Origin: Paraprevotella clara YIT 11840
GTDB lineage: Bacteria > Bacteroidota > Bacteroidia > Bacteroidales > Bacteroidaceae
Length of the DNA: 64,000 bases
Direction: 5' to 3'
Assembly: GCF_000233955.1 (NCBI RefSeq)
Contig: NZ_JH376591.1
Location: forward strand, 186,001 to 250,000
The notes under the pieces are model-generated. The model did no database searches. It saw nothing but the letters and a program-made list of their open reading frames with translations, and had not been told where the DNA came from. Numbering within the stretch: the first letter of the stretch is position 1; the number at the start of each line of letters is the position of its first letter. The translations under genes and the position numbers were made by a program. Shown here one piece after another: positions 1 to 64,000 of this stretch.

Positions 1-191
1 TATTTTTTGCATATTGTCCATTTGTGGAATTATTAGAAAAAACGGATAATACTTTGTTCCATTTTATGTTTTGTCCTTTTGTTATTAGGATTCATTCTTT
101 TGCAAAAATATGGAAACTTTTTTGTCTTCCCAAGTTTTTGGAGTATCTTTTTTATATGATATACGTTTTTGTAAGAAACGAACCTAAGGTT

Positions 192-871
192 TCATTTCTG
201 TTTTTTATTCAACTGGGAGTTGTGCTCAGTTTCCGTATTGTAGAATTGTATATTATAATAAGTACAAATGAATGGAGAGAAAAAGCCACGAAGCGCAAAA
301 ATAGACCCTTTACCCTTGTGAGGATGGGGATATATTTGTTTGCGATGTTTCATACAAACGAAACAAAGCCGTAAAAGATCCAAAGGGTTGTGGCTATTGA
401 ATAGCTTAGTTATTTGGTGTAAGATGGGATGGTGTGTTGGAGATGTTTTTTCATAAATATTGTTGTAAAAACATTTGAAACTTTCCGTGTTTCTAAGTTT
501 GAAGAAGTTATATGTTCCATATACATAAGGAGCTATAGGGGAATGTGGCTTATGCTTGGACAATTTTCTTCCGTTCCTATTTTCTTTGGGAACCAAATAT
601 CATCTTGGTCGGATATTGCTATATAGTCTACTAATATATCATGAAAGTTTTGATTGCATCCTTTATTTCGTGTATTTCGGTGTACTTTGATGAATGGAAA
701 TTTTGTAGCGTATTCTTGTAAAATGTTCATTGTACCGTCTGTGGAACAATCGTCGCAAACGATGATTTCATGGATAGGGTAGGTTTGCGCGAGGATGGAA
801 TCCATTTGTTCGCGCAGGTATTTTTCTCTATTGTATGTACACATTACGACTGATACTGTCTTTTTTCCCAT
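192..871 (-). pseudogene. Family 2 glycosyltransferase remnant, frameshifted and internally deleted
   Basis: The first 100 or so codons, read down from 871, give a clear GT2 (GT-A fold) N-terminus: VVMCTYNREKYLREQMDSIL, then CDDCSTDGT and YIAISDQDDIW. After DDIWFPKK the frame breaks. A second minus-strand frame (596 down to 192) continues with NPLDLLRLCFVCMKHRKQIY and ALRGFFSPFICTYYN, which resemble the C-terminal end of the same family. Intact members are about 300 residues. Here roughly 100 or more middle residues are missing, and a few are also lost between NF and DYIAIS. No single reading frame restores the protein, so I call it a pseudogene. It would once have moved a sugar in surface glycan synthesis. 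The flanking DNA is AT-rich, as is common for acquired glycan genes. Confidence 0.7.
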
Positions 872-988
872 AGGGCTTATTTGTCTGGGGCAAAAATATG
901 AAATATTTTGTTTTTATGATGGTTTTGAATGCTTTTTATTTAGAAAATGTGTTTTTTTGAACATGTCTTGCAAAAAAATGAAATTTCA

Positions 989-1020
989 CTTGGACTCTAA
1001 TGTTAATATTGTTATATTTG
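989..1020 (+). promoter_or_regulatory. Bacteroidetes-type promoter for the 1047 gene
   Basis: A -7 element TATATTTG (1013-1020) fits TAnnTTTG. CTTG (989-992) lies 20 bases upstream in the -33 position. The start codon of the next gene is 26 bases downstream. Confidence 0.5.
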
Positions 1021-1046
1021 ATGTCGAGTATTAATCTTAAAAAAGA

Positions 1047-2300
1047 ATGCTTATGAAAAAGTTAATTGCATTGGTAAGCGTTGTTTTCGCTATTACCAAT
1101 ATGTCTGCACAGTTGAAAGTACATTCCAATGGGAATGTGGGAATTCAATCTTCGGTAGTAGCACAGTCTGCACTATTGGTAGGTGGAGACCAAAGCGTTA
1201 CTGGAAGCGGGGGATGGAAGGCCGCTTTTCGGTCTAATGATCAAGGCGTTTATGTGAAGCGTAATGGTACTACGGGGGTTACTATTAATGACCTTATGGC
1301 TATTTATGGTGAGAACGTAATTGATGGGATGAAGTTTTATATGGGGGTGAAAGGAAGGGCGTATACATCCAATTCTTTGAGTAGAGGTCGAGCGTGGGGT
1401 GTATTTGGTGAATCCGGAAATTCGACCAGTGGTTATAATTATGCGGTTTTTGGCAATCTGCGAGGCAGTCAGAATGGTGCGGCTGTGGTAGGAGTTTTGG
1501 ATAATATAGATCTTAATGTTCCCGGACGTTATGCCGGTTATTTTCAAGGCGATGTCCGTACTACAGGAAATTTTTATGGTACGGTGTTGACACCTTCCGC
1601 TTCCCGTTCCGCCTTGATGGGGCGTTCGGCGGTGGTGCCCTTGTCAGCGGAAAGCGATGGAGAGAACAGCATGTCGGTGGGCGAGAAACTTTCTCAGTTG
1701 ACCGCCGTGCAGTATAACCTGTCCGAACCACAAGCGGCGCAGGCTTTTGCTGCGTCGGGCGATACCGTGGCTGCCGCTCCCTGTTCCGTAACGGACATAC
1801 AAGCATTGGAGAAAACGCATTACGGACTGGATGCCGAGGTGCTGAAAGAAGTCTATCCAGACTTGGTTTATGAAAGTCAGGAAGGCGACCTTTGTATCAA
1901 CTACACGGAGATGATTCCGCTTTTAGTGCAGTCTGTCAATGAGCTTCGTGCCCAGGTGGTGTCATTGCAGGGGACGCAGACCTATAATGTGCGTGCTCGG
2001 AACGGAAGCGAAACAGGTGTCGGTGGCAACGTATTGGATGTCCCGACATTGGAGCAAAACGACCCGAATCCTTTTATGCAAACGACAGTGGTGCGCTATA
2101 CGTTGCCGGAAAGTGTGAGGTCTGCATTCCTATACATTTATGATTTGAACGGTACGCAGATAGATCAAAAGATGTTACAGAGCCGTGGCAAGTCTTCCGT
2201 GACGCTTGAAGCCGGAAGCCTCGCCCCCGGAATGTATCTTTATGCTTTGGTGGCCGATGGCAAGGTGATCGACACCAAACGTATGATCATTACCCAATAA
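1047..2300 (+). CDS. Secreted protein with C-terminal T9SS type A sorting domain
   Basis: A signal peptide (MKKLIALVSVVFAITNMSAQ) is followed by a glycine- and asparagine-rich region of about 170 residues. After it comes a segment (VGEKLSQLTAVQYNL) resembling the tail-fibre/adhesin-like chaperone regions found in many Bacteroidetes exported proteins. The last 80 residues begin LEQNDPNPF and end with GMYLYALVADGKVIDTKRMI, the hallmark of a T9SS type A sorting domain. It is therefore probably exported through the outer membrane and anchored or released. No enzyme domain is recognised. ATG codons at 1047 and 1053 are both possible; the second gives the cleaner signal peptide. The gene probably shares a transcript with the gene at 2315, 14 bases downstream. 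Confidence 0.75.
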   Translation: MLMKKLIALVSVVFAITNMSAQLKVHSNGNVGIQSSVVAQSALLVGGDQSVTGSGGWKAAFRSNDQGVYVKRNGTTGVTINDLMAIYGENVIDGMKFYMGVKGRAYTSNSLSRGRAWGVFGESGNSTSGYNYAVFGNLRGSQNGAAVVGVLDNIDLNVPGRYAGYFQGDVRTTGNFYGTVLTPSASRSALMGRSAVVPLSAESDGENSMSVGEKLSQLTAVQYNLSEPQAAQAFAASGDTVAAAPCSVTDIQALEKTHYGLDAEVLKEVYPDLVYESQEGDLCINYTEMIPLLVQSVNELRAQVVSLQGTQTYNVRARNGSETGVGGNVLDVPTLEQNDPNPFMQTTVVRYTLPESVRSAFLYIYDLNGTQIDQKMLQSRGKSSVTLEAGSLAPGMYLYALVADGKVIDTKRMIITQ

Positions 2301-2314
2301 GGAAGGAGGTGCTT

Positions 2315-2725
2315 ATGAAACGTTGGATGAATCTGTTCTTTTTGTTATGGGGGACGGCTTGTACCATTACGGCCACTACCGAAGATGGTACTTATTTCTC
2401 GTCCGTGGAAAACGCGTCTGCGGCTACTTTTGAAAACATCCCGTCGGATTGCTATATCTCGGTGGACAAGCATAATTATAGGCCCTACGTGGCTCGTGTG
2501 CAGGATAGCGGGGTGGTTTATGTACAAAACCGGACGTTTACTTCCACGCATACCGTTACGGGCGAAAATATTATGGCCGGAGAGAAGGTGACGACTGCGC
2601 AGCCGCAGGGAAAGGTCGTGGTGAAGTCTGGAGCAAACGTGACGATGAAAGCTTCTGATACGACCACATTGGAAGCCGGCTTTGAATGCGAGAAAGGAGG
2701 CGTGTTGGAAATCGCTCCACTATGA
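2315..2725 (+). CDS. Small secreted beta-repeat protein, function unknown
   Basis: The protein has 136 residues and a signal peptide (MKRWMNLFFLLWGTACTITA). The second half shows a short beta-solenoid-like pattern, with strands KVVVKSGANVTMKASDTTTL then EAGFECEKGGVLEI. Similar GFxxxxG..a tails accompany T9SS cargo in other Bacteroidetes. I chose ATG 2315 over GTG 2309 because GGAAGGAGG (2301-2309) sits at the right distance before 2315. That makes it one of the few genes here with a strong Shine-Dalgarno site. It follows the T9SS cargo gene by 14 bases and is probably co-expressed. No function is recognised. Confidence 0.6.
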   Translation: MKRWMNLFFLLWGTACTITATTEDGTYFSSVENASAATFENIPSDCYISVDKHNYRPYVARVQDSGVVYVQNRTFTSTHTVTGENIMAGEKVTTAQPQGKVVVKSGANVTMKASDTTTLEAGFECEKGGVLEIAPL

Positions 2726-2760
2726 CCATGTTTGGCGGTTCGGGAAACCGGATGAAATAG

Positions 2761-2795
2761 ACGGGGTATTTTGCGTTTTTAGCGGAATATCCCGT
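2761..2795 (+). terminator. Hairpin after the 2315 gene, weak terminator candidate
   Basis: ACGGGGTATT (2761-2770) pairs with AATATCCCGT (2786-2795), with one G-T pair. There is no strong T-run after it, so termination is uncertain. Confidence 0.3.
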
Positions 2796-2860
2796 ATAAC
2801 GGAAGTACTGAACATGAACCGCAGGGAACTGTTGCGCCCTTAAACCAATCCAATCTTGTT

Positions 2861-4450
2861 ATGGAGAAAAATTTAACAGACACAAAGGATACTATCAGAG
2901 AACTGATAGGCAAAGGAGAAACCTCGGAAGTTGAGTTCAAATCAGCACGCGGAGGTCTTCCCGGTAGCTTTTGGGAAAGCTATTCGGCTTTCGCCAATAC
3001 CAATGGGGGAACAATCGTATTTGGCGTCGTGGAAAAAAATAACCGTTTCTTTTTCGACGGACTAACGGAAGAAACCATCGTCCGATACAAAAAGAACTTT
3101 TGGGACTGTGCCCACAATAAAGGAAAGGTAAGCGTATGTCTGCCCCACGAATCTGACGTAAGGATTGAGCAAATTGACGGCTCGTATATCCTTATATGTG
3201 AGATTCCCCGGGCAAGCTACGAGCTTCGTCCGGTCTATATCAACAACAATCCGCTCGGCAATACTTACAGGAGAAACCATGAAGGTGATTATGTCTGTAC
3301 GGATGTAGAAGTAAGGCGTATGTTTGCAGATGCAGAGCACGATCGTCATCCACAGGACGGGCGTATTCTTGTGGGGTATAATTTTGAAAGGGATATAGAT
3401 ATTGAAACCCTGCACCAGTACCGCCAGACCCTTGCCAGCCTGCAGCCCACCCATCCGTGGACAGGTATCAGCGACATGGATTTCCTGAAAAAGGTCGGAG
3501 CCTACGCAACTGAATATGAAACAGGAAAAGAGGGATTCACACTGGCCGGAATCCTAATGTTCGGTAAATACGACAGCATCATCAATAATTCTGGTGTCCC
3601 GACTTATTTTGTGGACTATCGTGAGTGTATCGCCACAGATGATCCCAATATAAGATGGACGCACCGCATCTACCCAGACGGAATGTGGGAGGCCAACCTG
3701 TACCAATTCTATATGAGGGTATATAACCGTCTAATCCAACCCCTGCCCCGTCCGTTCATGATGAAAGACGGAATACGCCAGGAAGAAACGCCCGCTCATG
3801 ATGCTGTAAGAGAAGCTCTTATCAACTGCATAGTCCATCAGGATATAAATGCCCAAGGACATATCATAGTGGAACGTACTGATGACAGCCTTGTTTTCAT
3901 GAACCAGGGCATAATGCTGGTTTCCAGACAGCAATACTTCGAAGGAGGGCGCAGCATTTGCCGCAATCCTATATTACAGAAGATGTTCATGATGCTTGGC
4001 CGTGCCGAGAAAGCAGGCAGCGGAGTGGATAAGATAGTAAGCGGGTGGAAATCGCTGGGCTGGCCGTTACCTACCGTTGCAGAGGAGACACGTCCGGATT
4101 ATGTGGTGCTGACTTTACGACTGGGAAAACAGGATTCACCGAAACATCCCAAGAAAACAACCCAAGAAAACAACCCAAGAAAACATCCCAAGAAAACAAC
4201 CCAAGAAAAAGGTACAAGACCTTCCCGCGGGCAGGAGCAGAAAAAAGCGAAAATCCTGAGATTCTGTACAGAACCCAAGCCTTTGCTTGACATCATGCAA
4301 CATCTGGGGCTGAAAGCCCGGAAGAACGTGATGAATGTCTATATCACCCCGATGATTGAAGCGGGACTGTTGGAAATGACGGAACCAGACAGCCCGACAA
4401 GTCGTAACCAAATGTATGTTGCGGCAAAAAATATCGAGAAAGCAAAATAG
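2861..4450 (+). CDS. AlbA_2 (Schlafen-like) domain ATP-binding transcriptional regulator
   Basis: The N-terminus (residues 10-130) matches the AlbA_2 putative DNA-binding domain: GETSEVEFKSARGG, then SAFANTNGGTIVFGV. The middle carries the HATPase-like C-terminal region of the COG2865 family (EALINCIVHQDI, IMLVSRQQYFEGG, GRAEKAGSGVDKI). The last 65 residues look like a winged helix (KILRFCTEPKPLLDIMQHLG). Between them is a lysine/threonine/glutamine-rich linker coded by a 13-bp tandem repeat (4148-4209). Family members are presumed DNA-binding regulators, often in accessory DNA. Length (529 residues) is typical. The gene is flanked by a hairpin before and a terminator after, so it appears to be a single transcription unit. 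The repeat could switch the C-terminal domain in and out of frame. Confidence 0.75.
   Translation: MEKNLTDTKDTIRELIGKGETSEVEFKSARGGLPGSFWESYSAFANTNGGTIVFGVVEKNNRFFFDGLTEETIVRYKKNFWDCAHNKGKVSVCLPHESDVRIEQIDGSYILICEIPRASYELRPVYINNNPLGNTYRRNHEGDYVCTDVEVRRMFADAEHDRHPQDGRILVGYNFERDIDIETLHQYRQTLASLQPTHPWTGISDMDFLKKVGAYATEYETGKEGFTLAGILMFGKYDSIINNSGVPTYFVDYRECIATDDPNIRWTHRIYPDGMWEANLYQFYMRVYNRLIQPLPRPFMMKDGIRQEETPAHDAVREALINCIVHQDINAQGHIIVERTDDSLVFMNQGIMLVSRQQYFEGGRSICRNPILQKMFMMLGRAEKAGSGVDKIVSGWKSLGWPLPTVAEETRPDYVVLTLRLGKQDSPKHPKKTTQENNPRKHPKKTTQEKGTRPSRGQEQKKAKILRFCTEPKPLLDIMQHLGLKARKNVMNVYITPMIEAGLLEMTEPDSPTSRNQMYVAAKNIEKAK
4148..4209 (+). repeat. 13-bp tandem repeat inside the AlbA_2 gene
   Basis: The unit CCCAAGAAAACAA (third copy ends AT) occurs four times in full at 4148, 4161, 4174 and 4187, with a partial fifth copy from 4200. 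Thirteen is not a multiple of three, so the protein reads the repeat in changing frames, and gain or loss of one unit shifts everything downstream. Confidence 0.9.
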
Positions 4451-4484
4451 TTCGACTGGGATTATATTTGGAGTATTTATAATC

Positions 4485-4526
4485 AAACAAGAAGCCCCTC
4501 AAACTTTATGAAGGACTTCTTGTTTT
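4485..4526 (+). terminator. Rho-independent terminator after the AlbA_2 gene
   Basis: AAACAAGAAG (from 4485) pairs with CTTCTTGTTT (4516-4525). The end of the stem is T-rich and runs into TTTT. It lies 35 bases after the stop codon. Confidence 0.65.
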
Positions 4527-4865
4527 CGTATCAGAACAATAATGTTTACAGATACGGGTATATTCCTCTTTGCCCGTTCCGCTTTCAATAAGGTGGTCAA
4601 TCAGTTTTCCAAGATACACGCCACTCTACCGCTCCATTTGTCTTCTCCCCCCCCCTCCGTCACCCACCGTTATCCTTATCTCATACAACTATTGGAAAGG
4701 CGTGGCATGCCCAAACATTGCCACGTAACCACCTCTGAGGTAGGATGATTTGGTGTAGTGGAATTTAGGGTATTGTCGTATATAGTCACTTTTTGTGAAT
4801 TAGATATAAGGAAAATAAAATCATTTGTTTTATCTTTGTATTTGACTTATTTAATTAAGCTGTTC
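4527..4865. other. Non-coding stretch before the ECF sigma gene
   Basis: No convincing gene is present. It contains a run of nine C (4647-4655) and, close to the sigma gene, TATCTTTG (4831-4838), a good -7 box 28 bases before the start codon. No clear TTTG is found at the -33 distance, so another factor may help, or the sigma factor may drive itself. Confidence 0.4.
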
Positions 4866-5480
4866 ATGGACACAGGGGATAATGAGTTAATCAAGTGCAT
4901 CAAAGAAGGTGATTTAAAGGCTTTTGAGAAAGTCTTTAAGGATTATTATGCTTTGATGTGCAGTGTGGCCATGGATTATGTGAACGATTCCGCCATGTGC
5001 CAGACTTTGACGGAGGATGTTTTGTTGAACCTTTGGGAAAAGAAAAACGAACTGGTGATTACGACTTCTTTGCGTGCTTATCTTTTACGTGCCGTGCGCA
5101 ACAAATGTATCGACTATCTCAGGACGCAGCGTCAGAATTCGGATTTTTTAGGGTATTATGATTCCTTGGACGGAATGTTCGGAGGGGCAATGGCAGACGA
5201 AAAGGACTTGTTCGAGCAATTGATTTCGGATGAATTGGCTGAGTTGCTGGACCGGGCGATTGATGAGATGCCGGAGGAGCGGAGGCGGGTTTTTATACTG
5301 GTGCGCATGGAGAATAAGACTTACCAGGAGGCTGCCGATATGTTACACATCTCGGTGAATACCGTGAAATATCATCTGAAGAGGGCACATGCGGAGTTAC
5401 AGGATAAGTTGAGTGCTTACATTTTGCTACAAATATTGTCTTTTATGTTACTTTCAAGACTGCTTCATTCTTTGAATTGA
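4866..5480 (+). CDS. ECF RNA polymerase sigma factor (sigma-70 family)
   Basis: The 204-residue protein has sigma region 2 (FEKVFKDYYALMCSVAMDYV, then LRAYLLRAVRNKCIDYLR) and region 4 (ELLDRAIDEMPEERRRVFIL, then TYQEAADMLHISVNTVKYHL with a helix-turn-helix). I start it at ATG 4866, because upstream codons do not look like the family and the -7 box at 4831 lies inside the longer frame. The FecR-type anti-sigma factor follows at 5654, then an STN-domain SusC. This is the known trans-envelope signalling layout in which substrate binding at SusC releases the sigma factor to transcribe the uptake operon. A short hydrophobic C-terminal tail (ILLQILSFMLLSRLL) is present, as in many Bacteroidetes ECF factors. 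Confidence 0.9.
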   Translation: MDTGDNELIKCIKEGDLKAFEKVFKDYYALMCSVAMDYVNDSAMCQTLTEDVLLNLWEKKNELVITTSLRAYLLRAVRNKCIDYLRTQRQNSDFLGYYDSLDGMFGGAMADEKDLFEQLISDELAELLDRAIDEMPEERRRVFILVRMENKTYQEAADMLHISVNTVKYHLKRAHAELQDKLSAYILLQILSFMLLSRLLHSLN

Positions 5481-5559
5481 AGAATGTGCGTGTCAGAATA
5501 ATATGGTTTGTAGTTTTAAATCATAATTTTCATGGCTTTTTCGGTGAAAAGTTTGGCGG

Positions 5560-5584
5560 TTTATGCTGTTTTTTGAAGCATAAA
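5560..5584 (+). terminator. Hairpin between sigma and fecR
   Basis: TTTATGCT (5560-5567) pairs with AGCATAAA (5577-5584) over a T-rich loop. A loose AT/T-rich stretch follows. It may limit read-through from the sigma gene into the 173-base gap before fecR. Confidence 0.35.
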
Positions 5585-5653
5585 TAAATTATTTCTGTTT
5601 TTATACTACCCATTGTATCTATTTGTTTCGTCTTAGAAGAAAAAAGCGTCAAA

Positions 5654-6751
5654 GTGGAAACAAATAGAGATATAGATTTATTGATAGAGAAGCAATGGTC
5701 GGAAGGCTTGTCTCCGGAGGCGGAAGACGTGTTGCGCGAATGGGTTTCGGCAAATGAAGAGCACCGTAAGTATTACGAGCGCCGTATACTTTTGTATCGG
5801 TGGATGGGCATTCAGCAACGTATACCTATATTTGAAAAAGAAAGGAAGAAAGCATACGGGCGTTTCCTGAGAAGCATAAAGGGAGAGAATATGCCGTTTT
5901 TTTTCGTTCACAAGATTTTCAGTCGGAAATTAGTGGCCTGTGCGGCAATGGTAGTCGTCTTTTTGGGAGGCGGACTGGCTGTATGGCAACAGCAAGATAA
6001 AGCGGCAGAAGAACAAGTGGTGCAGGGAGGTGCGCGAGAGATAAAAGTGCCGAAGGGAATGAAAGAACGGATCATACTGGCCGATGGAACCAAAGTTTGG
6101 CTGAATTCCGGGAGTTGTCTGACACTGAGTCCGGGATTCGGGCAGGCCGACCGCGAACTTCAGTTGGAAGGAGAAGGAATGTTTGAAGTGGCTAAGGATA
6201 AGCATAAACCTTTTATTATTCGTTCCGGTGATATTCGTGTCCGGGTGACGGGGACGGTCTTTAATTTCAAGTCCTATCCGGAGGAGCGTTTTGCCAAGGT
6301 CACTTTGGTACGCGGTAGTCTGGATGTGTCGAGTGTGACGGGCTGTGTGCCCCATACCGTAACCTTGAAGCCGTGCGAACAGGTCGTGTTGGACCGTAAT
6401 CGGGATGTGATGGAGAAGAAGGTGGTGGAAACGGCACCGGACGTAGCTTGGACTTGTGTGGGACAAAGGGATGAGGGTATATCCGAGGATACGGCGGAAA
6501 CGGAAATGACGGAGCATGCGGGAGGAGCGGAAGCCTTGTTTTTCGATGAGATGTCTATGGAACAGATTGTGCAGGAGTTGGAACGGGTGTTTCATGTGAA
6601 TATCGTAGTGAAGAAACCTGGCATATTGCAGGAAAAATACTATGGCGATTTCCGGAACCGGAAAGACATTTTTGCCATATTGGACGTGATGTTGAGAGGC
6701 GAACAGGTTTCCTATCAGATCAAAGGCGACACGGTCTTTATCGGAGAATAA
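5654..6751 (+). CDS. FecR-family anti-sigma factor
   Basis: Residues 1-85 form a cytoplasmic sigma-binding part (IEKQWSEGLSPEAEDVLREW). One membrane helix follows (LVACAAMVVVFLGGGLAVW). The periplasmic FecR domain comes next (KVPKGMKERIILADGTKVWL, then FEVAKDKHKPFIIRSGDIRV). The C-terminal DUF4974 domain (MSMEQIVQELERVFHVNIVV, then YYGDFRNRKDIFAILDVML) is the part that contacts the receptor STN domain. Translation begins at GTG 5654; the next in-frame ATG would delete the sigma-binding region. A 25-residue acidic insert (about 270-295) separates FecR from DUF4974. The gene lies 30 bases before susC and should be co-transcribed with it. Confidence 0.9.
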   Translation: METNRDIDLLIEKQWSEGLSPEAEDVLREWVSANEEHRKYYERRILLYRWMGIQQRIPIFEKERKKAYGRFLRSIKGENMPFFFVHKIFSRKLVACAAMVVVFLGGGLAVWQQQDKAAEEQVVQGGAREIKVPKGMKERIILADGTKVWLNSGSCLTLSPGFGQADRELQLEGEGMFEVAKDKHKPFIIRSGDIRVRVTGTVFNFKSYPEERFAKVTLVRGSLDVSSVTGCVPHTVTLKPCEQVVLDRNRDVMEKKVVETAPDVAWTCVGQRDEGISEDTAETEMTEHAGGAEALFFDEMSMEQIVQELERVFHVNIVVKKPGILQEKYYGDFRNRKDIFAILDVMLRGEQVSYQIKGDTVFIGE

Positions 6752-6781
6752 TCATTTATAATAATTATAGTAAATAGAGAA

Positions 6782-9700
6782 ATGTTTAACGCGAAACGTA
6801 AAAAACTACTTGAAAGATTTCTGATTTTAAGCCTGTTTTGCAGTTCGGGAACGGTTTGGGCACAGCAAGGTACTGTGACGCTGAATCTGAATAACGTGAC
6901 CGTCAAAGAGGCTTTGGAGCAATTGAATACCCAGACGTCTTATTCTTTGTGGCTGAATGTGGGCGATGTGGATTTATCGCGAAGAATCAGTCTGAACGTA
7001 ACGAACGGGAGTGTCGATGAAGTGTTGGCTAAAATTTTGGCCGGTCAGCCGTTGTCATACGAGGTGAAAGATCGGACGATAAATATATATCCTGCGAAGA
7101 AAGACGGTGAGAAGGCGAGGAAAAAAGTGGAAGGCGTAGTGCTGGACGACTTGGGCGAACCGCTTCCGGGAGTGGCCGTGCGTTGTAAAGAGTATCCGGA
7201 TGCCATGTGTGCTACGGACATAGACGGTAAATTTACACTGAATGTACCAGCGGACGGCAAAACGCTACAATTTACTTTCGTCGGTATGGCTCCGCAGGAA
7301 TTGGCAGTGGCAGATACACCGATGAAAGTCGTGATGAGTGATAAGGAAAAGAAATTGGATGAGGTTGTGGTGACCGGTTATCAGAAAATCGATCGCAAGC
7401 TGTTTACCGGTGCGGCCAGCCGTATTTCCGGTGAGGAAGCGAAAGTGGATGGTGTGGGCGATGTGAGCCAGATGTTGCAAGGTAAGGCGGCCGGTGTGGG
7501 CGTACAGTCTGTGTCCGGTACGTTCGGTGCCGCGCCGAAGATTCGTGTGCGTGGCGCTTCTTCCATCTATGGTAACCAAACGCCTCTCTGGGTTGTGGAC
7601 GGTGTCGTGCTGGAGGATGTGGTGGAGATTTCTGCCGATGATCTTTCTTCCGGTAATGCCGCCACGCTGATCAGTTCCGCTGTGGCCGGATTGAATCCCG
7701 ACGACATCGACAATTTCCAGATATTGAAAGACGCTTCGGCCACGGCATTGTACGGTGCGCGTGCCATGAACGGAGTGATTGTGGTGAACACTAAGAAAGG
7801 AAAGAACGGTCATGCCAGTATCAGTTATACGGGTGAGTTCACCGTACGTACTCGTCCCTCTTACCGCCAGTATAATATTATGAATTCCAAAGACCAGATG
7901 TCTGTTCTGATGGAGTTGGAAGATAAAGGATGGTTCAACCATTCCAAGATGGCGCGTACGGAGAACGGCGGGGTATTTTATTTGATGAACGACTTGATAT
8001 ACCGGGGAGAACTTATGAATACGGAGGCGGCTCGTCTGGCTTATTTGCAGAAAGCCGAGATGCGCAACACGAACTGGTTTAAGGAATTGTTCCGGCCTAC
8101 TATCCAAAGCAACAATTCTGTGAGCATTTCTTCGGGAACCGACCGTAGCCGTTATTACGTGTCGATGAGCTTTCTCGACGATCCGGGATGGAGCGTGTCT
8201 GACAAGGTCCGTCGTTATACAGCCAATGTGAATGCCAGTTATGATATCAGTAAGTGGCTCACGTTAGGGGTGAGCCTGAACGGTTCGGTACGTAACCAGC
8301 GTGCGCCGGGTACTTTGGACCGTACGGCAGATCCTGTGAGCGGTGAGTATTCGCGCGATTTCGATATCAACCCTTTCAGTTACGCCCTGAACACCAGTCG
8401 TACGATGAGTCCTGACGAGACGTATATCATGAATTATGCGCCGTTCAATATTCTGAATGAGGCCAAGAACAATTATATAGATTTGGATATGGCCGACATG
8501 AAATATCAGATGGAACTGACTTATAAGCCGGTCAAGGGGCTGGACTTGAGTGCCATCGGAGCATTCCGTTATGTAAAATCTACTCAGGAGCATAAGATTA
8601 CGGGGAATTCCAATTTGGCCATGGCTTACCGTGCGGCGGGAGATGCGACCATCCGTGAAAAGAACAAGTTCCTCTACCGTGATCCGGATAATCCGGATGC
8701 CGTGCCCGAAGTCGTGATGCCGAAAGGCGGTTTCTACAACACGACGAACAATATCCTGAAGAGTTACTATTTCAGGGTGTCTGGTAATTATAATCGTCTC
8801 ATTGCCAATGAGCATCCTTTTAATATCATGGCCGGTTCCGAAGTGAAATCGGCCGACCGCCAGTCCGGTTTTAACAACGGATACGGGTTCCAATGGGATC
8901 GTGGCGGTACGCCTTTCGTAGACTATCGCATCATCCAGCAATTGCTGTTAGGGGGTGATAACTATTATGGTCTTTCACAGTATTATGACCGTTTTGTAGC
9001 ATTCTTTGCTACCGGAAGTTTTTCTTATAAAGGACGTTACACATTCAACCTGACGGGGCGTATGGATGGTTCCAACCGCTTGGGGCGTTCGCGTGATGCC
9101 CGTTGGTTGCCTACGTGGAACGTGTCGGGTTCGTGGAATATGCTGGAAGAAGAATTTATGAAACATCAGGATGTGGTTTCTACCCTCTCTTTGCGTGCCA
9201 CATACGGATTGACAGCTACAATGGGACCTGCAGACAACGCTTTGGCTGTATTCCGTAACTCTACTACTTACCGCGGCGATGACGGATATAAAGAATCGCA
9301 GATTTATATCGAGTCTTTGCAGAATAAGGATTTGACGTGGGAGAAACAATATGAGTTCAACTTTGGTTTCGATTTCGGAGTGTTGCGCAATCGCATCAGT
9401 CTGAGTACGGATATTTACAGTCGCCGGGGATTCGACCTTATCGGTTTGATACGTACCAGTGGCATGGGAGGCCAAAAATGGAAATATGCCAATTATGCCG
9501 ACATGAAATCGTGGGGTGTGGAATTTACGCTCAACACGAAGAATATTCAGCGCAAGGATTTCTCGTGGACTTCGAACCTTACGTTCGCTTATAATCATAA
9601 CGAGATTACCAACCTGGAGTCTACTTCCAGCATTTTCGACTTGATGGTGGCCGAAGGTGCCCCGTTGGAAGGTTATCCTGTACGGGGACTGTTCTCTTTG

Positions 9701-10342
9701 CAGTATAAAGGTTTGAATGGACAAGGGATTCCCCAGTTCATCAACGAGAAAGGCGAACTGACTTCTACGGGTATCAACTTTCAAAGTACAGATCCTGCTT
9801 ATCTGAAATATGAAGGTTCGGTGGACCCAACCGTGACGGGAGGTTTCGATAACCAATTTAAGTATAAAGCTTGGACGTTGGGATTGTATTTCACTTTCCA
9901 GGCCGGCAATAAGTTGCGCCTGGATCCGGACTTCTCGGCTTCATACGGTGATTACAGTGCCATGCCGAAGGATCTGAAGAACCGTTGGATGAAGCCGGGC
10001 GATGAGCATTACACGAATGTGCCGGCCATTCCTTCATCCTATCAGTATGCCAACATCGAGAATCTCGATATAGCCTATAATGCCTATAACTATTCGGATA
10101 TCCGTGTAGCCAACGGTGGTTTCCTGCGGTTGAAGGAACTCACTCTTTCTTATGATTTCAATGGGGAGTGGATGAAAACAATCGGCATGAACCGTTTGCA
10201 GTTACGGTTGGTGGCTTCCAATTTGTGGCTCATCTATGCCGATAAGAAACTGAATGGGCAGGACCCGGAATTCTTCCAGAGCGGAGGTGTGTCCATGCCT
10301 TTGCCACGCCAGTTGACTTTATCTATACGAACCAGTTTTTAA
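6782..10342 (+). CDS. SusC/RagA-family TonB-dependent transporter with STN domain
   Basis: After a signal peptide ending near AQQ (28), residues 33-92 form a secretin/TonB N-terminal (STN) domain (VTVKEALEQLNTQTSYSLWL). Residues 116-190 form a carboxypeptidase-D-like regulatory domain (KVEGVVLDDLGEPLPGVAV). The plug starts at LDEVVVTGYQ and includes the SusC-type signature IRVRGASSIYGNQTPLWVVD. The rest is a large beta-barrel ending in an aromatic C-terminus (LTLSIRTSF). The 1186-residue length is usual for this subclass. The STN domain, with FecR just upstream, implies substrate-responsive expression. It forms the outer membrane channel closed by the SusD lid at 10364. The substrate is not evident, since no glycoside hydrolase is nearby. 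Confidence 0.93.
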   Translation: MFNAKRKKLLERFLILSLFCSSGTVWAQQGTVTLNLNNVTVKEALEQLNTQTSYSLWLNVGDVDLSRRISLNVTNGSVDEVLAKILAGQPLSYEVKDRTINIYPAKKDGEKARKKVEGVVLDDLGEPLPGVAVRCKEYPDAMCATDIDGKFTLNVPADGKTLQFTFVGMAPQELAVADTPMKVVMSDKEKKLDEVVVTGYQKIDRKLFTGAASRISGEEAKVDGVGDVSQMLQGKAAGVGVQSVSGTFGAAPKIRVRGASSIYGNQTPLWVVDGVVLEDVVEISADDLSSGNAATLISSAVAGLNPDDIDNFQILKDASATALYGARAMNGVIVVNTKKGKNGHASISYTGEFTVRTRPSYRQYNIMNSKDQMSVLMELEDKGWFNHSKMARTENGGVFYLMNDLIYRGELMNTEAARLAYLQKAEMRNTNWFKELFRPTIQSNNSVSISSGTDRSRYYVSMSFLDDPGWSVSDKVRRYTANVNASYDISKWLTLGVSLNGSVRNQRAPGTLDRTADPVSGEYSRDFDINPFSYALNTSRTMSPDETYIMNYAPFNILNEAKNNYIDLDMADMKYQMELTYKPVKGLDLSAIGAFRYVKSTQEHKITGNSNLAMAYRAAGDATIREKNKFLYRDPDNPDAVPEVVMPKGGFYNTTNNILKSYYFRVSGNYNRLIANEHPFNIMAGSEVKSADRQSGFNNGYGFQWDRGGTPFVDYRIIQQLLLGGDNYYGLSQYYDRFVAFFATGSFSYKGRYTFNLTGRMDGSNRLGRSRDARWLPTWNVSGSWNMLEEEFMKHQDVVSTLSLRATYGLTATMGPADNALAVFRNSTTYRGDDGYKESQIYIESLQNKDLTWEKQYEFNFGFDFGVLRNRISLSTDIYSRRGFDLIGLIRTSGMGGQKWKYANYADMKSWGVEFTLNTKNIQRKDFSWTSNLTFAYNHNEITNLESTSSIFDLMVAEGAPLEGYPVRGLFSLQYKGLNGQGIPQFINEKGELTSTGINFQSTDPAYLKYEGSVDPTVTGGFDNQFKYKAWTLGLYFTFQAGNKLRLDPDFSASYGDYSAMPKDLKNRWMKPGDEHYTNVPAIPSSYQYANIENLDIAYNAYNYSDIRVANGGFLRLKELTLSYDFNGEWMKTIGMNRLQLRLVASNLWLIYADKKLNGQDPEFFQSGGVSMPLPRQLTLSIRTSF

Positions 10343-10363
10343 TGATTTGCAAGACAGAAGAAA

Positions 10364-11884
10364 ATGAGAAATAAATATATATCATGCTATGTAGCTGCGT
10401 TCTGTGCCGGTTTGTTTTCTACGGCTTGTAACGACTTTTTGGATGAGGTGCCCGACAACCGTACGGTCATCGACACGCCCGAGGCTGTATCGGAGTTGTT
10501 GGTTTCTGCCTATCCCGATGCCAATTGTGTCTTTTTCACCGAATCCATGTCGGACAATGTGACTGACCGGGGCAATACATTGGATCCTTATGTACAGCCG
10601 GATTGGAATCGGGCTAACCGTCAGGCGTTCTATTGGGAGGACATCGACATGACTTATCAGGACAGCCCGAATTATTTCTGGATGGCCAGTTACCAGGCTA
10701 TTGCGGCGGCCAATCATGCACTTGAAGCCATTGCGGAATTGGAGGCCAAAGGCGTGGATTGTTCCGCACAGAAAGGAGAGGCGTTGTTATGCCGGGCCTA
10801 CAATCATTTTATGCTGGTGAATGTGTTTGCGCAACATTATAATCCTGCGTTTGCCGCTATCGATATGGGAGTGGCTTACGTGACGGAACCGGAAAAAGAA
10901 GTGTTCGGGCATTACGAGCGTGTGTCGGTGAAAGAAACATACGACAAAATCCGCAAGGACTTGGAAGAAGGCTTGCCTCTGATTTCCAATAAGGCATACG
11001 GTGACACACCGAAATATCATTTTACCCGTGAGGCTGCCCAGGCTTTTGCCTGCCGTTTCTATCTATATGTCGGAGAGTGGCAGAAAGCTATCGATGCAGC
11101 AGACGAAGCTTTGGGGGATAACCCGACGTTGCGGAATTGGAATGAATATATTCAGATGTCTACGGCCAATCGGGAGAAAAACTACACTTCGGTACAGGAG
11201 AGTGCGAATTTGCTGTTGGCATCCACTGTATCTCAGTTTGCCGTGGATCAGTCGTTCTATCGTTACGGATATTCTACTACAGTCAATAACTCGCTATTTC
11301 AGCAAAATGATAATGTGGTGAACGGGGTTTGGGCTTATCGTGCCGAAGCATATAATGTGTCCAGCGAGGCTTTGACCATGATGAAGTGGAAGCCCTATTT
11401 GAAGAGCGACGGAGTGAATTCCAACAGTGGTATTTATTATGTAATGGATCCGCTTTTCACCACTGACGAGGTGGTGTGCGACCGCATCGAGGCTTTGGCT
11501 ATGGCCGGACGTTACGATGAGGCTTGCGAAGACATCGAGTTGTTTTTGACGAATAAGGTGAAGAACTACGATTCGATAGCTCAGCCTGTCACTTCGTTAA
11601 TGGTGGAAACTTATTATAAGAAGTTTGCCCCATTGCATCCTTTCTATGAAAACCAGATGAGTGAGAAGCAAATGGCTTTTGTCAACTGTGCGGTAGATTT
11701 CCGTCGCAGGGAGTTGCTGATGGAAGGCGGACGCTGGTTCGACATCAAGCGTTTTGATATTGAAATTACCCACGAAGCTTATCAGACGGGAGCCACGGAT
11801 GTGTTGGCACGTCGCGACCTTCGTCGTGCAGTGCAGATACCTGAAGAGGTTATTTCGTATGGGGTGGTTCCTAATCCCCGGTAA
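10364..11884 (+). CDS. SusD/RagB-family nutrient-binding lipoprotein
   Basis: A lipoprotein signal (LFSTAC) is followed by NDFLDEVPDNRTV, the usual SusD start. TPR-like helices follow (YQAIAAANHALEAIAELE, then GEALLCRAYNHFMLVNVFAQ). The conserved C-terminal part includes FRRRELLMEGGRWFDIKRF. It sits 21 bases after susC and would form the extracellular lid that captures substrate for it. The length of 506 residues is normal. Confidence 0.92.
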   Translation: MRNKYISCYVAAFCAGLFSTACNDFLDEVPDNRTVIDTPEAVSELLVSAYPDANCVFFTESMSDNVTDRGNTLDPYVQPDWNRANRQAFYWEDIDMTYQDSPNYFWMASYQAIAAANHALEAIAELEAKGVDCSAQKGEALLCRAYNHFMLVNVFAQHYNPAFAAIDMGVAYVTEPEKEVFGHYERVSVKETYDKIRKDLEEGLPLISNKAYGDTPKYHFTREAAQAFACRFYLYVGEWQKAIDAADEALGDNPTLRNWNEYIQMSTANREKNYTSVQESANLLLASTVSQFAVDQSFYRYGYSTTVNNSLFQQNDNVVNGVWAYRAEAYNVSSEALTMMKWKPYLKSDGVNSNSGIYYVMDPLFTTDEVVCDRIEALAMAGRYDEACEDIELFLTNKVKNYDSIAQPVTSLMVETYYKKFAPLHPFYENQMSEKQMAFVNCAVDFRRRELLMEGGRWFDIKRFDIEITHEAYQTGATDVLARRDLRRAVQIPEEVISYGVVPNPR

Positions 11885-11923
11885 GGAACTTTGGTAGTAA
11901 CTATAATTTAAAAAAGCTAACAG

Positions 11924-12778
11924 ATGAAAAAGATTATCATATTTGCAGCATTGTGCCTGTCCTTCCTGACGGCTTGCGATAAAGAAGACCTCGGTGGGTC
12001 GAATATACATGTACCGGAGTTCGATTATAATGCGCTGAGCGAGACGGACAAGTATATTTATGACCATTATACGGTGCCATACAATGTGGAGGTCGTGTAT
12101 CGTTGGAATCAAGGCGATGTGTCGTCCGACGACATGCGGAAGAATTTGGTACCGCCCCGTGAATCTCAGGTGGAACCGTTTTTGGAGATGATCGAAAAAG
12201 TGTGGGTGGATACTTACACGGCGGAAGTCGGACAACAGACTTTACGTTCTTACATACCCAAGCAAATCCTTTTGGTGGGGAGTGCCAGTTATAATGATGA
12301 CGGAAGTACGACGGAAGGTACGGCCGAAGGCGGACGGCAGATTGTGTTGTATTCGGTGAACGATTTCAACTTTACGTTGGAACAGATTCAGTCGTATGCC
12401 CATGTGATGCACCATGAGTTTGCCCATATTTTGCACCAGAATGTAGAATATGATGCAGAGTTTGAGAAAATCACTCCCTCTTATTCTTCTTCATGGATGC
12501 AGATGAACGACGAAACGGCGCGGACCAAAGGTTTCATTACGGCTTATGCTTCTTCAAGTGCAGACGAGGATTTTGCGGAGATGGTGTCTATCATGTTGAC
12601 GAATTCTCCGGAGGACTGGGACAATATGATAGAGAGTGCGGGGAATGCGACGGCAGTAGAAGCTTTGCGTAAGAAGGAAGCCATCGTGGTGGCTTATATG
12701 AAAAATAACTGGGGCGTCGATATGAAAGATTTCCAGAAAGAAGTGGTAGCCGCGATCGAGGCTGCGGTACGTAATTAA
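11924..12778 (+). CDS. Substrate import-associated zinc metallohydrolase lipoprotein
   Basis: A lipoprotein signal (SFLTAC) is followed by a 265-residue domain with the zinc motif HHEFAHILH; HEFAH is at residues 164-168. Downstream residues include ITAYASSSADEDFAEMVSIM, where an acidic third ligand would be expected. Its size and position directly after SusC/SusD match the Bacteroidetes family named substrate import-associated zinc metallohydrolase lipoprotein. It is probably exposed at the cell surface and cleaves the captured substrate, perhaps a peptide or protein, though the real substrate of the family is unknown to me. It lies 39 bases after susD in the same operon. Confidence 0.85.
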   Translation: MKKIIIFAALCLSFLTACDKEDLGGSNIHVPEFDYNALSETDKYIYDHYTVPYNVEVVYRWNQGDVSSDDMRKNLVPPRESQVEPFLEMIEKVWVDTYTAEVGQQTLRSYIPKQILLVGSASYNDDGSTTEGTAEGGRQIVLYSVNDFNFTLEQIQSYAHVMHHEFAHILHQNVEYDAEFEKITPSYSSSWMQMNDETARTKGFITAYASSSADEDFAEMVSIMLTNSPEDWDNMIESAGNATAVEALRKKEAIVVAYMKNNWGVDMKDFQKEVVAAIEAAVRN

Positions 12779-12794
12779 ATAAGAAACTTGAACG

Positions 12795-14156
12795 ATGAAG
12801 AAAATGAGGAGACATGGATGGTCCATGATGATGGTCGTATGGGCTGCTTGTGTGTGCGGTAGTTGCAAGAATGAGGTGGATGACGTGTTCGACCGGGATG
12901 CGACATCGCGTATCGAAGCGGTAATCACCGAGTGTGAAGACATGTTGCAGAGTTCGGAGTATGGTTGGCGTTTCGATTATACGCCTACCAACAGTGCGAT
13001 GGTGAATTTTGTAATGCGTTTTAAGGACGGACGTGTAACGATGGAAAATGCCGAAGGGGAGACTTCCGAATCGACCTATAAAATAGCCAATGCCGAAGGT
13101 CCGGTGCTTTCATTCGATACTTATTCCATACTGCATGACTTGGCTGACCCGTCGGAGTACCCGTTGGGGACGGGCAAGGGCGGAGAGTTTGAATTCATAG
13201 TGTGCCGAGTGACAGAAGACACGATTTACGTGAGGGGACGCAAGTCAGGAAATGATTTCAAACTTTCGCGTGCGGCCGAAGGGGAGATTCAGCATGTCCG
13301 TTTGGAAACGGCCTTGGATATCGACGGAGGGAAGGATATTACTTTCTTCCACACCTTGCAGGTAGGGGGACAGGATGCCGCTACTTTGTTTTTAGGGAAC
13401 GACAAACGTAGCCTGGATGTGATGACGGCAGACGAGCAAACCCTTAACGTGCCGGTGGATTTTACGGCAGACGGTTTTCGTTTTGCTTCGCCGGTTGTAG
13501 CTGCCGGAGTGGCGGTTTCAGAGATGAAATGGGATAATACGCGAAAGACTTTTATGACGACGGATGGTAATGTGATATTGACAGAAGCGGCTTCCAGCCC
13601 CTTCAATCTGGGGCAGACGGTAGAACAACTGTTGGCAGTTCCTTATTGTCTTATGAAAGGTGCGAGTGCGGCGGCCACTTTACAGTTGCTGCAATTTTCA
13701 AAAGATTTTCCGGAGTGGCAGCGTACGGAGTTTTTCTTCAATGCCGAGGCTACGGTAGATACGTTGAAATATCAGGTGGACACGCAGGAAACGGTGACGG
13801 AAATAGGTCGTACACATGGACAGACCGTACTCAATGCCATGAGTTTTGTGGTGAATAACCAATACGGTTTGCCTGAATGGGGGAACTTTACCGTGAAACG
13901 GAATGAGATAAAAGATGCTGATGAGGTGAAGTTTGTGGAAGGCATCCGTAATGGTGCTCCAGCCAATACATTGAACAAAAACATATATTGTAAGAAAATC
14001 AAGGGTATTTTGTTCGATTCCAAAGGCGTGACGGTGGTATCCCGGAAGGGGATGTTCTATGTCGTGTCGACTTCGGATGCAAAAATGTGGTTGGTGCTCG
14101 AACCTCAGGGCTTGCCTTCACCGGCTATGGTGATTCCTACCTTAATCAAGCAATAA
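12795..14156 (+). CDS. DUF4302-family lipoprotein
   Basis: A signal peptide with a lipobox (VCGSC) leads into IEAVITECEDMLQSSEYGWRF, the recognisable start of DUF4302. It then continues through strands such as YGLPEWGNFTVKRNEI. Proteins of this family are known only as companions of SusC/SusD pairs with the zinc metallohydrolase lipoprotein, as here. They are assumed to be surface substrate-binding proteins; no catalytic motif is visible. ATG 12795 or 12804 could be the start. The gap from the metallohydrolase gene is 16 bases. Confidence 0.8.
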   Translation: MKKMRRHGWSMMMVVWAACVCGSCKNEVDDVFDRDATSRIEAVITECEDMLQSSEYGWRFDYTPTNSAMVNFVMRFKDGRVTMENAEGETSESTYKIANAEGPVLSFDTYSILHDLADPSEYPLGTGKGGEFEFIVCRVTEDTIYVRGRKSGNDFKLSRAAEGEIQHVRLETALDIDGGKDITFFHTLQVGGQDAATLFLGNDKRSLDVMTADEQTLNVPVDFTADGFRFASPVVAAGVAVSEMKWDNTRKTFMTTDGNVILTEAASSPFNLGQTVEQLLAVPYCLMKGASAAATLQLLQFSKDFPEWQRTEFFFNAEATVDTLKYQVDTQETVTEIGRTHGQTVLNAMSFVVNNQYGLPEWGNFTVKRNEIKDADEVKFVEGIRNGAPANTLNKNIYCKKIKGILFDSKGVTVVSRKGMFYVVSTSDAKMWLVLEPQGLPSPAMVIPTLIKQ

Positions 14157-14180
14157 TCAATTTAATTTATCAGTAAAAAT

Positions 14181-15578
14181 ATGAAGAAACAAACATTTGT
14201 ATTATGGGCTTTGACTGGAATGCTGGCTGTTCCGGCTTCGGCTCAGGTGGATTATAAGACCCGTGCCATCGTGGCGGAACCGGAAAATGTTCCGGTTGCG
14301 AAACGTTCGTCGGTGTGGAGTGCCGAAAGTGCCGAATATGGTTATCCGGTCGGTTTGCGTAATTTGGGTATGATTAGTCAGGATGACAATGCCTGTTGTA
14401 ATTTCCTTTCTTTTAATAAGGTCATTAACCGTGATGCTTATATGTGGGCTCCGATAGGGGAAACCGTATCTTATATCGACAATTCTTCCGTGCAGGCTGT
14501 AGACTATCATTGGTTTATTCCCGGTGCGGATGCTACGGAGTTGGAAACTCAGGATGCTGATGCGGTTTACAATACGTCCGGTATCTATCCGTTCCCGACT
14601 ATGACAGTGAAGGACGGAGCGGGGCAAACTTATACTTATACGGCACCTGGTAAACTTAAGGTCGGAGGGAAAGGAGAGATTTGTACCTCTAATATGTTGC
14701 AATTGGGTACGGATGCCAAAGATCCGGCTACAACGGCTGTAATCGGTCAACGTCCGTTCGGACAAGAAGGAACGGGATATTTAGGAGGAACCAATAGCCT
14801 GAATCTGGTGGGGTATGGCAACTTGTTCATGATTGCTCATCCGGATGCTTCCATTACCAGCGTACGGGCTTATCTGCCGGAGATACCCAAACACGAGGAG
14901 GGAGCGAAATTGCTGATGCAGATTTGGTATCCATTGACGGGAGAAAGTAGTGTTCAGTTGATGGGGTTGCCTTTAGAGGCCGTTACGCTATCTATGGATG
15001 ATATCCAAGAGACAACGGATACGAAACTGAAAAAGGCTGCTGTAGCTGAATTCAAACTGTCCGAGCCGCTGAAGATTTCCGATAAACCTTTCTTCTTGGT
15101 GACGATAGAAGGCTTTGGAACGGATCCTTCCAAAGAAAATTTCCGCTTGTACATCGACGTGAAACCGGTAGAAATGGATGAAGCTATGGCAGGTAATCTG
15201 TTGGCGCACAATTCATATTGCCGTTTGAAAGGAGAGGACGATTATCTTCGTCCGATTAATTATTACGGTGGTCAGTTAGGTGAGTCTTTCATGATTTGTC
15301 CGGTGATAGACACACATACGGAAGAAGGAGTGGGTATTCACGGTGTGGAAGCCTTGAAACCGGCACAAGCCCAATATGAGGACGGTGTCTTGTCGCTCAG
15401 TTCGGAAGGTGCGGAGCAAGCTGTTGTGTACAATGTAGGTGGCGAGAAAGTGGTGAACGCCGCGTTGGACAATGGACAAGCTGACGTGCATGTTCATTTG
15501 GCTAAAGGTATCTATCTGGTACGTTTTATGAAGGGTGGAAAAGTTTCTGGCGCAGCCAAATTGTTGTGTAACGAGTAA
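14181..15578 (+). CDS. Secreted PKD-like domain protein with C-terminal sorting-like domain
   Basis: The signal peptide ends at VPASAQ. Residues 100-155 resemble a PKD/Ig-like fold (DYHWFIPGADATELETQDAD, then GIYPFPTMTVKDGAGQTYTY). The middle (about 170-385) is an unassigned beta-rich domain. The last 70 residues (YEDGVLSLSSEGAEQAVVYN, then KGIYLVRFMKGGKVSGAAKL) resemble a T9SS type A sorting domain. It is the sixth gene of the FecR-controlled operon, 24 bases after DUF4302, and is likely a surface protein that binds the substrate or holds the complex together. No enzyme motif is recognised. Confidence 0.7.
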   Translation: MKKQTFVLWALTGMLAVPASAQVDYKTRAIVAEPENVPVAKRSSVWSAESAEYGYPVGLRNLGMISQDDNACCNFLSFNKVINRDAYMWAPIGETVSYIDNSSVQAVDYHWFIPGADATELETQDADAVYNTSGIYPFPTMTVKDGAGQTYTYTAPGKLKVGGKGEICTSNMLQLGTDAKDPATTAVIGQRPFGQEGTGYLGGTNSLNLVGYGNLFMIAHPDASITSVRAYLPEIPKHEEGAKLLMQIWYPLTGESSVQLMGLPLEAVTLSMDDIQETTDTKLKKAAVAEFKLSEPLKISDKPFFLVTIEGFGTDPSKENFRLYIDVKPVEMDEAMAGNLLAHNSYCRLKGEDDYLRPINYYGGQLGESFMICPVIDTHTEEGVGIHGVEALKPAQAQYEDGVLSLSSEGAEQAVVYNVGGEKVVNAALDNGQADVHVHLAKGIYLVRFMKGGKVSGAAKLLCNE

Positions 15579-15609
15579 TGTTTATGTTTAATATTAAATT
15601 GGAGAGAAA

Positions 15610-17115
15610 ATGAAAAAGTTTACTAAAATGTGTGCCGTTGCCGCTTGTGCGTTGTTTGCCGGAACTGCGACGGTGAGTGCAGAGGATTATGTTTGGAAAT
15701 CTGTAACGGCAGGTGATGCGACGACATACGGCATCCGTTCCGACGGGTCGTTATGGTCCTGGGGATGGAACGAAAAGGGGCAGAGCGGAAATGGCGTGTC
15801 GGAACGTACGGCCACTCCGACTTTGGCTGATGGAAACCGTGTGTGGAAAAAGACTGTTGGCGGGAAAGCATACGGCTTCTTTTTGGCAGAAGACGGCTCT
15901 TTGTGGGCTGCCGGAACTGCAACAAACGGAGTGCAAGGAACAAATGATGGTGTAGACCATAAGGTATTGACGCGGATCGGTACGGATAATGACTGGGCCG
16001 ATATGGCTTGTTCCCGTTTTTGGGGTTACAGTGCCTTTGCTATCAAAACAAACGGAACGTTGTGGTCTTGGGGCGAGAACTCTGCCGGACAGTTGGGGAT
16101 TGGTAATACGCAGGCACAGACCCTGCCGGTACAAGTAGGTACGGATACAGATTGGAAACAGGTTGCAGCCGGTGTTTCGTCTGTGTTGGCATTGAAGACC
16201 GATGGCTCATTGTGGGGCTGGGGACTCAATATGAATGGTGAATTGTTTGGATACGAAGGTCGGCAATCGTCACCGGTTCGTTTGGGAAGTGAAACGGATT
16301 GGGAAAAAGTACTTGTGATCGAGTTCCGGGCTTATGCCGTGAAGAAAGACGGTACATTGTGGGCTTGGGGTGATAATTCTCGCAACCTGTTGGGATTCAA
16401 TACTCCGACAGAAGAGGAATCTACATCTGAGGGCAATCCGGTAGAGGTTGTAACAGAGCCTCAGATTACAAAACCTACGCAAGTGACTGCCGTCGAGGGT
16501 GAGGTTCTTGCTGTATCGGGGTGCGAAAATACGTTGAGTGTGGCTACCGGTACAGATGGTATTATTGAGAAAGTCTGGATGTTCGGTTCCAATGCAGACG
16601 GTGCATTGGGTGATGGAAAAGGTTTGGGAAATGGAAATAAAGACATTCCTTTTGCGACGGTTCCGGTTAATCCTTCTTTGAAATCCAGTCTGAAGTTTAC
16701 GAGTATGTCCAGTGGACAAAATTATACGATGATGTTGACCGACGACGGTGATATTTGGGGTTGGGGATGCAACCGTGGAGGACAATTGGGCGATGAAACA
16801 CCGAACGACCAGTTGCAAGTGGCCTATAAACTGAAACCTATCGTCATTAACTGTCCGCAGGATGAGGTTTCCAGCGTGGGAAGCCTGAAAGATGGTAAAG
16901 TGGATGCGGCTGTTTCTTTCGACGGTCAAGTGCTGGCTTTGCAGAGCGACGGGCTGTTGACTTCGGGAAGAATATACGATATGAATGGCGCGGCGGTGAT
17001 GATTTTGGCTGCTTCCGAAACGTCATGGAATGTCGCCACGTTATCCCAAGGCGTATATGTGGCTGAATTTATGATAGATGGTGCTCCCGTGACTTATAAG
17101 TTCGCGGTGAAATAA
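15610..17115 (+). CDS. Secreted RCC1-repeat protein with sorting-like C-terminus
   Basis: The signal peptide ends at VSAED. At least six RCC1-like blades follow, each with a W-G-W-G type core: LWSWGWNEKGQSGNG, LWSWGENSAGQLGIGN, LWGWGLNMNGELFG, LWAWGDNSRNLLGFN, IWGWGCNRGGQLGDE. They would fold into a beta-propeller. The C-terminal 70 residues (LLTSGRIYDMNGAAVMIL, then LSQGVYVAEFMIDGAPVTYK) form a T9SS-like sorting module. RCC1 propellers in secreted bacterial proteins usually mediate binding. Its place in the SusCD operon suggests substrate or surface interaction. The gap from the previous gene is 31 bases. Confidence 0.82.
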   Translation: MKKFTKMCAVAACALFAGTATVSAEDYVWKSVTAGDATTYGIRSDGSLWSWGWNEKGQSGNGVSERTATPTLADGNRVWKKTVGGKAYGFFLAEDGSLWAAGTATNGVQGTNDGVDHKVLTRIGTDNDWADMACSRFWGYSAFAIKTNGTLWSWGENSAGQLGIGNTQAQTLPVQVGTDTDWKQVAAGVSSVLALKTDGSLWGWGLNMNGELFGYEGRQSSPVRLGSETDWEKVLVIEFRAYAVKKDGTLWAWGDNSRNLLGFNTPTEEESTSEGNPVEVVTEPQITKPTQVTAVEGEVLAVSGCENTLSVATGTDGIIEKVWMFGSNADGALGDGKGLGNGNKDIPFATVPVNPSLKSSLKFTSMSSGQNYTMMLTDDGDIWGWGCNRGGQLGDETPNDQLQVAYKLKPIVINCPQDEVSSVGSLKDGKVDAAVSFDGQVLALQSDGLLTSGRIYDMNGAAVMILAASETSWNVATLSQGVYVAEFMIDGAPVTYKFAVK

Positions 17116-17156
17116 AAGCACTGTGAAATCTTTTGTTGATTAAAAATGGAAATACG

Positions 17157-19568
17157 ATGAAAAGATTGACAAAGGGATTCTTATCCTTTATTATGATGGC
17201 ATCTTATGCGCTCGGTATGGGCGCACAAGATGCCATTGTCGTTCCGGCGGACGAGATACCTTCATCGCTAAGGGATGCTGCGTCGTTGAAGTTGACCGGT
17301 ACGTGGGGGACTTCTGCTTTTGCCGAATTGAAGATGGCATTGGGTACGAATGCGATTGGAGGTTCCAATATGGTGCTGACCCGAGTGGATATGGGAGAAG
17401 CCGTGATTGAAGACGGAACTTCTTGGTATGTGAGTGCCGGATTTACTTCGAATGGGGTGTTCAGCAGTTGCAAGGCTCTGAAAGAAGTGGTGATGCCCGT
17501 TGCGGAAGAGGCGGCTCATTTGGTTTCTATGGAAAAGGCTTTTGCTAACTGTAATGCTTTAGAGACGGTGGATCTGACGGGTTGCGTGAACGTATCTACA
17601 TTCAGCAATGCTTTTTATGCTTGTGAGAGCCTGAAAGGGGCTGACCTTTCTACTAATGTAGCAGCGGTGAAAAGTAATGCTTGGGCTTCGGCATTTGAAG
17701 CTTGTACGGCTTTGGCACAGGTGAAGTTGCCCGCCGGATTTGTAACTACTTCTAAGGTCTTTTCCGGTTGTGTGGCTTTGCAGGAGATAGATTGGAGTGC
17801 ATGTACGGCAACCGAAGTGCCGGTCTTCTATGCAGATATGTGGGACGGAGTAGAACTGTCCGGCGTGACTTTGAAATTGAACCATCCACAGTATGTGCTT
17901 TTTAAAACGGATGAGGGATGGAGTCAGTTGAACCTATTGGATTTGAATCCTGAACCGTCTACGGAATTTACTGTGGATGCGTCCGACATTCCGTCTTCGT
18001 TAAAAAAAGCCACGGCCGTGACTCTGACAGGAACATGGGACAGCAACGCTTTTAATCTGCTGTGTATGGCGATGATGGATAATCCTGCTTTCGGTACCAG
18101 TGAGAATACGGTGTTGCAAAAAGTGGACATGAGTGCGGCCTGGATTGCAGAAGGTACGTCATTGCGCTGGCAAGGCTTGTCTGCGTATGGTATCTTCCGT
18201 AACTTCAAGGCTTTGAAGGAAGTGAAGATGCCGGTGGCGGAAGAAGCTGCACACTTTACGGATTTCGGAATGGCATTTCAAAACTGTGATCAGTTGGTTA
18301 CGATAGACCTGAGCGGTTGTGCCGGACTGGTTTCTCTGGAGAAAGCCTTCCAGGGATGCACTTCTTTGGAGAAAGTGGATTTGTCCTCTTCTTCCCATCT
18401 GGAATCGGTGGATGATGCCTTTGAGTCATGTGAGGCGTTGACCACGGTAATATTGCCGGAGGTTTTCCCCATGGGAAAGAATACTTTTGCTTATTGTTCC
18501 GCTTTGAAAGACGTTGATTGGACGGCTTTTGCCGGGACAGAGGTTCCCGAGATGAGCAAAACTTTCTTTATGGGGATTGATGACCTGAAGGCCGTGACGC
18601 TCTCGTTGAAATATGAAGCTTATAAGTTGTTCTCGGCCGATGAGGACTGGAGCGAACTGAATCTCTACAACACGGAACCGGAGAAGGTGACGGACTTCGT
18701 AGTGGACGCTTCGGATATCCCGTCGAGCCTGAAGAAGGCCGTGACGGTTACGTTGACTGGAGAATGGGATAGCGATGCATTCAATCTGCTTTCTATGGCA
18801 TTGGGGAATAACGGAGGACTTTTTGTCACGACGAATGCCACATTGGTTACTTTGGATATGAGCCGGATTAAGGTTGCGGAGAATACTCCACTTTGGAGAC
18901 AGGGACTTAAGGAATATGGTATCTTTAATAACTGTACGGCATTGGAGAAAGTGATAATGCCAACAGCAGAAGAAGCGGGACATTTCACGAAACTGAATAA
19001 GGCTTTCGAGGGCTGTACAGCATTGAGGGATATCGACCTGAGCCTCTTGACTGGGGCAACAGACATCGAGGCGGCTTTCAAGGGAACAGCCATAGAGAAA
19101 GCAGACCTGAGCGGCTGTACGTCGTTAGGCAGTACGGTGAGTGCGTTTGAAGGATGTGCGGCCTTACAGGAGGTGATTCTTCCGTCTTGTTTTGTGCCGG
19201 CAAATTATACGTTTGCCGACTGTACCGGACTGAAGCTCATTGATTATACGGCTTATACCGATACGCAAGATGTACCGGCTGTTAAAAACAACACGTTTAG
19301 CGGTATTGATGATTTGAAGTCGGTCACATTGAAAGTGAACGACCGAAATCATGAACTGTTCGAGGCTCATAAAATATGGTCGGAATTCGATATAGAATAT
19401 GATACTAGCGGCGTTTTGGGGATGAAGGTTAATGACAAGACAAAGCCGATTACGGTTTATACCGTAGATGGACGCTACGTGGGTACGTATGTTCCCGAAA
19501 CGGATTGGCAGGTAAGTTTGCCACGTGGTGTGTACATTGTAAACGGTAAGAAGATGATGAAAAAATAA
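17157..19568 (+). CDS. BspA-like leucine-rich repeat surface protein, three tandem modules
   Basis: I start at ATG 17157 (MKRLTKGFLSFIMMASYALG), which gives a good signal peptide; an upstream TTG is less likely. The protein has three copies of a module of roughly 245 residues. Each opens with an (A/S)D(E/I)IPSSL strand and VTLTGTWDSNAFNLL-type sequence, and is followed by BspA-type LRR_5 repeats (ALKEVVMPVAEEAAH, NCNALETVDLTGC). The C-terminus (ITVYTVDGRYVGTY, then LPRGVYIVNGKKMMKK) is a sorting-like domain. BspA-like proteins typically bind host or matrix proteins. This is the last gene of the operon, directly before a bidirectional terminator. Confidence 0.8.
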   Translation: MKRLTKGFLSFIMMASYALGMGAQDAIVVPADEIPSSLRDAASLKLTGTWGTSAFAELKMALGTNAIGGSNMVLTRVDMGEAVIEDGTSWYVSAGFTSNGVFSSCKALKEVVMPVAEEAAHLVSMEKAFANCNALETVDLTGCVNVSTFSNAFYACESLKGADLSTNVAAVKSNAWASAFEACTALAQVKLPAGFVTTSKVFSGCVALQEIDWSACTATEVPVFYADMWDGVELSGVTLKLNHPQYVLFKTDEGWSQLNLLDLNPEPSTEFTVDASDIPSSLKKATAVTLTGTWDSNAFNLLCMAMMDNPAFGTSENTVLQKVDMSAAWIAEGTSLRWQGLSAYGIFRNFKALKEVKMPVAEEAAHFTDFGMAFQNCDQLVTIDLSGCAGLVSLEKAFQGCTSLEKVDLSSSSHLESVDDAFESCEALTTVILPEVFPMGKNTFAYCSALKDVDWTAFAGTEVPEMSKTFFMGIDDLKAVTLSLKYEAYKLFSADEDWSELNLYNTEPEKVTDFVVDASDIPSSLKKAVTVTLTGEWDSDAFNLLSMALGNNGGLFVTTNATLVTLDMSRIKVAENTPLWRQGLKEYGIFNNCTALEKVIMPTAEEAGHFTKLNKAFEGCTALRDIDLSLLTGATDIEAAFKGTAIEKADLSGCTSLGSTVSAFEGCAALQEVILPSCFVPANYTFADCTGLKLIDYTAYTDTQDVPAVKNNTFSGIDDLKSVTLKVNDRNHELFEAHKIWSEFDIEYDTSGVLGMKVNDKTKPITVYTVDGRYVGTYVPETDWQVSLPRGVYIVNGKKMMKK

Positions 19569-19585
19569 GAAAATATTTCGTATGT

Positions 19586-19617
19586 AAAAAGAGCCGGATT
19601 TATCTGGCTCTTTTTTT
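19586..19617. terminator. Shared convergent terminator
   Basis: AGAGCCGGAT pairs with ATCTGGCTCT (one wobble) and is flanked by A5 on the left and T7 on the right, so it can stop transcription from both sides. It follows the LRR gene by 17 bases and overlaps the last codons of the flippase on the other strand. Confidence 0.8.
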
Positions 19618-21075
19618 ATTCAATAAGTAGCTGATACATTCCTTGAATGTGACAGAACCGAACAACCACATCAGTCCTCCATAAAGCAAGGCGGCTATGA
19701 AGATTTTCAGCCCCAACAGCAAGTAAATATTTTCTATAGGTGAGGTGACGAAAGCCGTAACAACCATTGCCAATGCGGCCAGTGCTGCATAAGGAAACAA
19801 ATCGAGGACGGCTTCCCATAGGCGTAATCCGATTTCGCGGTGGACGAAATAAAACCATATCGTAAGCCATGCGATATTGATGGCTGTATAGACACATACC
19901 ATGGTATGGATGCCATAGGGGTAAGAAAAGAATATGGCACTAATCTGTGTCAAGCCCATTCCGACGGTGTTCCATAGCACTAAGTCCGAGCGCTCTTTGG
20001 TGATGACCAGGTTGGCACATAGATATTGTATAGGTACGGTGAACGCACCGGCGCACAGGATCTGCATGAGGGGTACGCAATCTAACCATTTCTCTGTGAC
20101 GGTGATGAGGATAAGTTCACGCGAAATCAAGGCTAATCCGAAGAGGGCGGGAAAAACCATGAAGGCATTGAAACGTAGCATTTTACGGAAAACCCGCTTA
20201 TGGCGCTCTCGTTCCGTTTCCACATTACGCAGTACGGGTTGGGCAACGTCTTTTATGGTGCCAAGCACCATTGTGCTTACCATACTGGTCCATTTGTTAG
20301 CTTGGTTGTAAAGTCCTACGTCGTGTACAGCATAGAAACGTCCTAACATGACAGATAAGATATTACCGTTGATATTGTTGCAAATGTCGTTGGCCAGCAG
20401 CTTACTGCTGAAACCGAACATTTCTTTTAACGGATGGAAAGATACCGGTAAAGTGGGACGCCATTTTGAGAAATACCAGAAAAGGATGGTGTTGCAAGTT
20501 GTGAAAGCTATACCTTGGGTGGCCAAGCCCCAGTATGCGTAACCCTTCAAGGCCATAGTGAGGCCGATGGTGCTGGACGTAGTGAGGCTGATCACTGTGA
20601 TAATCGCTTTCTGCTTGACTTGCAATGTACGGAATAGGTATGCGTAATGCGCAGTGCCTAAACTGGCAATCACGAAGCCAAGGAACGAGAAACGTGCCAA
20701 TGGGGTAAGTTCGGACAAGTCTTGATTAGCCGCAGCATCTGAGTGCTGGTAAAATTCCGTAATTAAGGGTGCTAGGAAGAATAGTAACAAGTACATGACA
20801 CAACTGGTTCCTACGTTAAACCAGAATACGGCGTTGTAGTCTTCATGTACGATTTCTCTTCGATTGGCCAAAGCTGTGCGGAAACCGCTGTCCTGCAATA
20901 CGGAAGCAATTTGTGAGAAAACGGTTAGCAAACCCACCATACCATAATCCGACGGTGAGAGAATGCGGGCAAGAAAGATACCGAACAAAGTACCTAATAC
21001 CAATTGTGCCCCATTACTGATGGTGCCCCACATCAGGCCTTTTGCTGTCTTTTCTTTGAGCGTCTTTTCTGGCAT
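19600..21075 (-). CDS. Lipopolysaccharide/polysaccharide flippase (MOP superfamily, WzxC-like)
   Basis: An inner-membrane protein of 491 residues with about 12-14 predicted helices. It opens with KTAKGLMWGTISNGAQLVLG and GIFLARILSPSDYGMVGLL, the usual start of the Polysacc_synt/WzxC group. It would flip lipid-linked oligosaccharide across the inner membrane. The C-terminal codons form one arm of the shared terminator. The glycosyltransferase-like gene at 21077 ends one base upstream, so the two are co-transcribed from 22093 downward. Confidence 0.85.
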   Translation of the reverse strand: MPEKTLKEKTAKGLMWGTISNGAQLVLGTLFGIFLARILSPSDYGMVGLLTVFSQIASVLQDSGFRTALANRREIVHEDYNAVFWFNVGTSCVMYLLLFFLAPLITEFYQHSDAAANQDLSELTPLARFSFLGFVIASLGTAHYAYLFRTLQVKQKAIITVISLTTSSTIGLTMALKGYAYWGLATQGIAFTTCNTILFWYFSKWRPTLPVSFHPLKEMFGFSSKLLANDICNNINGNILSVMLGRFYAVHDVGLYNQANKWTSMVSTMVLGTIKDVAQPVLRNVETERERHKRVFRKMLRFNAFMVFPALFGLALISRELILITVTEKWLDCVPLMQILCAGAFTVPIQYLCANLVITKERSDLVLWNTVGMGLTQISAIFFSYPYGIHTMVCVYTAINIAWLTIWFYFVHREIGLRLWEAVLDLFPYAALAALAMVVTAFVTSPIENIYLLLGLKIFIAALLYGGLMWLFGSVTFKECISYLLNKKRAR

Positions 21076-21076
21076 A

Positions 21077-22093
21077 TCAATGAGTTGGGTGGTATTTGAG
21101 TTTCTCTTTCAGAGTAAGGATGAAATCACATGCTTTTTTCCCCCAGCCGATGTGCGGAATACCGCAGTATGTTCCTGCTTTTGCCCAAAAACGTTGTTCG
21201 TCGAGGATTCCTTTGTCTCGTTCGAGTATCCGGTATAGTCGATATAATCCGAATTTCTTCTCGGACGGTAAGTGCCATACGGACAGTTTTTCATCGCCAG
21301 GCGACACATTATTATATATCGGAGTGGTCCAAAGACGTTTTACATAGCGGTTGGCTGTGGCATAACGCAGATGTAGGCGTTCGGCCAAAACACTGAAGAT
21401 ATGAGCCTCTTCGTGGAGGCGTGCCGTATCGGCCGGCAAGTTGAAGTTAAATTGCCATACAACCGGAAATTCCCGATTGACGCCGTGCACAGCGTCAGTT
21501 CTTAAGCCGATGAATTCTCCTCCGTAATATGCCATAGGAGAAGAAGGGCGTTCGCCATAGCATGACGTGTAGAATTCCTCCATTTGTGCTAATGTGGTAC
21601 CGTTGATGGAGAATCCCTGAGGACAGCCCAAGTCATATAGGGCACTACCATCTGTGCGTATGCTTTGGAAGAGGCTGTGCAGTGGCGTGCGGCATAAGCA
21701 GTCCGCATCACAGACCAACAACGTGTCGCCAGGTTGCATGCGTCTCTCCATTTCCTTGAAGATGTCGTATACATAGAATTGGTTCATCCAGGCTTTGTAC
21801 CATCCTTTTGGGGGACGGTTCCGGTAGGGGAGGGTGACGACTTCCGTTCTCGTCCTTTGGAACAGTTCCGTAAGAAATGGCGGAAGCTGGTCTGCTTCAA
21901 GGTTGGTGAAGAATAACAGTTCGGCTTCCGGGTTATAATGCCGGAAAGTGGTGAAAAATGGTACTTGTATCTGCATATACACAGAATGGAGCAGAGCAGA
22001 GTCACCTCTTCCGCCTGCTTGCGGATAGTAACTGGCTTCCTCGTGTGACTCGCGGTAAAACCACGTAGCGATGTAATTTTTAAACGGCTTCAT
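21077..22093 (-). CDS. Glycosyltransferase-like protein with DXD motif
   Basis: The 338-residue protein has no signal peptide. It has the features of a nucleotide-sugar transferase fold: a strand with FFTNLEADQLPPFL, then GDTLLVCDADCLCRTPLHSL, where DAD (residues 129-131) looks like the metal- and nucleotide-binding DXD. GEFIGLRTDAV further on resembles acceptor-side motifs of GT8-like enzymes. I do not recognise the exact family. It is paired with the flippase, which supports a role in exported glycan or LPS synthesis. Confidence 0.6.
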   Translation of the reverse strand: MKPFKNYIATWFYRESHEEASYYPQAGGRGDSALLHSVYMQIQVPFFTTFRHYNPEAELLFFTNLEADQLPPFLTELFQRTRTEVVTLPYRNRPPKGWYKAWMNQFYVYDIFKEMERRMQPGDTLLVCDADCLCRTPLHSLFQSIRTDGSALYDLGCPQGFSINGTTLAQMEEFYTSCYGERPSSPMAYYGGEFIGLRTDAVHGVNREFPVVWQFNFNLPADTARLHEEAHIFSVLAERLHLRYATANRYVKRLWTTPIYNNVSPGDEKLSVWHLPSEKKFGLYRLYRILERDKGILDEQRFWAKAGTYCGIPHIGWGKKACDFILTLKEKLKYHPTH

Positions 22094-22252
22094 GCACAGT
22101 CTTTATGAAAAACATACAGCTAAGATAAGGCTTTATTTGCGTATAAGCCCTAAAAAGGTGGATAATATTTAATAGTAATGTCTTTTTTCTCGCTATTTCT
22201 ATGCTATTCAACATGTTTTTCTTAAATAGATGAAAATGTTCTTTCTCTTGGC

Positions 22253-22283
22253 TTTGCTATACCGGAAAATATGTCTACTTTTA
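22253..22283 (+). promoter_or_regulatory. Promoter of the V-type ATPase operon
   Basis: TTTG (22253-22256) and TACTTTTA (22276-22283) are spaced by 19 bases. The -7 box differs from TAnnTTTG only in its last base. It lies 44 bases before the first ATPase gene. Confidence 0.45.
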
Positions 22284-22327
22284 GTGCACAAAATAAAAAA
22301 TAGCGAATAGATAAACGGAGAAATACA

Positions 22328-22915
22328 ATGGAAAAGATTCAAGAATTGACCGATAAGCTTTATCGCGAAGGGGTGGAAAAAGGGAATGCCGAAGGTATGC
22401 GCCTGGTGGAAAAAGCAAAGGCCGAAGCCGATAAATTAGTGGCGGATGCTCGAAAAGAGGCGGATGAAATCGTGGATAAGGCGCGTAAGCAGGCTCAGGA
22501 GCTGGATGCCAATACGAAATCAGAATTGAAACTGTATGCGGGGCAGGCTTTGAATGCATTGAAATCGGAGATTGTGAATGTCGTTTCCGACAAACTGGTA
22601 AAGGATACGGTGAAGGAGCTTATGGGCAATAAGGATTTCATGGGTAACTTTATGGTGGCTGTGGCCAAGAATTGGGCTTCGGGCGAAGATTTGGTGATTT
22701 CCGCTTCGGATGCCGACGGGCTTACCGCTTACTTCCGTGCCCATGCGAAAGACTTGTTGGATAAAGGAGTGAAGATAGAGAAAGTGAACGGAAAAGCGGC
22801 CGCGTTTTCGGTATCTCCGTCCGACGGTTCTTATAAGGTGAATTTCGGTGAAGAGGAATTTGCAGCTTATTTCAAGGAATTCCTCCGTCCGAAGTTGGTA
22901 GAAATGCTTTTCTAA
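22328..22915 (+). CDS. ntpE: V-type ATP synthase subunit E
   Basis: The 195-residue protein begins with a long charged helix (EGMRLVEKAKAEADKLVADA, then RKEADEIVDKARKQAQELD), typical of the peripheral stalk subunit E. It ends in a small globular domain. In the complex it holds the catalytic A/B head in place. It is the first gene of the V-ATPase operon, 10 bases ahead of the DUF2764 gene. Confidence 0.85.
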   Translation: MEKIQELTDKLYREGVEKGNAEGMRLVEKAKAEADKLVADARKEADEIVDKARKQAQELDANTKSELKLYAGQALNALKSEIVNVVSDKLVKDTVKELMGNKDFMGNFMVAVAKNWASGEDLVISASDADGLTAYFRAHAKDLLDKGVKIEKVNGKAAAFSVSPSDGSYKVNFGEEEFAAYFKEFLRPKLVEMLF

Positions 22916-22925
22916 ATCCATCTGC

Positions 22926-23768
22926 ATGAAAAATTATTATGGTTTGGTGGCAAGTATGCCCGATGTGTCTCCCGATGATGCCAAACTGAATTTTACGGTG
23001 GCAGACTTCAAAGAGGACTATTGGCCGCAACTTTCCGAGACAGATAAAAAGTTGGTGGCTTTGTTTTTCTTGCGTTATGACCATCGCAATTTGTTGGCAT
23101 GGTTGGCCGAAGGAGACGGGGCGGCGTTCGACGAACGGGCGATGTTTCCGCGTGAAGCGTGGCCCGAAGCTATGGAGAAGGTGAAGACCGGTGATGAGCA
23201 AGGCCGTGTGTTGCCTGCTTATTTTTACGAGTTCATGGCAGAGTATGCTTCCTTGAAAGAAGTACAGGAACGCTTGCCGGAAGATGTCCTTTTGGCGGCA
23301 TATTATCGTTATGCGGGCACGTTCAAGAATCGTTTTACAGCGGATTGGTTTGCATTCAACCGGAATGTGAACAATATCCTGATAGCCCTTACGGCCCGGA
23401 AGTATGGATTCAATCCGGCCTTTTATTTGGTAGGCGACGATGTAGTGACGAAAGCTTTGGCCGTTTCGGGAGCACGGGATTTCGGTTTGGGTACGGAACT
23501 GGATTATATGGACGATGTGATACGCATCCATGAGATGTCCGACCCGGTAGAGAAAGAACGTAAACTGGATTTGTTGAAATGGGAATGGTTGGAAGATAGG
23601 ACTTTCTTCTGTTATTTTTCAGTAGAACGCCTGTTTGCCTTTCTCATTAAGCTGGACATCATAGAGCGGTGGACGCATATCGACAAGGAGCGGGGCGGGA
23701 AAGTCTTCCGCAGTCTGGTGGAGCAGTTGAAGAACGAGGTGGAGATTCCCCAAGAATTTAAGAAATAA
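22926..23768 (+). CDS. DUF2764 protein, probable V-ATPase subunit C substitute
   Basis: The 280-residue protein starts MKNYYGLVASMPDVSPDDAK, the DUF2764 signature. It is mostly alpha-helical, with conserved stretches such as YYRYAGTFKNRFTADWFAFN. In Bacteroidetes this family sits between subunits E and A, where other V-type operons encode subunit C. It is presumed to play the same role of linking the central rotor to the membrane ring, but that is inference from position and helical content. No separate subunit C gene is seen in the operon. Confidence 0.8.
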   Translation: MKNYYGLVASMPDVSPDDAKLNFTVADFKEDYWPQLSETDKKLVALFFLRYDHRNLLAWLAEGDGAAFDERAMFPREAWPEAMEKVKTGDEQGRVLPAYFYEFMAEYASLKEVQERLPEDVLLAAYYRYAGTFKNRFTADWFAFNRNVNNILIALTARKYGFNPAFYLVGDDVVTKALAVSGARDFGLGTELDYMDDVIRIHEMSDPVEKERKLDLLKWEWLEDRTFFCYFSVERLFAFLIKLDIIERWTHIDKERGGKVFRSLVEQLKNEVEIPQEFKK

Positions 23769-23785
23769 AAAAAGAAAATAATGAT

Positions 23786-25537
23786 ATGGCAACAAGAGGT
23801 ACAGTGATTGGAGTCATCTCCAATATCGTGACCATTCAAGTGGACGGCCCGGTGGCGCAGAATGAGATCTGCTACATCACGACAGGCGGAGACCGTCTGA
23901 TGGCCGAAGTGATTAAGGTGGTCGGTAGGAACGCATACGTGCAGGTGTTTGAAAGCACCCGGGGTATGAAAGTCGGAGCTGAGGCTGAATTTACCGGGCA
24001 CATGCTCGAGGTGACGCTGGGGCCGGGTATGCTTTCCAAGAACTACGACGGTTTGCAGAACGACTTGGACAAGATGGAGGGAGTATTCCTGCGTCGCGGA
24101 CAGTACACTTATCCGTTGGATAAAGACAAAAAATGGCATTTTAAGCCCATTGCGAAACCCGGAGACAAGGTTGGGGCTTCCGCTTGGTTGGGCGAGGTGG
24201 AGGAAAACTACCAGCCCCTGAAAATCATGGCACCGATAGCCATGGAGGGGATGGCTACGGTGAAAAGCATCGTTCCGGAAGGCGACTACTTGTGCGAAGA
24301 CACGATAGCCGTGTTGACGGGAGAGGACGGTGAGGACATTGCCGTAACCATGGTGCAGAAATGGCCGGTGAAAGTGGCCATGACCAATTATAAGGAAAAG
24401 CCGCGTCCTTTCAAACTGTTGGAGACGGGCGTACGTACCATTGATACGATGAATCCTATTGTAGAGGGTGGCACGGGATTTATTCCGGGGCCGTTCGGTA
24501 CGGGCAAGACGGTGCTTCAGCACGCCATCTCCAAGCAGGCCGAGGCCGATATCGTGATCATTGCCGCCTGCGGGGAGCGTGCCAACGAGGTGGTGGAGAT
24601 CTTTACGGAGTTCCCCGAACTGGTGGACCCGCATACGGGACGCAAGTTGATGGAACGTACCATCATTATCGCCAACACGTCCAACATGCCTGTGGCTGCC
24701 CGTGAGGCATCGGTATATACGGCCATGACGATTGCCGAGTTCTATCGTTCCATGGGATTGCGTGTCCTCTTGATGGCCGATTCCACTTCACGTTGGGCAC
24801 AGGCTTTGCGCGAGATGTCCAACCGTATGGAGGAACTGCCGGGACCGGATGCCTTCCCGATGGATTTGTCCGCTATCATTTCCAACTTCTACGGTCGTGC
24901 AGGCTATGTGTACTTGAACAACGGCGAAGTGGGCTCCATTACGTTCATCGGTACGGTGTCGCCGGCCGGCGGTAACTTGAAGGAACCGGTGACGGAAAAT
25001 ACAAAGAAGGTGGCGCGTTGCTTTTATGCGTTGGAGCAGGACCGTGCGGACAAGAAACGTTATCCGGCCGTGAACCCGATAGATTCTTATTCCAAGTATA
25101 TCGAATATCCCGAGTTTGAAGAATATATATCGAAGCGCATTAATGGCGAATGGACAGCGAAAGTGAACGAACTCAAGACACGCCTTTTGAGAGGAAAGGA
25201 GATTGCCGAGCAGATTAATATCTTGGGTGACGATGGCGTACCTGTGGAGTATCACGTGATATTCTGGAAGTCGGAAGTCATCGACTACGTGATTCTGCAG
25301 CAGGATGCTTTCGACGAGGTGGATGCCGTGACACCGATGGAACGGCAAGAAGACATCCTGAATCTGGTGGTGGACATTTGCCGTGCCGAGTACAAGTTCG
25401 ACGGTTTCCTTGAAGTCATGGATTATTTCAAGAAACTCATCAACCTGTGTAAGCAGATGAACTACGCGGAATTCAAGAGTGAGAAGTTCGAAGACTATAA
25501 ACGCCAGATTCGTGAGATGGTGGCGGAAAGGCAATAA
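23786..25537 (+). CDS. ntpA: V-type ATP synthase catalytic subunit A
   Basis: The 583-residue protein has the Walker A loop GPFGTGKT at residues 235-242 and the arginine-containing DSTSRWAQALREMS region. The A-type insertion (residues about 115-185) distinguishes it from F-type beta subunits. It hydrolyses or makes ATP at the interface with subunit B. The gene is 17 bases after DUF2764 and 15 bases before subunit B. The upstream DUF2764 and downstream K support a membrane-embedded ion pump or ion-driven synthase. Confidence 0.96.
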   Translation: MATRGTVIGVISNIVTIQVDGPVAQNEICYITTGGDRLMAEVIKVVGRNAYVQVFESTRGMKVGAEAEFTGHMLEVTLGPGMLSKNYDGLQNDLDKMEGVFLRRGQYTYPLDKDKKWHFKPIAKPGDKVGASAWLGEVEENYQPLKIMAPIAMEGMATVKSIVPEGDYLCEDTIAVLTGEDGEDIAVTMVQKWPVKVAMTNYKEKPRPFKLLETGVRTIDTMNPIVEGGTGFIPGPFGTGKTVLQHAISKQAEADIVIIAACGERANEVVEIFTEFPELVDPHTGRKLMERTIIIANTSNMPVAAREASVYTAMTIAEFYRSMGLRVLLMADSTSRWAQALREMSNRMEELPGPDAFPMDLSAIISNFYGRAGYVYLNNGEVGSITFIGTVSPAGGNLKEPVTENTKKVARCFYALEQDRADKKRYPAVNPIDSYSKYIEYPEFEEYISKRINGEWTAKVNELKTRLLRGKEIAEQINILGDDGVPVEYHVIFWKSEVIDYVILQQDAFDEVDAVTPMERQEDILNLVVDICRAEYKFDGFLEVMDYFKKLINLCKQMNYAEFKSEKFEDYKRQIREMVAERQ

Positions 25538-25552
25538 TTAATCAGGAAAGTT

Positions 25553-26872
25553 ATGGCAACAAAAGCATTTCAAAAGATATATACGAAGATCAGTCAAATC
25601 ACGAAGGCCACTTGTACCTTGAAGGCTACGGGCGTGGGAGCCGACGAATTGGCTATGGTAGACGGCAAGCTGGCCCAGGTGGTGAAGATTGCCGGTGACG
25701 AAGTGACGCTGCAAGTTTTCGAGGGTACGGGCGGCATCCCTACGGATGCGGAAGTTGTGTTCATGGGCAAGGCACCCACCCTGAAAGTGAGTGAACAACT
25801 GGCTGGTCGCTTTTTCAATGCCTATGGCAATCCCATCGACGGAGGACCGGAAGTGGAAGGGGTGGAAGTGGAAATCGGCGGTCCGTCGGTGAATCCGGTG
25901 CGCCGCAAGCAGCCGTCCGAACTGATTGCGACGGGTATTGCCGGTATCGACCTGAACAACACGTTGGTGTCCGGCCAGAAGATACCGTTCTTTGCCGACC
26001 CGGATCAACCTTTCAATCAGGTAATGGCCATGGTAGCCTTGCGTGCACAGACCGATAAGATTATTTTGGGCGGTATGGGAATGACGAACGACGACTATCT
26101 TTATTTCAAAAACGTGTTCTCGAATGCCGGTGCGCTCGACCGTATCGTCAGTTTCATGAATACGACCGAAGACCCTGCGGTGGAGCGTCTGTTGGTGCCC
26201 GACATGGCCTTGACGGCAGCCGAGTATTTCGCTGTGGAAAAGAATGAAAAGGTATTGGTGTTGCTCACCGACATGACTTCATACGCCGACTCGTTGGCCA
26301 TCGTGTCCAACCGTATGGATCAGATTCCGTCGAAGGACTCCATGCCCGGTTCTTTGTATTCCGATTTGGCCAAGATTTACGAGAAAGCCGTACAATTCCC
26401 TTCGGGTGGTTCCATTACCATTATCGCCGTGACAACGTTGAGCGGGGGCGACATCACGCATGCCGTGCCGGACAATACGGGATATATTACCGAAGGGCAG
26501 CTTTTCTTGCGTCGCGACAGCGATATCGGTAAGGTCATCGTGGACCCGTTCCGTTCGTTGTCCCGCCTGAAACAGTTGGTGGCCGGTAAGAAAACCCGTA
26601 AGGACCATCCTCAGGTGATGAATGCGGCCGTACGTTTGTATGCGGATGCCGCCAACGCCAAGACCAAGATGGAAAACGGGTTCGACTTGACGGACTACGA
26701 TAACCGTACGCTCTCTTTTGCCAAGGATTATGCAGACAAGCTGTTGGCCATCGACGTGAACCTGAATACGACGGAGATGCTCGATGTGACCTGGGGGCTG
26801 TTTGCCAAGTACTTCAAGCCCGAAGAGGTGAACATCAAGAAGGAACTGGTGGATGAGTTCTGGACGAAATAA
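25553..26872 (+). CDS. ntpB: V-type ATP synthase subunit B
   Basis: The non-catalytic nucleotide-binding partner of subunit A has 439 residues. It shows VLLTDMTSYADSLAIVSNRM and MPGSLYSDLAKIYEKA, which are family hallmarks, and it lacks a complete Walker A loop, as expected. It alternates with A in the hexameric head. The gene follows A by 15 bases and precedes D by 11. Confidence 0.95.
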   Translation: MATKAFQKIYTKISQITKATCTLKATGVGADELAMVDGKLAQVVKIAGDEVTLQVFEGTGGIPTDAEVVFMGKAPTLKVSEQLAGRFFNAYGNPIDGGPEVEGVEVEIGGPSVNPVRRKQPSELIATGIAGIDLNNTLVSGQKIPFFADPDQPFNQVMAMVALRAQTDKIILGGMGMTNDDYLYFKNVFSNAGALDRIVSFMNTTEDPAVERLLVPDMALTAAEYFAVEKNEKVLVLLTDMTSYADSLAIVSNRMDQIPSKDSMPGSLYSDLAKIYEKAVQFPSGGSITIIAVTTLSGGDITHAVPDNTGYITEGQLFLRRDSDIGKVIVDPFRSLSRLKQLVAGKKTRKDHPQVMNAAVRLYADAANAKTKMENGFDLTDYDNRTLSFAKDYADKLLAIDVNLNTTEMLDVTWGLFAKYFKPEEVNIKKELVDEFWTK

Positions 26873-26883
26873 ATCGGAGGGAT

Positions 26884-27489
26884 ATGGCCATAAAATTTCA
26901 ATATAACAAAACATCGTTGCAGCAGCTTGAAAAACAACTCAAGATGCGCGTACGTACGTTGCCTATCATCAAGAACAAGGAGAGTGCGTTGCGCATGGAG
27001 GTGAAGAAGTGCAAGGCGGAAGCGGCGGAACTGGCACGCAACCTGGAGGCGCAGATTCAGGCTTACGAGGCGATGTTTGCATTATGGAGCGAATTTGACC
27101 CGACGATAGTTGGGGTCAAAGACGTGGATTTGGGCGTGAAAAAGATAGCCGGGGTACGGGTGCCGGTGCTGAACAGTGTGGAATTGGAGGTGCGTCCGTT
27201 CAGTATGTTCAGCAGTCCTAAGTGGTATTATGACGGGATTTCTTTGTTGCGCGGTCTGGCGCGGACGGCTATAGAAAGGGAATTCGTGCAGGCCAAGCTC
27301 GACCTGTTGGAGTATTCGCGCAAGAAGACGACCCAGAAGGTGAACCTTTTCGAGAAGGTGCAGATACCCGGTTATGAGGATGCGTTACGAAAAATCAAAC
27401 GTTTCATGGAGGATGAGGAAAACTTGTCCAAGTCTTCCCAGAAAATATTAAAGACCCTTCAGGAGAAGAGAAAGGAGGCCGAGGCATGA
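26884..27489 (+). CDS. ntpD: V-type ATP synthase subunit D
   Basis: The 201-residue protein has long helices at both ends (TSLQQLEKQLKMRVRTLP and ALRKIKRFMEDEENLSKSSQ), the coiled-coil rotor shaft of V-type enzymes. It transmits rotation between the A/B head and the membrane ring. Its stop overlaps the start of subunit I in an ATGA arrangement, so translation is coupled. Confidence 0.9.
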   Translation: MAIKFQYNKTSLQQLEKQLKMRVRTLPIIKNKESALRMEVKKCKAEAAELARNLEAQIQAYEAMFALWSEFDPTIVGVKDVDLGVKKIAGVRVPVLNSVELEVRPFSMFSSPKWYYDGISLLRGLARTAIEREFVQAKLDLLEYSRKKTTQKVNLFEKVQIPGYEDALRKIKRFMEDEENLSKSSQKILKTLQEKRKEAEA

Positions 27490-29333
27490 TTACGAAGATG
27501 AAGAAACTTACTTTCCTTATTTACTATAAGGAGTATGAAGCTTTCTTGAAGCGGATGCAGGAGCTGGGGGTATTGCACGTGCAGACTGCACAGGAGGGTT
27601 CCGTAGAGCCTACATCCGAATTGGAGGCCAAACTCAAACAGACAGAGCATGTGAAAGCATGGATAAACCGTCTGGAGGCCATGGAAGCGACGGATGTACC
27701 GTTGGCCTCTGACCGGAGTGCGGCAGATATCCTTTTGCATTTGGATGAGATGGACGAAGCCCGCCGGGTGAAGGAAACGGAACTCCAGCGTTTGCGTAAG
27801 GATGAGGCTGCGCTGTTGCCTTGGGGCGATTTCGATCCGGTGCGTGTCGAGGGGTTGTCGGACATCGGTTATGCCATGGGATTTTTTGTATGTCCCGAAC
27901 GTTCGTTCAATGAAGAGTGGGCGGAACTGTATTATGCTACTGAAGTAACCCGTGAAAAAGGCAAGGTCTATTTCGCGACCCTTACGCCGGTGGGTGAGGA
28001 GGTGGTACTCGATGCCGAACGGTTGCGTCTGCCTCATGTCTCATTGGCGGATTTGCGGAAGCAAATACGTGAAAAGGAAGAAGGAATAGCCGCTATAGAA
28101 CATGAAATGGGTAGGCTGGCGCAAGGCTATGTGAGCCGACTTCGTGGTTATGAAGATGAATTGCGCACCTCCATTGCTTTCGAACGCGTGGTTTTGGGTA
28201 CGGAACAAGTGGCCGATAACCACTTGATGGTGTTGCAGGGATGGATTCCGGAAGACAAAGAAGCCGAAGTGAAATCTTTCCTTTCCACTCAGGAGGTCTA
28301 TTATGAGATACGTGCGGCGCGCAGGGAAGATAACGCTCCGATTAAATTGAAGAACAATGCATTCGTACGTATGTACGAGGTGCTGACGAAGATGTACGGC
28401 ATGCCCGACTATGCGGAGTTCGACCCCACACCATTGGTCGCCCCGTTTTTCACGTTATTCTTTGCTTTCTGCATGGGCGATGCCGGTTACGGATTGGTGC
28501 TGATTGCTTTGGGATTTTTCCTGAAACACAAGCTTTCTCCATCTTTGAAGGGTATCATGAACTTAGTGATTACACTGGGAGCGGCCACCACCGTGTTCGG
28601 TGCCGTTTTGGGTACGTTCTTCGGGGTGAGCCTCTTCGACGTAGATGTGCCTGAGTGGATGAAACAATTCATGATCGTGGGTAAGATAGGCGATACGAGC
28701 TATGACAAACAAATGCTATTAGCCTTGATTATCGGCGTGGTGCACATTTGCATTGCCATGACGGTGAAAGCCATCGGTGCTACGGTACGCTACGGTTTCA
28801 AGGAGTCGCTCTCTGATTGGGGATGGCTGCTGCTTGTCGTCGGTTTCATCTGTACGGGCGGCCTTTCTTTTATGAAAGTGATTTCGGAGAATGTGGCGGG
28901 TACGTCTTTTCTTGTGATCGGCAGCGTGGCGGCCATCGGTATCTATTTGCTGAATAATCTCCACCGCAATGTTTTTGCCAATATCGGTGCCGGATTGTGG
29001 GACACGTATAACATGGCTACTGGGCTGATGGGCGACGTACTTTCCTATATCCGTCTGTATGCTCTCGGGTTGGCCGGCGGTATGTTGGGCGGTGTGTTCA
29101 ACCAGTTGGCCTTTATGGTGCGCGACGGAGCGGGAGACACCTTGTACGGAGTTCCCGGTTGGTTGGGTTGCGGACTGATTCTGGTGTTCGGTCATACGTT
29201 GAACATCGCCATGTCTTGCTTGAGTGCTTTCGTGCACCCGCTTCGTCTGACTTTTGTGGAATATTTTAAGAACTCCGGCTACGACGGAAAAGGAGAGGTA
29301 TACGAGCCTTTCAGTATAGTAAAAAACAAATAA
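27486..29333 (+). CDS. ntpI: V-type ATP synthase subunit I
   Basis: The N-terminal half is soluble and helical (EYEAFLKRMQELGVLHVQTA). From about residue 315 seven or so membrane helices follow, with LGAATTVFGAVLGTFFGVSL and GDVLSYIRLYALGLAGGMLG. SYIRLYALG carries the conserved arginine that faces the ion-binding glutamate of subunit K. This is the stator membrane subunit forming the ion half-channels. The 615 residues are typical. It starts within the end of D. Confidence 0.93.
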   Translation: MITKMKKLTFLIYYKEYEAFLKRMQELGVLHVQTAQEGSVEPTSELEAKLKQTEHVKAWINRLEAMEATDVPLASDRSAADILLHLDEMDEARRVKETELQRLRKDEAALLPWGDFDPVRVEGLSDIGYAMGFFVCPERSFNEEWAELYYATEVTREKGKVYFATLTPVGEEVVLDAERLRLPHVSLADLRKQIREKEEGIAAIEHEMGRLAQGYVSRLRGYEDELRTSIAFERVVLGTEQVADNHLMVLQGWIPEDKEAEVKSFLSTQEVYYEIRAARREDNAPIKLKNNAFVRMYEVLTKMYGMPDYAEFDPTPLVAPFFTLFFAFCMGDAGYGLVLIALGFFLKHKLSPSLKGIMNLVITLGAATTVFGAVLGTFFGVSLFDVDVPEWMKQFMIVGKIGDTSYDKQMLLALIIGVVHICIAMTVKAIGATVRYGFKESLSDWGWLLLVVGFICTGGLSFMKVISENVAGTSFLVIGSVAAIGIYLLNNLHRNVFANIGAGLWDTYNMATGLMGDVLSYIRLYALGLAGGMLGGVFNQLAFMVRDGAGDTLYGVPGWLGCGLILVFGHTLNIAMSCLSAFVHPLRLTFVEYFKNSGYDGKGEVYEPFSIVKNK

Positions 29334-29358
29334 TCAATTAATCACAAATAAAATTTAG

Positions 29359-29784
<426 letters not shown>

Positions 29785-29810
29785 ATTAATAAGCATTTGA
29801 TAAAGATTGT

Positions 29811-29848
29811 CAGGCCGCGTTCGTTGAGAACGCGGCCTGATGTCTTTT
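29811..29848 (+). terminator. Terminator of the V-ATPase operon
   Basis: CAGGCCGCGTTC (29811-29822) and GAACGCGGCCTG (29828-29839) form a perfect 12-bp GC-rich stem with a five-base loop. A short TCTTTT follows. It lies 27 bases after subunit K. Confidence 0.75.
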
Positions 29849-30111
29849 AGAACACTTCGAAAGCGGCGATACGGTTCCGGAGCCATGCTCGGGACGTAAC
29901 GCTTGTCTGCTCTTGGATTCAAAACGTGTAAAACCAGATAGAATAGAAGGTGGAGGAAGTCAATTCAGCCACCTGCGGCAAACGAAAAATCAATCTCTTG
30001 AGATTGATTTTTCGTTTGCCGCAGATTGATTTTCGTTTTGGCGCACAATTTTTCCCTATTCTCAACTCGTTGTATACGAGTTGTTTATAAATCCCTTTTT
30101 CTGTCCTCCAT
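29849..30111. other. Convergent intergenic region with palindrome
   Basis: This region between the V-ATPase terminator and the end of the protease operon holds no gene that I can support. Its main content is a near-identical inverted pair at 29973-30024, followed by a degenerate third copy (TTTTCGTTTTGGCGC near 30030-30044). Confidence 0.6.
29973..30024. repeat. Perfect 25-bp palindrome (interspersed repeat family)
   Basis: Arms at 29973-29997 and 30000-30024 are perfectly complementary over 25 bases with a two-base centre. The outer part reads TTTTTCGTTTGCCGCAG at 30008-30024. A related sequence (16 of 17 bases) recurs at 47136-47152, in another 3'-end region, so this is probably a member of a repeat family. 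Confidence 0.85.
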
Positions 30112-30480
30112 TTACCGGATTGAATCGGTTTGGAAAATGGCCGGCATGTCCGGCTCGGTATGTTCATAGTCGTAGGGCGAGGGGGCTATGCCTCCGTCTC
30201 CGGGTCCCGAGGTACCGCTGTTGGTACGTATGCGCCCGTCGGCGATGGCGATGTCCCAGTCCGTGCGTGCAACGTAGGCCTGTTGGGCGAGGGTGTCGGT
30301 CACGGCACAGGTGCCTACCACGGTATGCGTCACCATCGAAAAGTAAGTCCATTGGCCCTTTACGTTGGGGATGACGGCCATGCGGTCTGCCGCAGGGCCG
30401 CCGGTGGCGAGGGGGTGCTCGGCGGAACAGGCTGCCGCGAGAAGGGAGAGGCACGCCAGGCGTGCGAGTTGTTTTTTCAT
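30112..30480 (-). CDS. Short HmuY-like lipoprotein (N-terminal half only)
   Basis: A lipobox (LLAAAC18) leads a 122-residue protein. It contains GQWTYFSM (42-49), TDWDIAIADGRIRTNSGTSG (73-92) and GDGG (94-97). In HmuY-family hemophores, YFSF, then WD-A---Y-[IV]-[TR]N-G-SG-G-GG is the conserved first half of the fold. It stops where the second half of HmuY (about 200 residues in total) would begin. A C-terminal HmuY-like segment is found at the end of the upstream protease instead. It is the last gene of the operon. Whether it binds haem is unknown: the P. gingivalis haem-binding histidines lie outside what is present here. Confidence 0.5.
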   Translation of the reverse strand: MKKQLARLACLSLLAAACSAEHPLATGGPAADRMAVIPNVKGQWTYFSMVTHTVVGTCAVTDTLAQQAYVARTDWDIAIADGRIRTNSGTSGPGDGGIAPSPYDYEHTEPDMPAIFQTDSIR

Positions 30481-30507
30481 TCGTTCTGTCTTTTTAAGTT
30501 ATTCCGG

Positions 30508-31980
30508 TTATTCCGTTGTTCGGTAGCGCAGGGTGATGGTCTGGCTGCCGGTGTCGGGGTTGGCGAAGCGTATCTTGGCCTGCCGGCCTTCGGCCGTGCG
30601 CAGGAGGAAGGTACGGTCGGTCACGTTGCCTGCCTCGTCGGTGTAACGAAAGGCCGAGGCGGAGACGGGAGCGTCTTCTGCGGCTCGGATGCTGAAAGGA
30701 TTGCTGCCGTCGCGCAGCTCCACTGGTAGAGTGCCACGGTAGGGGTATTCCACGGGCTGCGCCCCACGGTAGTCCACGATGGAGAGGGCCGTGACGCGCC
30801 CCGTGCCCTTCACCTTACCCCTGAAACCACGCAGGATATTGAGGTAGAATGTTTCGCCGCCGCGCCCTTCTTCCGTCATGTATTCGGTCAGGTCCAGGGC
30901 TATTTCGATATTTCCGGGCATGTATTGCCCCTGCATGGGGTAGTCTCCCCCTTGGTTGTAGAAAGCCCGGCAGGTGTGGTAGCCGATGATGCCCCGTTCG
31001 TCTACGTCGCTTTCCGTGGCCAGACCGAAAGAGAGGTCGTTGCGTGAAGAGAAGTCGAGCGCGAGGCGGAAGACTACGAGGGGGCGGTGGATGCGCACGC
31101 GGATGGCTTCCACCGTGCTGCCCAGTTGCTGTTCGGGCACGCGGGTATCACGGAAAAAGTCGTAGGGGAGATAGAAGCGTCCGCGGTCGTGGCTATGGGT
31201 GCCCCAGGAGTTGACCACGATGAAGGCTCCCGTGTGCGGTGTCCCCTGTGCGTCGGTGTAGACGACCGTGTCGTCGTATCCGGCTATGGTGAGGGCGTGT
31301 GCCCCGTCCGTGGCAAGGCCTTTGAGCAAGGAGCGGTAGCCGGTGAGCGAGGGACCCTGGTAGTCGTCGTCGATTTCCCATCCGCGGCTCATGGCCGAGA
31401 AGGTGAGTACACCGCCCACCGCGCTGCCGTCGCCGGCATCGTAGAGCCAGCGTTTCATCAGGGGGATACTGTCGGCAAACGTCAGCACCTCCTGCGTGCG
31501 GTATTGCAGGGCCTTGTAGTATTTGTCATATCCCGTGGCCCATTTGAATTGGTAGGTGCCGGAGATGCCGTAGTCCTGTTCGGTCATGATGCCGTAACGC
31601 TCAGACAGGTAGAGGCCCTGGTCTACAAAGTCGCCCTGGTCCTGTCCGTCATTGAGCAGGTTCCACGAAAACTGATAGCTGAAGCGATGGTCGGCAGAAG
31701 CATGTGCGTCGCGGTCGAGCAGGCGGTTGATTTCGTAAGTGAACATGTAACCTATGCCGGAAGCCTGGGCACAGGAACCGCCCATCTGGTCCAATATGGG
31801 CGGAAAGAATTTCCGTGTGGAATTGTCCACCGCAGGCGGTAACTGTACTTCTGCCCGGCTTTGCAGGCAGAAAGGTGTGCGCGGCAGGTGCATGTCGCTT
31901 CCGTCGGGGACTTGCGCCCATGCGCCTTGGGCGCATAGGTGCAAGGTTATGTATAAAAGAGGTATGAGTTTACTTTTCAT
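30508..31980 (-). CDS. Papain-like (C1) cysteine peptidase with HmuY-like C-terminus
   Basis: Signal peptide (ends WAQ23). Catalytic features of the C1 papain family: Gln65 and Cys70 in LDQMGGSCAQ, His228 in GAHALTIAGYD, Asn257 in VVNSWG. From about 270 on, a beta-rich region of 220 residues has no assigned function. Its end, DRTFLLRTAEGRQAKIRF (455-472) then TITLRYRTTE (481-490), resembles the last strands of HmuY-family proteins. The start codon overlaps the end of the previous gene by 11 bases, and the next gene (HmuY N-half) follows after 27 bases. Probable periplasmic or surface protease that feeds the TonB receptor of the same operon. Confidence 0.85.
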   Translation of the reverse strand: MKSKLIPLLYITLHLCAQGAWAQVPDGSDMHLPRTPFCLQSRAEVQLPPAVDNSTRKFFPPILDQMGGSCAQASGIGYMFTYEINRLLDRDAHASADHRFSYQFSWNLLNDGQDQGDFVDQGLYLSERYGIMTEQDYGISGTYQFKWATGYDKYYKALQYRTQEVLTFADSIPLMKRWLYDAGDGSAVGGVLTFSAMSRGWEIDDDYQGPSLTGYRSLLKGLATDGAHALTIAGYDDTVVYTDAQGTPHTGAFIVVNSWGTHSHDRGRFYLPYDFFRDTRVPEQQLGSTVEAIRVRIHRPLVVFRLALDFSSRNDLSFGLATESDVDERGIIGYHTCRAFYNQGGDYPMQGQYMPGNIEIALDLTEYMTEEGRGGETFYLNILRGFRGKVKGTGRVTALSIVDYRGAQPVEYPYRGTLPVELRDGSNPFSIRAAEDAPVSASAFRYTDEAGNVTDRTFLLRTAEGRQAKIRFANPDTGSQTITLRYRTTE

Positions 31981-34144
31981 GGATGCGGCGGTAGGTTTTC
32001 AGGGCTTCCTGTCGGACGGTATCGGGGAGCGATGCGTCTTCACTCATTTTCAAGGCTGTCGCCGCGATGTCGGCGGCATGGCAGGAAACGGTGTGCCATC
32101 CTAAGGCTTCGAGCAGCAAGATTTGAGTGTTCCCGTCTCCGCAGTCCTGCAGGTAAACCAACAACTCCGGAACTTTGTGGTGCGGCAAGGTGTTGCGCAG
32201 GGCACGGATGGTGAAGGTCCGGTCTTTTTCTGAGGCTTCGCCCTTTACCACCTTGTCGATGTCGGTGGTCAGACGGTCGGCACTGTGGGCTATGGTATTT
32301 CTGATTTTACCGCGGAGGTTGTTCTTGTCGAGGTATTGTACGGATGGCGCATCGAACTGCCGGTCGAATTCGGCGAGCAGGTCTTCTTTGGGGAAGCAGG
32401 CGAGAGCCGTCATGACATTAAAGTTGCAACGGTCGCTGGTATTATTGGCGATAGACAGCCGGATGAGGGCCGGAATAAGACGCCGGTCGCCGTTTTTGGC
32501 GATGAAGCGTATCGCTTGGCGCTGTACCAGTTCATAGGCATCCTGCGAGGCTTCCGTCACGGCTGTAATGAAATGGTCGTCGGGGGTGGCGGAGAGGGCC
32601 ATCAGCGCTTCTAAGCGGACTACGCCGTAAGGAGATTCACGATAGATGCGGAGCAGGTCGGCCGACGAGAGCGCACCGGCTCTTCTCAACTGTTCGATGG
32701 CCAATGACTGCACGTCCGGCAAAGGGCTTTTCAACAGCTTTTTCCAAGAAGAAACCTTATTTTGCAACAGCAGGCCGTCCACATCCACACTTCCGGGTAC
32801 GGGGGCAAAGCGGAACGTGGGATCGCCGATGACATGGGACTCCAGGAGATTGGAAAAGCGTACTACGTCTCCTACGCAACCGCCTTGGGCTGTCAGTCCG
32901 ATGAAACGATCGTACCATTTGTCTTGCAAGGCATTGACCGTATTGGCTATGACAGCCACCGTAGAGCCTGGCTGGAAGATGTATTCGTTCGCTATGCAGT
33001 CATCCTGGTGGAAGGAGCCGCAGAAGCAGGCATCAATCACTACGACGGGTACATTGGGACGATAGCCGAATATTTTGAAATCCTCCAGATGCAGGTCTTC
33101 GTTAGCTACAAGAGTAGAGTCGGCAATGCGCAGGCTGTCGGCCAGCGGGTTGTCGCCGAGCCAGGTGGACGGCAGGTCGAAACGTTTCTCCAGTACCACG
33201 CGCAGGGAGTCGTAATTACGTCCTCTTTCGCGGGCTTCCTCCACGTGCATCCTCACGTTGCGGATGATAAACTCCTTAGCCTCGCGCACCGTACGGATGG
33301 GAGCCGTACCGTTCAGGTATTCCGTGTCGAAATAGCCGTGGTGGTGCAGGATGGCCAGGTCCAGGTCGGTACGCATCATTTCGTTCATCAGATGTTCTTT
33401 TACCGGATTGTGGTCGGTGTGGTCCATATAGCTGATGCGGTTGGTGCGTCCGGCCAATGAGGGAAAATGTTCGAAATAAGCCGCTTTCTCGTCCATGCGG
33501 GCGGTTTTGGATTCGGAGATATACCCGTGGCCGCTGAAGAAAAACAGTTGTCCGAGCGCCCGTTGTCTTTCTTTCTCCCTTACAGCCTTGGTCAGATATT
33601 CCCTGAGCTTCTGGTAGCGGGAGCTTTCGGGCGTGTCGGTAGGCCGGATACGTCCGCTGTACAAGTCCGGATAGATTTTCTGGCTGCTTTGGGGAGTGAG
33701 GGAATAATAAAAATAGGGCTTGTCTTCATCCTTACCCTGAAACTTGAATTGTAGGCCGAAGTCATCGTAGAACCGGTCTGAAGGGACAGACGACTCGCGG
33801 CGGTCATTCTTTTGGTTCATCTTAAAGGCACTGGTCAGGTGCTGTGCGTCGCGAACCATGACGATGGGGATGTCGCCCACGAAAACAGTCCCTACGATAG
33901 GTTCGGATTTCTGTTCGTGCAAATGTTTCAGGGTGGCACGGATGGAGTCGGGCACCTGCCACCGGTCGATGACCGTGTATACTTTAAGGCCATGCAGGCG
34001 CTCTATGGCGCGGGCATAAGCGTCTACTTCAGGCCGTGCTTCCTGATAACTCACCGAGTCGATGACGATGGCAAATCCGTTACGTGCCGCAATTTGAACC
34101 GTAAAAGCCAGACAAGTAAGGACGGATAATAATAGTTTTTTCAT
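31970..34144 (-). CDS. Clan CD (gingipain C25-like) peptidase with HEAT-like repeats, copy 1
   Basis: The signal peptide ends near AARN. Residues 22-400 resemble the caspase/gingipain fold: GFAIVIDSVSY, then a fold-defining strand VGTVFVGDIPIVM, PDLYSGRIRPTD, and the catalytic His in AILHHHG (His269) and Cys in VVVIDAC (Cys373). The remaining 300 residues show helical repeats like HEAT motifs (SLAIEQLRRAGAL, VRLEALMALSATPDDHF). It has no T9SS tail and no lipobox, so it is likely periplasmic. The adjacent upstream gene (34167) is a paralogue sharing all motifs. Specificity is not predictable from the sequence. Confidence 0.8.
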   Translation of the reverse strand: MKKLLLSVLTCLAFTVQIAARNGFAIVIDSVSYQEARPEVDAYARAIERLHGLKVYTVIDRWQVPDSIRATLKHLHEQKSEPIVGTVFVGDIPIVMVRDAQHLTSAFKMNQKNDRRESSVPSDRFYDDFGLQFKFQGKDEDKPYFYYSLTPQSSQKIYPDLYSGRIRPTDTPESSRYQKLREYLTKAVREKERQRALGQLFFFSGHGYISESKTARMDEKAAYFEHFPSLAGRTNRISYMDHTDHNPVKEHLMNEMMRTDLDLAILHHHGYFDTEYLNGTAPIRTVREAKEFIIRNVRMHVEEARERGRNYDSLRVVLEKRFDLPSTWLGDNPLADSLRIADSTLVANEDLHLEDFKIFGYRPNVPVVVIDACFCGSFHQDDCIANEYIFQPGSTVAVIANTVNALQDKWYDRFIGLTAQGGCVGDVVRFSNLLESHVIGDPTFRFAPVPGSVDVDGLLLQNKVSSWKKLLKSPLPDVQSLAIEQLRRAGALSSADLLRIYRESPYGVVRLEALMALSATPDDHFITAVTEASQDAYELVQRQAIRFIAKNGDRRLIPALIRLSIANNTSDRCNFNVMTALACFPKEDLLAEFDRQFDAPSVQYLDKNNLRGKIRNTIAHSADRLTTDIDKVVKGEASEKDRTFTIRALRNTLPHHKVPELLVYLQDCGDGNTQILLLEALGWHTVSCHAADIAATALKMSEDASLPDTVRQEALKTYRRIHEK

Positions 34145-34166
34145 TATGTTTCTTGTTCTATGAGGG

Positions 34167-36350
34167 TTATTTCAATCGTTTGTAGGTTTTCAGAGCTTCT
34201 TGGCGCACTTGTTCCGAGTGGGAAGTGTCTTTCATGAGTTTTTCCACTACGGGGAGTACCTGTGCCGAAGTATAGGCCTGGCGGTGCCATCCCAAAGCCT
34301 CGAGCAACGGTAACAGCAGTTCGTCGTCTTTTAGCGTGGCGGTATAACCGGCTACTTGGGGCAAGAGGTAAGGCGGGCAATAGATTCGCATGAAATTGAT
34401 TTGTGTCAAAGCACGTTTGTGCGACATTTCTCCTTTACACAGCTTTTCAATCTCTTCGTCCCATCTTCCGGCATAGTTTTCGGCGTTTTTCAATACGCCT
34501 TTGGCATAGGTTTCGGGTTGGACCACGTAGGGAGCCACTTGCCGGAGTCTGTCCTCTACGGCGGGGAGCAGATTCTGTCGGGAAAAGAACTGTGCGCCTT
34601 GCAGGGCATTGAATGCCACTCGCGCCGATGTATTTACGTCGCAGAGTTTCCCGGCCAACGTATTTGCCAGACGAGGATCACCGTTTTTGATAAGCGCATT
34701 GACTGCAAAACGCTGCAGCAATTCGAAATTGTCGTATGCTGCGTTTTCAATGGCAGAGACAAAGTCGTCGGAATGCCGTTGTTGGAGGAGCAAGAACGCT
34801 TCCAGGCGGACACTTTCGTAGGGTGACGTTTTCAGATATTCCAACAGGTGTTGGTCGGAGAGTTCCTTGCTTTCTTGCAACTGGTGCAAGGCCAATGCCT
34901 GTATATCCGGATGGGGACTGTGGCGGAGCAACCTTTTCCAATCTTTCTGCTTGCCGGAACTGATGAGGTCATTAAGAGAGTGATCTTGTTCCGGAAAGAA
35001 TGCAAAAGTCGGGTCGCCTACCACGTGCATTTCCAAATCGGGATTGAGTTGGTTCAGGAATCCTATCATAACACCCTGTTCCAGCAGACCGGCAAAGCGG
35101 TCCGGCCACTTGTCCTGAAGTACGTTGACAGAACCTCCCAGTCCGCAGATTGTCTTTCCCGGTTGGAATATGTATTCGTTGGCAATGCAGTTCTCACGAT
35201 GCCAGGAACCGTTGTAACAGGCGTCCCAGAAGGCTACTCTGCAATTCGGCCGGAAAGCGTAGCGGGCGAAATCAGACAACACAATGTTGGTCATGGCGCT
35301 TTCCAAAGAGTCGTCCTTTGCCAAAGCGCTGTCGTCCAGCTCTGCCATCCAAGCATCGGGCAACTGGTCGCGGCTTTGTAAATTTCGTCTGATACTGTCC
35401 GTATCGTATCCGAAATGCCAGGCACGGTTCAGGGAGGAGCGGTAGCAATGCAGCAAGTACTCACGTGCTTCTTCCGCAGTTGAGGGTTTGGGCCAAGCAC
35501 TGAGGTACTGTGTGTCGTAATCGCCATGATGGTGCATGAAAGCCACGCTCAGATCCGGCGACATGAGCGCGTTCATCAATTTTTGTTTGATGAGTTTCTC
35601 GTCGGAATAGTCCATGTAGCGGTAGGCATTGGGACGGTGTGCGAGCGAAGGGAAGTGGGCATGCATGGAAGCCATTTCGTCAATATGGGCCGTTTTGGAT
35701 TCTGACAGACTGCCGCTGCCTGTATAGACAAAGACGGACATCATACGTTCGGGATGCAATTTTGCTTCCGTTGCTTTCTGCAAGTAAGCTTTGAGCTTGG
35801 TATAACGTGAACCGGGTGTATCGCCGTCGGTGGGACGGATGCGTCCGGAAAACAAATCGGGGTGTACTTGCTGACTTCCCCGTGCCGATAATGAATAGTA
35901 ATAATATGGAGCTGTACTGTCGCGTTTCAGAAAGTCGAATTGCAACGAGAAGTCGTCATAATAACGGTCTGACGGGACAGAGGATTCTTGCCAAGGCATT
36001 TTTTGGCTCATCTTGAACGCACTGCAAAGATGCTGTGCGTCGCGAATCATGGGAATGGGGATGTCACCGATAAAAACGGCGCCTATGATGGCTTCGTGAG
36101 GCTGGGCGTGCAGACCTTTGAGAGTAGCACGGATAGAATCCGGTACCCCCCACCGGTCGACTACAGTATAGACTTTGAAATGTTGTTTGGATTCCAATGC
36201 CCGGATGTATTCAGCCAGTTCGTGTTGAGCCTGTTGGTAGCTGATGGAGTCGATGACGACGGCAAAGCCTTTTCGTTCGGCGTGCAGTGTAGGGCAAAAG
36301 AAGAGCACGCACCACAGGCTGATAATAGAGTAGATGTTTCTTTTTCTCAT
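34167..36350 (-). CDS. Clan CD (gingipain C25-like) peptidase with HEAT-like repeats, copy 2
   Basis: A 727-residue paralogue of the downstream gene: FAVVIDSISYQQAQHELAEY against FAIVIDSVSYQEARPEVDAY, with IRDAQHL, SSVPSDR and PDL[FY]SGRIRPTD shared. Catalytic residues: His275 in FMHHHG and Cys378 in AFWDAC. HEAT-like repeats follow from about residue 450. The signal peptide ends at LHAE. It starts 11 bases after the stop of the DUF6850 gene and lies 22 bases before copy 1. The divergence between copies suggests different targets, or a heterodimer. Confidence 0.8.
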   Translation of the reverse strand: MRKRNIYSIISLWCVLFFCPTLHAERKGFAVVIDSISYQQAQHELAEYIRALESKQHFKVYTVVDRWGVPDSIRATLKGLHAQPHEAIIGAVFIGDIPIPMIRDAQHLCSAFKMSQKMPWQESSVPSDRYYDDFSLQFDFLKRDSTAPYYYYSLSARGSQQVHPDLFSGRIRPTDGDTPGSRYTKLKAYLQKATEAKLHPERMMSVFVYTGSGSLSESKTAHIDEMASMHAHFPSLAHRPNAYRYMDYSDEKLIKQKLMNALMSPDLSVAFMHHHGDYDTQYLSAWPKPSTAEEAREYLLHCYRSSLNRAWHFGYDTDSIRRNLQSRDQLPDAWMAELDDSALAKDDSLESAMTNIVLSDFARYAFRPNCRVAFWDACYNGSWHRENCIANEYIFQPGKTICGLGGSVNVLQDKWPDRFAGLLEQGVMIGFLNQLNPDLEMHVVGDPTFAFFPEQDHSLNDLISSGKQKDWKRLLRHSPHPDIQALALHQLQESKELSDQHLLEYLKTSPYESVRLEAFLLLQQRHSDDFVSAIENAAYDNFELLQRFAVNALIKNGDPRLANTLAGKLCDVNTSARVAFNALQGAQFFSRQNLLPAVEDRLRQVAPYVVQPETYAKGVLKNAENYAGRWDEEIEKLCKGEMSHKRALTQINFMRIYCPPYLLPQVAGYTATLKDDELLLPLLEALGWHRQAYTSAQVLPVVEKLMKDTSHSEQVRQEALKTYKRLK

Positions 36351-36361
36351 AAAACTAATCC

Positions 36362-37957
36362 TTAAAATTGCAAATATACTCCTGCGGTAGAAAGCGAACG
36401 GTTCGTACCGTCGAAAGTATCATCATATTCATTCTTGTCCGTATAGAACTTGAAATCCGTGGATATATAAATGCCTAAAGTTATTTTCTTAGGAAGGGGG
36501 ATAGCTACTTGTGCCAAAGCCCCTATCAAGGCGTGTCCGGAAGTGGCATACTCGAATTGGGGACGGGTGTATACGGCAGAAATGTCTTCATCGGCCGTTC
36601 TGGTGTTTCCATTGCCGTAAGTGCGGCTCAACGGTATACGGTAACCGCCATGGACAGACAAGTCCAAACCTGCGGATTTGATGTTCAGGAACTTGCCTGC
36701 AGACAGTTGTGTGGTTAGTAAGGTAGATGTTTGTTTGGCTTTTCCGGTGGACAACTGGTGATTGTAGGCAGATGATGTGAATGCGGCCAAAGCGTCTACG
36801 AAGAAATCCTGCTTGTCATCTTTCAATCGTTCGAAGCGATATTCCAGTCCGGCGGTCATTCGCTGGTCGTCCTGAATTTTATATTTGCTGAGCGTCTCGT
36901 AATATACCAGATTTCCGTGTTCGGTGTCTGTCATCATTTTCTGGTCCCGCCATATACCTTTTCCGGAATGGTAGGATGCCGTCAATACCAGATGGTGACG
37001 TGTCTGACGGTGAGGGGAGAGAAGGAAACGGTTCTGAAGCATCCATTCATCCGAAGTGTAGTCTCCTCCGTAAAATTTATAGGAAGAACCTCCGTCTGTA
37101 GCTTCTTCCGAAACATGCGTATAACGGACTTCCGTGAAATTCCCGTATTTTTTGTGTTCCGGTTCCCATACAAGTTGCAAGGCACCGGTATAATTCAGTC
37201 CCTTATATGCGCGTTGGTAGCCCGACACGTCGTTCGACGAGATTCGGTAATAGTCCCCCATACCTTTCATCAGGAAATAGCGGTGGCTGTTGAGTGGATT
37301 GACCAACGTATAGGCGATGTCCGAATTATAAAAGGAAATGCCGGCCGTAGCACCCAGTGCCCATTGGGAACTCAACCGATGCTCTGCTCCTACGTAAATA
37401 GGCAGGACGGTGGTATTGGTTTTGGGGCGAGGGTCTGTCTGGTCGGACAGGCTTCCTAATGTCAATCCGATAGAGATTCCCCCTTTCCAGGATTCATTCC
37501 ATGCATAAGAGGCCGTCATGCCCATTTCAAAAGATTCCGTGGTAGCGTCGCTTGCCACTGAATCGCAAAGCACAAATGGGTTATCGGGGTTGAGAAAAAG
37601 GGTGGAGTTCCACTTCTTGTCTTTCTCTTGTAAATTGCGGTAACTGATGAAGCCCGACACGTCTACCTTGCCCAGATTTTTAATTCCCCCCATATAAAAC
37701 TTGAGGTGATTCGATAGTCTGCCTTCATCCACCGGTCGGTAACTTCCACGTCCAATCGTATAGTCCAGTTTGGCCACACCCTTGTTTTTGTAGGAATTGA
37801 AAGAGATGCGCGAGGGGTTCAGGCTGGTATACCGGATATTGTCCGACACATTAGCCGAACTTTCATTCCATTCGCTTCGGCACTCTTCTAAAGATTGCGC
37901 ATGCATTTGGACAAGAGAACCCAAACTCAACGACAGTAACAGGACGTAACGTTTCAT
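36362..37957 (-). CDS. DUF6850-family outer membrane beta-barrel protein
   Basis: A signal peptide (ending MHAQ) precedes a 510-residue protein made of alternating hydrophobic strands (GGIKNLGKVDVSGFISYRNL, HLVLTASYHSGKGIW) and ending with the aromatic-capped STAGVYLQF expected for outer membrane barrels. The beginning (SECRSEWNESSANVSDNIRY) resembles the DUF6850 group, which I recall as a companion of DUF4876 genes. Probable accessory outer membrane protein of the uptake system. It follows DUF4876 after a hairpin and precedes the peptidase pair. Confidence 0.65.
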   Translation of the reverse strand: MKRYVLLLSLSLGSLVQMHAQSLEECRSEWNESSANVSDNIRYTSLNPSRISFNSYKNKGVAKLDYTIGRGSYRPVDEGRLSNHLKFYMGGIKNLGKVDVSGFISYRNLQEKDKKWNSTLFLNPDNPFVLCDSVASDATTESFEMGMTASYAWNESWKGGISIGLTLGSLSDQTDPRPKTNTTVLPIYVGAEHRLSSQWALGATAGISFYNSDIAYTLVNPLNSHRYFLMKGMGDYYRISSNDVSGYQRAYKGLNYTGALQLVWEPEHKKYGNFTEVRYTHVSEEATDGGSSYKFYGGDYTSDEWMLQNRFLLSPHRQTRHHLVLTASYHSGKGIWRDQKMMTDTEHGNLVYYETLSKYKIQDDQRMTAGLEYRFERLKDDKQDFFVDALAAFTSSAYNHQLSTGKAKQTSTLLTTQLSAGKFLNIKSAGLDLSVHGGYRIPLSRTYGNGNTRTADEDISAVYTRPQFEYATSGHALIGALAQVAIPLPKKITLGIYISTDFKFYTDKNEYDDTFDGTNRSLSTAGVYLQF

Positions 37958-37974
37958 TTTCTTTTCGGATTAAA

Positions 37975-38003
37975 ACAGGGATGGGATTCGCTCCCGTCCC
38001 TGT
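37975..38003 (-). terminator. Intra-operon hairpin, partial terminator or processing site
   Basis: ACAGGGATGGGA (37975-37986) pairs with TCCCGTCCCTGT (37992-38003) over a five-base loop, with one wobble. In the direction of transcription the hairpin is followed by TTTTAATCC. It lies 12 bases after the DUF4876 stop, between the receptor genes and the barrel/protease genes. Confidence 0.6.
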
Positions 38004-38015
38004 CAGTTTTCATAA

Positions 38016-39233
38016 TTATTCATCAACACTTGTAGGAGTCTCACCCGGAGTCAACGGCTGGTCGCGCAGGAAATCGGCGGCAGAATTGTTGGTGTCCTGA
38101 TAGTAAGGCCGTCCGTTTTCGATTTTAGTCACTTTCCGGCGGATACATTTTGCCGAATACATCGGGTTACCTTTCACACCGGTGGCATCATCTTGCGGCA
38201 AGAATGTGGGGTAGTGGCTCTCGGTTTCCGGATCGTATATGTCTACTGCGTCAAGCACATATTTGCTGGGGATGACTAGATAGCTCATAGAAGTGGAAGA
38301 GGTTCCCGGTTCGTACATTACGCTCGACTCCAATGCCGCATAAGCTTCCGGTGTCATGCCTTCCGGTAACTTGGCCAGTACGTAAGACCGTCCCGATACG
38401 CCCAGACCGAAGGCAAACATATACTGGTTGTTGTAGAAGATTGTTTTCAAGTTGGGAGCAGCGTAATCTACGTCATTGGCATTATAGTCCAGATAAATTT
38501 CCCAATCGGCATTGCTCAAGTCTGGACAGCTTGCGTAGTCTGCCGCTTGCGACGCATCCTCGCCGTATGCCAGTTTGTGGTTCGTGGCATCGTTGGCAAT
38601 CAGGACGCTCTCACCCGGCTGGAGGGGATAGTCGTGCCCGTTTCCGGGGAATGCCACTACGGAACCTTGTCCGCAGGCGTAGAGGTCTTCGTAACCGTTG
38701 GCCTGCCATGCATTCGCTGTTTGTTGGTTGCCGGTAGGTGCGGTCAGGATGAGATTGTCCAGATACTGTACTTCGTCTGAGTTGTTGACGATTTCGAAAT
38801 AACTCTCGTGCATGTAATATTGTTTACTGCCAGAGTTATGAATCGTTTTGAAAATCAAGGAAGACTGCATGACTTTCTGTAGATTGACCGTCACCGGGGT
38901 ATTGGCATAAAGGTCCACTGACGTGCTGCCGCTGAGGTAGGCCTTGGCTTCATCGGCTACCTTGCCGGAGACCGTCACTTTGTACTGTCCCTGCGGAAGT
39001 TCTATCTCTTTCGGGTTAGCGTCCAAGGACAACGTGTCGTTTTTGGCAGTCGAACCCAAAATGAGCTTAAGCTCTTCCACGTTAGACGCTTCCACGTCCG
39101 ACGGAAGGGAATAGCTGACCGTCAGTTTGTAACTCTTCATACCCTCGTCGTTATCTTCGCTACAAGACACGAAGGCAAGGCCGCATACGGCCATCATGGC
39201 TATGACGCCATTTTTAAGAAACTTCTTTCTCAT
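38016..39233 (-). CDS. DUF4876-family lipoprotein
   Basis: Lipoprotein signal (LAFVSC). An N-terminal carbohydrate-binding-like beta domain (about 35-120; YKLTVSYSLPSDVEASNVEE) is followed by the DUF4876 hallmark YFEIVNNSDEVQYLDNLIL, then AFPGNGHDYPLQPGESVLIA. The C-terminal part includes FLPQDDATGVKGNPMYSAK. Probably surface-exposed and partner of the TonB receptor, whose gene ends 38 bases before it. It is often seen directly after a TonB receptor. The ligand is unknown. Confidence 0.8.
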   Translation of the reverse strand: MRKKFLKNGVIAMMAVCGLAFVSCSEDNDEGMKSYKLTVSYSLPSDVEASNVEELKLILGSTAKNDTLSLDANPKEIELPQGQYKVTVSGKVADEAKAYLSGSTSVDLYANTPVTVNLQKVMQSSLIFKTIHNSGSKQYYMHESYFEIVNNSDEVQYLDNLILTAPTGNQQTANAWQANGYEDLYACGQGSVVAFPGNGHDYPLQPGESVLIANDATNHKLAYGEDASQAADYASCPDLSNADWEIYLDYNANDVDYAAPNLKTIFYNNQYMFAFGLGVSGRSYVLAKLPEGMTPEAYAALESSVMYEPGTSSTSMSYLVIPSKYVLDAVDIYDPETESHYPTFLPQDDATGVKGNPMYSAKCIRRKVTKIENGRPYYQDTNNSAADFLRDQPLTPGETPTSVDE

Positions 39234-39271
39234 GTTTTCTGTTTGTTAAATGTTTATATATAGGTGTGTTC

Positions 39272-42103
39272 TCAAAGTTTCAGCTTCAGTTCCGCTCCGA
39301 AGTACATGTCCGGGTATAGTTGCGTTTTGGCCAGGCTGTGCGGATTGGTGTGCCACTTCTTGGTATTGGTGAAGTTGTTGGCGATGACGGACAGTTCGGC
39401 CACACGGCCTATTTCTTTGGTAAAACGGAAGCTCAGCAACGCCCAAGGCTTGATGACATCCTTTTCGTACAAGTAAGGTTGTGTGCGGTACATGATGCGC
39501 GACTTGTCCGCGTCGTCGGCATCGGCCTGGCTCCACGCCGTGTAGTGGCCCTGTTTGTCGTAGTATCCCACGGGGTCGACTACCAAGTAATCCTTGTCTT
39601 CGTAAGACTTGAGATAGTAGCGGCTGTTTCCGTTCTCGTCTTCGTAGATGGTTTGGGTGCTTTCGTACCATACGACCTGTACCGATGTGGTGAATACCAT
39701 TTTGATGGCCGGGATGTGGGTGATGAGCCGGAACGTGGAATTGAACCGGTCTCGCAGGTTCCCTCCGCCCGAAGGGAGCACGCCTACGTAGTCGAACGAA
39801 GAATTGATATAGTTCAGGGGCATGTTCTCATTTTTGCGCTTGATATGGAACCATGCCCCGCTGATGTTCAGCGAGGTGTGCAAGGGCTTGATTTCACCGA
39901 AGTCCAGTCCGTACTCGATGCCGTGCTTGTGCGTGGTCGTGCTGTTGGCCGCCCGGCTCCAGGTGTACATTTCGGTGGTCTTCGTCCGCAGGGCTGTATG
40001 CTCCGTCCCATCCACGCGGTAAGTCACGTCGCCGCTTGCGGCATCGAATACGGGGTCGGTTGCCGTGGCCGGCACGGTGTACTTGTCATAGTTTTGCCAG
40101 ATGAGTTGCGACGTAAAGCCCAGTTCGTGCCGGTGGAATTCATGGAAGAAGGTGGCAAAACCCTTTATCCTGTTGATGCGGAAAGACAGGCCCGCTTCCC
40201 ATTTCGTGGAGCGTGCAGGACGCAGGTCGGGGTTAGCCGTATTCTTTACTACGTCCGTCGTGATCAATCCCAAACGGTCCTTTGTTTCCGTCCCGTATTT
40301 AGACAGGCTGGCATTGTCGAAATAGGCATAGTCGGGATAGAGGTACATCAGTGTGGGCATCTTGTTGGAGATGCCGAAACCTCCGGTCAGGGCCAGCAGG
40401 TCGAAAACAGGATTGTTCCGGCTGTCCAACAGGTTTAGCGTGGCGTTGACACGAGGCTCGGCTACGAGGAAGTGGCTGATACCTCCGCTTTGTTTCCGGT
40501 CTACAAACATGTTGCTGACGCGTACTCCGGCTTCCAGCATAAGCCCCATGGAGCCCAACCCCTTACGCAGACGGCTGCTGGCAAAACCCGACAAGGTGCT
40601 TTGGGCAGGTATGTCCTTGTAGCTCCGTGGACGGAGAGTCTGTGCCCCTTGAGCTTGCGGTGGGTTATTTTCGTCGTAAGTGAATCCTTCACCCCGGTTG
40701 GCATCGTAAGTGTATTCTGCGCCGAGTTTCAGGTTGGCATAGTCGTTTTCCGAGATTTGCAAGTATTTGTTTGCCACAGCTTGGGCATACAGGTTGACGG
40801 GGATGCCCTCGATGCGGTAAGCCGATGTGTACCCCACATTACGTATCTGAGCTACGTGTACACCCGGTTCGCGGGCTGTCGTGACCAGTCCGTCGGGATT
40901 GTTCACCCAATTGTCGTGGCTGTCTACCGTGCGTGACATTTGAGCTGAGAGATTATAGTCCAGCGAAGAGAGAAAGCCTCCGGCAGGCTTGTAACGCCCA
41001 CTCACGGAAAGCCGTCCGCCCACGTTGGTGTTTTTGTAATGTATTTGTTGTTCCTCGAACTGGGGATCGTCTTTACGGTTGTTCACGTTAGAGTAAAAGG
41101 CTCCTTTTACGTTAAGGGAAAGCGGCCCGAATTGGGCGGAGTATCCGGCTGAGGCCGTAATGCGGTCGTATCCCATGTAGTGCTTGCGCGTATCGGCCCA
41201 CGACTGCGACCAGTCTACGCTGAAGTTTGCAGCTCCGCCCCTTTTGAGGTTGAATCCCTTGCCGGCGAAGACTTGTTTGGAGTTTGGGTCCGTTTGGAAC
41301 TTGGCTTCCCAAGGCGTGTGTCCCGCCTTGGTTTTGACTACCACTACGCCCGACGTCAGATTACCGTATTCCACAGAGGGGATACCGCGTATCACCTCCA
41401 TTGATTCTATATTTCCGGCACTGACGGTGCGTAGGTCCACGCCTCTTCCGGCTGTCGTCTGTTCGCTCATCCCGTCGCTTTGCATGCCGGAATTGGCGCC
41501 GAATTTGCTGGGCGATACCACTTGCAGGTTCGATTCGTTGCTTAAAGGGGTGCCGTCTACTACCACCAAGGTGCCTAAGGCATTGTTGTCGTCATCTTCT
41601 ATTTCGCGTATGTGTGCCTGCCCCAGATTGTTCAAATTCGGATTTTCAATCAGGTTGCCCGGTACGAGCTGCAACAAATCGTTCAGGCTTTTGGGTTGTA
41701 CGTGGCGTATGGCGTCCTCTCCGATAAGCGATTTAGAACCCATTTGTTCTTGCCGTGCCGTCACTGTTACATTCTTAAGGTTGAGGCTCAGCTCTTTGAG
41801 TGTGACATCCAGTCTTGTTTTTGAGGATTGGATATGCACCGTGCCCATCACCGTTTCATAACCTACAAAAGAAACACGGTACTGGTAGGTACCTTCTTTC
41901 AGTCGGGTCAGCTTATAGTGTCCGTTCCGGTCGGTATGGGAACCTATGACGTTGTTTAGGCTTACCGTAGCTAACTCTATAGGTTTTCCCTTTATGTCGC
42001 GCACGGTTCCTTCCAATATATTTGAAGCATTTTGAGCAAAAGACGGGAGAGAGAAGAAAAAGAGTAGGATGATGCCGAGAATGGGATTTTTTCCTTGTAA
42101 CAT
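39272..42103 (-). CDS. TonB-dependent outer membrane receptor
   Basis: Signal peptide (ending LPSFAQ). Residues 27-105 form a carboxypeptidase-D-like domain (ILEGTVRDIKGKPIELATVS). The plug follows from VTVTARQEQ, containing IRHVQPKSLNDLLQLVPGNL and SVEYGNLTSGVVVVKTKAG. The barrel ends in MYFGAELKLKL with an alternating C-terminal strand. No STN domain and no SusD is present, so it is a receptor of the siderophore/haem/vitamin type rather than SusC. It is the first gene of the seven-gene operon and has its own promoter with an upstream dyad. The operon content suggests haem, iron or peptide uptake. Confidence 0.9.
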   Translation of the reverse strand: MLQGKNPILGIILLFFFSLPSFAQNASNILEGTVRDIKGKPIELATVSLNNVIGSHTDRNGHYKLTRLKEGTYQYRVSFVGYETVMGTVHIQSSKTRLDVTLKELSLNLKNVTVTARQEQMGSKSLIGEDAIRHVQPKSLNDLLQLVPGNLIENPNLNNLGQAHIREIEDDDNNALGTLVVVDGTPLSNESNLQVVSPSKFGANSGMQSDGMSEQTTAGRGVDLRTVSAGNIESMEVIRGIPSVEYGNLTSGVVVVKTKAGHTPWEAKFQTDPNSKQVFAGKGFNLKRGGAANFSVDWSQSWADTRKHYMGYDRITASAGYSAQFGPLSLNVKGAFYSNVNNRKDDPQFEEQQIHYKNTNVGGRLSVSGRYKPAGGFLSSLDYNLSAQMSRTVDSHDNWVNNPDGLVTTAREPGVHVAQIRNVGYTSAYRIEGIPVNLYAQAVANKYLQISENDYANLKLGAEYTYDANRGEGFTYDENNPPQAQGAQTLRPRSYKDIPAQSTLSGFASSRLRKGLGSMGLMLEAGVRVSNMFVDRKQSGGISHFLVAEPRVNATLNLLDSRNNPVFDLLALTGGFGISNKMPTLMYLYPDYAYFDNASLSKYGTETKDRLGLITTDVVKNTANPDLRPARSTKWEAGLSFRINRIKGFATFFHEFHRHELGFTSQLIWQNYDKYTVPATATDPVFDAASGDVTYRVDGTEHTALRTKTTEMYTWSRAANSTTTHKHGIEYGLDFGEIKPLHTSLNISGAWFHIKRKNENMPLNYINSSFDYVGVLPSGGGNLRDRFNSTFRLITHIPAIKMVFTTSVQVVWYESTQTIYEDENGNSRYYLKSYEDKDYLVVDPVGYYDKQGHYTAWSQADADDADKSRIMYRTQPYLYEKDVIKPWALLSFRFTKEIGRVAELSVIANNFTNTKKWHTNPHSLAKTQLYPDMYFGAELKLKL

Positions 42104-42124
42104 GACGTTTAATTTTTGAGGTTA

Positions 42125-42156
42125 CAAAATTATCCCATTCGAGAATGTTCGTCAAT
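42125..42156 (-). promoter_or_regulatory. Promoter of the receptor/protease operon
   Basis: On the minus strand TAATTTTG (42132-42125) fits TAnnTTTG, with ATTG (42156-42153) 20 bases upstream. The receptor start codon lies 22 bases downstream. Confidence 0.55.
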
Positions 42157-42203
42157 ACTTAAATATCGGTATATTTTGTTGTGTATCGGGGGGATTGTTC
42201 GGA

Positions 42204-42237
42204 TATAAGTCATTCCGTTACGCAGGAATAACTTATA
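42204..42237. promoter_or_regulatory. Imperfect 13-bp dyad upstream of the receptor operon
   Basis: TATAAGTCATTCC (42204-42216) and GGAATAACTTATA (42225-42237) are complementary except one base. No T-run follows in the direction of either gene. It is placed about 50 bases upstream of the -33 box of the receptor promoter, as expected for an activator or repressor site. Confidence 0.45.
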
Positions 42238-42275
42238 ATAAGTATATTTGCTAAATATCTTTAAACGGGAGTCCG

Positions 42276-43286
42276 TTAAGGCCGAAGGAAATCTTCAGCC
42301 AAAGACACGGCATGTCGGAAAGCCGTATCCTGTCCCGGTACGGTGATGAACAGATGGACAGTGCCTGGCAATACTTCACGGTGCGCTGTCACGCCGAGGC
42401 GTTTCACGTGGTCGGTGAATTCTTTCCCTTGGTCGCATAAGATGTCGCGTTCGGCAGCCACGAGAAGCAGTCGGGGCAGACGTGAGAGCAGGCTGTCCGG
42501 GCAAAGGGAGGGAGATATGAAAGGATGTTTGGCCTGACCGCGCGTGTAGGCTTGATTGAAGGCCTCCATCAACGAACCGTCTAATGCCGCTCCCTTTTGA
42601 TAGGTTTTCCAAGAAGGCGATGCATCGTTCCAAGCAGATACCACCGGGTAGAAAAGCAGGAGAGAGCGAAGAGGCGGCATCCCGTTTTGCAGGTTATGCA
42701 GACAGACGGACAAAGCTAAGTTGCCTCCCGAACTGTCTCCCCCGACGGAAATGAGTTCCGGTGAGCTGCCCCATTCCAAAGCTTTTTTGCGAGCCAATTT
42801 TACGGCACGTATACAGTCCTCCAGTCCGTCCGGAAACGGATGTTCGGGAGCCAGACGATAGTCTACTGCCAACACGATGACATTGCCTGTGGCGGCTAAT
42901 GTCTGGCAAAACCGGGCGCAACTGTTAATGCTTCCGAATGTCCATCCTCCTCCATGCAGGTAAATGAGAAGAGGCAGAGGACTTTGATTCTTTTTTACGG
43001 GAGTGTACAGGCGCAGAGCCGGAGTGATATAGATGGCATTCACGTCGGTTGGTAAAGGAGTAGGAATATTACGTGATGCCCGGATACGAGTGAGGGGTAC
43101 GGTGTCGCCTTGTATGGCTTGCAGTATGGCTTGGGTCTGTTGTTCCTGTAACCCGTCGGGCATGGCCGACAAGAACCGGTCGGCTTCGCGACGGAACGCA
43201 TCACGGTCTTTTTCTATGGAGCTTTGGCCGTAAACAGTAGGTAAAGTACCTAACAGACTAAAGCATATCAGAAGTATAGTTCTCAT
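42276..43286 (-). CDS. Secreted alpha/beta hydrolase (HSL-type esterase)
   Basis: Signal peptide (ending VYGQ). The 336-residue protein shows the hormone-sensitive-lipase pattern: HGGGWTFGS (oxyanion hole), GDSSGGNLALS with the nucleophile serine, an acidic residue near AAERDILCDQG, and His near VHLF. HSL-type enzymes hydrolyse small esters or acyl and acetyl groups. The gene precedes the TonB operon on the same strand, but the 172-base gap with its own promoter and dyad separates them. It lies behind the tRNA pair and their terminator. Confidence 0.85.
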   Translation of the reverse strand: MRTILLICFSLLGTLPTVYGQSSIEKDRDAFRREADRFLSAMPDGLQEQQTQAILQAIQGDTVPLTRIRASRNIPTPLPTDVNAIYITPALRLYTPVKKNQSPLPLLIYLHGGGWTFGSINSCARFCQTLAATGNVIVLAVDYRLAPEHPFPDGLEDCIRAVKLARKKALEWGSSPELISVGGDSSGGNLALSVCLHNLQNGMPPLRSLLLFYPVVSAWNDASPSWKTYQKGAALDGSLMEAFNQAYTRGQAKHPFISPSLCPDSLLSRLPRLLLVAAERDILCDQGKEFTDHVKRLGVTAHREVLPGTVHLFITVPGQDTAFRHAVSLAEDFLRP

Positions 43287-43327
43287 TTTTTGTTTTGAAC
43301 GACTTGTTACTATTTATCGTATAAAAT

Positions 43328-43368
43328 AAAAATCGCAACCATTCCTTTGCCGGATGATTGCGATTTTT
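43328..43368. terminator. Terminator after the tRNA pair
   Basis: AAAAATCGCAA (43328-43338) pairs with TTGCGATTTTT (43358-43368). A- and T-runs on both sides allow termination in either direction. It lies directly downstream of tRNA-Leu on the minus strand. Confidence 0.65.
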
Positions 43369-43372
43369 TTCG

Positions 43373-43457
43373 TACTCGAAGCGGGACTTGAACCCGCACA
43401 GCCGTAATGGCCAAGGGATTTTAAGTCCCTCGTGTCTACCGATTCCACCATTCGAGC
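43373..43457 (-). tRNA. tRNA-Leu (anticodon TAA)
   Basis: The minus strand gives a complete class II tRNA of 85 bases. The acceptor GCTCGAA pairs with TTCGAGT (G-T first pair). The anticodon arm GGGACTTAAAATCCC shows anticodon TAA in a CTTAAAA loop, followed by a long variable arm (TTGGCCATTACGGC). The T arm is GCGGGTTCAAGTCCCGC. The CCA end is not encoded. Confidence 0.93.
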
Positions 43458-43462
43458 AACCT

Positions 43463-43538
<76 letters not shown>

Positions 43539-43561
43539 AGGGGACTTGTGTATTACGGCTG

Positions 43562-43593
43562 CAAAGATAGCGTATTTCGGGGTTTACACCAAA
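43562..43593 (-). promoter_or_regulatory. Promoter of the tRNA pair
   Basis: On the minus strand TTTG (43593-43590) is spaced 20 bases from TATCTTTG (43569-43562), a perfect match to the Bacteroidetes consensus. The tRNA-Gly starts 23 bases downstream. Confidence 0.75.
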
Positions 43594-43608
43594 TTTTTCT
43601 TTTATTTT

Positions 43609-44160
43609 TTATCGGTTGTTGATGACCATCGTGTTACCGGAATACGTGATGCGATAACGGAACAGGCTTACCCCTTCCTCACCGATACTGATTTGTCCCT
43701 GATTGTTCAGGTTGTAAGTTCGGCCGCAGGATACGCATGCGGCATAACCGCCTTCTTTCAGTTGCAGGGCGCGGGATATATTGTAGGCGGAATAACAGTT
43801 GGGGCAGGCCAAATCGTAGCAGACGGGCAGGGAAGTCGTGCTGCCCAGTTCGGGGATGTTGGGCAGGCCGGCAATAAAACCGGCGATACCCATTTGAATG
43901 GAAGAGTTGCCGGCAATGGCAGTGGCATTGACCGGAGTGGTGTGTCCGCTTTCGTCTGTGAACAGGAAACGGTCGCGGTCGCGGCGGATGGTCGTATAGA
44001 CTCCCAAACTGTTCAAGGCCGCGTTGAGTTGCGGTACAGTATTGACGTTTTTGTACACGAAATAGGCCGGATAGTTGGAGTAGGTGTTTTGTACGTCCTC
44101 CTTGCAGGCCGTGAGGCATAGCAATGCCGTGAATATAAAAAAACTCCGTATTCTTTTCAT
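43609..44160 (-). CDS. Lipoprotein with two CxxC pairs, Rieske-like arrangement
   Basis: Lipobox LLCLTAC19. The C-terminal third contains CYDLACPNC (Cys114, 119, 122) and CVSCGRTY (Cys142, 145) with about 20 residues between the pairs. Spacing and surrounding residues (AC--CG--Y----G) recall a Rieske cluster domain, but the two histidines are replaced by cysteine, so a zinc or a differently ligated site is likely. The function is unknown. The start codon lies in the loop of a hairpin shared with the terminator of argH. Confidence 0.6.
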   Translation of the reverse strand: MKRIRSFFIFTALLCLTACKEDVQNTYSNYPAYFVYKNVNTVPQLNAALNSLGVYTTIRRDRDRFLFTDESGHTTPVNATAIAGNSSIQMGIAGFIAGLPNIPELGSTTSLPVCYDLACPNCYSAYNISRALQLKEGGYAACVSCGRTYNLNNQGQISIGEEGVSLFRYRITYSGNTMVINNR

Positions 44161-44181
44161 ATCAAAGAAACGGAGTTTTTT
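44138..44181 (-). terminator. argH terminator that encloses the next start codon
   Basis: On the minus strand AAAAAACTCCGT (44181-44170) pairs with ACGGAGTTTTTT (44149-44138), and a T-run follows. The loop contains the ATG of the lipoprotein at 44160, and its codons 5-8 form the 3' arm. Confidence 0.7.
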
Positions 44182-44201
44182 GCCTTTTATTGTGGTATTT
44201 C

Positions 44202-45542
44202 TTATCTTCCGAGCAGACGGTTTTCCGCTTCACGGGTGCGGGCGAAGTTAAAACCGCTCCACACTTGTTCCATCAGCTCATGTATCTTGTCGTTGCATAA
44301 GTTGCCGATACTTCCTTCGTGGGTATGGTGCACGCGTTTGTCGGGGGTAAAGTTTCCGGCTTCGATGTCCAGTCCCACTTTCTTGTAAGCATCGCGGAAC
44401 GGCATGCCGCCCGTGGCCAACCGGTTCACCTCTTCCACGCTGAACATGTTGTCGTATTTCGGGTCGTCAAGGATATGCTCGTTCACTTGTATCTTATTGA
44501 TAATGTAGGCCGTCATGCGCAGGCAGTCCTTCAGTTCTTCGAAAGCGGGCAGGAAGACTTCCTTGATGATTTGCAGGTCGCGGAAGTAGCCGCACGGCAG
44601 ATTGTTCATAATGAGTATAATCTGTTGGGGCAGTGCCTGGATTTTATTGCATTTGGCACGCGTCAGTTCGAATACGTCCGGGTTTTTCTTGTGCGGCATG
44701 ATGCTCGACCCCGTGGTGCAGTTGTCCGGCAGCTTGACGAAACCGAAGTTTTGCGAGTTGAACAGGCAGGCATCGAAAGCCAGTTTGCTCAGCGTCCCGG
44801 CGATGCCTGCAAGGGCGAAGGCCACGTTGCGTTCCATCTTTCCGCGTCCCATCTGGGCGTAGACTACGTTGTAGTTCATCGAATCGAATCCGAGGAGTTC
44901 GGTGGTCAGCGTACGGTTGAGGGGGAACGATGAACCGTAACCGGCGGCAGAACCGAGCGGGTTGCGGTTGGTCATCTTGTAGGCGGCCTGAAGGAAAAGC
45001 AGGTCGTCCACCAGACTTTCCGCGTAGGCCCCGAACCATAATCCGAAACTGGAAGGCATGGCCACCTGAAGGTGGGTGTATCCCGGCATGAGCACCCCTT
45101 TGTAGCGTTCGCTTTGGGCTTGCAGTTCTTCGAACAGCACTCTGACTTCTTCTGCGATGTCCTGAAGTTGCGCGCGGGTGAACAGTTTCAGGTCCACCAA
45201 TACCTGGTCGTTGCGCGACCGGCCGCTATGAATCTTTTTCCCCATGTCGCCCAGTTTACGGGTGAGGAGCAGTTCCACTTGCGAGTGCACGTCTTCCACG
45301 CCCTCTTCGATGATGAAGCGTCCGGCTTCGATGTCGGCATGGATACGGCGCAGTTCTTCCAGCAGCACCGGCAGCTCGTCCTTGCCGAGCAGTCCGATGG
45401 ATTCCAGCATGGTGATGTGCGCCATGGAACCCAGTACGTCGTACCGGGCCAGATACAAATCAAGTTCACGGTCGCGGCCGACCGTGAACTTTTCTATTTC
45501 TTGATTGACTTCCGTGTTTTTTTCCCAAAGTTTGCTTGCCAT
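44202..45542 (-). CDS. argH: Argininosuccinate lyase
   Basis: The last step of arginine synthesis, splitting argininosuccinate to arginine and fumarate. The 446-residue protein has the superfamily signature GSSIMPHKKNPD (278-289) with the catalytic serine, plus SGRSRND (106-112) and GYTHLQVAMP. It forms a cytoplasmic homotetramer in the family. It is followed by the hairpin at 44138-44181 and preceded by the SRPBCC gene after 15 bases, the usual order in Bacteroidales as I recall it. Confidence 0.95.
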   Translation of the reverse strand: MASKLWEKNTEVNQEIEKFTVGRDRELDLYLARYDVLGSMAHITMLESIGLLGKDELPVLLEELRRIHADIEAGRFIIEEGVEDVHSQVELLLTRKLGDMGKKIHSGRSRNDQVLVDLKLFTRAQLQDIAEEVRVLFEELQAQSERYKGVLMPGYTHLQVAMPSSFGLWFGAYAESLVDDLLFLQAAYKMTNRNPLGSAAGYGSSFPLNRTLTTELLGFDSMNYNVVYAQMGRGKMERNVAFALAGIAGTLSKLAFDACLFNSQNFGFVKLPDNCTTGSSIMPHKKNPDVFELTRAKCNKIQALPQQIILIMNNLPCGYFRDLQIIKEVFLPAFEELKDCLRMTAYIINKIQVNEHILDDPKYDNMFSVEEVNRLATGGMPFRDAYKKVGLDIEAGNFTPDKRVHHTHEGSIGNLCNDKIHELMEQVWSGFNFARTREAENRLLGR

Positions 45543-45557
45543 ATTGTCTTTGTGTGA

Positions 45558-46040
45558 TTAAGCTCCGTATGGAATCATGGCCAACATGTCCGCCAGTTTC
45601 TCTACACCCTCTTTCAGCGGTTTGGCCACCATACCTTTGATGAACGGGTTGAGGTCGGCTCCTACCGTCAGTTTCATCTTGCATGCCGTTTCGGAAGTGG
45701 GCAACAGTTGAATCCACAGGTTGAGATGGATGGGGGAATTGACCGTTTCAAATTTGATACATTTCGGTTCCTCACGCTCGATGATGCGCAACGAAACCTC
45801 TCCCAACGGGGAAATGTTGCAACTCACGGAGTCCGTGTCGAATGTCATTTCCTGGATACGTTCGTTCAGTTGGTTCAACTTGTCTTCCGGCACCTGGCCC
45901 GACATCATGGCACGTACCGACGGGTCGTTGAACCGTTCCTTGATGACGGCCAGATTGTTCAAGTCGGCCAATTTGGCATAGACGCACGACTGCGCGTAGG
46001 GAATAGGCTTGACGTTGCTTTCAAATTGTTGTTTTGACAT
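45558..46040 (-). CDS. SRPBCC (START-like) family protein
   Basis: A 160-residue protein without signal peptide. It begins MSKQQFESNVKPIPYAQSCV and has the beta-sheet and helix pattern of the SRPBCC fold (CNISPLGEVSLRIIEREEPK, then LNLWIQLLPTSETACKMKLT), with a long C-terminal helix. A ligand pocket is expected; the ligand is unknown. It lies between pyrE and argH, with 27 and 15 base gaps, so it is probably part of that operon. Confidence 0.75.
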   Translation of the reverse strand: MSKQQFESNVKPIPYAQSCVYAKLADLNNLAVIKERFNDPSVRAMMSGQVPEDKLNQLNERIQEMTFDTDSVSCNISPLGEVSLRIIEREEPKCIKFETVNSPIHLNLWIQLLPTSETACKMKLTVGADLNPFIKGMVAKPLKEGVEKLADMLAMIPYGA

Positions 46041-46067
46041 TTTTCCGTTTTCCTGTTGATGAGACGA

Positions 46068-46700
46068 TTAACCGTTCCAATGGGCCGGGTCTTTTCTCCA
46101 TTCGTTGAGTACTTCCACGTCGCTGGGGTCGATATAGCCGATGCGTACGGCCTCTGCGACTACGGCTTCATAATTAGTCAGGGTGATCAGTTTTACGTTA
46201 GCTGCTTTGAAAGCCTGGGCGGCCACGTCGAACCCGTAAGTGTAAGCTGCCACCATGCCGCTCACTTCGCAACCGTTGTTGCGGATGGCTTCTACGGCTT
46301 TCAGGCTGCTTCCGCCGGTAGAAATCAGGTCTTCTACGACAACGACCTTCATGCCCGGACGAAGTTCGCCTTCAATCAGGTTTTCCAGACCATGGTCTTT
46401 GGGTTTGGAGCGTACGTAAACGAACGGAAGGTTCAGCAAATCGGCTACCAATGCGCCTTGCGGGATGGCTCCTGTGGCCACGCCGGCGATAGCGTCGGCT
46501 TCGGGGAAACGCTCGGCAATGAGGCGTCCTATCTCGATTTTTACGAAATTGCGCAATTCCGGGTAAGACAATGTTTTGCGATTGTCGCAATAAAATGGGG
46601 ATTTCCATCCGGAAGCCCATGTGAAAGGATTGGTCGGCTGAAGTTTGATGGCTTTGACCTTAAGCAACTTAGCTGCGAAAATCTTCTCTAATGTTTCCAT
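46068..46700 (-). CDS. pyrE: Orotate phosphoribosyltransferase
   Basis: Pyrimidine synthesis: transfers phosphoribose from PRPP to orotate. The PRPP-binding motif VVVVEDLISTGGSSLKA is clear, and the N-terminus TNPFTWASGWKSPFYCDNRK is family-typical. I start at ATG 46700 (210 residues), because the promoter at 46729-46760 lies inside the longer frame that begins at 46802. First gene of the pyrE-SRPBCC-argH unit. Confidence 0.95.
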   Translation of the reverse strand: METLEKIFAAKLLKVKAIKLQPTNPFTWASGWKSPFYCDNRKTLSYPELRNFVKIEIGRLIAERFPEADAIAGVATGAIPQGALVADLLNLPFVYVRSKPKDHGLENLIEGELRPGMKVVVVEDLISTGGSSLKAVEAIRNNGCEVSGMVAAYTYGFDVAAQAFKAANVKLITLTNYEAVVAEAVRIGYIDPSDVEVLNEWRKDPAHWNG

Positions 46701-46728
46701 AACTGTCCTAAGTTTATAATTCGTGCTG

Positions 46729-46760
46729 CAAAGATAGTGAAAGGTGAGCGCAGAGACAAA
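46729..46760 (-). promoter_or_regulatory. Promoter of pyrE
   Basis: On the minus strand TTTG (46760-46757) and TATCTTTG (46736-46729) are 20 bases apart, matching the consensus exactly. A second TATCTTTG occurs at 46826-46819, within a repeated GCAAAGATAGTGAAA, but lacks a -33 box. Confidence 0.75.
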
Positions 46761-47240
46761 TGAAAAGCGAAGTTTTTCAAGTTTGGCTATGCCGAGCCGC
46801 ATCCTATTTTCGCGATAGCAAAGATAGTGAAAAGGGATGACTATTCGGGGGAAAGAGAACTTTTTTCAATGTATAGATTCACGTCTGGCTCAGACCGTTC
46901 TATGGCTTTTGGGCGCTCATGCGGAGACACTTGCCTCTCCGTGAAGGACTGGTGAAGGCTGTGAGGAAGAAAGTTCACCGTAATGGATTGAACCACAGTT
47001 TGTATGAAGGATGTGAACCCTTTTTGCGTTCAAATTCATTGTATGGGTGGTGGAGCTGGCACACGGCATTAAATCGTTTGCAGCAGCACGCAAAATCGTT
47101 CTCAGCAGAATGAAAAATCATTCTCAGCCGAACGATTTTTCGTTTGGCGCAGAAAATTCGGGGCTTTTCTGGTATACAAAAATCCCTTGCCGTCCTGGGC
47201 ACGAGGCTGCGGGAGGCAAGGGAGATGAGCAGGCAAAGTG
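46761..47240. other. Intergenic region between pyrE promoter and the giant T9SS gene
   Basis: No gene is supported. It contains the second -7 box (46819-46826) and a block of palindromic repeats at 47081-47152. The remainder, around 46870-47080, shows no recognisable signal. Confidence 0.5.
47081..47152. repeat. Cluster of short palindromic repeats
   Basis: GAATGAAAAATCATTC (47108-47123) is a palindrome with a four-base centre. CGAACGATTTTTCGTTTG (47129-47146) is nearly one. TTTTTCGTTTGGCGCAG (47136-47152) matches 30008-30024 at 16 of 17 positions. It lies just downstream of the 3' end of the giant gene on the minus strand. Confidence 0.7.
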
Positions 47241-50200
47241 TCATTTTTTGATGAACTTGCGTGTTACGGTTTGTCCGTTGGTTACAACCTTTAGCAGGTA
47301 AACGCCCGAGGGGAAACTGTGGCATGGGATACGGATGTCCGTTTCCCATGTTTGTTCCGCATGTTTGCACCGTCCATCCAATCCGATGACGTAAATCTGT
47401 TTCTCACTGTGGGCCGGCATGTGGCAGGCATGAAGGTTTTCGGTCACGATGGCCGGATAGATGTGGATGGTGTTTTCGCGGGAAGAGCGGATGTCGCTTC
47501 CGGGGAATCCCACGGCGTGGAACGCACGGGTATCCCGTATCCCGGGATAGGCCACTGATTTTACCTCAATCGTGCCCTTGCCGTTTTGGGTGGCATGGAG
47601 GTACGTGTGCCCGGAAGCATCCTCTTCGATATAAGCGAATTCGCTGCCTTCGATAATGTTCCAGACGACTTGCGGGTTTGTGGCCTCTTCCGGGTAAACC
47701 TTTGCCGCCAGTTCTATGCGTTGCATTCCGGTGGCATTGTCGATATAGAGTTCGTCTTCGGGGTAGATGCGGATGCTTTCGACCGGAACGGGGAAAGATG
47801 CTTTTTCCACCGTCAAGTCCTGATGCAGTTGTGAGCCGTCGATGGTCGTGGCGCGTACGATAATCTGCCCGGCCTGAGTCCCGTGGGCGACCAACAGTCC
47901 TTGTGGGGTGACATAGGCCAGTTCTTCGCCCTGTATAATCGTCCAGTTCACGTTCTTGCACGAGGCGTTCGCCGGGTAGATGTGGGCATACAGGTGCAGG
48001 CAGGCTTGTTGTTCGTTCAATATGGCATCTTTTTCCAAATGTGTGACGGCCAGTTCTTCGGCCAACCGCAAGTTTTGGGCTTGCGCTGCGCTAGCTGTGT
48101 TCGATTGGGCAGAAGCCATGGCGAGACTGCGCTTCATCGGTTGCCATTCATCTTCGTAATAAGCACTATACGCTATGGCATAGTAAACCACGCCTTCTGG
48201 AGCTGTGAGGTCGGTGTACGACTGGGTGCTGCCGGAAACGGTAGATATTTCGGTTAACGTTTCGGGCGAGGTGCCTCTCAGGATGCGGTAATGGTCTATG
48301 TCGCGTCCGGAGTAAGCATTCCACATCAGGTTCCAACTGCCGTTCATGCCTTTGTTGATGGTCAGGTGGACGCTTTGGTGGGGCGTACCGCTTTCCGTCG
48401 GTATGCCGAAACTGGTGTTCAGGCAGATACGGTAGCGCGAAGTGGTGACGGCCGGGTTGGAGGCCATGTCGGTGAACCCCTCGTCTGACGGTTGTGCTTC
48501 GCCAATCAAGTCGAATTGGTTGTAGTGGCTGCCCTCTTTATAGATGCAGACCGTGGAAATGTAATCCGGAAGGTTCCTGAACTTCCAGTTAATCCGGTTT
48601 TTCCCGGTCGTGGGGTCTACCGTGACCAAGGCGATCTGCGGGGCTTCCATTCCTTCGAGCACATCGATGGTACGTTCTTGGTAGATGTTTCCGCAACCAT
48701 CGTCTTCCACGGTCATGCGCACGGTATAATGTCCGGTATGCGTGAATGTGGTCCGTACCTCTTTCGTGTTTTCTTTCCGTTCAAAACTGATGCCATAGTG
48801 CCCGGGAGTATAAAAGTCATCGTCGTCTTGTGACTTGACGGTGAAACTTACGCTCCGGTTGGCCATGAAGATGTCGTCCGATATTTCAAAGTTGGTTTTC
48901 GTGTGAGCCAACGTGATTCTGGGCAGGGTGAATGTGGCATCCAACGGCGGATTGACATAGGTGGACACTTCGCTGCTGATGCCGTCCACGGTTACGGTAA
49001 GGGTCTTTTGTCCGGCTGTGCTCCACACCACTTCGTACGTGTGGTCATCGCTGTGGTCCAGCACGGTGGCATCGGCTCCGAAGTCCACTTGTATCTGTCG
49101 TCCTTCCGTGCCGACATACCGTATAGTGGCCGATTTGTCACGACAGATGCGTGGCGGCAAGGACAATAACGGTTTAGGGAGGATTTCCACCGCCAAGGGG
49201 GTGGTGAAATCCGAGGTGGCGAACCATCTGTCTATGCTTTGCATCTGAATCTCATATTTGCCTACCGGTAGTGCGGATACGGGGATGCGGATTTGCGTTC
49301 CCGTCAGTTCCTGCAAGGGTGAGGGCAGAGGGGCGGCCTCGTTACTTAGCCCGTTCAACGAGGAGATGATGAATGCTCCTTCTCCGGAAGCCCCTTGTTT
49401 TTTCACGCTCAGGTTATAACGCATCTGGTAGGCTGGGGTTTCGGCGTCTTCAGCAGCGTTCCAGGATATGGTGAGATACCCGTCTTTGTCCTGCGTGGCG
49501 TGCAAGCCTTGCGGAGCGTGCGGTGGCGTATTGGAAATGCGGCTGTTGGCTGTGCTCATGTCGTCGCCGGCGTTGTTCAGAAACAGCGGCTTTCCGTTGG
49601 CATCTTTTCCAAATAGCATATAGGAACCGTTGTCGTCATCGGTGGTTTGCAACTCAAACTTTCCTCCTCCGTAATTGTACAGCCAACTGTTCAAGTACGT
49701 GCCGACCAAATCAAGGTATCCGTTGTTGTCCAGGTCGTAGAAGATAAGGTCTTTGGCTACTCCCACGGGGCCTTCCACTACTATGGGATTTTCATAGTCA
49801 ATCTGTCCGTTTCGACTGAGGTAAATGTGATAGAACCGGTTATCGCCACTATATTCCTCATCTATGATGATGTCTTTGACGCCATCGTTGTTCAAGTCGG
49901 CAAATGTCGGAATTGTCTGAAGATTGCTGTAATCAACGGTGATGTCGGTGTCTATCCTTTGGAACTTGAAGTTGCCTTGGTTGATGAACAACATCCATTT
50001 GCGGGCGTAAAGGTGTCCGTTTTCGTCCCACTGTTTGCTCCAACCGGCCATGTCCATCAGATTGTCCCCGTTGATGTCGGCATATACGAAATCCTCATCA
50101 AATTCATGGGCAGACCAATTGTCGCTCGGGAAAAAGCCTATGTTGTCGATAGGATGAGCCACGAACGTGCGCCAGTCGCCTGTATTCTCATAGATGGTAT

Positions 50201-53018
50201 CGTTTTGGTCGGTATATCCGGATGAGTTCCGCCAATGGTAGTCGGGCAAGCCATCGTTGTTGAAATCATAGATGGGGTATTTCCAACTGACACTCCCGTG
50301 ATAGCCTATTTGGGGTACGAATGCTTCGCCTACGGCGTGGGTTACGGTGAAGCGCCTATTGCCTTGGTTGAGCATCAGGTTGTCTTTGTATTTTTCATTT
50401 TCCGGGTTCATGCCACCGATGAAGTCTATCAACCCGTCGCGGTTGTAATCCCATGCAAAGTTCAGTCCGATACTCAGGTTCGTGTTGTAAATGCCCGGTG
50501 CTTTTTCGAAATCCTGTTCTTCCGTGGGTTGGTATACGCCGTCCGTGGCGAGCAGTTCGGGTTGTCCGTCGAGGTCGATGTCGGCTATTTGTTGTATATA
50601 GCCGTTGTTCATGGACAACGTCCTTTTGTCGAACCGGACGGCACTGACATGCAGGTCGTCTGTCCGGGGAGTGCTGGTATTGCCTTCCGCGTCGGTCACG
50701 CTCAGTGTGATGTGTTTTTGTTCCGGTTGGTCGAACACGACTTTTAGGATGCTTCCCGAAGCCTCGGAAGAGATGATGGTGCCACCGTCCAAATCCCAGT
50801 TATAATGAAGCGAGGGGTCGGCCGGGCCGTCATAACCCATGATGGCCGTGTCGGCAGTCGTGATGTCCTTGTCCGCGATGTAGAATGGGGCATGCGCCAC
50901 TTCATGCCGGTAGACGGCGGCATCCGACCACGCGCTGCCTTTTCCCATGGCATCGATGGTTTGCACGGCGATGTAGTAGTCCCCTTTTCGCCAACCGGAC
51001 ACGTTGAGCGTCTTGTCCAAGTTGTACTCCATATTGCCCGGCATCAGGTTCAGGCGGTGTCCCTGTTCGTCGGCGCAGGCATAAAAGATGTCCCCTTTGC
51101 CCGGGGCGGTACCGATGCGCAGGGCGTAGGTCAGGTCGGCGGTTGGAGTCAGGTCATCCTTTCCTGGTTGCCAGTTGATTTGCAGCATTCCGGATGCGGC
51201 ATCGGACACGAGGGTCGGCATGTCCGGTTTCTCCGGGGATTGGTTGGCGGCTGTAGCTTCCTGCTTAAAAGAATAAAGGAAGCTGTTTGAGGCAGTAGGA
51301 AGCTTGTCCGAGGTGCGTTCAAAGTACATGCTATGGACCAGGATGTCGCAGAAACCGTCATTGTCGAAATCGCCGGCGTAAGCTTCGGCATCGCCATTCA
51401 ATTCTTCCGAAGATTCATACTGCACGATTTGGGTGGGTATCAATGCGTCCGGCATTTCTTTGAAAAGCATGTCCTTGCTTCCTTTCAGCCAATAAAGGTC
51501 GCATTCCCATCCATTCCAGACTTTGCGGTCCGCATTCTTTTCCAAGGCCAATATGTCGTAACATCCGTCGTTGTCTACGTCGGCGCATCCGATGAAAAAC
51601 AGTTGGCGGTGGAAGGTATTGTCTTCGTTGATGGTGAAATTTCCTTTTCCGTCGTTAATGGCCATTACCAGGTAGCAATATTCTCCCGTGGCTGACGAAT
51701 GGCTGAAAGGCAACAGTACGTCCACATAGCCGTCGGCATTGAAGTCATAGAAATGAATGCGTTTGTCCATGGCCAGGTTGCTCATCAACGTTTGCCTTTT
51801 GATGCTCCCGTCTTTTTGGAACACCATGCTTTCCACCGTCTGGGTTTCTTCATCATAACAGATGTAGTCCATGATAAAGTCTCCGTTCAAGTCACGTGGG
51901 TATAGCCTGCCGTTTTGTGGTGCCAGAAGAAAACGGTTGTTGCCCCGGTTGAGCAATAAGGTGCCGGTGGATTCGTCAATCAGGTCTGCGTGTCCGTCCT
52001 TGTTGAAGTCCATGCTATAGAATTCCCGGTTACTGGAGAAGGTAGCGACGTGGGCTGACGGGGAGCCTCCGATAGCTACGCCCACATCGCCGCCCAAGTT
52101 GCCCAGGCCTATGCCTGAGGAGGAGGGTTGTGATTCCCAACGGTTATATACCAATGTGTCTTCTTCTGATGAAATAGGTATGATTTCGATGGGGCTGAAA
52201 CTGCCGTCGGCAGCTTGGCGGTATATTTTACGGTTGTCGTGCATCAGGTCGATGCGCCCGTCGTTGTTGTAGTCGCAGGGATAGGGTGCCTCGCTGACAT
52301 TATCGGGAATTTGCCATGAAGCGTCCTGTTCGGAGAGGGCGATGATTCCGCCCTCCAAATAGCGGATGTCCGGGAATGCATCGTTGTTCAGGTTGCACAG
52401 CCGGGCATGTTTCCCGTTTTCGGGTATGGAGTATTGTTCCATAGGCATTAGTCCCGGATATTGGTAAGAATGGAAACGGAAATCCGTTCCTAAAAATTCC
52501 ATCTTGCCGTCACCGTTGATGTCATAGATGTTGCTCATGGCTTCGATGGGGTGGGTCGTGTTTGTCGGTAGGATAATATGGCTGATTTGTACATTGGCGG
52601 TGGTGCCTTCCACATGTTGGGCTGTCAGATACACATTATTCCAACCTTCCTGGATTCGTCCTCCGTGTTGGGTGTCGCTGCCTGTGCCATCTTGGTTAAT
52701 CGGATAGAACAGTGAAATCTTGTCCTTTTGGGTATCGATGCCACTGGCATGAAAGTATACGGTGGCATCTCCGTGATCATCCGGGGCATAGAACGAACCG
52801 ACTTTAATGGTGGCTATTTCGCCTTTTTGGGCTGTGCCGGTCAGGGTATACACTCCGTTTTGTTCTACCCAACGATAGCTGTCGTCTTGTGCTTGGGCTG
52901 CCGTAACTCCCCAAAGGCCACAGAGTACAAGGAATAAGACACGGGATAGCACATGGAGAGTGCCATTGGATGTGAGAGGGGGTGCGCCGGAGAAGGCATC
53001 ATGATAATGTTTTTCCAT
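47241..53018 (-). CDS. Giant secreted FG-GAP/VCBS protein with FN3, Ig-like and T9SS domains
   Basis: A 1925-residue exported protein. The signal peptide is long (cleavage near AAQAQ44). The N-terminal part and another from about 840 to 1200 hold many FG-GAP/VCBS motifs of the form D-[IVF]-N-x-DG-x-x-D (DINGDGKMEFLG, DFNKDGHADLID, DFNADGYVDVLL, DLNNDGVKDIII), which bind calcium and form beta-propellers. FN3-like domains lie near 600-700 and 1190-1300, PKD-like ones follow, and Ig-like/BIG2 domains occupy about 1640-1840. The end (IYVIGLDGRCKHAEQTW, then FPSGVYLLKVVTNGQTVTRK) is a T9SS type A sorting domain. Large adhesin or substrate-binding surface protein; no enzyme motif. It sits between pyrE and the comF/recX block. 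Confidence 0.85.
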   Translation of the reverse strand: MEKHYHDAFSGAPPLTSNGTLHVLSRVLFLVLCGLWGVTAAQAQDDSYRWVEQNGVYTLTGTAQKGEIATIKVGSFYAPDDHGDATVYFHASGIDTQKDKISLFYPINQDGTGSDTQHGGRIQEGWNNVYLTAQHVEGTTANVQISHIILPTNTTHPIEAMSNIYDINGDGKMEFLGTDFRFHSYQYPGLMPMEQYSIPENGKHARLCNLNNDAFPDIRYLEGGIIALSEQDASWQIPDNVSEAPYPCDYNNDGRIDLMHDNRKIYRQAADGSFSPIEIIPISSEEDTLVYNRWESQPSSSGIGLGNLGGDVGVAIGGSPSAHVATFSSNREFYSMDFNKDGHADLIDESTGTLLLNRGNNRFLLAPQNGRLYPRDLNGDFIMDYICYDEETQTVESMVFQKDGSIKRQTLMSNLAMDKRIHFYDFNADGYVDVLLPFSHSSATGEYCYLVMAINDGKGNFTINEDNTFHRQLFFIGCADVDNDGCYDILALEKNADRKVWNGWECDLYWLKGSKDMLFKEMPDALIPTQIVQYESSEELNGDAEAYAGDFDNDGFCDILVHSMYFERTSDKLPTASNSFLYSFKQEATAANQSPEKPDMPTLVSDAASGMLQINWQPGKDDLTPTADLTYALRIGTAPGKGDIFYACADEQGHRLNLMPGNMEYNLDKTLNVSGWRKGDYYIAVQTIDAMGKGSAWSDAAVYRHEVAHAPFYIADKDITTADTAIMGYDGPADPSLHYNWDLDGGTIISSEASGSILKVVFDQPEQKHITLSVTDAEGNTSTPRTDDLHVSAVRFDKRTLSMNNGYIQQIADIDLDGQPELLATDGVYQPTEEQDFEKAPGIYNTNLSIGLNFAWDYNRDGLIDFIGGMNPENEKYKDNLMLNQGNRRFTVTHAVGEAFVPQIGYHGSVSWKYPIYDFNNDGLPDYHWRNSSGYTDQNDTIYENTGDWRTFVAHPIDNIGFFPSDNWSAHEFDEDFVYADINGDNLMDMAGWSKQWDENGHLYARKWMLFINQGNFKFQRIDTDITVDYSNLQTIPTFADLNNDGVKDIIIDEEYSGDNRFYHIYLSRNGQIDYENPIVVEGPVGVAKDLIFYDLDNNGYLDLVGTYLNSWLYNYGGGKFELQTTDDDNGSYMLFGKDANGKPLFLNNAGDDMSTANSRISNTPPHAPQGLHATQDKDGYLTISWNAAEDAETPAYQMRYNLSVKKQGASGEGAFIISSLNGLSNEAAPLPSPLQELTGTQIRIPVSALPVGKYEIQMQSIDRWFATSDFTTPLAVEILPKPLLSLPPRICRDKSATIRYVGTEGRQIQVDFGADATVLDHSDDHTYEVVWSTAGQKTLTVTVDGISSEVSTYVNPPLDATFTLPRITLAHTKTNFEISDDIFMANRSVSFTVKSQDDDDFYTPGHYGISFERKENTKEVRTTFTHTGHYTVRMTVEDDGCGNIYQERTIDVLEGMEAPQIALVTVDPTTGKNRINWKFRNLPDYISTVCIYKEGSHYNQFDLIGEAQPSDEGFTDMASNPAVTTSRYRICLNTSFGIPTESGTPHQSVHLTINKGMNGSWNLMWNAYSGRDIDHYRILRGTSPETLTEISTVSGSTQSYTDLTAPEGVVYYAIAYSAYYEDEWQPMKRSLAMASAQSNTASAAQAQNLRLAEELAVTHLEKDAILNEQQACLHLYAHIYPANASCKNVNWTIIQGEELAYVTPQGLLVAHGTQAGQIIVRATTIDGSQLHQDLTVEKASFPVPVESIRIYPEDELYIDNATGMQRIELAAKVYPEEATNPQVVWNIIEGSEFAYIEEDASGHTYLHATQNGKGTIEVKSVAYPGIRDTRAFHAVGFPGSDIRSSRENTIHIYPAIVTENLHACHMPAHSEKQIYVIGLDGRCKHAEQTWETDIRIPCHSFPSGVYLLKVVTNGQTVTRKFIKK

Positions 53019-53085
53019 ATTTATACTTTTTGTGCCTTATGCAACCCCGGAGCGGCGTTTAATCAAGGAATCGTCGGCCATATAT

Positions 53086-53182
53086 AAAAAAGCGTGGGTC
53101 GCTGTACCTGTCGCTCGTCCCACTCTTCAAGGCGTCTCGCATTGCCCATTTCGTCAAGGACGAGCAACGCAGAAGCCCACGC
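53086..53182 (-). other. Structured element upstream of the giant gene, candidate leader or small RNA
   Basis: On the minus strand GCGTGGG (53182-53176) pairs with CCCACGC (53098-53092), and an inner GCTCGTCC (53165-53158) pairs with GGACGAGC (53120-53113). TTTTTT follows the outer stem at once (53091-53086). The 97-base element resembles a small RNA with its own terminator, or an attenuator 68 bases before the gene. Confidence 0.4.
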
Positions 53183-53432
53183 AGAATATGTGTACAATCC
53201 GTCCCTTTGTATCCGTGCTTACGAACGGATACAACGAGGACTGTATGAATACATATCCCAATGGGCATCTATCGTTGCTTTGTCATTCGACGAAATTCCA
53301 AGTTTGCGAGACTTTGAAGAGTCAAAAGAACAAAGCGTCTGATAAACGCCTTTTCCTATATGTCATCCCACCCCTCCGCTTCTGCTTGTCAGATTGCTTC
53401 AAGGTGAGGATGTGGCAAATTTACAATTTATC
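53183..53432. other. Non-coding region with hairpin upstream of the giant gene
   Basis: TTGTATCCGT (53207-53216) pairs with ACGGATACAA (53225-53234) over an eight-base loop. A few short in-frame peptides occur, but none looks like a protein. The rest, up to the direct repeat at 53433, holds nothing that I recognise. Confidence 0.4.
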
Positions 53433-53527
53433 TCTGAATAAGGAAAATGGTTTGATGTTTTTCTTTAAGGGAATGAGCGGCTTTCTTGCTTTTTACGAAT
53501 GTCCTGCCCATGCGAGGCTGAGCACGT
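53433..53527. repeat. 95-bp direct repeat, left copy (comF 3' end duplicate)
   Basis: 90 of 95 bases match 55196-55290. On the minus strand it contains the last codons of comF (VLSLAWAGHS stop) plus about 60 bases beyond. All five differences are transitions. It lies 10 bases after the doc stop codon. Confidence 0.9.
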
Positions 53528-53537
53528 AATCTTCGCC

Positions 53538-54002
53538 TTATATGCCCAATGAACCATTGTTCATAGCCATTGCAATGTCTATTTTCAGTTCTTCGTCATA
53601 ATCGTTTCCTGCAATAAAGCATTGTACGATTCGTAATAGTAAGTCTTGATCAATATGCGATGCCGCCACATGGTAAACAATGGCCTCAAGTTGCTTCATA
53701 AAAACACAGGCATGCCAATTCATTCCATTTTTATGTAGAAAGTAAGCTCCCAACGTGAGTGCAATCCGTTTATTTCCGTCGTTAAAAAAATGCCCCGAGC
53801 AGAAACGAAACACCAAGTATGTGAGTTTGTCTGTAAAATCGGGATAATACGTATCGTCTTGCACGAAATCAAGTGCAGCGCGTATGCCGCCTTCGTCTCG
53901 TATTCCCTCGAAACCTCCACCGCTATTGTCTATCATCCGATTGTAGACGTTGATGGCTTCCTCATATTCTATATATTGAATATCCTTACTGTTCATCATC
54001 AA
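53538..54002 (-). CDS. Fic/Doc-family protein (death-on-curing type toxin)
   Basis: The 154-residue protein has the Fic core motif HFFNDGNKR (residues 71-79). It matches HxFx[DN]GNKR, but Phe replaces the common Pro in the second position. FRFCSG before it and ALTLGAYFLHKNG after it are typical of the death-on-curing group. Fic proteins transfer AMP, or in Doc phosphate, to target proteins. It overlaps the end of the RhuM-like gene by 17 bases, so the pair is translationally coupled. Its relation to RhuM, possibly an antitoxin, is inference. Confidence 0.8.
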   Translation of the reverse strand: MMMNSKDIQYIEYEEAINVYNRMIDNSGGGFEGIRDEGGIRAALDFVQDDTYYPDFTDKLTYLVFRFCSGHFFNDGNKRIALTLGAYFLHKNGMNWHACVFMKQLEAIVYHVAASHIDQDLLLRIVQCFIAGNDYDEELKIDIAMAMNNGSLGI

Positions 54003-55002
54003 CTTGTTTCAATCTTTTGAGGACATCTTTGTTCTCTTTAAGAATCTGGTCGAAATCTACGGATTGTTCTCCGATAAACCTTTCATATTCTTCGGGAGTA
54101 ACAGCCCTTAGGTACTCTGCTATGTTACCATGATAGGCATCTCTGAAACTCAAATCACGAGAAGACATCTTGGTGCGCGCGTCATGCAGAAAGGGTTTCA
54201 TCAGTGGGTTTTCTTCCAATTCTTGTACTATTTGTTCTACATCGGCAACTGATAGCATTTTACCTGTTGCCTTGTACTTTTCGTAAATGGCATTTCCCAC
54301 ACCATTTTCAAATGACGATATAAGTAGCAGTACTTCTGCGTACAGGGTTTGCCGGACATTGTCCTTATCTCCCAATCTAAGTATTTTTTTATATTCCTTT
54401 GCATTCTCGCGGAAGGCAGCCTTATAAATGATATCTGTAACTTGGGCATACTTGAACGTTGTATGTCCGATTACATACCGGCTGATGGCGGATGTCAATG
54501 TTTTGCGGTAATTGTCTTCCTGTATGGCGGCAGGGAGGTAATTGACGTCCCTGCGGTTAATAAATTTGGTACCGCCACCGGTTCTTTCATTGATAGTGGC
54601 AATCACGATATCAAGTATAAGGCTACGAAGTTCTTTGGCCTTTTCACTTTCCGTCAATAGCATTCCTATATTGAGAAATGCACGGAATTTGAACAGTCCA
54701 AGTTGGGTGGTTTTGCTCCCGACATTTATGACGTGAGCAAATTGTAATTTCAATTCTTTCAGTAACTTACCCTTACTTAAAATATATCCGTTATGATTTA
54801 ACTCTTCTTCGTTTTGTGCGATATAACGCTCAATGGTTCGCTCCTCCACTTCATAGAAGTCTGCTACCATTTTTTTTGTAAGCCAATATTGCCCGTTAAA
54901 GTATATAGCCTCTAATCCAAGATGTTCTTGGATTATTGCCACGGCAAAGCGGTTGTTTAATACGTTCTGCCGTTCTATTTGTGATAAGGTCAAATCCTTC
55001 AT
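53986..55002 (-). CDS. RhuM-family protein (virulence RhuM)
   Basis: The 338-residue protein begins with a DNA-binding-like domain: QYWLTKKMVADFYEVEERTI, then ERYIAQNEEELNHNGY. The RhuM core follows (GLFKFRAFLNIGMLLTESEK). The family function is unknown and was named from a Salmonella pathogenicity island. A 7-bp dyad around its predicted transcription start would suit autoregulation by its N-terminal domain. RhuM followed by Fic/Doc is a known pairing in accessory DNA and may act as a toxin-antitoxin pair. Confidence 0.8.
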   Translation of the reverse strand: MKDLTLSQIERQNVLNNRFAVAIIQEHLGLEAIYFNGQYWLTKKMVADFYEVEERTIERYIAQNEEELNHNGYILSKGKLLKELKLQFAHVINVGSKTTQLGLFKFRAFLNIGMLLTESEKAKELRSLILDIVIATINERTGGGTKFINRRDVNYLPAAIQEDNYRKTLTSAISRYVIGHTTFKYAQVTDIIYKAAFRENAKEYKKILRLGDKDNVRQTLYAEVLLLISSFENGVGNAIYEKYKATGKMLSVADVEQIVQELEENPLMKPFLHDARTKMSSRDLSFRDAYHGNIAEYLRAVTPEEYERFIGEQSVDFDQILKENKDVLKRLKQVDDEQ

Positions 55003-55069
55003 TCCTTAATTAGCTAACTTGTTTTACAAACCAAGTTTCTGACATGCCCTTTTATTCAAAAAACTTTGT

Positions 55070-55114
55070 AATCCGGTCCAACTTCATACCGTTCCGGATT
55101 TTGCTACAAAAATA
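55070..55114 (-). promoter_or_regulatory. rhuM promoter and overlapping operator-like dyad
   Basis: TATTTTTG on the minus strand (55114-55107) fits TAnnTTTG. Just downstream, AATCCGG (55070-55076) and CCGGATT (55094-55100) form a perfect 7-bp dyad with a 17-base spacer, covering the expected transcription start. Confidence 0.4.
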
Positions 55115-55195
55115 CACTAAATTTTGAGTTGATAGGCTCGCAATACAACTAAAAACGATTTTCTGTTGTCATTTCAATGGAATTAACATTCAATT

Positions 55196-55290
55196 TCTGA
55201 ATAAGGAAAACGGTTTGGTGTTTTTTTTTAAGGGAATGAGCGGCTTCCTTGCTTCTTACGAATGTCCTGCCCATGCGAGGCTGAGCACGT
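55196..55290. repeat. 95-bp direct repeat, right copy (native comF 3' end)
   Basis: Overlaps the end of the intact comF (stop at 55256). Equal in length to the copy at 53433-53527, with five transitions. Marks the right border of the RhuM-Doc block. Confidence 0.9.
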
Positions 55291-55978
55291 TGAAGCGGAC
55301 GCGGCAGGCACGGGCAATGGCCTCGGCACAGGACAGCATGGTGGCTCCGGTGGTGATGACGTCGTCCACTAACAAGATATGGCGGCCTTCCAAACTCTCG
55401 GGATGCCGGACGGCAAAGATGTCCCGGACGTTCTCGCGCCGTTGCCGGTGGTCCAAGGTGGTTTGGCTCGGATTGGATTTGGTGCGCACCACGCTTGTCG
55501 TATCGGTGGGGATGCCGATGGCTTCGGATATGCCCCACGCTATCCAATCGCTTTGGTTGTAGCCCCGTTGCCGTTTCTTTTTCCGGGACAAGGGAATGGG
55601 CACGATAAGGTCTATCCCGTCGAAAAAGCTTGTGGCTTTCAGTTCCTCGGCCATCATACGTCCCATGGTTTTCCCTACTTCGGGATGGTTATGGTATTTC
55701 AGTTCGAACAAAATGCGGCTGTGAGGAGAGTGTGGGGTGTAATGGAAAAAAGAAATTCCTTTCTCGATGGGAACCAGTCCCCAAAATATGCGGGCGATGT
55801 CGTTTTCTTCAAACGAAACGGTCCGGACACGTGGAAGGTCGGCCTGGCATCGTACGCAGAGCACCTCTTCACCCGGCGACATGCGCCTGCGGCAACAAAG
55901 GCAATACCGGGGGAAGAAAAAGTCCAGAAGGGCTTGTAGGTACGGCGAGAGACTATGTAAAATCCTCTTCTTCCACAT
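55256..55978 (-). CDS. ComF-family phosphoribosyltransferase-like protein
   Basis: 240 residues. The N-terminal zinc-binding part is CLCCRRRMSPGEEVLCVRC (two CxxC pairs). The PRPP-type loop is ILLVDDVITTGATM, close to phosphoribosyltransferases. ComF proteins take part in DNA uptake in naturally competent bacteria; in Bacteroidetes the role is unproven. I start at ATG 55978; ATG 55999 is also possible. It overlaps recX by about 26 bases. Its 3' end is duplicated 1.7 kb downstream. Confidence 0.85.
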   Translation of the reverse strand: MWKKRILHSLSPYLQALLDFFFPRYCLCCRRRMSPGEEVLCVRCQADLPRVRTVSFEENDIARIFWGLVPIEKGISFFHYTPHSPHSRILFELKYHNHPEVGKTMGRMMAEELKATSFFDGIDLIVPIPLSRKKKRQRGYNQSDWIAWGISEAIGIPTDTTSVVRTKSNPSQTTLDHRQRRENVRDIFAVRHPESLEGRHILLVDDVITTGATMLSCAEAIARACRVRFNVLSLAWAGHS

Positions 55979-56435
55979 GCAGGCAACGCGTAATGGCATT
56001 CATTTCAAATCCGCGGCTGAGGCCGAAGCGGATGAGTTTCCCGTTACGCTCATAGTCGGAAGCAGCCTTCACGCTCCGGGCTTTGCTTTGCAGAAGCTTA
56101 CGGAGGACACACAGGTATTCCTCTTCTTCGATTTCGGTCAGTGCCTCCCGGCAACACGTGTCGGGAATGTTTTTAAGTCGGAAGGCTTGCATGATTTTAA
56201 TGCGCCCCCATTGGTTATATCTGAATTTGTCCCGTACGAAACACCGGCTGAACCGGGCTTCGTCGATGAATTTTTCCGCTTGGAGGCGTGTGAGCACTTC
56301 TTTCTGTTGCGCTGCACCGAGTCCCCATTTGTCCAGCTTCTTTTGGATGTCGGAAAGACAGTATTCCGCGCCGGAACAGCAGGCCGCAGCCTTGTTGAAG
56401 GCTTCTTGTGTGGTCAGTTCTTTCATTTTCTGCAT
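55953..56435 (-). CDS. recX: RecX-family regulatory protein
   Basis: A 160-residue helical protein with the tandem three-helix layout of RecX: CSGAEYCLSDIQKKLDKWGL, then EKFIDEARFSRCFVRDKFRY, then YERNGKLIRFGLSRGFEM. RecX limits RecA filament growth. Its start overlaps the stop of prmC by 13 bases and its stop overlaps comF, so prmC-recX-comF form one unit. Confidence 0.85.
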   Translation of the reverse strand: MQKMKELTTQEAFNKAAACCSGAEYCLSDIQKKLDKWGLGAAQQKEVLTRLQAEKFIDEARFSRCFVRDKFRYNQWGRIKIMQAFRLKNIPDTCCREALTEIEEEEYLCVLRKLLQSKARSVKAASDYERNGKLIRFGLSRGFEMNAITRCLHVEEEDFT

Positions 56436-57277
56436 CGTATCATTCGTTCATTGTCGTAGAAATCTTTCTTCAAAGTGACGTCTCGTAAGCCGAGGCTTTG
56501 GAACAGCCGGGTGGTTTCCCATCCGTATGCCCTGTTGATTTCCACGTAAAGCCGTCCGCCCTCTTTCAACGTCTTTACGGCATATTCCCCTATTGCCCGA
56601 TAGAAGAGCAATGGGTCATGGTCCGGGACAAAGAGCGCTTGCGAAGGTTCGTAGCGCAGCACATTCTCTTCCATGTCCTCCCGTTCGTGCTCGCAGACGT
56701 AGGGGGGATTGCTGACGATGATGTCCCAAAGCGGGGAATCCTGGTCTTTGGACGGAGAGTCCAGAATGTCCTGACACCGGAAATCCACGGCGGCTCCTAA
56801 ACGCTCTGCATTCTTCCGGGCGATGGCAAGGGCTTGCGTGCTGATGTCGATGGCGGACACTTGTGCCTGCGGCAGTTCTTGGGACAGTGTGATGGCTATG
56901 CAGCCGCTGCCCGTCCCGATGTCTAATATGTCGGGTGATGAAAATCCGGATGCCTTTTCGTCCTGTATGATCCACTCCGTCAATTCTTCCGTTTCGGGAC
57001 GCGGCACAAGGACACCCGGGGCAACGGAGAAAGTACGGCCGCAGAAATCCGTTTGTCCTAAAACGTATTGTACGGGTTCTTTTTGCGACAGGCGTTTCAC
57101 AATATTTTCAAGCTCCCGGCGTTCTTCTAAAGAGAAAGTCCGGTCCCGTCCCATGCAGATGTCGATTGGCGTGAGGCCGAAACGGGTCTCCAAGACAAGG
57201 CGGGCTATGGCGCGTGCCTCACTGGCCGGGTAGGACATGCAGAGGCGGTCGAAGATATAATTGAAAGAAGCGTTCAT
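56423..57277 (-). CDS. prmC: Release factor glutamine methyltransferase
   Basis: SAM-dependent methyltransferase that modifies the GGQ glutamine of peptide chain release factors. It has ILDIGTGSGCIAITLSQELP (SAM site) and the NPPY motif in VSNPPYVCEHE. I start at ATG 57277. A TTG at 57301 would add eight residues, but a TATTTTTG -7 box (57306-57299) overlaps that codon. It is divergent from ribD and co-transcribed with recX. Confidence 0.93.
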   Translation of the reverse strand: MNASFNYIFDRLCMSYPASEARAIARLVLETRFGLTPIDICMGRDRTFSLEERRELENIVKRLSQKEPVQYVLGQTDFCGRTFSVAPGVLVPRPETEELTEWIIQDEKASGFSSPDILDIGTGSGCIAITLSQELPQAQVSAIDISTQALAIARKNAERLGAAVDFRCQDILDSPSKDQDSPLWDIIVSNPPYVCEHEREDMEENVLRYEPSQALFVPDHDPLLFYRAIGEYAVKTLKEGGRLYVEINRAYGWETTRLFQSLGLRDVTLKKDFYDNERMIRCRK

Positions 57278-57328
57278 CTCTGTGATGGGTTTGTCGGACA
57301 AAAATAGGCATTTTTATCGGATTGGTAT

Positions 57329-58405
57329 ATGACAACAGACGAAAAATACATGTCCCGTTGCATACAACTGGCACGCAACGGGTTTTATGGCGCAGCACCG
57401 AATCCTATGGTGGGGGCTGTCATTGTACACGACGGGAAGATTATCGGCGAGGGATACCATGTGCGTTGCGGCGGACCGCATGCCGAGGTGAACGCGATCC
57501 GTTTTGTGCGTAATCCCGAGCTTTTGAAAGAGAGTACGATATACGTAAGTCTGGAGCCTTGCTCGCATTATGGAAAGACGCCTCCTTGTGCCGATTTGAT
57601 TGTGGAAAAGGGAATTCCCCGTGTCGTAGTCGGGTGTATGGATCCGTTTGCCAAAGTGGCGGGTCGGGGCATACGGAAATTACAGGAGTCGGGCATCGAG
57701 GTCACGGTCGGTGTGCTGGAGGCCGAGTGTCTGGCACTGAATCGTAGGTTCATTACTTTCCATACGCACCATCGTCCTTATATTACGTTGAAGTGGGCTG
57801 AATCGGCCGATGGCTTTATGGATAGCCTGCGCACGGACTACGAGAAAGAAAAACCTTACGCATTTTCCACGCCGTACACCCGGATGTTGGTACATCGTTG
57901 TCGGGCAGAGCATCAGGCTATTTTGGTCGGGCGGCAGACAGCTTTGGCCGACAATCCTTCGCTGAATTTACGAATGTGGCCGGGTAAATCTCCTTTACGC
58001 TTGGTGATAGACCGTAGAGGCGACCTTCCCGGGCATCTTGCTCTTTTTAACGATGGGGCGGAAACGCGTGTATATCTGGATGTTTTGTCCGTTCTTCCTC
58101 CGTATGGAAAACAGACGGGAGTGACTTGCGTACGCTTGGATTTCAGTCGGGATATTTTGCCGCAAATTCTGGATGATTTATACCGTTTGTCTGTCCAATC
58201 TCTTTTGGTGGAAGGAGGGCATAGGCTGTTGGAAAGTTTCATTTCGGCCGGACTTTGGGATGAAATCAGGGTGGAACAGTCCCCGGTATTTCTAAAAGAG
58301 GGCGTCCCGTCTCCGTCATGGCCTCACGGACGGATACGGACCACAGAGGTGGAAGGCCATTTGCTGGTTCATATACTCTCGTCGCGAGGCAGTTCGGCTG
58401 TATAA
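57329..58405 (+). CDS. ribD: Bifunctional riboflavin deaminase/reductase RibD
   Basis: The N-terminal deaminase domain has HAEVNAI (51-57) and PCSHYGKTPPC with Cys78 and Cys87 as zinc ligands. The C-terminal reductase domain runs from about 150 and includes YITLKWAESADGF and LLVEGGHRLLESF. It performs two steps of riboflavin synthesis. 358 residues are typical. It starts 51 bases from the divergent prmC start. No FMN riboswitch is seen upstream. Confidence 0.94.
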   Translation: MTTDEKYMSRCIQLARNGFYGAAPNPMVGAVIVHDGKIIGEGYHVRCGGPHAEVNAIRFVRNPELLKESTIYVSLEPCSHYGKTPPCADLIVEKGIPRVVVGCMDPFAKVAGRGIRKLQESGIEVTVGVLEAECLALNRRFITFHTHHRPYITLKWAESADGFMDSLRTDYEKEKPYAFSTPYTRMLVHRCRAEHQAILVGRQTALADNPSLNLRMWPGKSPLRLVIDRRGDLPGHLALFNDGAETRVYLDVLSVLPPYGKQTGVTCVRLDFSRDILPQILDDLYRLSVQSLLVEGGHRLLESFISAGLWDEIRVEQSPVFLKEGVPSPSWPHGRIRTTEVEGHLLVHILSSRGSSAV

Positions 58406-58468
58406 TCGTGTGGATGAACGCAAAAATACTTCGATTTATCGAAATTTTGCATAATTCAACGCTCTATG

Positions 58469-58500
58469 TTTCGTAAAAGTAAAAAATGTGCGTACTTTTG
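58469..58500 (+). promoter_or_regulatory. Promoter of the DUF6242 gene
   Basis: TTTC (58469-58472) and TACTTTTG (58493-58500) are spaced by 20 bases. The -7 box is a full match to TAnnTTTG. The start codon lies 33 bases downstream. Confidence 0.6.
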
Positions 58501-58533
58501 TACCTTGATAAATAATATTGTATTGATAGATTT

Positions 58534-59907
58534 ATGAAGAAATCCATATTGTCATTGTCTTTAGCCGTGCTTTCCGTGTTATTGATATGCTCGTGTAAGG
58601 ACGACGACGAGGTTGTGTTGAGTACCGATTGTTATATCAGCAGTTTCACGTTGGGGAATGTAAAGAGACAGATTACTACGGTAAACTCTGCCGGGCGTGA
58701 TACCACTTATACCATCTCTTATAGTGCTTTGTACTTTCCCATGACGGTCAATCAGTTAGACGGGACGATAGCCAACAAGGACTCTCTTCCTGTCAACAGT
58801 GATGTGAAAGCCGTATTGGCCACTGTGGAATCTTCAGGAACCGTGGTGTACAAGAAGGTATCCGAGGGAGAGGACGCATGGAAGGCTTATTCTACTTCGG
58901 ACTCGATTGATTTTACGTCGCCTTTGACTTTCCGGGTATATTCGCCCGACTATTCGGCAAGCCGTGATTATACTTTGCAGGTGAATGTACACCAACAAGA
59001 CGGAGAAGTGTTTTCTTGGGAAAAGGTAGCAGAACCGGCCGTATGGTCGGCTGCGGAAGCAGTAAAAACGGTGGTGTGGAAAGGACGCGTGTGGCTTTAC
59101 AGTAAGGAAAACGGAAGCGTACGCGTGTTTACGGCAGCTTTGTCGGACGGGAAAGATTGGACCGAGCAGCCGGTTTCGGGATGTGCAACGGCCGATGTGG
59201 TTACTTTGACGGAGTTTGAAGACGCATTGTATATGAGCGGGGTGGACGGAACGTTGATGCGTTCGGAAGACGGACTGAACTGGACTGCTTGTACGGCAGA
59301 CCGTAGCGTACGTTTGTTGGTGGCCGACAAGACGCATCTTTATGCGCTTTCGGACGGGCGTGTTTATCGTTCGGCCGATGGTGCGTTATGGCTTGAGGAA
59401 GCTTTGGACGAAACTCCGGCTTTCTTGCCGGTACAGGATTTTGCCACTGTATCTTATACGCAAGAGAATGGCTTGGAGAGGACGTTGTGGATTGGCAACC
59501 GCAGTATGAATGATTACCCGTCAGACGAGGCGGCTATGGTGTGGAGCCATAGTCTGGCCGCAGGGCAGGAAACGGCTGTTTGGGCTTATTTCAATGCCGC
59601 GCCGGACAATCATTACGCTTGTCCCCGTTTGCAATCCCTGAATCTCATACGTTACGATGAGGTGTTGTTGGCTTTGGGCGGTAAGTCACTGGACGGGACG
59701 GCCCATAAGGCTTTCGACAATATGTATGTGAGCCGGGATAACGGGGTGACTTGGAAAACCGACGGGGTTTACGTCCTGCCCGGCAATTTGGAAGGAAAAG
59801 ATGTGTTGATGTCTGTCGCGGTGGATGCCGAATACCGTGTATGGCTTGTCGCAGGCGGCGAGGTTTGGCGCGGACGGTTGAATCAGTTGGGATTTGAAGA
59901 CCGTTGA
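58534..59907 (+). CDS. DUF6242-family lipoprotein
   Basis: Lipobox LLICSC21. The N-terminal domain (about 30-150) has SFTLGNVKRQITTVNSAGRD and FRVYSPDYSASRDYTLQVNV. The C-terminal domain from about 165 has propeller-like strands (WLYSKENGSVRVFTAALSDG, DALYMSGVDGTLMRSEDGLN). Both match the two-part DUF6242 layout as I recall it. Function unknown; periplasmic or surface lipoprotein. It is followed 36 bases later by the DUF6089 gene, then uppS and bamA, so it may belong to the same envelope-biogenesis unit. Confidence 0.8.
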   Translation: MKKSILSLSLAVLSVLLICSCKDDDEVVLSTDCYISSFTLGNVKRQITTVNSAGRDTTYTISYSALYFPMTVNQLDGTIANKDSLPVNSDVKAVLATVESSGTVVYKKVSEGEDAWKAYSTSDSIDFTSPLTFRVYSPDYSASRDYTLQVNVHQQDGEVFSWEKVAEPAVWSAAEAVKTVVWKGRVWLYSKENGSVRVFTAALSDGKDWTEQPVSGCATADVVTLTEFEDALYMSGVDGTLMRSEDGLNWTACTADRSVRLLVADKTHLYALSDGRVYRSADGALWLEEALDETPAFLPVQDFATVSYTQENGLERTLWIGNRSMNDYPSDEAAMVWSHSLAAGQETAVWAYFNAAPDNHYACPRLQSLNLIRYDEVLLALGGKSLDGTAHKAFDNMYVSRDNGVTWKTDGVYVLPGNLEGKDVLMSVAVDAEYRVWLVAGGEVWRGRLNQLGFEDR

Positions 59908-59943
59908 TTCAGACGGGCAGACTCAAATATAGATACAACGGGG

Positions 59944-60675
59944 ATGAAGAAAATTCTGGTAATACTGTTTCTATTGTGGTTGGGTTTCCCTTGGGAGGGC
60001 AAGGCACAGGATGACGTTTACCGGATGGAATTGGGCGGCGGCGTAGGCGGATGCTTTTATTTGGGCGATGCCAACAGCAAGCCGTTTGCTCATTTGGGAG
60101 CCATGGGAAGTGTTGTGGCGCGCTACATCTTCAATCCTCGTATGGCGATAAAAGGGAATTTGGCTTTGGGGCATATATCGGGTGAGACGGGGAAAGACTT
60201 CTTTCCCGAGAATGCCGGAAGCGGTGATGCAGACGGAGGCAGGCCTGGCGTGGCGCATTTTAAGCGCAATGTGATAGATTTCGGTGCCCAGTTCGAATTT
60301 AACTTCTGGGGATACGGTATCGGGCGCGGTTACGAAGGATACAGTCGTATCACTCCTTATATGTTAATCGGAGCCGGACTGACATTGGCGCCCAAGCCGG
60401 TACAGACCGATGCGGGATTCAACATCCCGGTGGGAGTCGGAGTCAAGTTTAAGGTAAGGCCCCGGTTGAATATCGGGTTCGAATGGAGCATGCGTTTTAC
60501 GACAACAGACCGTTTGGATGTATCCAATATGGATGGGGTGATACTTCACGATCCGTACGGTGTGAAGAGCGGTGGTTTTAAGAACAAGGACTGCTATTCG
60601 TTTACGATGTTGTCGGTCACTTATGATTTGTTCCCTAAGTGTGTAAATTGTAATAATATAAAATATGTCTTTTAA
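59944..60675 (+). CDS. DUF6089-family outer membrane beta-barrel protein
   Basis: Signal peptide (ending GKAQ). A 220-residue barrel-like protein follows, with [20 protein letters not shown] and repeating glycine-rich strands ([36 protein letters not shown]). Genes of this type precede uppS and bamA in many Bacteroidales. Its stop overlaps the uppS start by 11 bases. Role in the envelope unknown. Confidence 0.8.
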
Positions 60676-61405
60676 CAACGAAATAGACGCTGCGCGTATT
60701 CCTCGCCATGTGGCCATTATTATGGATGGTAACGGGCGTTGGGCGAAAGCCAAAGGGTTGCCGCGCACGGCCGGACACCAGGAGGGGGTGGAAACCGTGA
60801 AAAAGATTACGGAGGAAGCCGTCAGATTAGGTGTCAAATACTTGACTTTATATACGTTCTCCACAGAAAACTGGAATCGTCCGGTACCCGAGATTGCGGC
60901 ACTCATGGGGTTGATTCTCGACCATCTTGAAGATGAGATTTTCATGAAGAACAACGTCCGTTTCCGTGTGATTGGCGACATGTCTCGCATTCCGGAAGTC
61001 GTGCGGGTGCGTTTGGAAGAATGTATGCAGCATACGGCCGCGAACGAGAAGATGACGATGGTCATCGCATTGAGCTATTCTTCCCGTTGGGAATTGGCGC
61101 AGGCTATGCGGCAAATAGCCGAAGAGGTGCAGGCAGGTGCCTTGTTGCCGTCCCAGATTACGGAAGAGACCATAGAAGCCCATCTGGTTACTCGTTTTAT
61201 GCCGGATCCGGATTTGCTGATCCGTACAGGCGGCGAATACCGTATCAGCAATTACCTGTTATGGCAATGTGCCTATACGGAATTTTATTTCTGTGATACC
61301 TATTGGCCGGATTTTGATGAGAACGAGTTCCGCAAGGCTATTGCGGACTACCAATCGCGGGAACGCCGATTTGGCAAGACCAGTGAACAAGTGGCTATAA
61401 AATAA
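60665..61405 (+). CDS. uppS: Isoprenyl transferase (undecaprenyl diphosphate synthase)
   Basis: Condenses isopentenyl units to the C55 lipid carrier for cell wall and glycan synthesis. Signature [20 protein letters not shown] with catalytic Asp21, then [13 protein letters not shown] and [20 protein letters not shown], close to the canonical cis-prenyltransferase motifs. 246 residues. It overlaps the DUF6089 gene upstream and precedes bamA by 13 bases. Confidence 0.96.
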
Positions 61406-61418
61406 GCAACACCGACGT

Positions 61419-64000
61419 ATGAAAACAGTAAAGAGCATCTGTCTTACATTATTAATATTGGGTACGGGTTTTCCATCCGTGCAGGCTCAAACGGAAGAAA
61501 AACAAGTAAAGCCAACCGTAGAATATTCCCGTATTCCCCGTTCCTATACTATCGGAGGAATTTCCGTGGAGGGAGCAAAGAACTATGACGATTATATGCT
61601 TATCGGGTTATCCGGACTTACGGTCGGCCAGAAAGTAAACATTCCCGGGGAGGAAATCACCGATGCCGTCAAGCGTTTCTGGCGTAACGGTTTGTTCTCG
61701 AATGTTTCGATAGAAGCGGATAGCGTGGTGGGCGATAAGGTCTACCTTTGCATCAAGCTGACACAGCGTCCGCGTGTATCGCAGATCAATTACAGCGGTG
61801 TGAAAAAGGGAGAGCGTGAAGATTTGGAAAACCGCATCGGTTTGTTGAAAGACAACCAGCTCACTCCGAACATGATAGACCGTGCGAAGTTCTTGATTAA
61901 AAAGTATTTCGATGAAAAGGGATACAAGAATGCCGAAATCGAGATTTTGCAGAGAGACGATGTGACCGCACCGGACAAGACCATTGTGGATATTCGTATC
62001 GACAAGAAAGAAAAGGTGAAGATACACTCCATTACGATTGAGGGAAACCATGCTTTGAGTACGAAGAAGATAAAAGGAACGATGTTCGTTCCGGGCGTTT
62101 TCAAGAAAACCAATGAAAAAGGACGTCCCGGCAGTTGGTTCCGTACGAAGAAATTTATAGAAGAGAAGTACAAGGAAGACAAGGAAAACCTGATAAAGAA
62201 GTATAACGAGCTGGGATATCGTGATGCCGTGATTCTGGAAGACAGTGTGACGCCTCATAATGAGAAGACGGTGGACGTGTACGTGAAGGTGGAAGAAGGT
62301 CAAAGGTATTATCTCCGCAATATAGAATGGGTGGGCAATACGATTTATTCCACGACGGCCCTGAATAACCTGCTCCGCATGAAGAAAGGCGATGTGTATA
62401 ACCAGACGAAACTGGAGGAACGTACATCGACTGATGAAGATGCCGTGGGTAATCTTTATTATAATAACGGATATGTGTTCTACCGACTGGATCCGGTGGA
62501 AGTGAATATCGACGGCGACTCGATTGATTTGGAACTCCGTATTACCGAGGGACCGCAGGCTACGATACGTCATATTGCCATCAACGGTAACGACCGTGTG
62601 TACGAGAGCGTGGTGCGTCGGGAATTGCGTACCAAACCCGGCGACTTGTTCAGCAAAGAGGCTTTGGAACGTTCTTTTCGTGAAATCGCTTCGATGGGGC
62701 ACTTCGATCCGGAACAGATTGACCCGAAGGTCGTTCCTTCTCAGTCGGACGGTACGGTGGACATTGATTGGGGATTGGTGTCGAAGTCGAACGACCAAAT
62801 CGAGTTCTCATTAGGTTACGGACAGACGGGTGTGATTGGAAAAATCGGCTTGAAGTTCTCGAATTTCTGTCTGGCCAACTTATTTACGAAGGGCGGTCTT
62901 CGTCGGGGAGTCCTGCCGCAGGGTAACGGAGAGACGTTTAGTATCAGCGGACAGACAAACGGACAGTACTACCAGTCGTACAGTGTCAACTACATGAACC
63001 CGTGGTTCGGAGGCAAGCGTCCTAACGCCTTGTCGTTCTCGGCTTTCTTCTCTAAGCAGACTGACGTGAGCGATAACTATTACAACTCCTCTTACTACAA
63101 CAGCTACTATAATTATCTGTATGGTTATGGTACGAGCGGTTCCAATTATTACGAGAATTTCCTCGATCCGGATTCTTACGTGAAACTGTTTGGTGTGTCA
63201 TTGGGATGGGGTAAGCGTTTGCGTTGGCCGGACGACTATTTCCAACTGTCGGCAGACCTCTCGTATCAGCGTTACATCCTGAGGGACTGGAACTATTTCC
63301 TTATTTCGAATGGTTCTTGCAACAATATAGCTTTGAATCTGGCTTTATCCCGTAATTCCACGGACAATCCGATTTATCCCCGTCGCGGTTCGGAGTTTAC
63401 ATTGTCCGTAGGATTGACGCCCCCGTATTCTTTGTTTGACAACAAGGACTACAAGAACTTGGCGAACAATTACCAAAGTGCAAGCTATGACCGGGAGATG
63501 CAGGAGAAGTACAAATGGATCGAATATCACAAGTGGAAGTTCAAACTCCGTACTTATACGGCCTTGAGCAGTATGGTGAAGTGTCCGGTGTTGATGACAC
63601 GCATAGAGTTCGGACTGTTGGGAGCTTACAATAAATATAAGAAGTCACCGTTTGAGACCTATTATGTCGGGGGAGACGGAATGTCCGGTTACTCTACGAC
63701 GTACGCCACCGAAACTATCGGTTTGCGCGGTTACGACAACGGTTCTTTGACGCCAAGCGGATATACGGGGTATGCCTACGACCGTTTCACGTTGGAGTTG
63801 CGCTATCCGCTCATGCTGCAAGGTTCAACGAACATCTATGCGTTGACTTTCATCGAAGGCGGTAATGCGTGGTCGAGCGTGAAAGACTTCAATCCGTTCG
63901 ACATGAAACGTTCAGCCGGGGTCGGTGTACGTATATTCTTGCCGATGGTAGGTTTGCTGGGAATCGACTGGGCATACGGTTTCGATGATGTCTTCGGTTC
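61419..64000 (+). CDS. bamA: Outer membrane assembly factor BamA (partial, runs off the window)
   Basis: Starts MKTVKSICLTLLILGTGFPS with a signal peptide (cleavage near VQAQ). Residues about 43-440 hold POTRA domains (YTIGGISVEGAKNYDDYMLI, RISQ/RVSQINYSGV, VKIHSITIEGNHALSTKK, QRYYLRNIEWVGNTIYST, RHIAINGNDRVYESVVRREL). From about 450 the barrel begins (SNDQIEFSLGYGQTGVIGKI). GLRGYDNGS near residue 770 carries the conserved RGY. 860 codons lie inside the window and no stop codon is reached. It inserts outer membrane proteins, including the many receptors and barrels encoded in this window. Confidence 0.97.
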   Translation, partial: MKTVKSICLTLLILGTGFPSVQAQTEEKQVKPTVEYSRIPRSYTIGGISVEGAKNYDDYMLIGLSGLTVGQKVNIPGEEITDAVKRFWRNGLFSNVSIEADSVVGDKVYLCIKLTQRPRVSQINYSGVKKGEREDLENRIGLLKDNQLTPNMIDRAKFLIKKYFDEKGYKNAEIEILQRDDVTAPDKTIVDIRIDKKEKVKIHSITIEGNHALSTKKIKGTMFVPGVFKKTNEKGRPGSWFRTKKFIEEKYKEDKENLIKKYNELGYRDAVILEDSVTPHNEKTVDVYVKVEEGQRYYLRNIEWVGNTIYSTTALNNLLRMKKGDVYNQTKLEERTSTDEDAVGNLYYNNGYVFYRLDPVEVNIDGDSIDLELRITEGPQATIRHIAINGNDRVYESVVRRELRTKPGDLFSKEALERSFREIASMGHFDPEQIDPKVVPSQSDGTVDIDWGLVSKSNDQIEFSLGYGQTGVIGKIGLKFSNFCLANLFTKGGLRRGVLPQGNGETFSISGQTNGQYYQSYSVNYMNPWFGGKRPNALSFSAFFSKQTDVSDNYYNSSYYNSYYNYLYGYGTSGSNYYENFLDPDSYVKLFGVSLGWGKRLRWPDDYFQLSADLSYQRYILRDWNYFLISNGSCNNIALNLALSRNSTDNPIYPRRGSEFTLSVGLTPPYSLFDNKDYKNLANNYQSASYDREMQEKYKWIEYHKWKFKLRTYTALSSMVKCPVLMTRIEFGLLGAYNKYKKSPFETYYVGGDGMSGYSTTYATETIGLRGYDNGSLTPSGYTGYAYDRFTLELRYPLMLQGSTNIYALTFIEGGNAWSSVKDFNPFDMKRSAGVGVRIFLPMVGLLGIDWAYGFDDVFG

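Follow-up and report, generated by a model that had tools for sequence, protein, structure and literature searches.

A conserved seven-gene operon of gut Paraprevotella and relatives is predicted to join three cysteine proteases with outer-membrane import

The ferredoxin importer Fus combines the receptor FusA with the periplasmic protease FusC; to our knowledge, the import of whole proteins for nutrition has been established for very few bacteria. RagAB is thought to import oligopeptides and to trim them as a source of nitrogen. In the Fus arrangement an M16 peptidase stands beside the TonB receptor (available text of PMC6793856). Loci that contain a TonB receptor and DUF4876 are induced under iron limitation, according to the accessible portion of PMC10434189: PG1019-22 of P. 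gingivalis by 21–214 fold, BT3625-33 of B. thetaiotaomicron, which is of the ABC type, by 38–128 fold, and BT1933-39 (HEAT protein, DUF4876, TonB receptor) by 3.5–7.4 fold, the last being equated with the C25 type described below solely through the published label "HEAT repeat".

The locus described here lies in a 64-kb stretch of Paraprevotella clara YIT 11840 DNA (the window). Seven minus-strand open reading frames at 30112-42103, none with an internal stop, encode, in order from the promoter, a TonB-dependent receptor, a DUF4876 lipoprotein, a DUF6850 protein, two C25-like proteases that contain HEAT repeats, a protease resembling papain, and a HmuY-like lipoprotein (Table 1). Gaps from the TonB gene downward are 38, 58, 11, and 22 bases, followed by an 11-base overlap of the second C25-like gene with the papain-like gene and a final gap of 27 bases. 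The window contains five matches to the promoter pattern; shuffling predicts 0.81, and one shuffle in 100 gave as many. A separate match, at 43562-43592, belongs to the neighbouring esterase gene (42276-43286). Of the two inverted repeats past the last gene, the minus-strand listing includes only that at 29808-29842, which is a possible common end for the operon and the V-ATPase genes; terminator-like sites in the region are not clearly enriched (18 found, 15.4 expected). These sequence matches are consistent with a single transcript that has a predicted promoter and a candidate terminator. Coordinates and promoter match agree with the preliminary description of this DNA, which had proposed seven minus-strand genes with gaps of at most 58 bases, one overlap and one promoter.

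Table 1. Features of the operon and its flanks (window coordinates).
Feature	Position	Strand	Basis
TonB-dependent receptor, 943 aa, CarboxypepD_reg and Plug	39272..42103	-	Pfam
DUF4876 lipoprotein, 405 aa, predicted surface-exposed	38016..39233	-	Pfam, 5e-52; acidic SEDNDE after lipobox Cys
DUF6850 protein, 531 aa	36362..37957	-	Pfam, 4e-93
C25-like cysteine peptidase, copy a, HEAT repeats; signal peptide without lipobox by pattern	34167..36350	-	HEAT by Pfam; motifs; homology to copy b
C25-like cysteine peptidase, copy b, HEAT repeats; predicted catalytic His269 and Cys373	31970..34144	-	Pfam; motifs
Papain-like (C1) peptidase, 490 aa; predicted Gln65/Cys70/His228/Asn257; no lipobox by pattern	30508..31980	-	Motifs; weak Pfam match
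Tail of C1 protein, residues ~446-490	30511..30645	-	As a family, homologous to HmuY C-terminal strands (profile ~165-210)
Half-HmuY lipoprotein, 122 aa, without haem-ligand segment	30112..30480	-	HmuY profile positions 1 to ~124
Bacteroidota-type promoter match (-33/-7), TTG-N20-TANNTTTG, upstream of TonB gene	42125..42155	-	Sequence match
Inverted repeat, 20 pairs, 3' of operon	29975..30022	Unassigned; scan lists +	Terminator only by guess
Inverted repeat, 13- to 15-pair, 3' of operon	29808..29842	Terminator-like on both strands	Terminator scan

The first three genes form the core of the locus. The receptor has no sequence relative among solved PDB chains at E ≤ 1e-6; the DUF4876 protein is related by PDB sequence search to a solved "putative lipoprotein" (4q1z). 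The DUF6850 protein has no PDB sequence relative at E ≤ 0.1 and, ending in F, is probably an outer-membrane barrel. Literature searches, in which subscription journals were mostly outside coverage, returned nothing on DUF6850 (its absence from print is not proven by this) and, judged by titles and the starts of abstracts, no description of the gene arrangement.

Among 295 genomes, the C25-HEAT family occurs in 10 others, all of which carry DUF6850, a protein present in 57 of the 295 overall; 15 of 16 C25-HEAT gene copies lie near DUF6850. The neighbourhoods surround DUF6850 matches that score 77 bits or more and DUF4876 matches in a set of 61 genomes, with those from one further search added; gene classes were read from cluster representatives, and only these were named by Pfam. 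The resulting set of 71 core loci represents the window by the near-identical locus L019, retains loci cut at contig ends, and excludes L029 (genome of L019), L036 (a DUF4876 fragment), L157 (contig of L021), and L037 and L038 (parts of L039 and L040). In 67 of the 71, the unbroken series of genes upstream of DUF6850 includes both a TonB receptor and DUF4876, and 62 have them in exactly that order. The downstream run, which ends where the strand changes or a gap exceeds 200 bases, holds C25 genes in 13 loci, M16 and/or S46 in 10, ABC/DUF4857 in 23, and none of these in 25, counts to be read with the shared ancestry of the loci in mind. L069 falls in the last group, with a C25 gene some genes further on, because runs are cut by this rule. 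No downstream run combines two of the three classes (0/71; C25 against ABC, p = 0.003; C25 against M16/S46, p = 0.11), and on a core tree of 66 rows the C25 label changes 4 times (shuffled mean 12.1; 0 of 500 shuffles as low). The arrangement is not due to chance, since it is kept in other genera, and on the evidence of its sequence this is a genuine, intact operon that has been conserved; the association of proteases with receptor and DUF4876 that had first been noticed in a single genome is upheld in relatives. An origin by insertion into an empty site was considered in four Paraprevotella genomes that conserve the V-ATPase genes and have no operon (one of them, L181, being short), and was set aside: no clean empty site was found, because the genes beyond ntpK differ.

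The two C25-like proteins are 44% identical and have their catalytic motifs in common. Copy b matches Peptidase_C25 (PF01364) at 25.3 bits (cut-off 23) in addition to HEAT; Pfam finds HEAT and no PF01364 in copy a. The 25 rows aligned, both window copies among them, all retain the His-Gly and Ala-Cys motifs. In one genus C25 genes stand in tandem arrays of four to five. The third protease is named no more than "papain-like" because its Peptidase_C1 (PF00112) score, 12.4 bits, is below the cut-off of 20.7; it has a solved relative, Lpg2622 (2.8e-6), and its active-site Gln, Cys, His, and Asn are kept in 25/25, 25/25, 26/26, and 26/26 rows (one row is gapped at Gln and Cys). The catalytic residues noted originally in the window are intact in the relatives aligned as well. 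An AlphaFold2 model of this protein was discarded (mean pLDDT 34.6 with four sequences). Signal peptides and lipoboxes, read by pattern rather than by a trained predictor, class 27 of 74 C25 proteins as lipoproteins and leave 47, the window's two included, without a lipobox. Acidic residues among the six that follow the lipobox Cys number 2.65 for DUF4876, 2.19 for the half-HmuY (the window's own has a weak signal, SAEHPL), and 0.52 for the 27 C25 lipoproteins, which are not independent because 25 of them come from one genus. The pattern suggests that DUF4876 and the half-HmuY are outside and the C25 proteases inside the outer membrane.

We favour, at about an even chance, a reading of the operon as a TonB-dependent import and processing unit of Bacteroidales whose likeliest cargo is an iron-bearing peptide or small protein. 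The DUF4876 lipoprotein, with its surface-export signal, would help to capture the ligand outside; the TonB receptor, with DUF6850 as an outer-membrane accessory, would move it into the periplasm, where all three peptidases, the C25-HEAT pair and the papain-like one, would cut it. The cargo would be valued for its iron or a cofactor, and iron use by the P. clara operon is suggested by analogy with the induced loci. Since TonB import would thereby be joined to periplasmic cutting of an iron-bearing cargo, the operon would resemble the Fus ferredoxin importer in the way it works, with the M16 peptidase replaced by cysteine peptidases from two clans. Several points count against import of this kind: 25 of the 71 core loci lack all three module classes in the downstream run, 23 carry a transporter module instead of a peptidase class, and a TonB receptor near a protease is not proof of protein import. 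PqqU of E. coli, for example, imports PQQ (PMC12124388). It is the former YddB, which PMC6793856 had regarded as a protein importer.

The same proteins could serve peptide nutrition, oligopeptides being imported and trimmed for nitrogen with no special role for iron. That several unrelated peptidase families fill one place would fit this, and the tandem C25 copies would suit broad digestion; the strong iron induction of BT3625-33, which by its annotation in the text available has the same core with ABC and PepSY genes, and that of PG1019-22 oppose it, and we hold it to be unlikely.

Still less likely is haem piracy of the gingipain/HmuY type gathered into one operon, with proteases outside the cell and an HmuY-like haemophore passing haem to the receptor. 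An AlphaFold2 model of copy b (pLDDT only 67.8), compared with 350,542 chains by Foldseek, has gingipain R as its best match (RgpB, 4ief; E 4.5e-4, TM 0.28/0.45); the half-HmuY is predicted to be surface-exposed in most relatives, and related loci respond to iron. The accessible part of PMC10470040 places DUF4876 near HmuY in a table of haemin-dependent P. gingivalis genes. Published statements on PGN_1308 of P. gingivalis were set aside, as that locus tag could not be tied to DUF4876. Against these stand the lack of a T9SS C-terminal sorting domain in all seven operon proteins (Pfam, E ≤ 1; NCBIfam, E ≤ 0.1) and of an acidic signal in the C25 lipoproteins, so that the gingipain parallel drawn at the outset is weak, signal statistics favouring a site inside the outer membrane.

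The HmuY homology of the last gene is itself sound (33.2 bits, cut-off 27, though over positions 4-48 only of the 157-position Pfam profile). On a 212-position HmuY profile, ~1-124 is found in the half-HmuY, ~167-210 in the C1 tail, and ~125-166 in neither; the missing part corresponds to the segment of 3h8t with both histidines that we take to be the P. gingivalis haem ligands (other HmuYs may use other ligands). In all 26 loci the half-HmuY comes after the papain gene, and it is 120-143 aa long except in L165 and L166, which have early start calls. Origin by frameshift was rejected because all 26 halves end near a common point; no remnant was seen by eye past the stop. The genome itself has no second HmuY match at E ≤ 0.001. 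A haemophore role for the HmuY pieces is not supported; of the initial proposal that the operon serves haem, iron, or host peptides, the iron link gains from the published regulation of related loci, and haem capture by HmuY falls away.

That the proteases instead mature or regulate parts of the importer (for example by clipping DUF4876 or the receptor) and leave cargo untouched is very unlikely: C25-HEAT is tightly coupled to the receptor module, physically and phylogenetically, yet the downstream run is free of C25 genes in 58 of the 71 core loci, and M16, S46, or transporters in the same place are a better fit to cargo processing.

A bolder form of the import reading, rather unlikely as a whole, would have a haemophore taken apart and reused: its N-terminal half became a lipoprotein, its last strands ended up on a papain-like protease by fusion, and the middle part that binds haem was lost. 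The two pieces would assemble in trans: at a TonB receptor that imports protein, the half-HmuY would dock the protease, anchor it, or switch it on. Taken together this would be a Bacteroidota system of protein import for iron with interchangeable peptidases of several unrelated families (C25-like, C1, M16, S46). In any event the split HmuY is a warning that an HmuY match need not mean haem uptake; it is also a natural example of one binding domain shared out between an enzyme and its partner lipoprotein. If import as proposed is true, a TonB receptor with exchangeable peptidases extends nutritional protein import to Bacteroidota, and DUF4876 and DUF6850, both unexplained families, gain a testable role in iron supply.

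By the features tested, the operon belongs to none of Fus, HmuY, and Hmu. It shares HmuY-type pieces and a TonB receptor with the Hmu haem uptake operon, but has no full HmuY and no haem-ligand segment, and CobN, ExbB, and DUF2149 are absent from its seven genes. With gingipain R (family C25), the best Foldseek match of the copy b model, it shares His-Gly and Asp-Ala-Cys motifs; unlike gingipain R, its C25 copies have a HEAT-repeat C-terminus, with no T9SS tail found, and are predicted to be periplasmic. BT1933-39 likewise includes a HEAT-repeat protein, and BT3625-33 resembles the ABC-class loci of the present survey in its ABC, DUF4857, and PepSY genes; these loci and PG1019-22 are, however, listed as induced without a mechanism, and no C1 or HmuY piece is named in the portion available (PMC10434189). 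The trypsin-degradation locus 00502-00509 of P. clara shares the genus and the surface handling of host protein, and is a different locus judged by its published annotation (00502 being Omp28-related and T9SS-dependent; available text of PMC9477747). The resemblance to Fus lies in a TonB-dependent receptor in one operon with a predicted periplasmic protease and in iron-linked regulation in relatives. We know of no Fus counterpart of DUF4876, DUF6850, or the half-HmuY; the seven genes include C25-HEAT and C1 cysteine peptidases and, by Pfam, no M16, and protein import through the receptor is proposed by analogy. Among the related core loci, nine of the 71 do carry M16 in the downstream run, in seven of them directly behind the core or extra DUF4876 genes.

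The preliminary description had read seven closely spaced minus-strand genes as one unit, and this is borne out: all seven open reading frames are free of internal stops, the intergenic gaps are at most 58 bases and the single overlap is 11 bases, with a Bacteroidota promoter, recognized as a sequence match, upstream of the TonB receptor gene. Two inverted repeats lie beyond the half-HmuY gene, of which only the farther is terminator-like on the minus strand. By its sequence the window comes from a Paraprevotella genome; its C25b and the counterpart in P. xylaniphila YIT 11841 share 98% identity.

Features of the operon, its flanks and two related loci (window coordinates unless a locus is named)
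Feature	Coordinates	Strand	Remark
Operon	42103 down to 30112	-	ORFs, in the order TonB receptor, DUF4876, DUF6850, C25a, C25b, C1, half-HmuY
C25a	34167-36350	-	C25-like cysteine peptidase with HEAT repeats
C25b	31970-34144	-	C25-like cysteine peptidase with HEAT repeats
C1	30508-31980	-	papain-like peptidase
Half-HmuY	30112-30480	-	122-aa lipoprotein
20-pair inverted repeat	29975-30022		between operon end and V-ATPase K gene
Small lipoprotein	43609-44160	-	two CxxC pairs (CPNC, CVSC), weak zinc-ribbon matches; upstream of esterase
Met-zincin peptidase (DUF4953) and T9SS-tailed protein	L067:10728-12482, L073:10874-12568	-	directly behind DUF6850

The arrangement of the operon is real and conserved. 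DUF4876 is present in 14 of 61 genomes of relatives (own genome counted) and DUF6850 in 57 of the 295 genomes of the order (47 above the cut-off); neighbourhoods of the matches to both were fetched and then mapped. Among 71 loci, with the near-identical L019 standing for the window, the contiguous genes upstream of DUF6850 include both TonB receptor and DUF4876 in 67, exactly in that order in 62 and swapped at L089; the exceptions are two contig edges (L020, L093), a wider gap before DUF4876 (L055) and a locus with neither gene (L085). No earlier description of this arrangement was found in the literature searched. In variant cores (L025, L026, L027, L031, L033, L054, L071), TonB is followed by an additional short DUF4876-like lipoprotein (~130 aa), and one or two longer DUF4876 genes come later.

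The genes after DUF6850, with classes named from cluster representatives, are C25-HEAT peptidases in 13 of the 71 runs, M16 and/or S46 peptidases in 10 (7 M16, 2 both, 1 S46) and an ABC transporter with DUF4857, often with PepSY genes, in 23; 25 hold none of these classes, and two of the three occur together in 0/71. The chance of zero overlap, with the kinship of loci that share ancestry kept in, is 0.003 for C25/ABC, 0.014 for ABC/peptidase and 0.11 for C25/peptidase. Mapped onto a quick tree built from the three core proteins (66 rows), the C25 label takes 4 changes against a shuffled mean of 12.1 (0/500 shuffles as low), the ABC label 13 (1/500) and the M16/S46 label 7 (21/500); the 'none' label is unclustered (17 changes; 116/500). 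The met-zincin and T9SS-tailed genes of L067 and L073 are possibly further exchangeable parts.

Members of the C25-HEAT family turned up in 11 of the 295 genomes (own genome counted), and all 10 others hold DUF6850; 15 of the 16 copies lie within a fetched DUF6850 neighbourhood, and the remaining one sits at the edge of a contig, its genome having another copy near DUF6850. Distant relatives of C1, in large proteins, are found in 68/295 genomes at 1e-10, and orthologues of ~500 residues number 24 outside the own genome (E <=6e-78; 399 genomes of the family), plus one in another family (G095). In each of the 26 loci, the window's included, C1 is followed on its own strand by half-HmuY, mostly at <=46 bases or overlapping slightly; at L165 and L166 the half-HmuY ORF, as called, begins well inside C1. 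C25 lies upstream of C1 in 25 of the 26, the contig ending there at L177, and TonB, DUF4876, DUF6850 and C25 are all visible upstream in 17; eight of the other nine end, by contig or fetched stretch, before the full set. In the ninth, L165, whose sequence also starts at a contig end, DUF4876 was not detected. In one genus (g205; L169, L170, L172-L174, L176), C1 and half-HmuY are preceded by a tandem array of four to five C25-HEAT genes, many of them encoding lipoproteins. Within Paraprevotella the operon is patchy, because only the own genome, G014 and G015 of 18 carry a C1 orthologue of the operon type.

Peptidase_C25 matches C25b above the cut-off but does not match C25a, which is 44% identical to C25b; the motifs H-[HE]-H-G and D-A-C-[FY]-x-G are present in 25/25 aligned C25 rows, the window's two among them. 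The predicted C25b model (pLDDT 67.8) has gingipain R as its best structural match, with low TM-scores. C1 retains Gln, Cys, His and Asn at a Pfam score under the cut-off. A T9SS tail was found in none of the seven operon proteins. Lipoproteins were called by lipobox pattern and acidic residues counted in the six positions behind the cysteine, where an acidic stretch is a surface-export signal in Bacteroidota. Lipoproteins make up 74/94 DUF4876 sequences (mean 2.65/6 acidic), 21/26 half-HmuYs (2.19/6) and 27/74 C25 sequences (0.52/6; 25 of the 27 from g205); by pattern, 0/26 C1 sequences have a lipobox. The plainest reading of these signals is that ligand would be captured outside and proteolysis would take place inside.

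We give an even chance to the operon importing and digesting a cargo: the TonB receptor would import it and periplasmic proteases would then cut it, as in the model of Fus, a ferredoxin importer, in which proteolysis in the periplasm follows TonB-receptor import (excerpts of PMC6793856). PqqU imports PQQ (excerpts of PMC12124388), and a protease beside a receptor is therefore no proof of a protein cargo. Under iron depletion in organisms other than that of the window, BT1933-39 (annotated as transposase, hypothetical proteins, HEAT-repeat protein, DUF4876 and TonB receptor) rise 3.5-7.4 fold, PG1019-22 21-214 fold and BT3625-33, by annotation of the same type as our ABC class, 38-128 fold (excerpts of PMC10434189); DUF4876 also shares a table with HmuY in PMC10470040 and, for a mutant transcriptome, in PMC10101095 (excerpts of both, again for other organisms). 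Peptide nutrition is an unlikely alternative account of the operon.

Doubtful to a greater degree is the haem model of the preliminary description, with capture by HmuY. Against the 212 positions of the HmuY profile, the last operon gene corresponds, in its best relative, to 10-124, and the C1 tail to 169-210. The window's own tail scores -0.3 bits, non-significant alone, so its link to HmuY rests on the family, whose C1-tail profile has four of six full HmuYs as its sole significant outside matches among ~3,000 ORFs (profile-profile comparison, one against one: 96% probability, E 3.7e-9). The stretch absent from both pieces contains, in the 3h8t alignment, histidines 134 and 166, the residues that ligate haem in the P. 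gingivalis protein. Half-HmuYs stop 30-44 residues past the conserved NSGxSG motif (where the string matched), the longest almost reaching His134, 44 residues past it by the alignment count; none ends in histidine, and the own genome has no second HmuY match. Because the segment with both histidines is missing, haem binding by half-HmuY and C1 tail in the manner of HmuY is unlikely. The two may possibly pair in trans; a half-HmuY that in most relatives appears exposed at the surface, together with an apparently soluble C1, counts against it. Self-processing by the operon proteases is the least probable account.

For import followed by digestion, we prefer the Fus model to a gingipain/HmuY one because the runs of nine core loci include an M16 peptidase (L025, L026, L033, L034, L059, L073, L074, L081 and a fragmentary one in L027; ~935 aa where intact), which in seven comes immediately after the core or the extra DUF4876 genes and in L073 and L081 lies further down. 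The published Fus-type clusters are proteobacterial and include an M16 peptidase (excerpts of PMC6793856), and TonB-DUF4876-DUF6850 followed by M16 in these nine Bacteroidales loci resembles the Fus arrangement.
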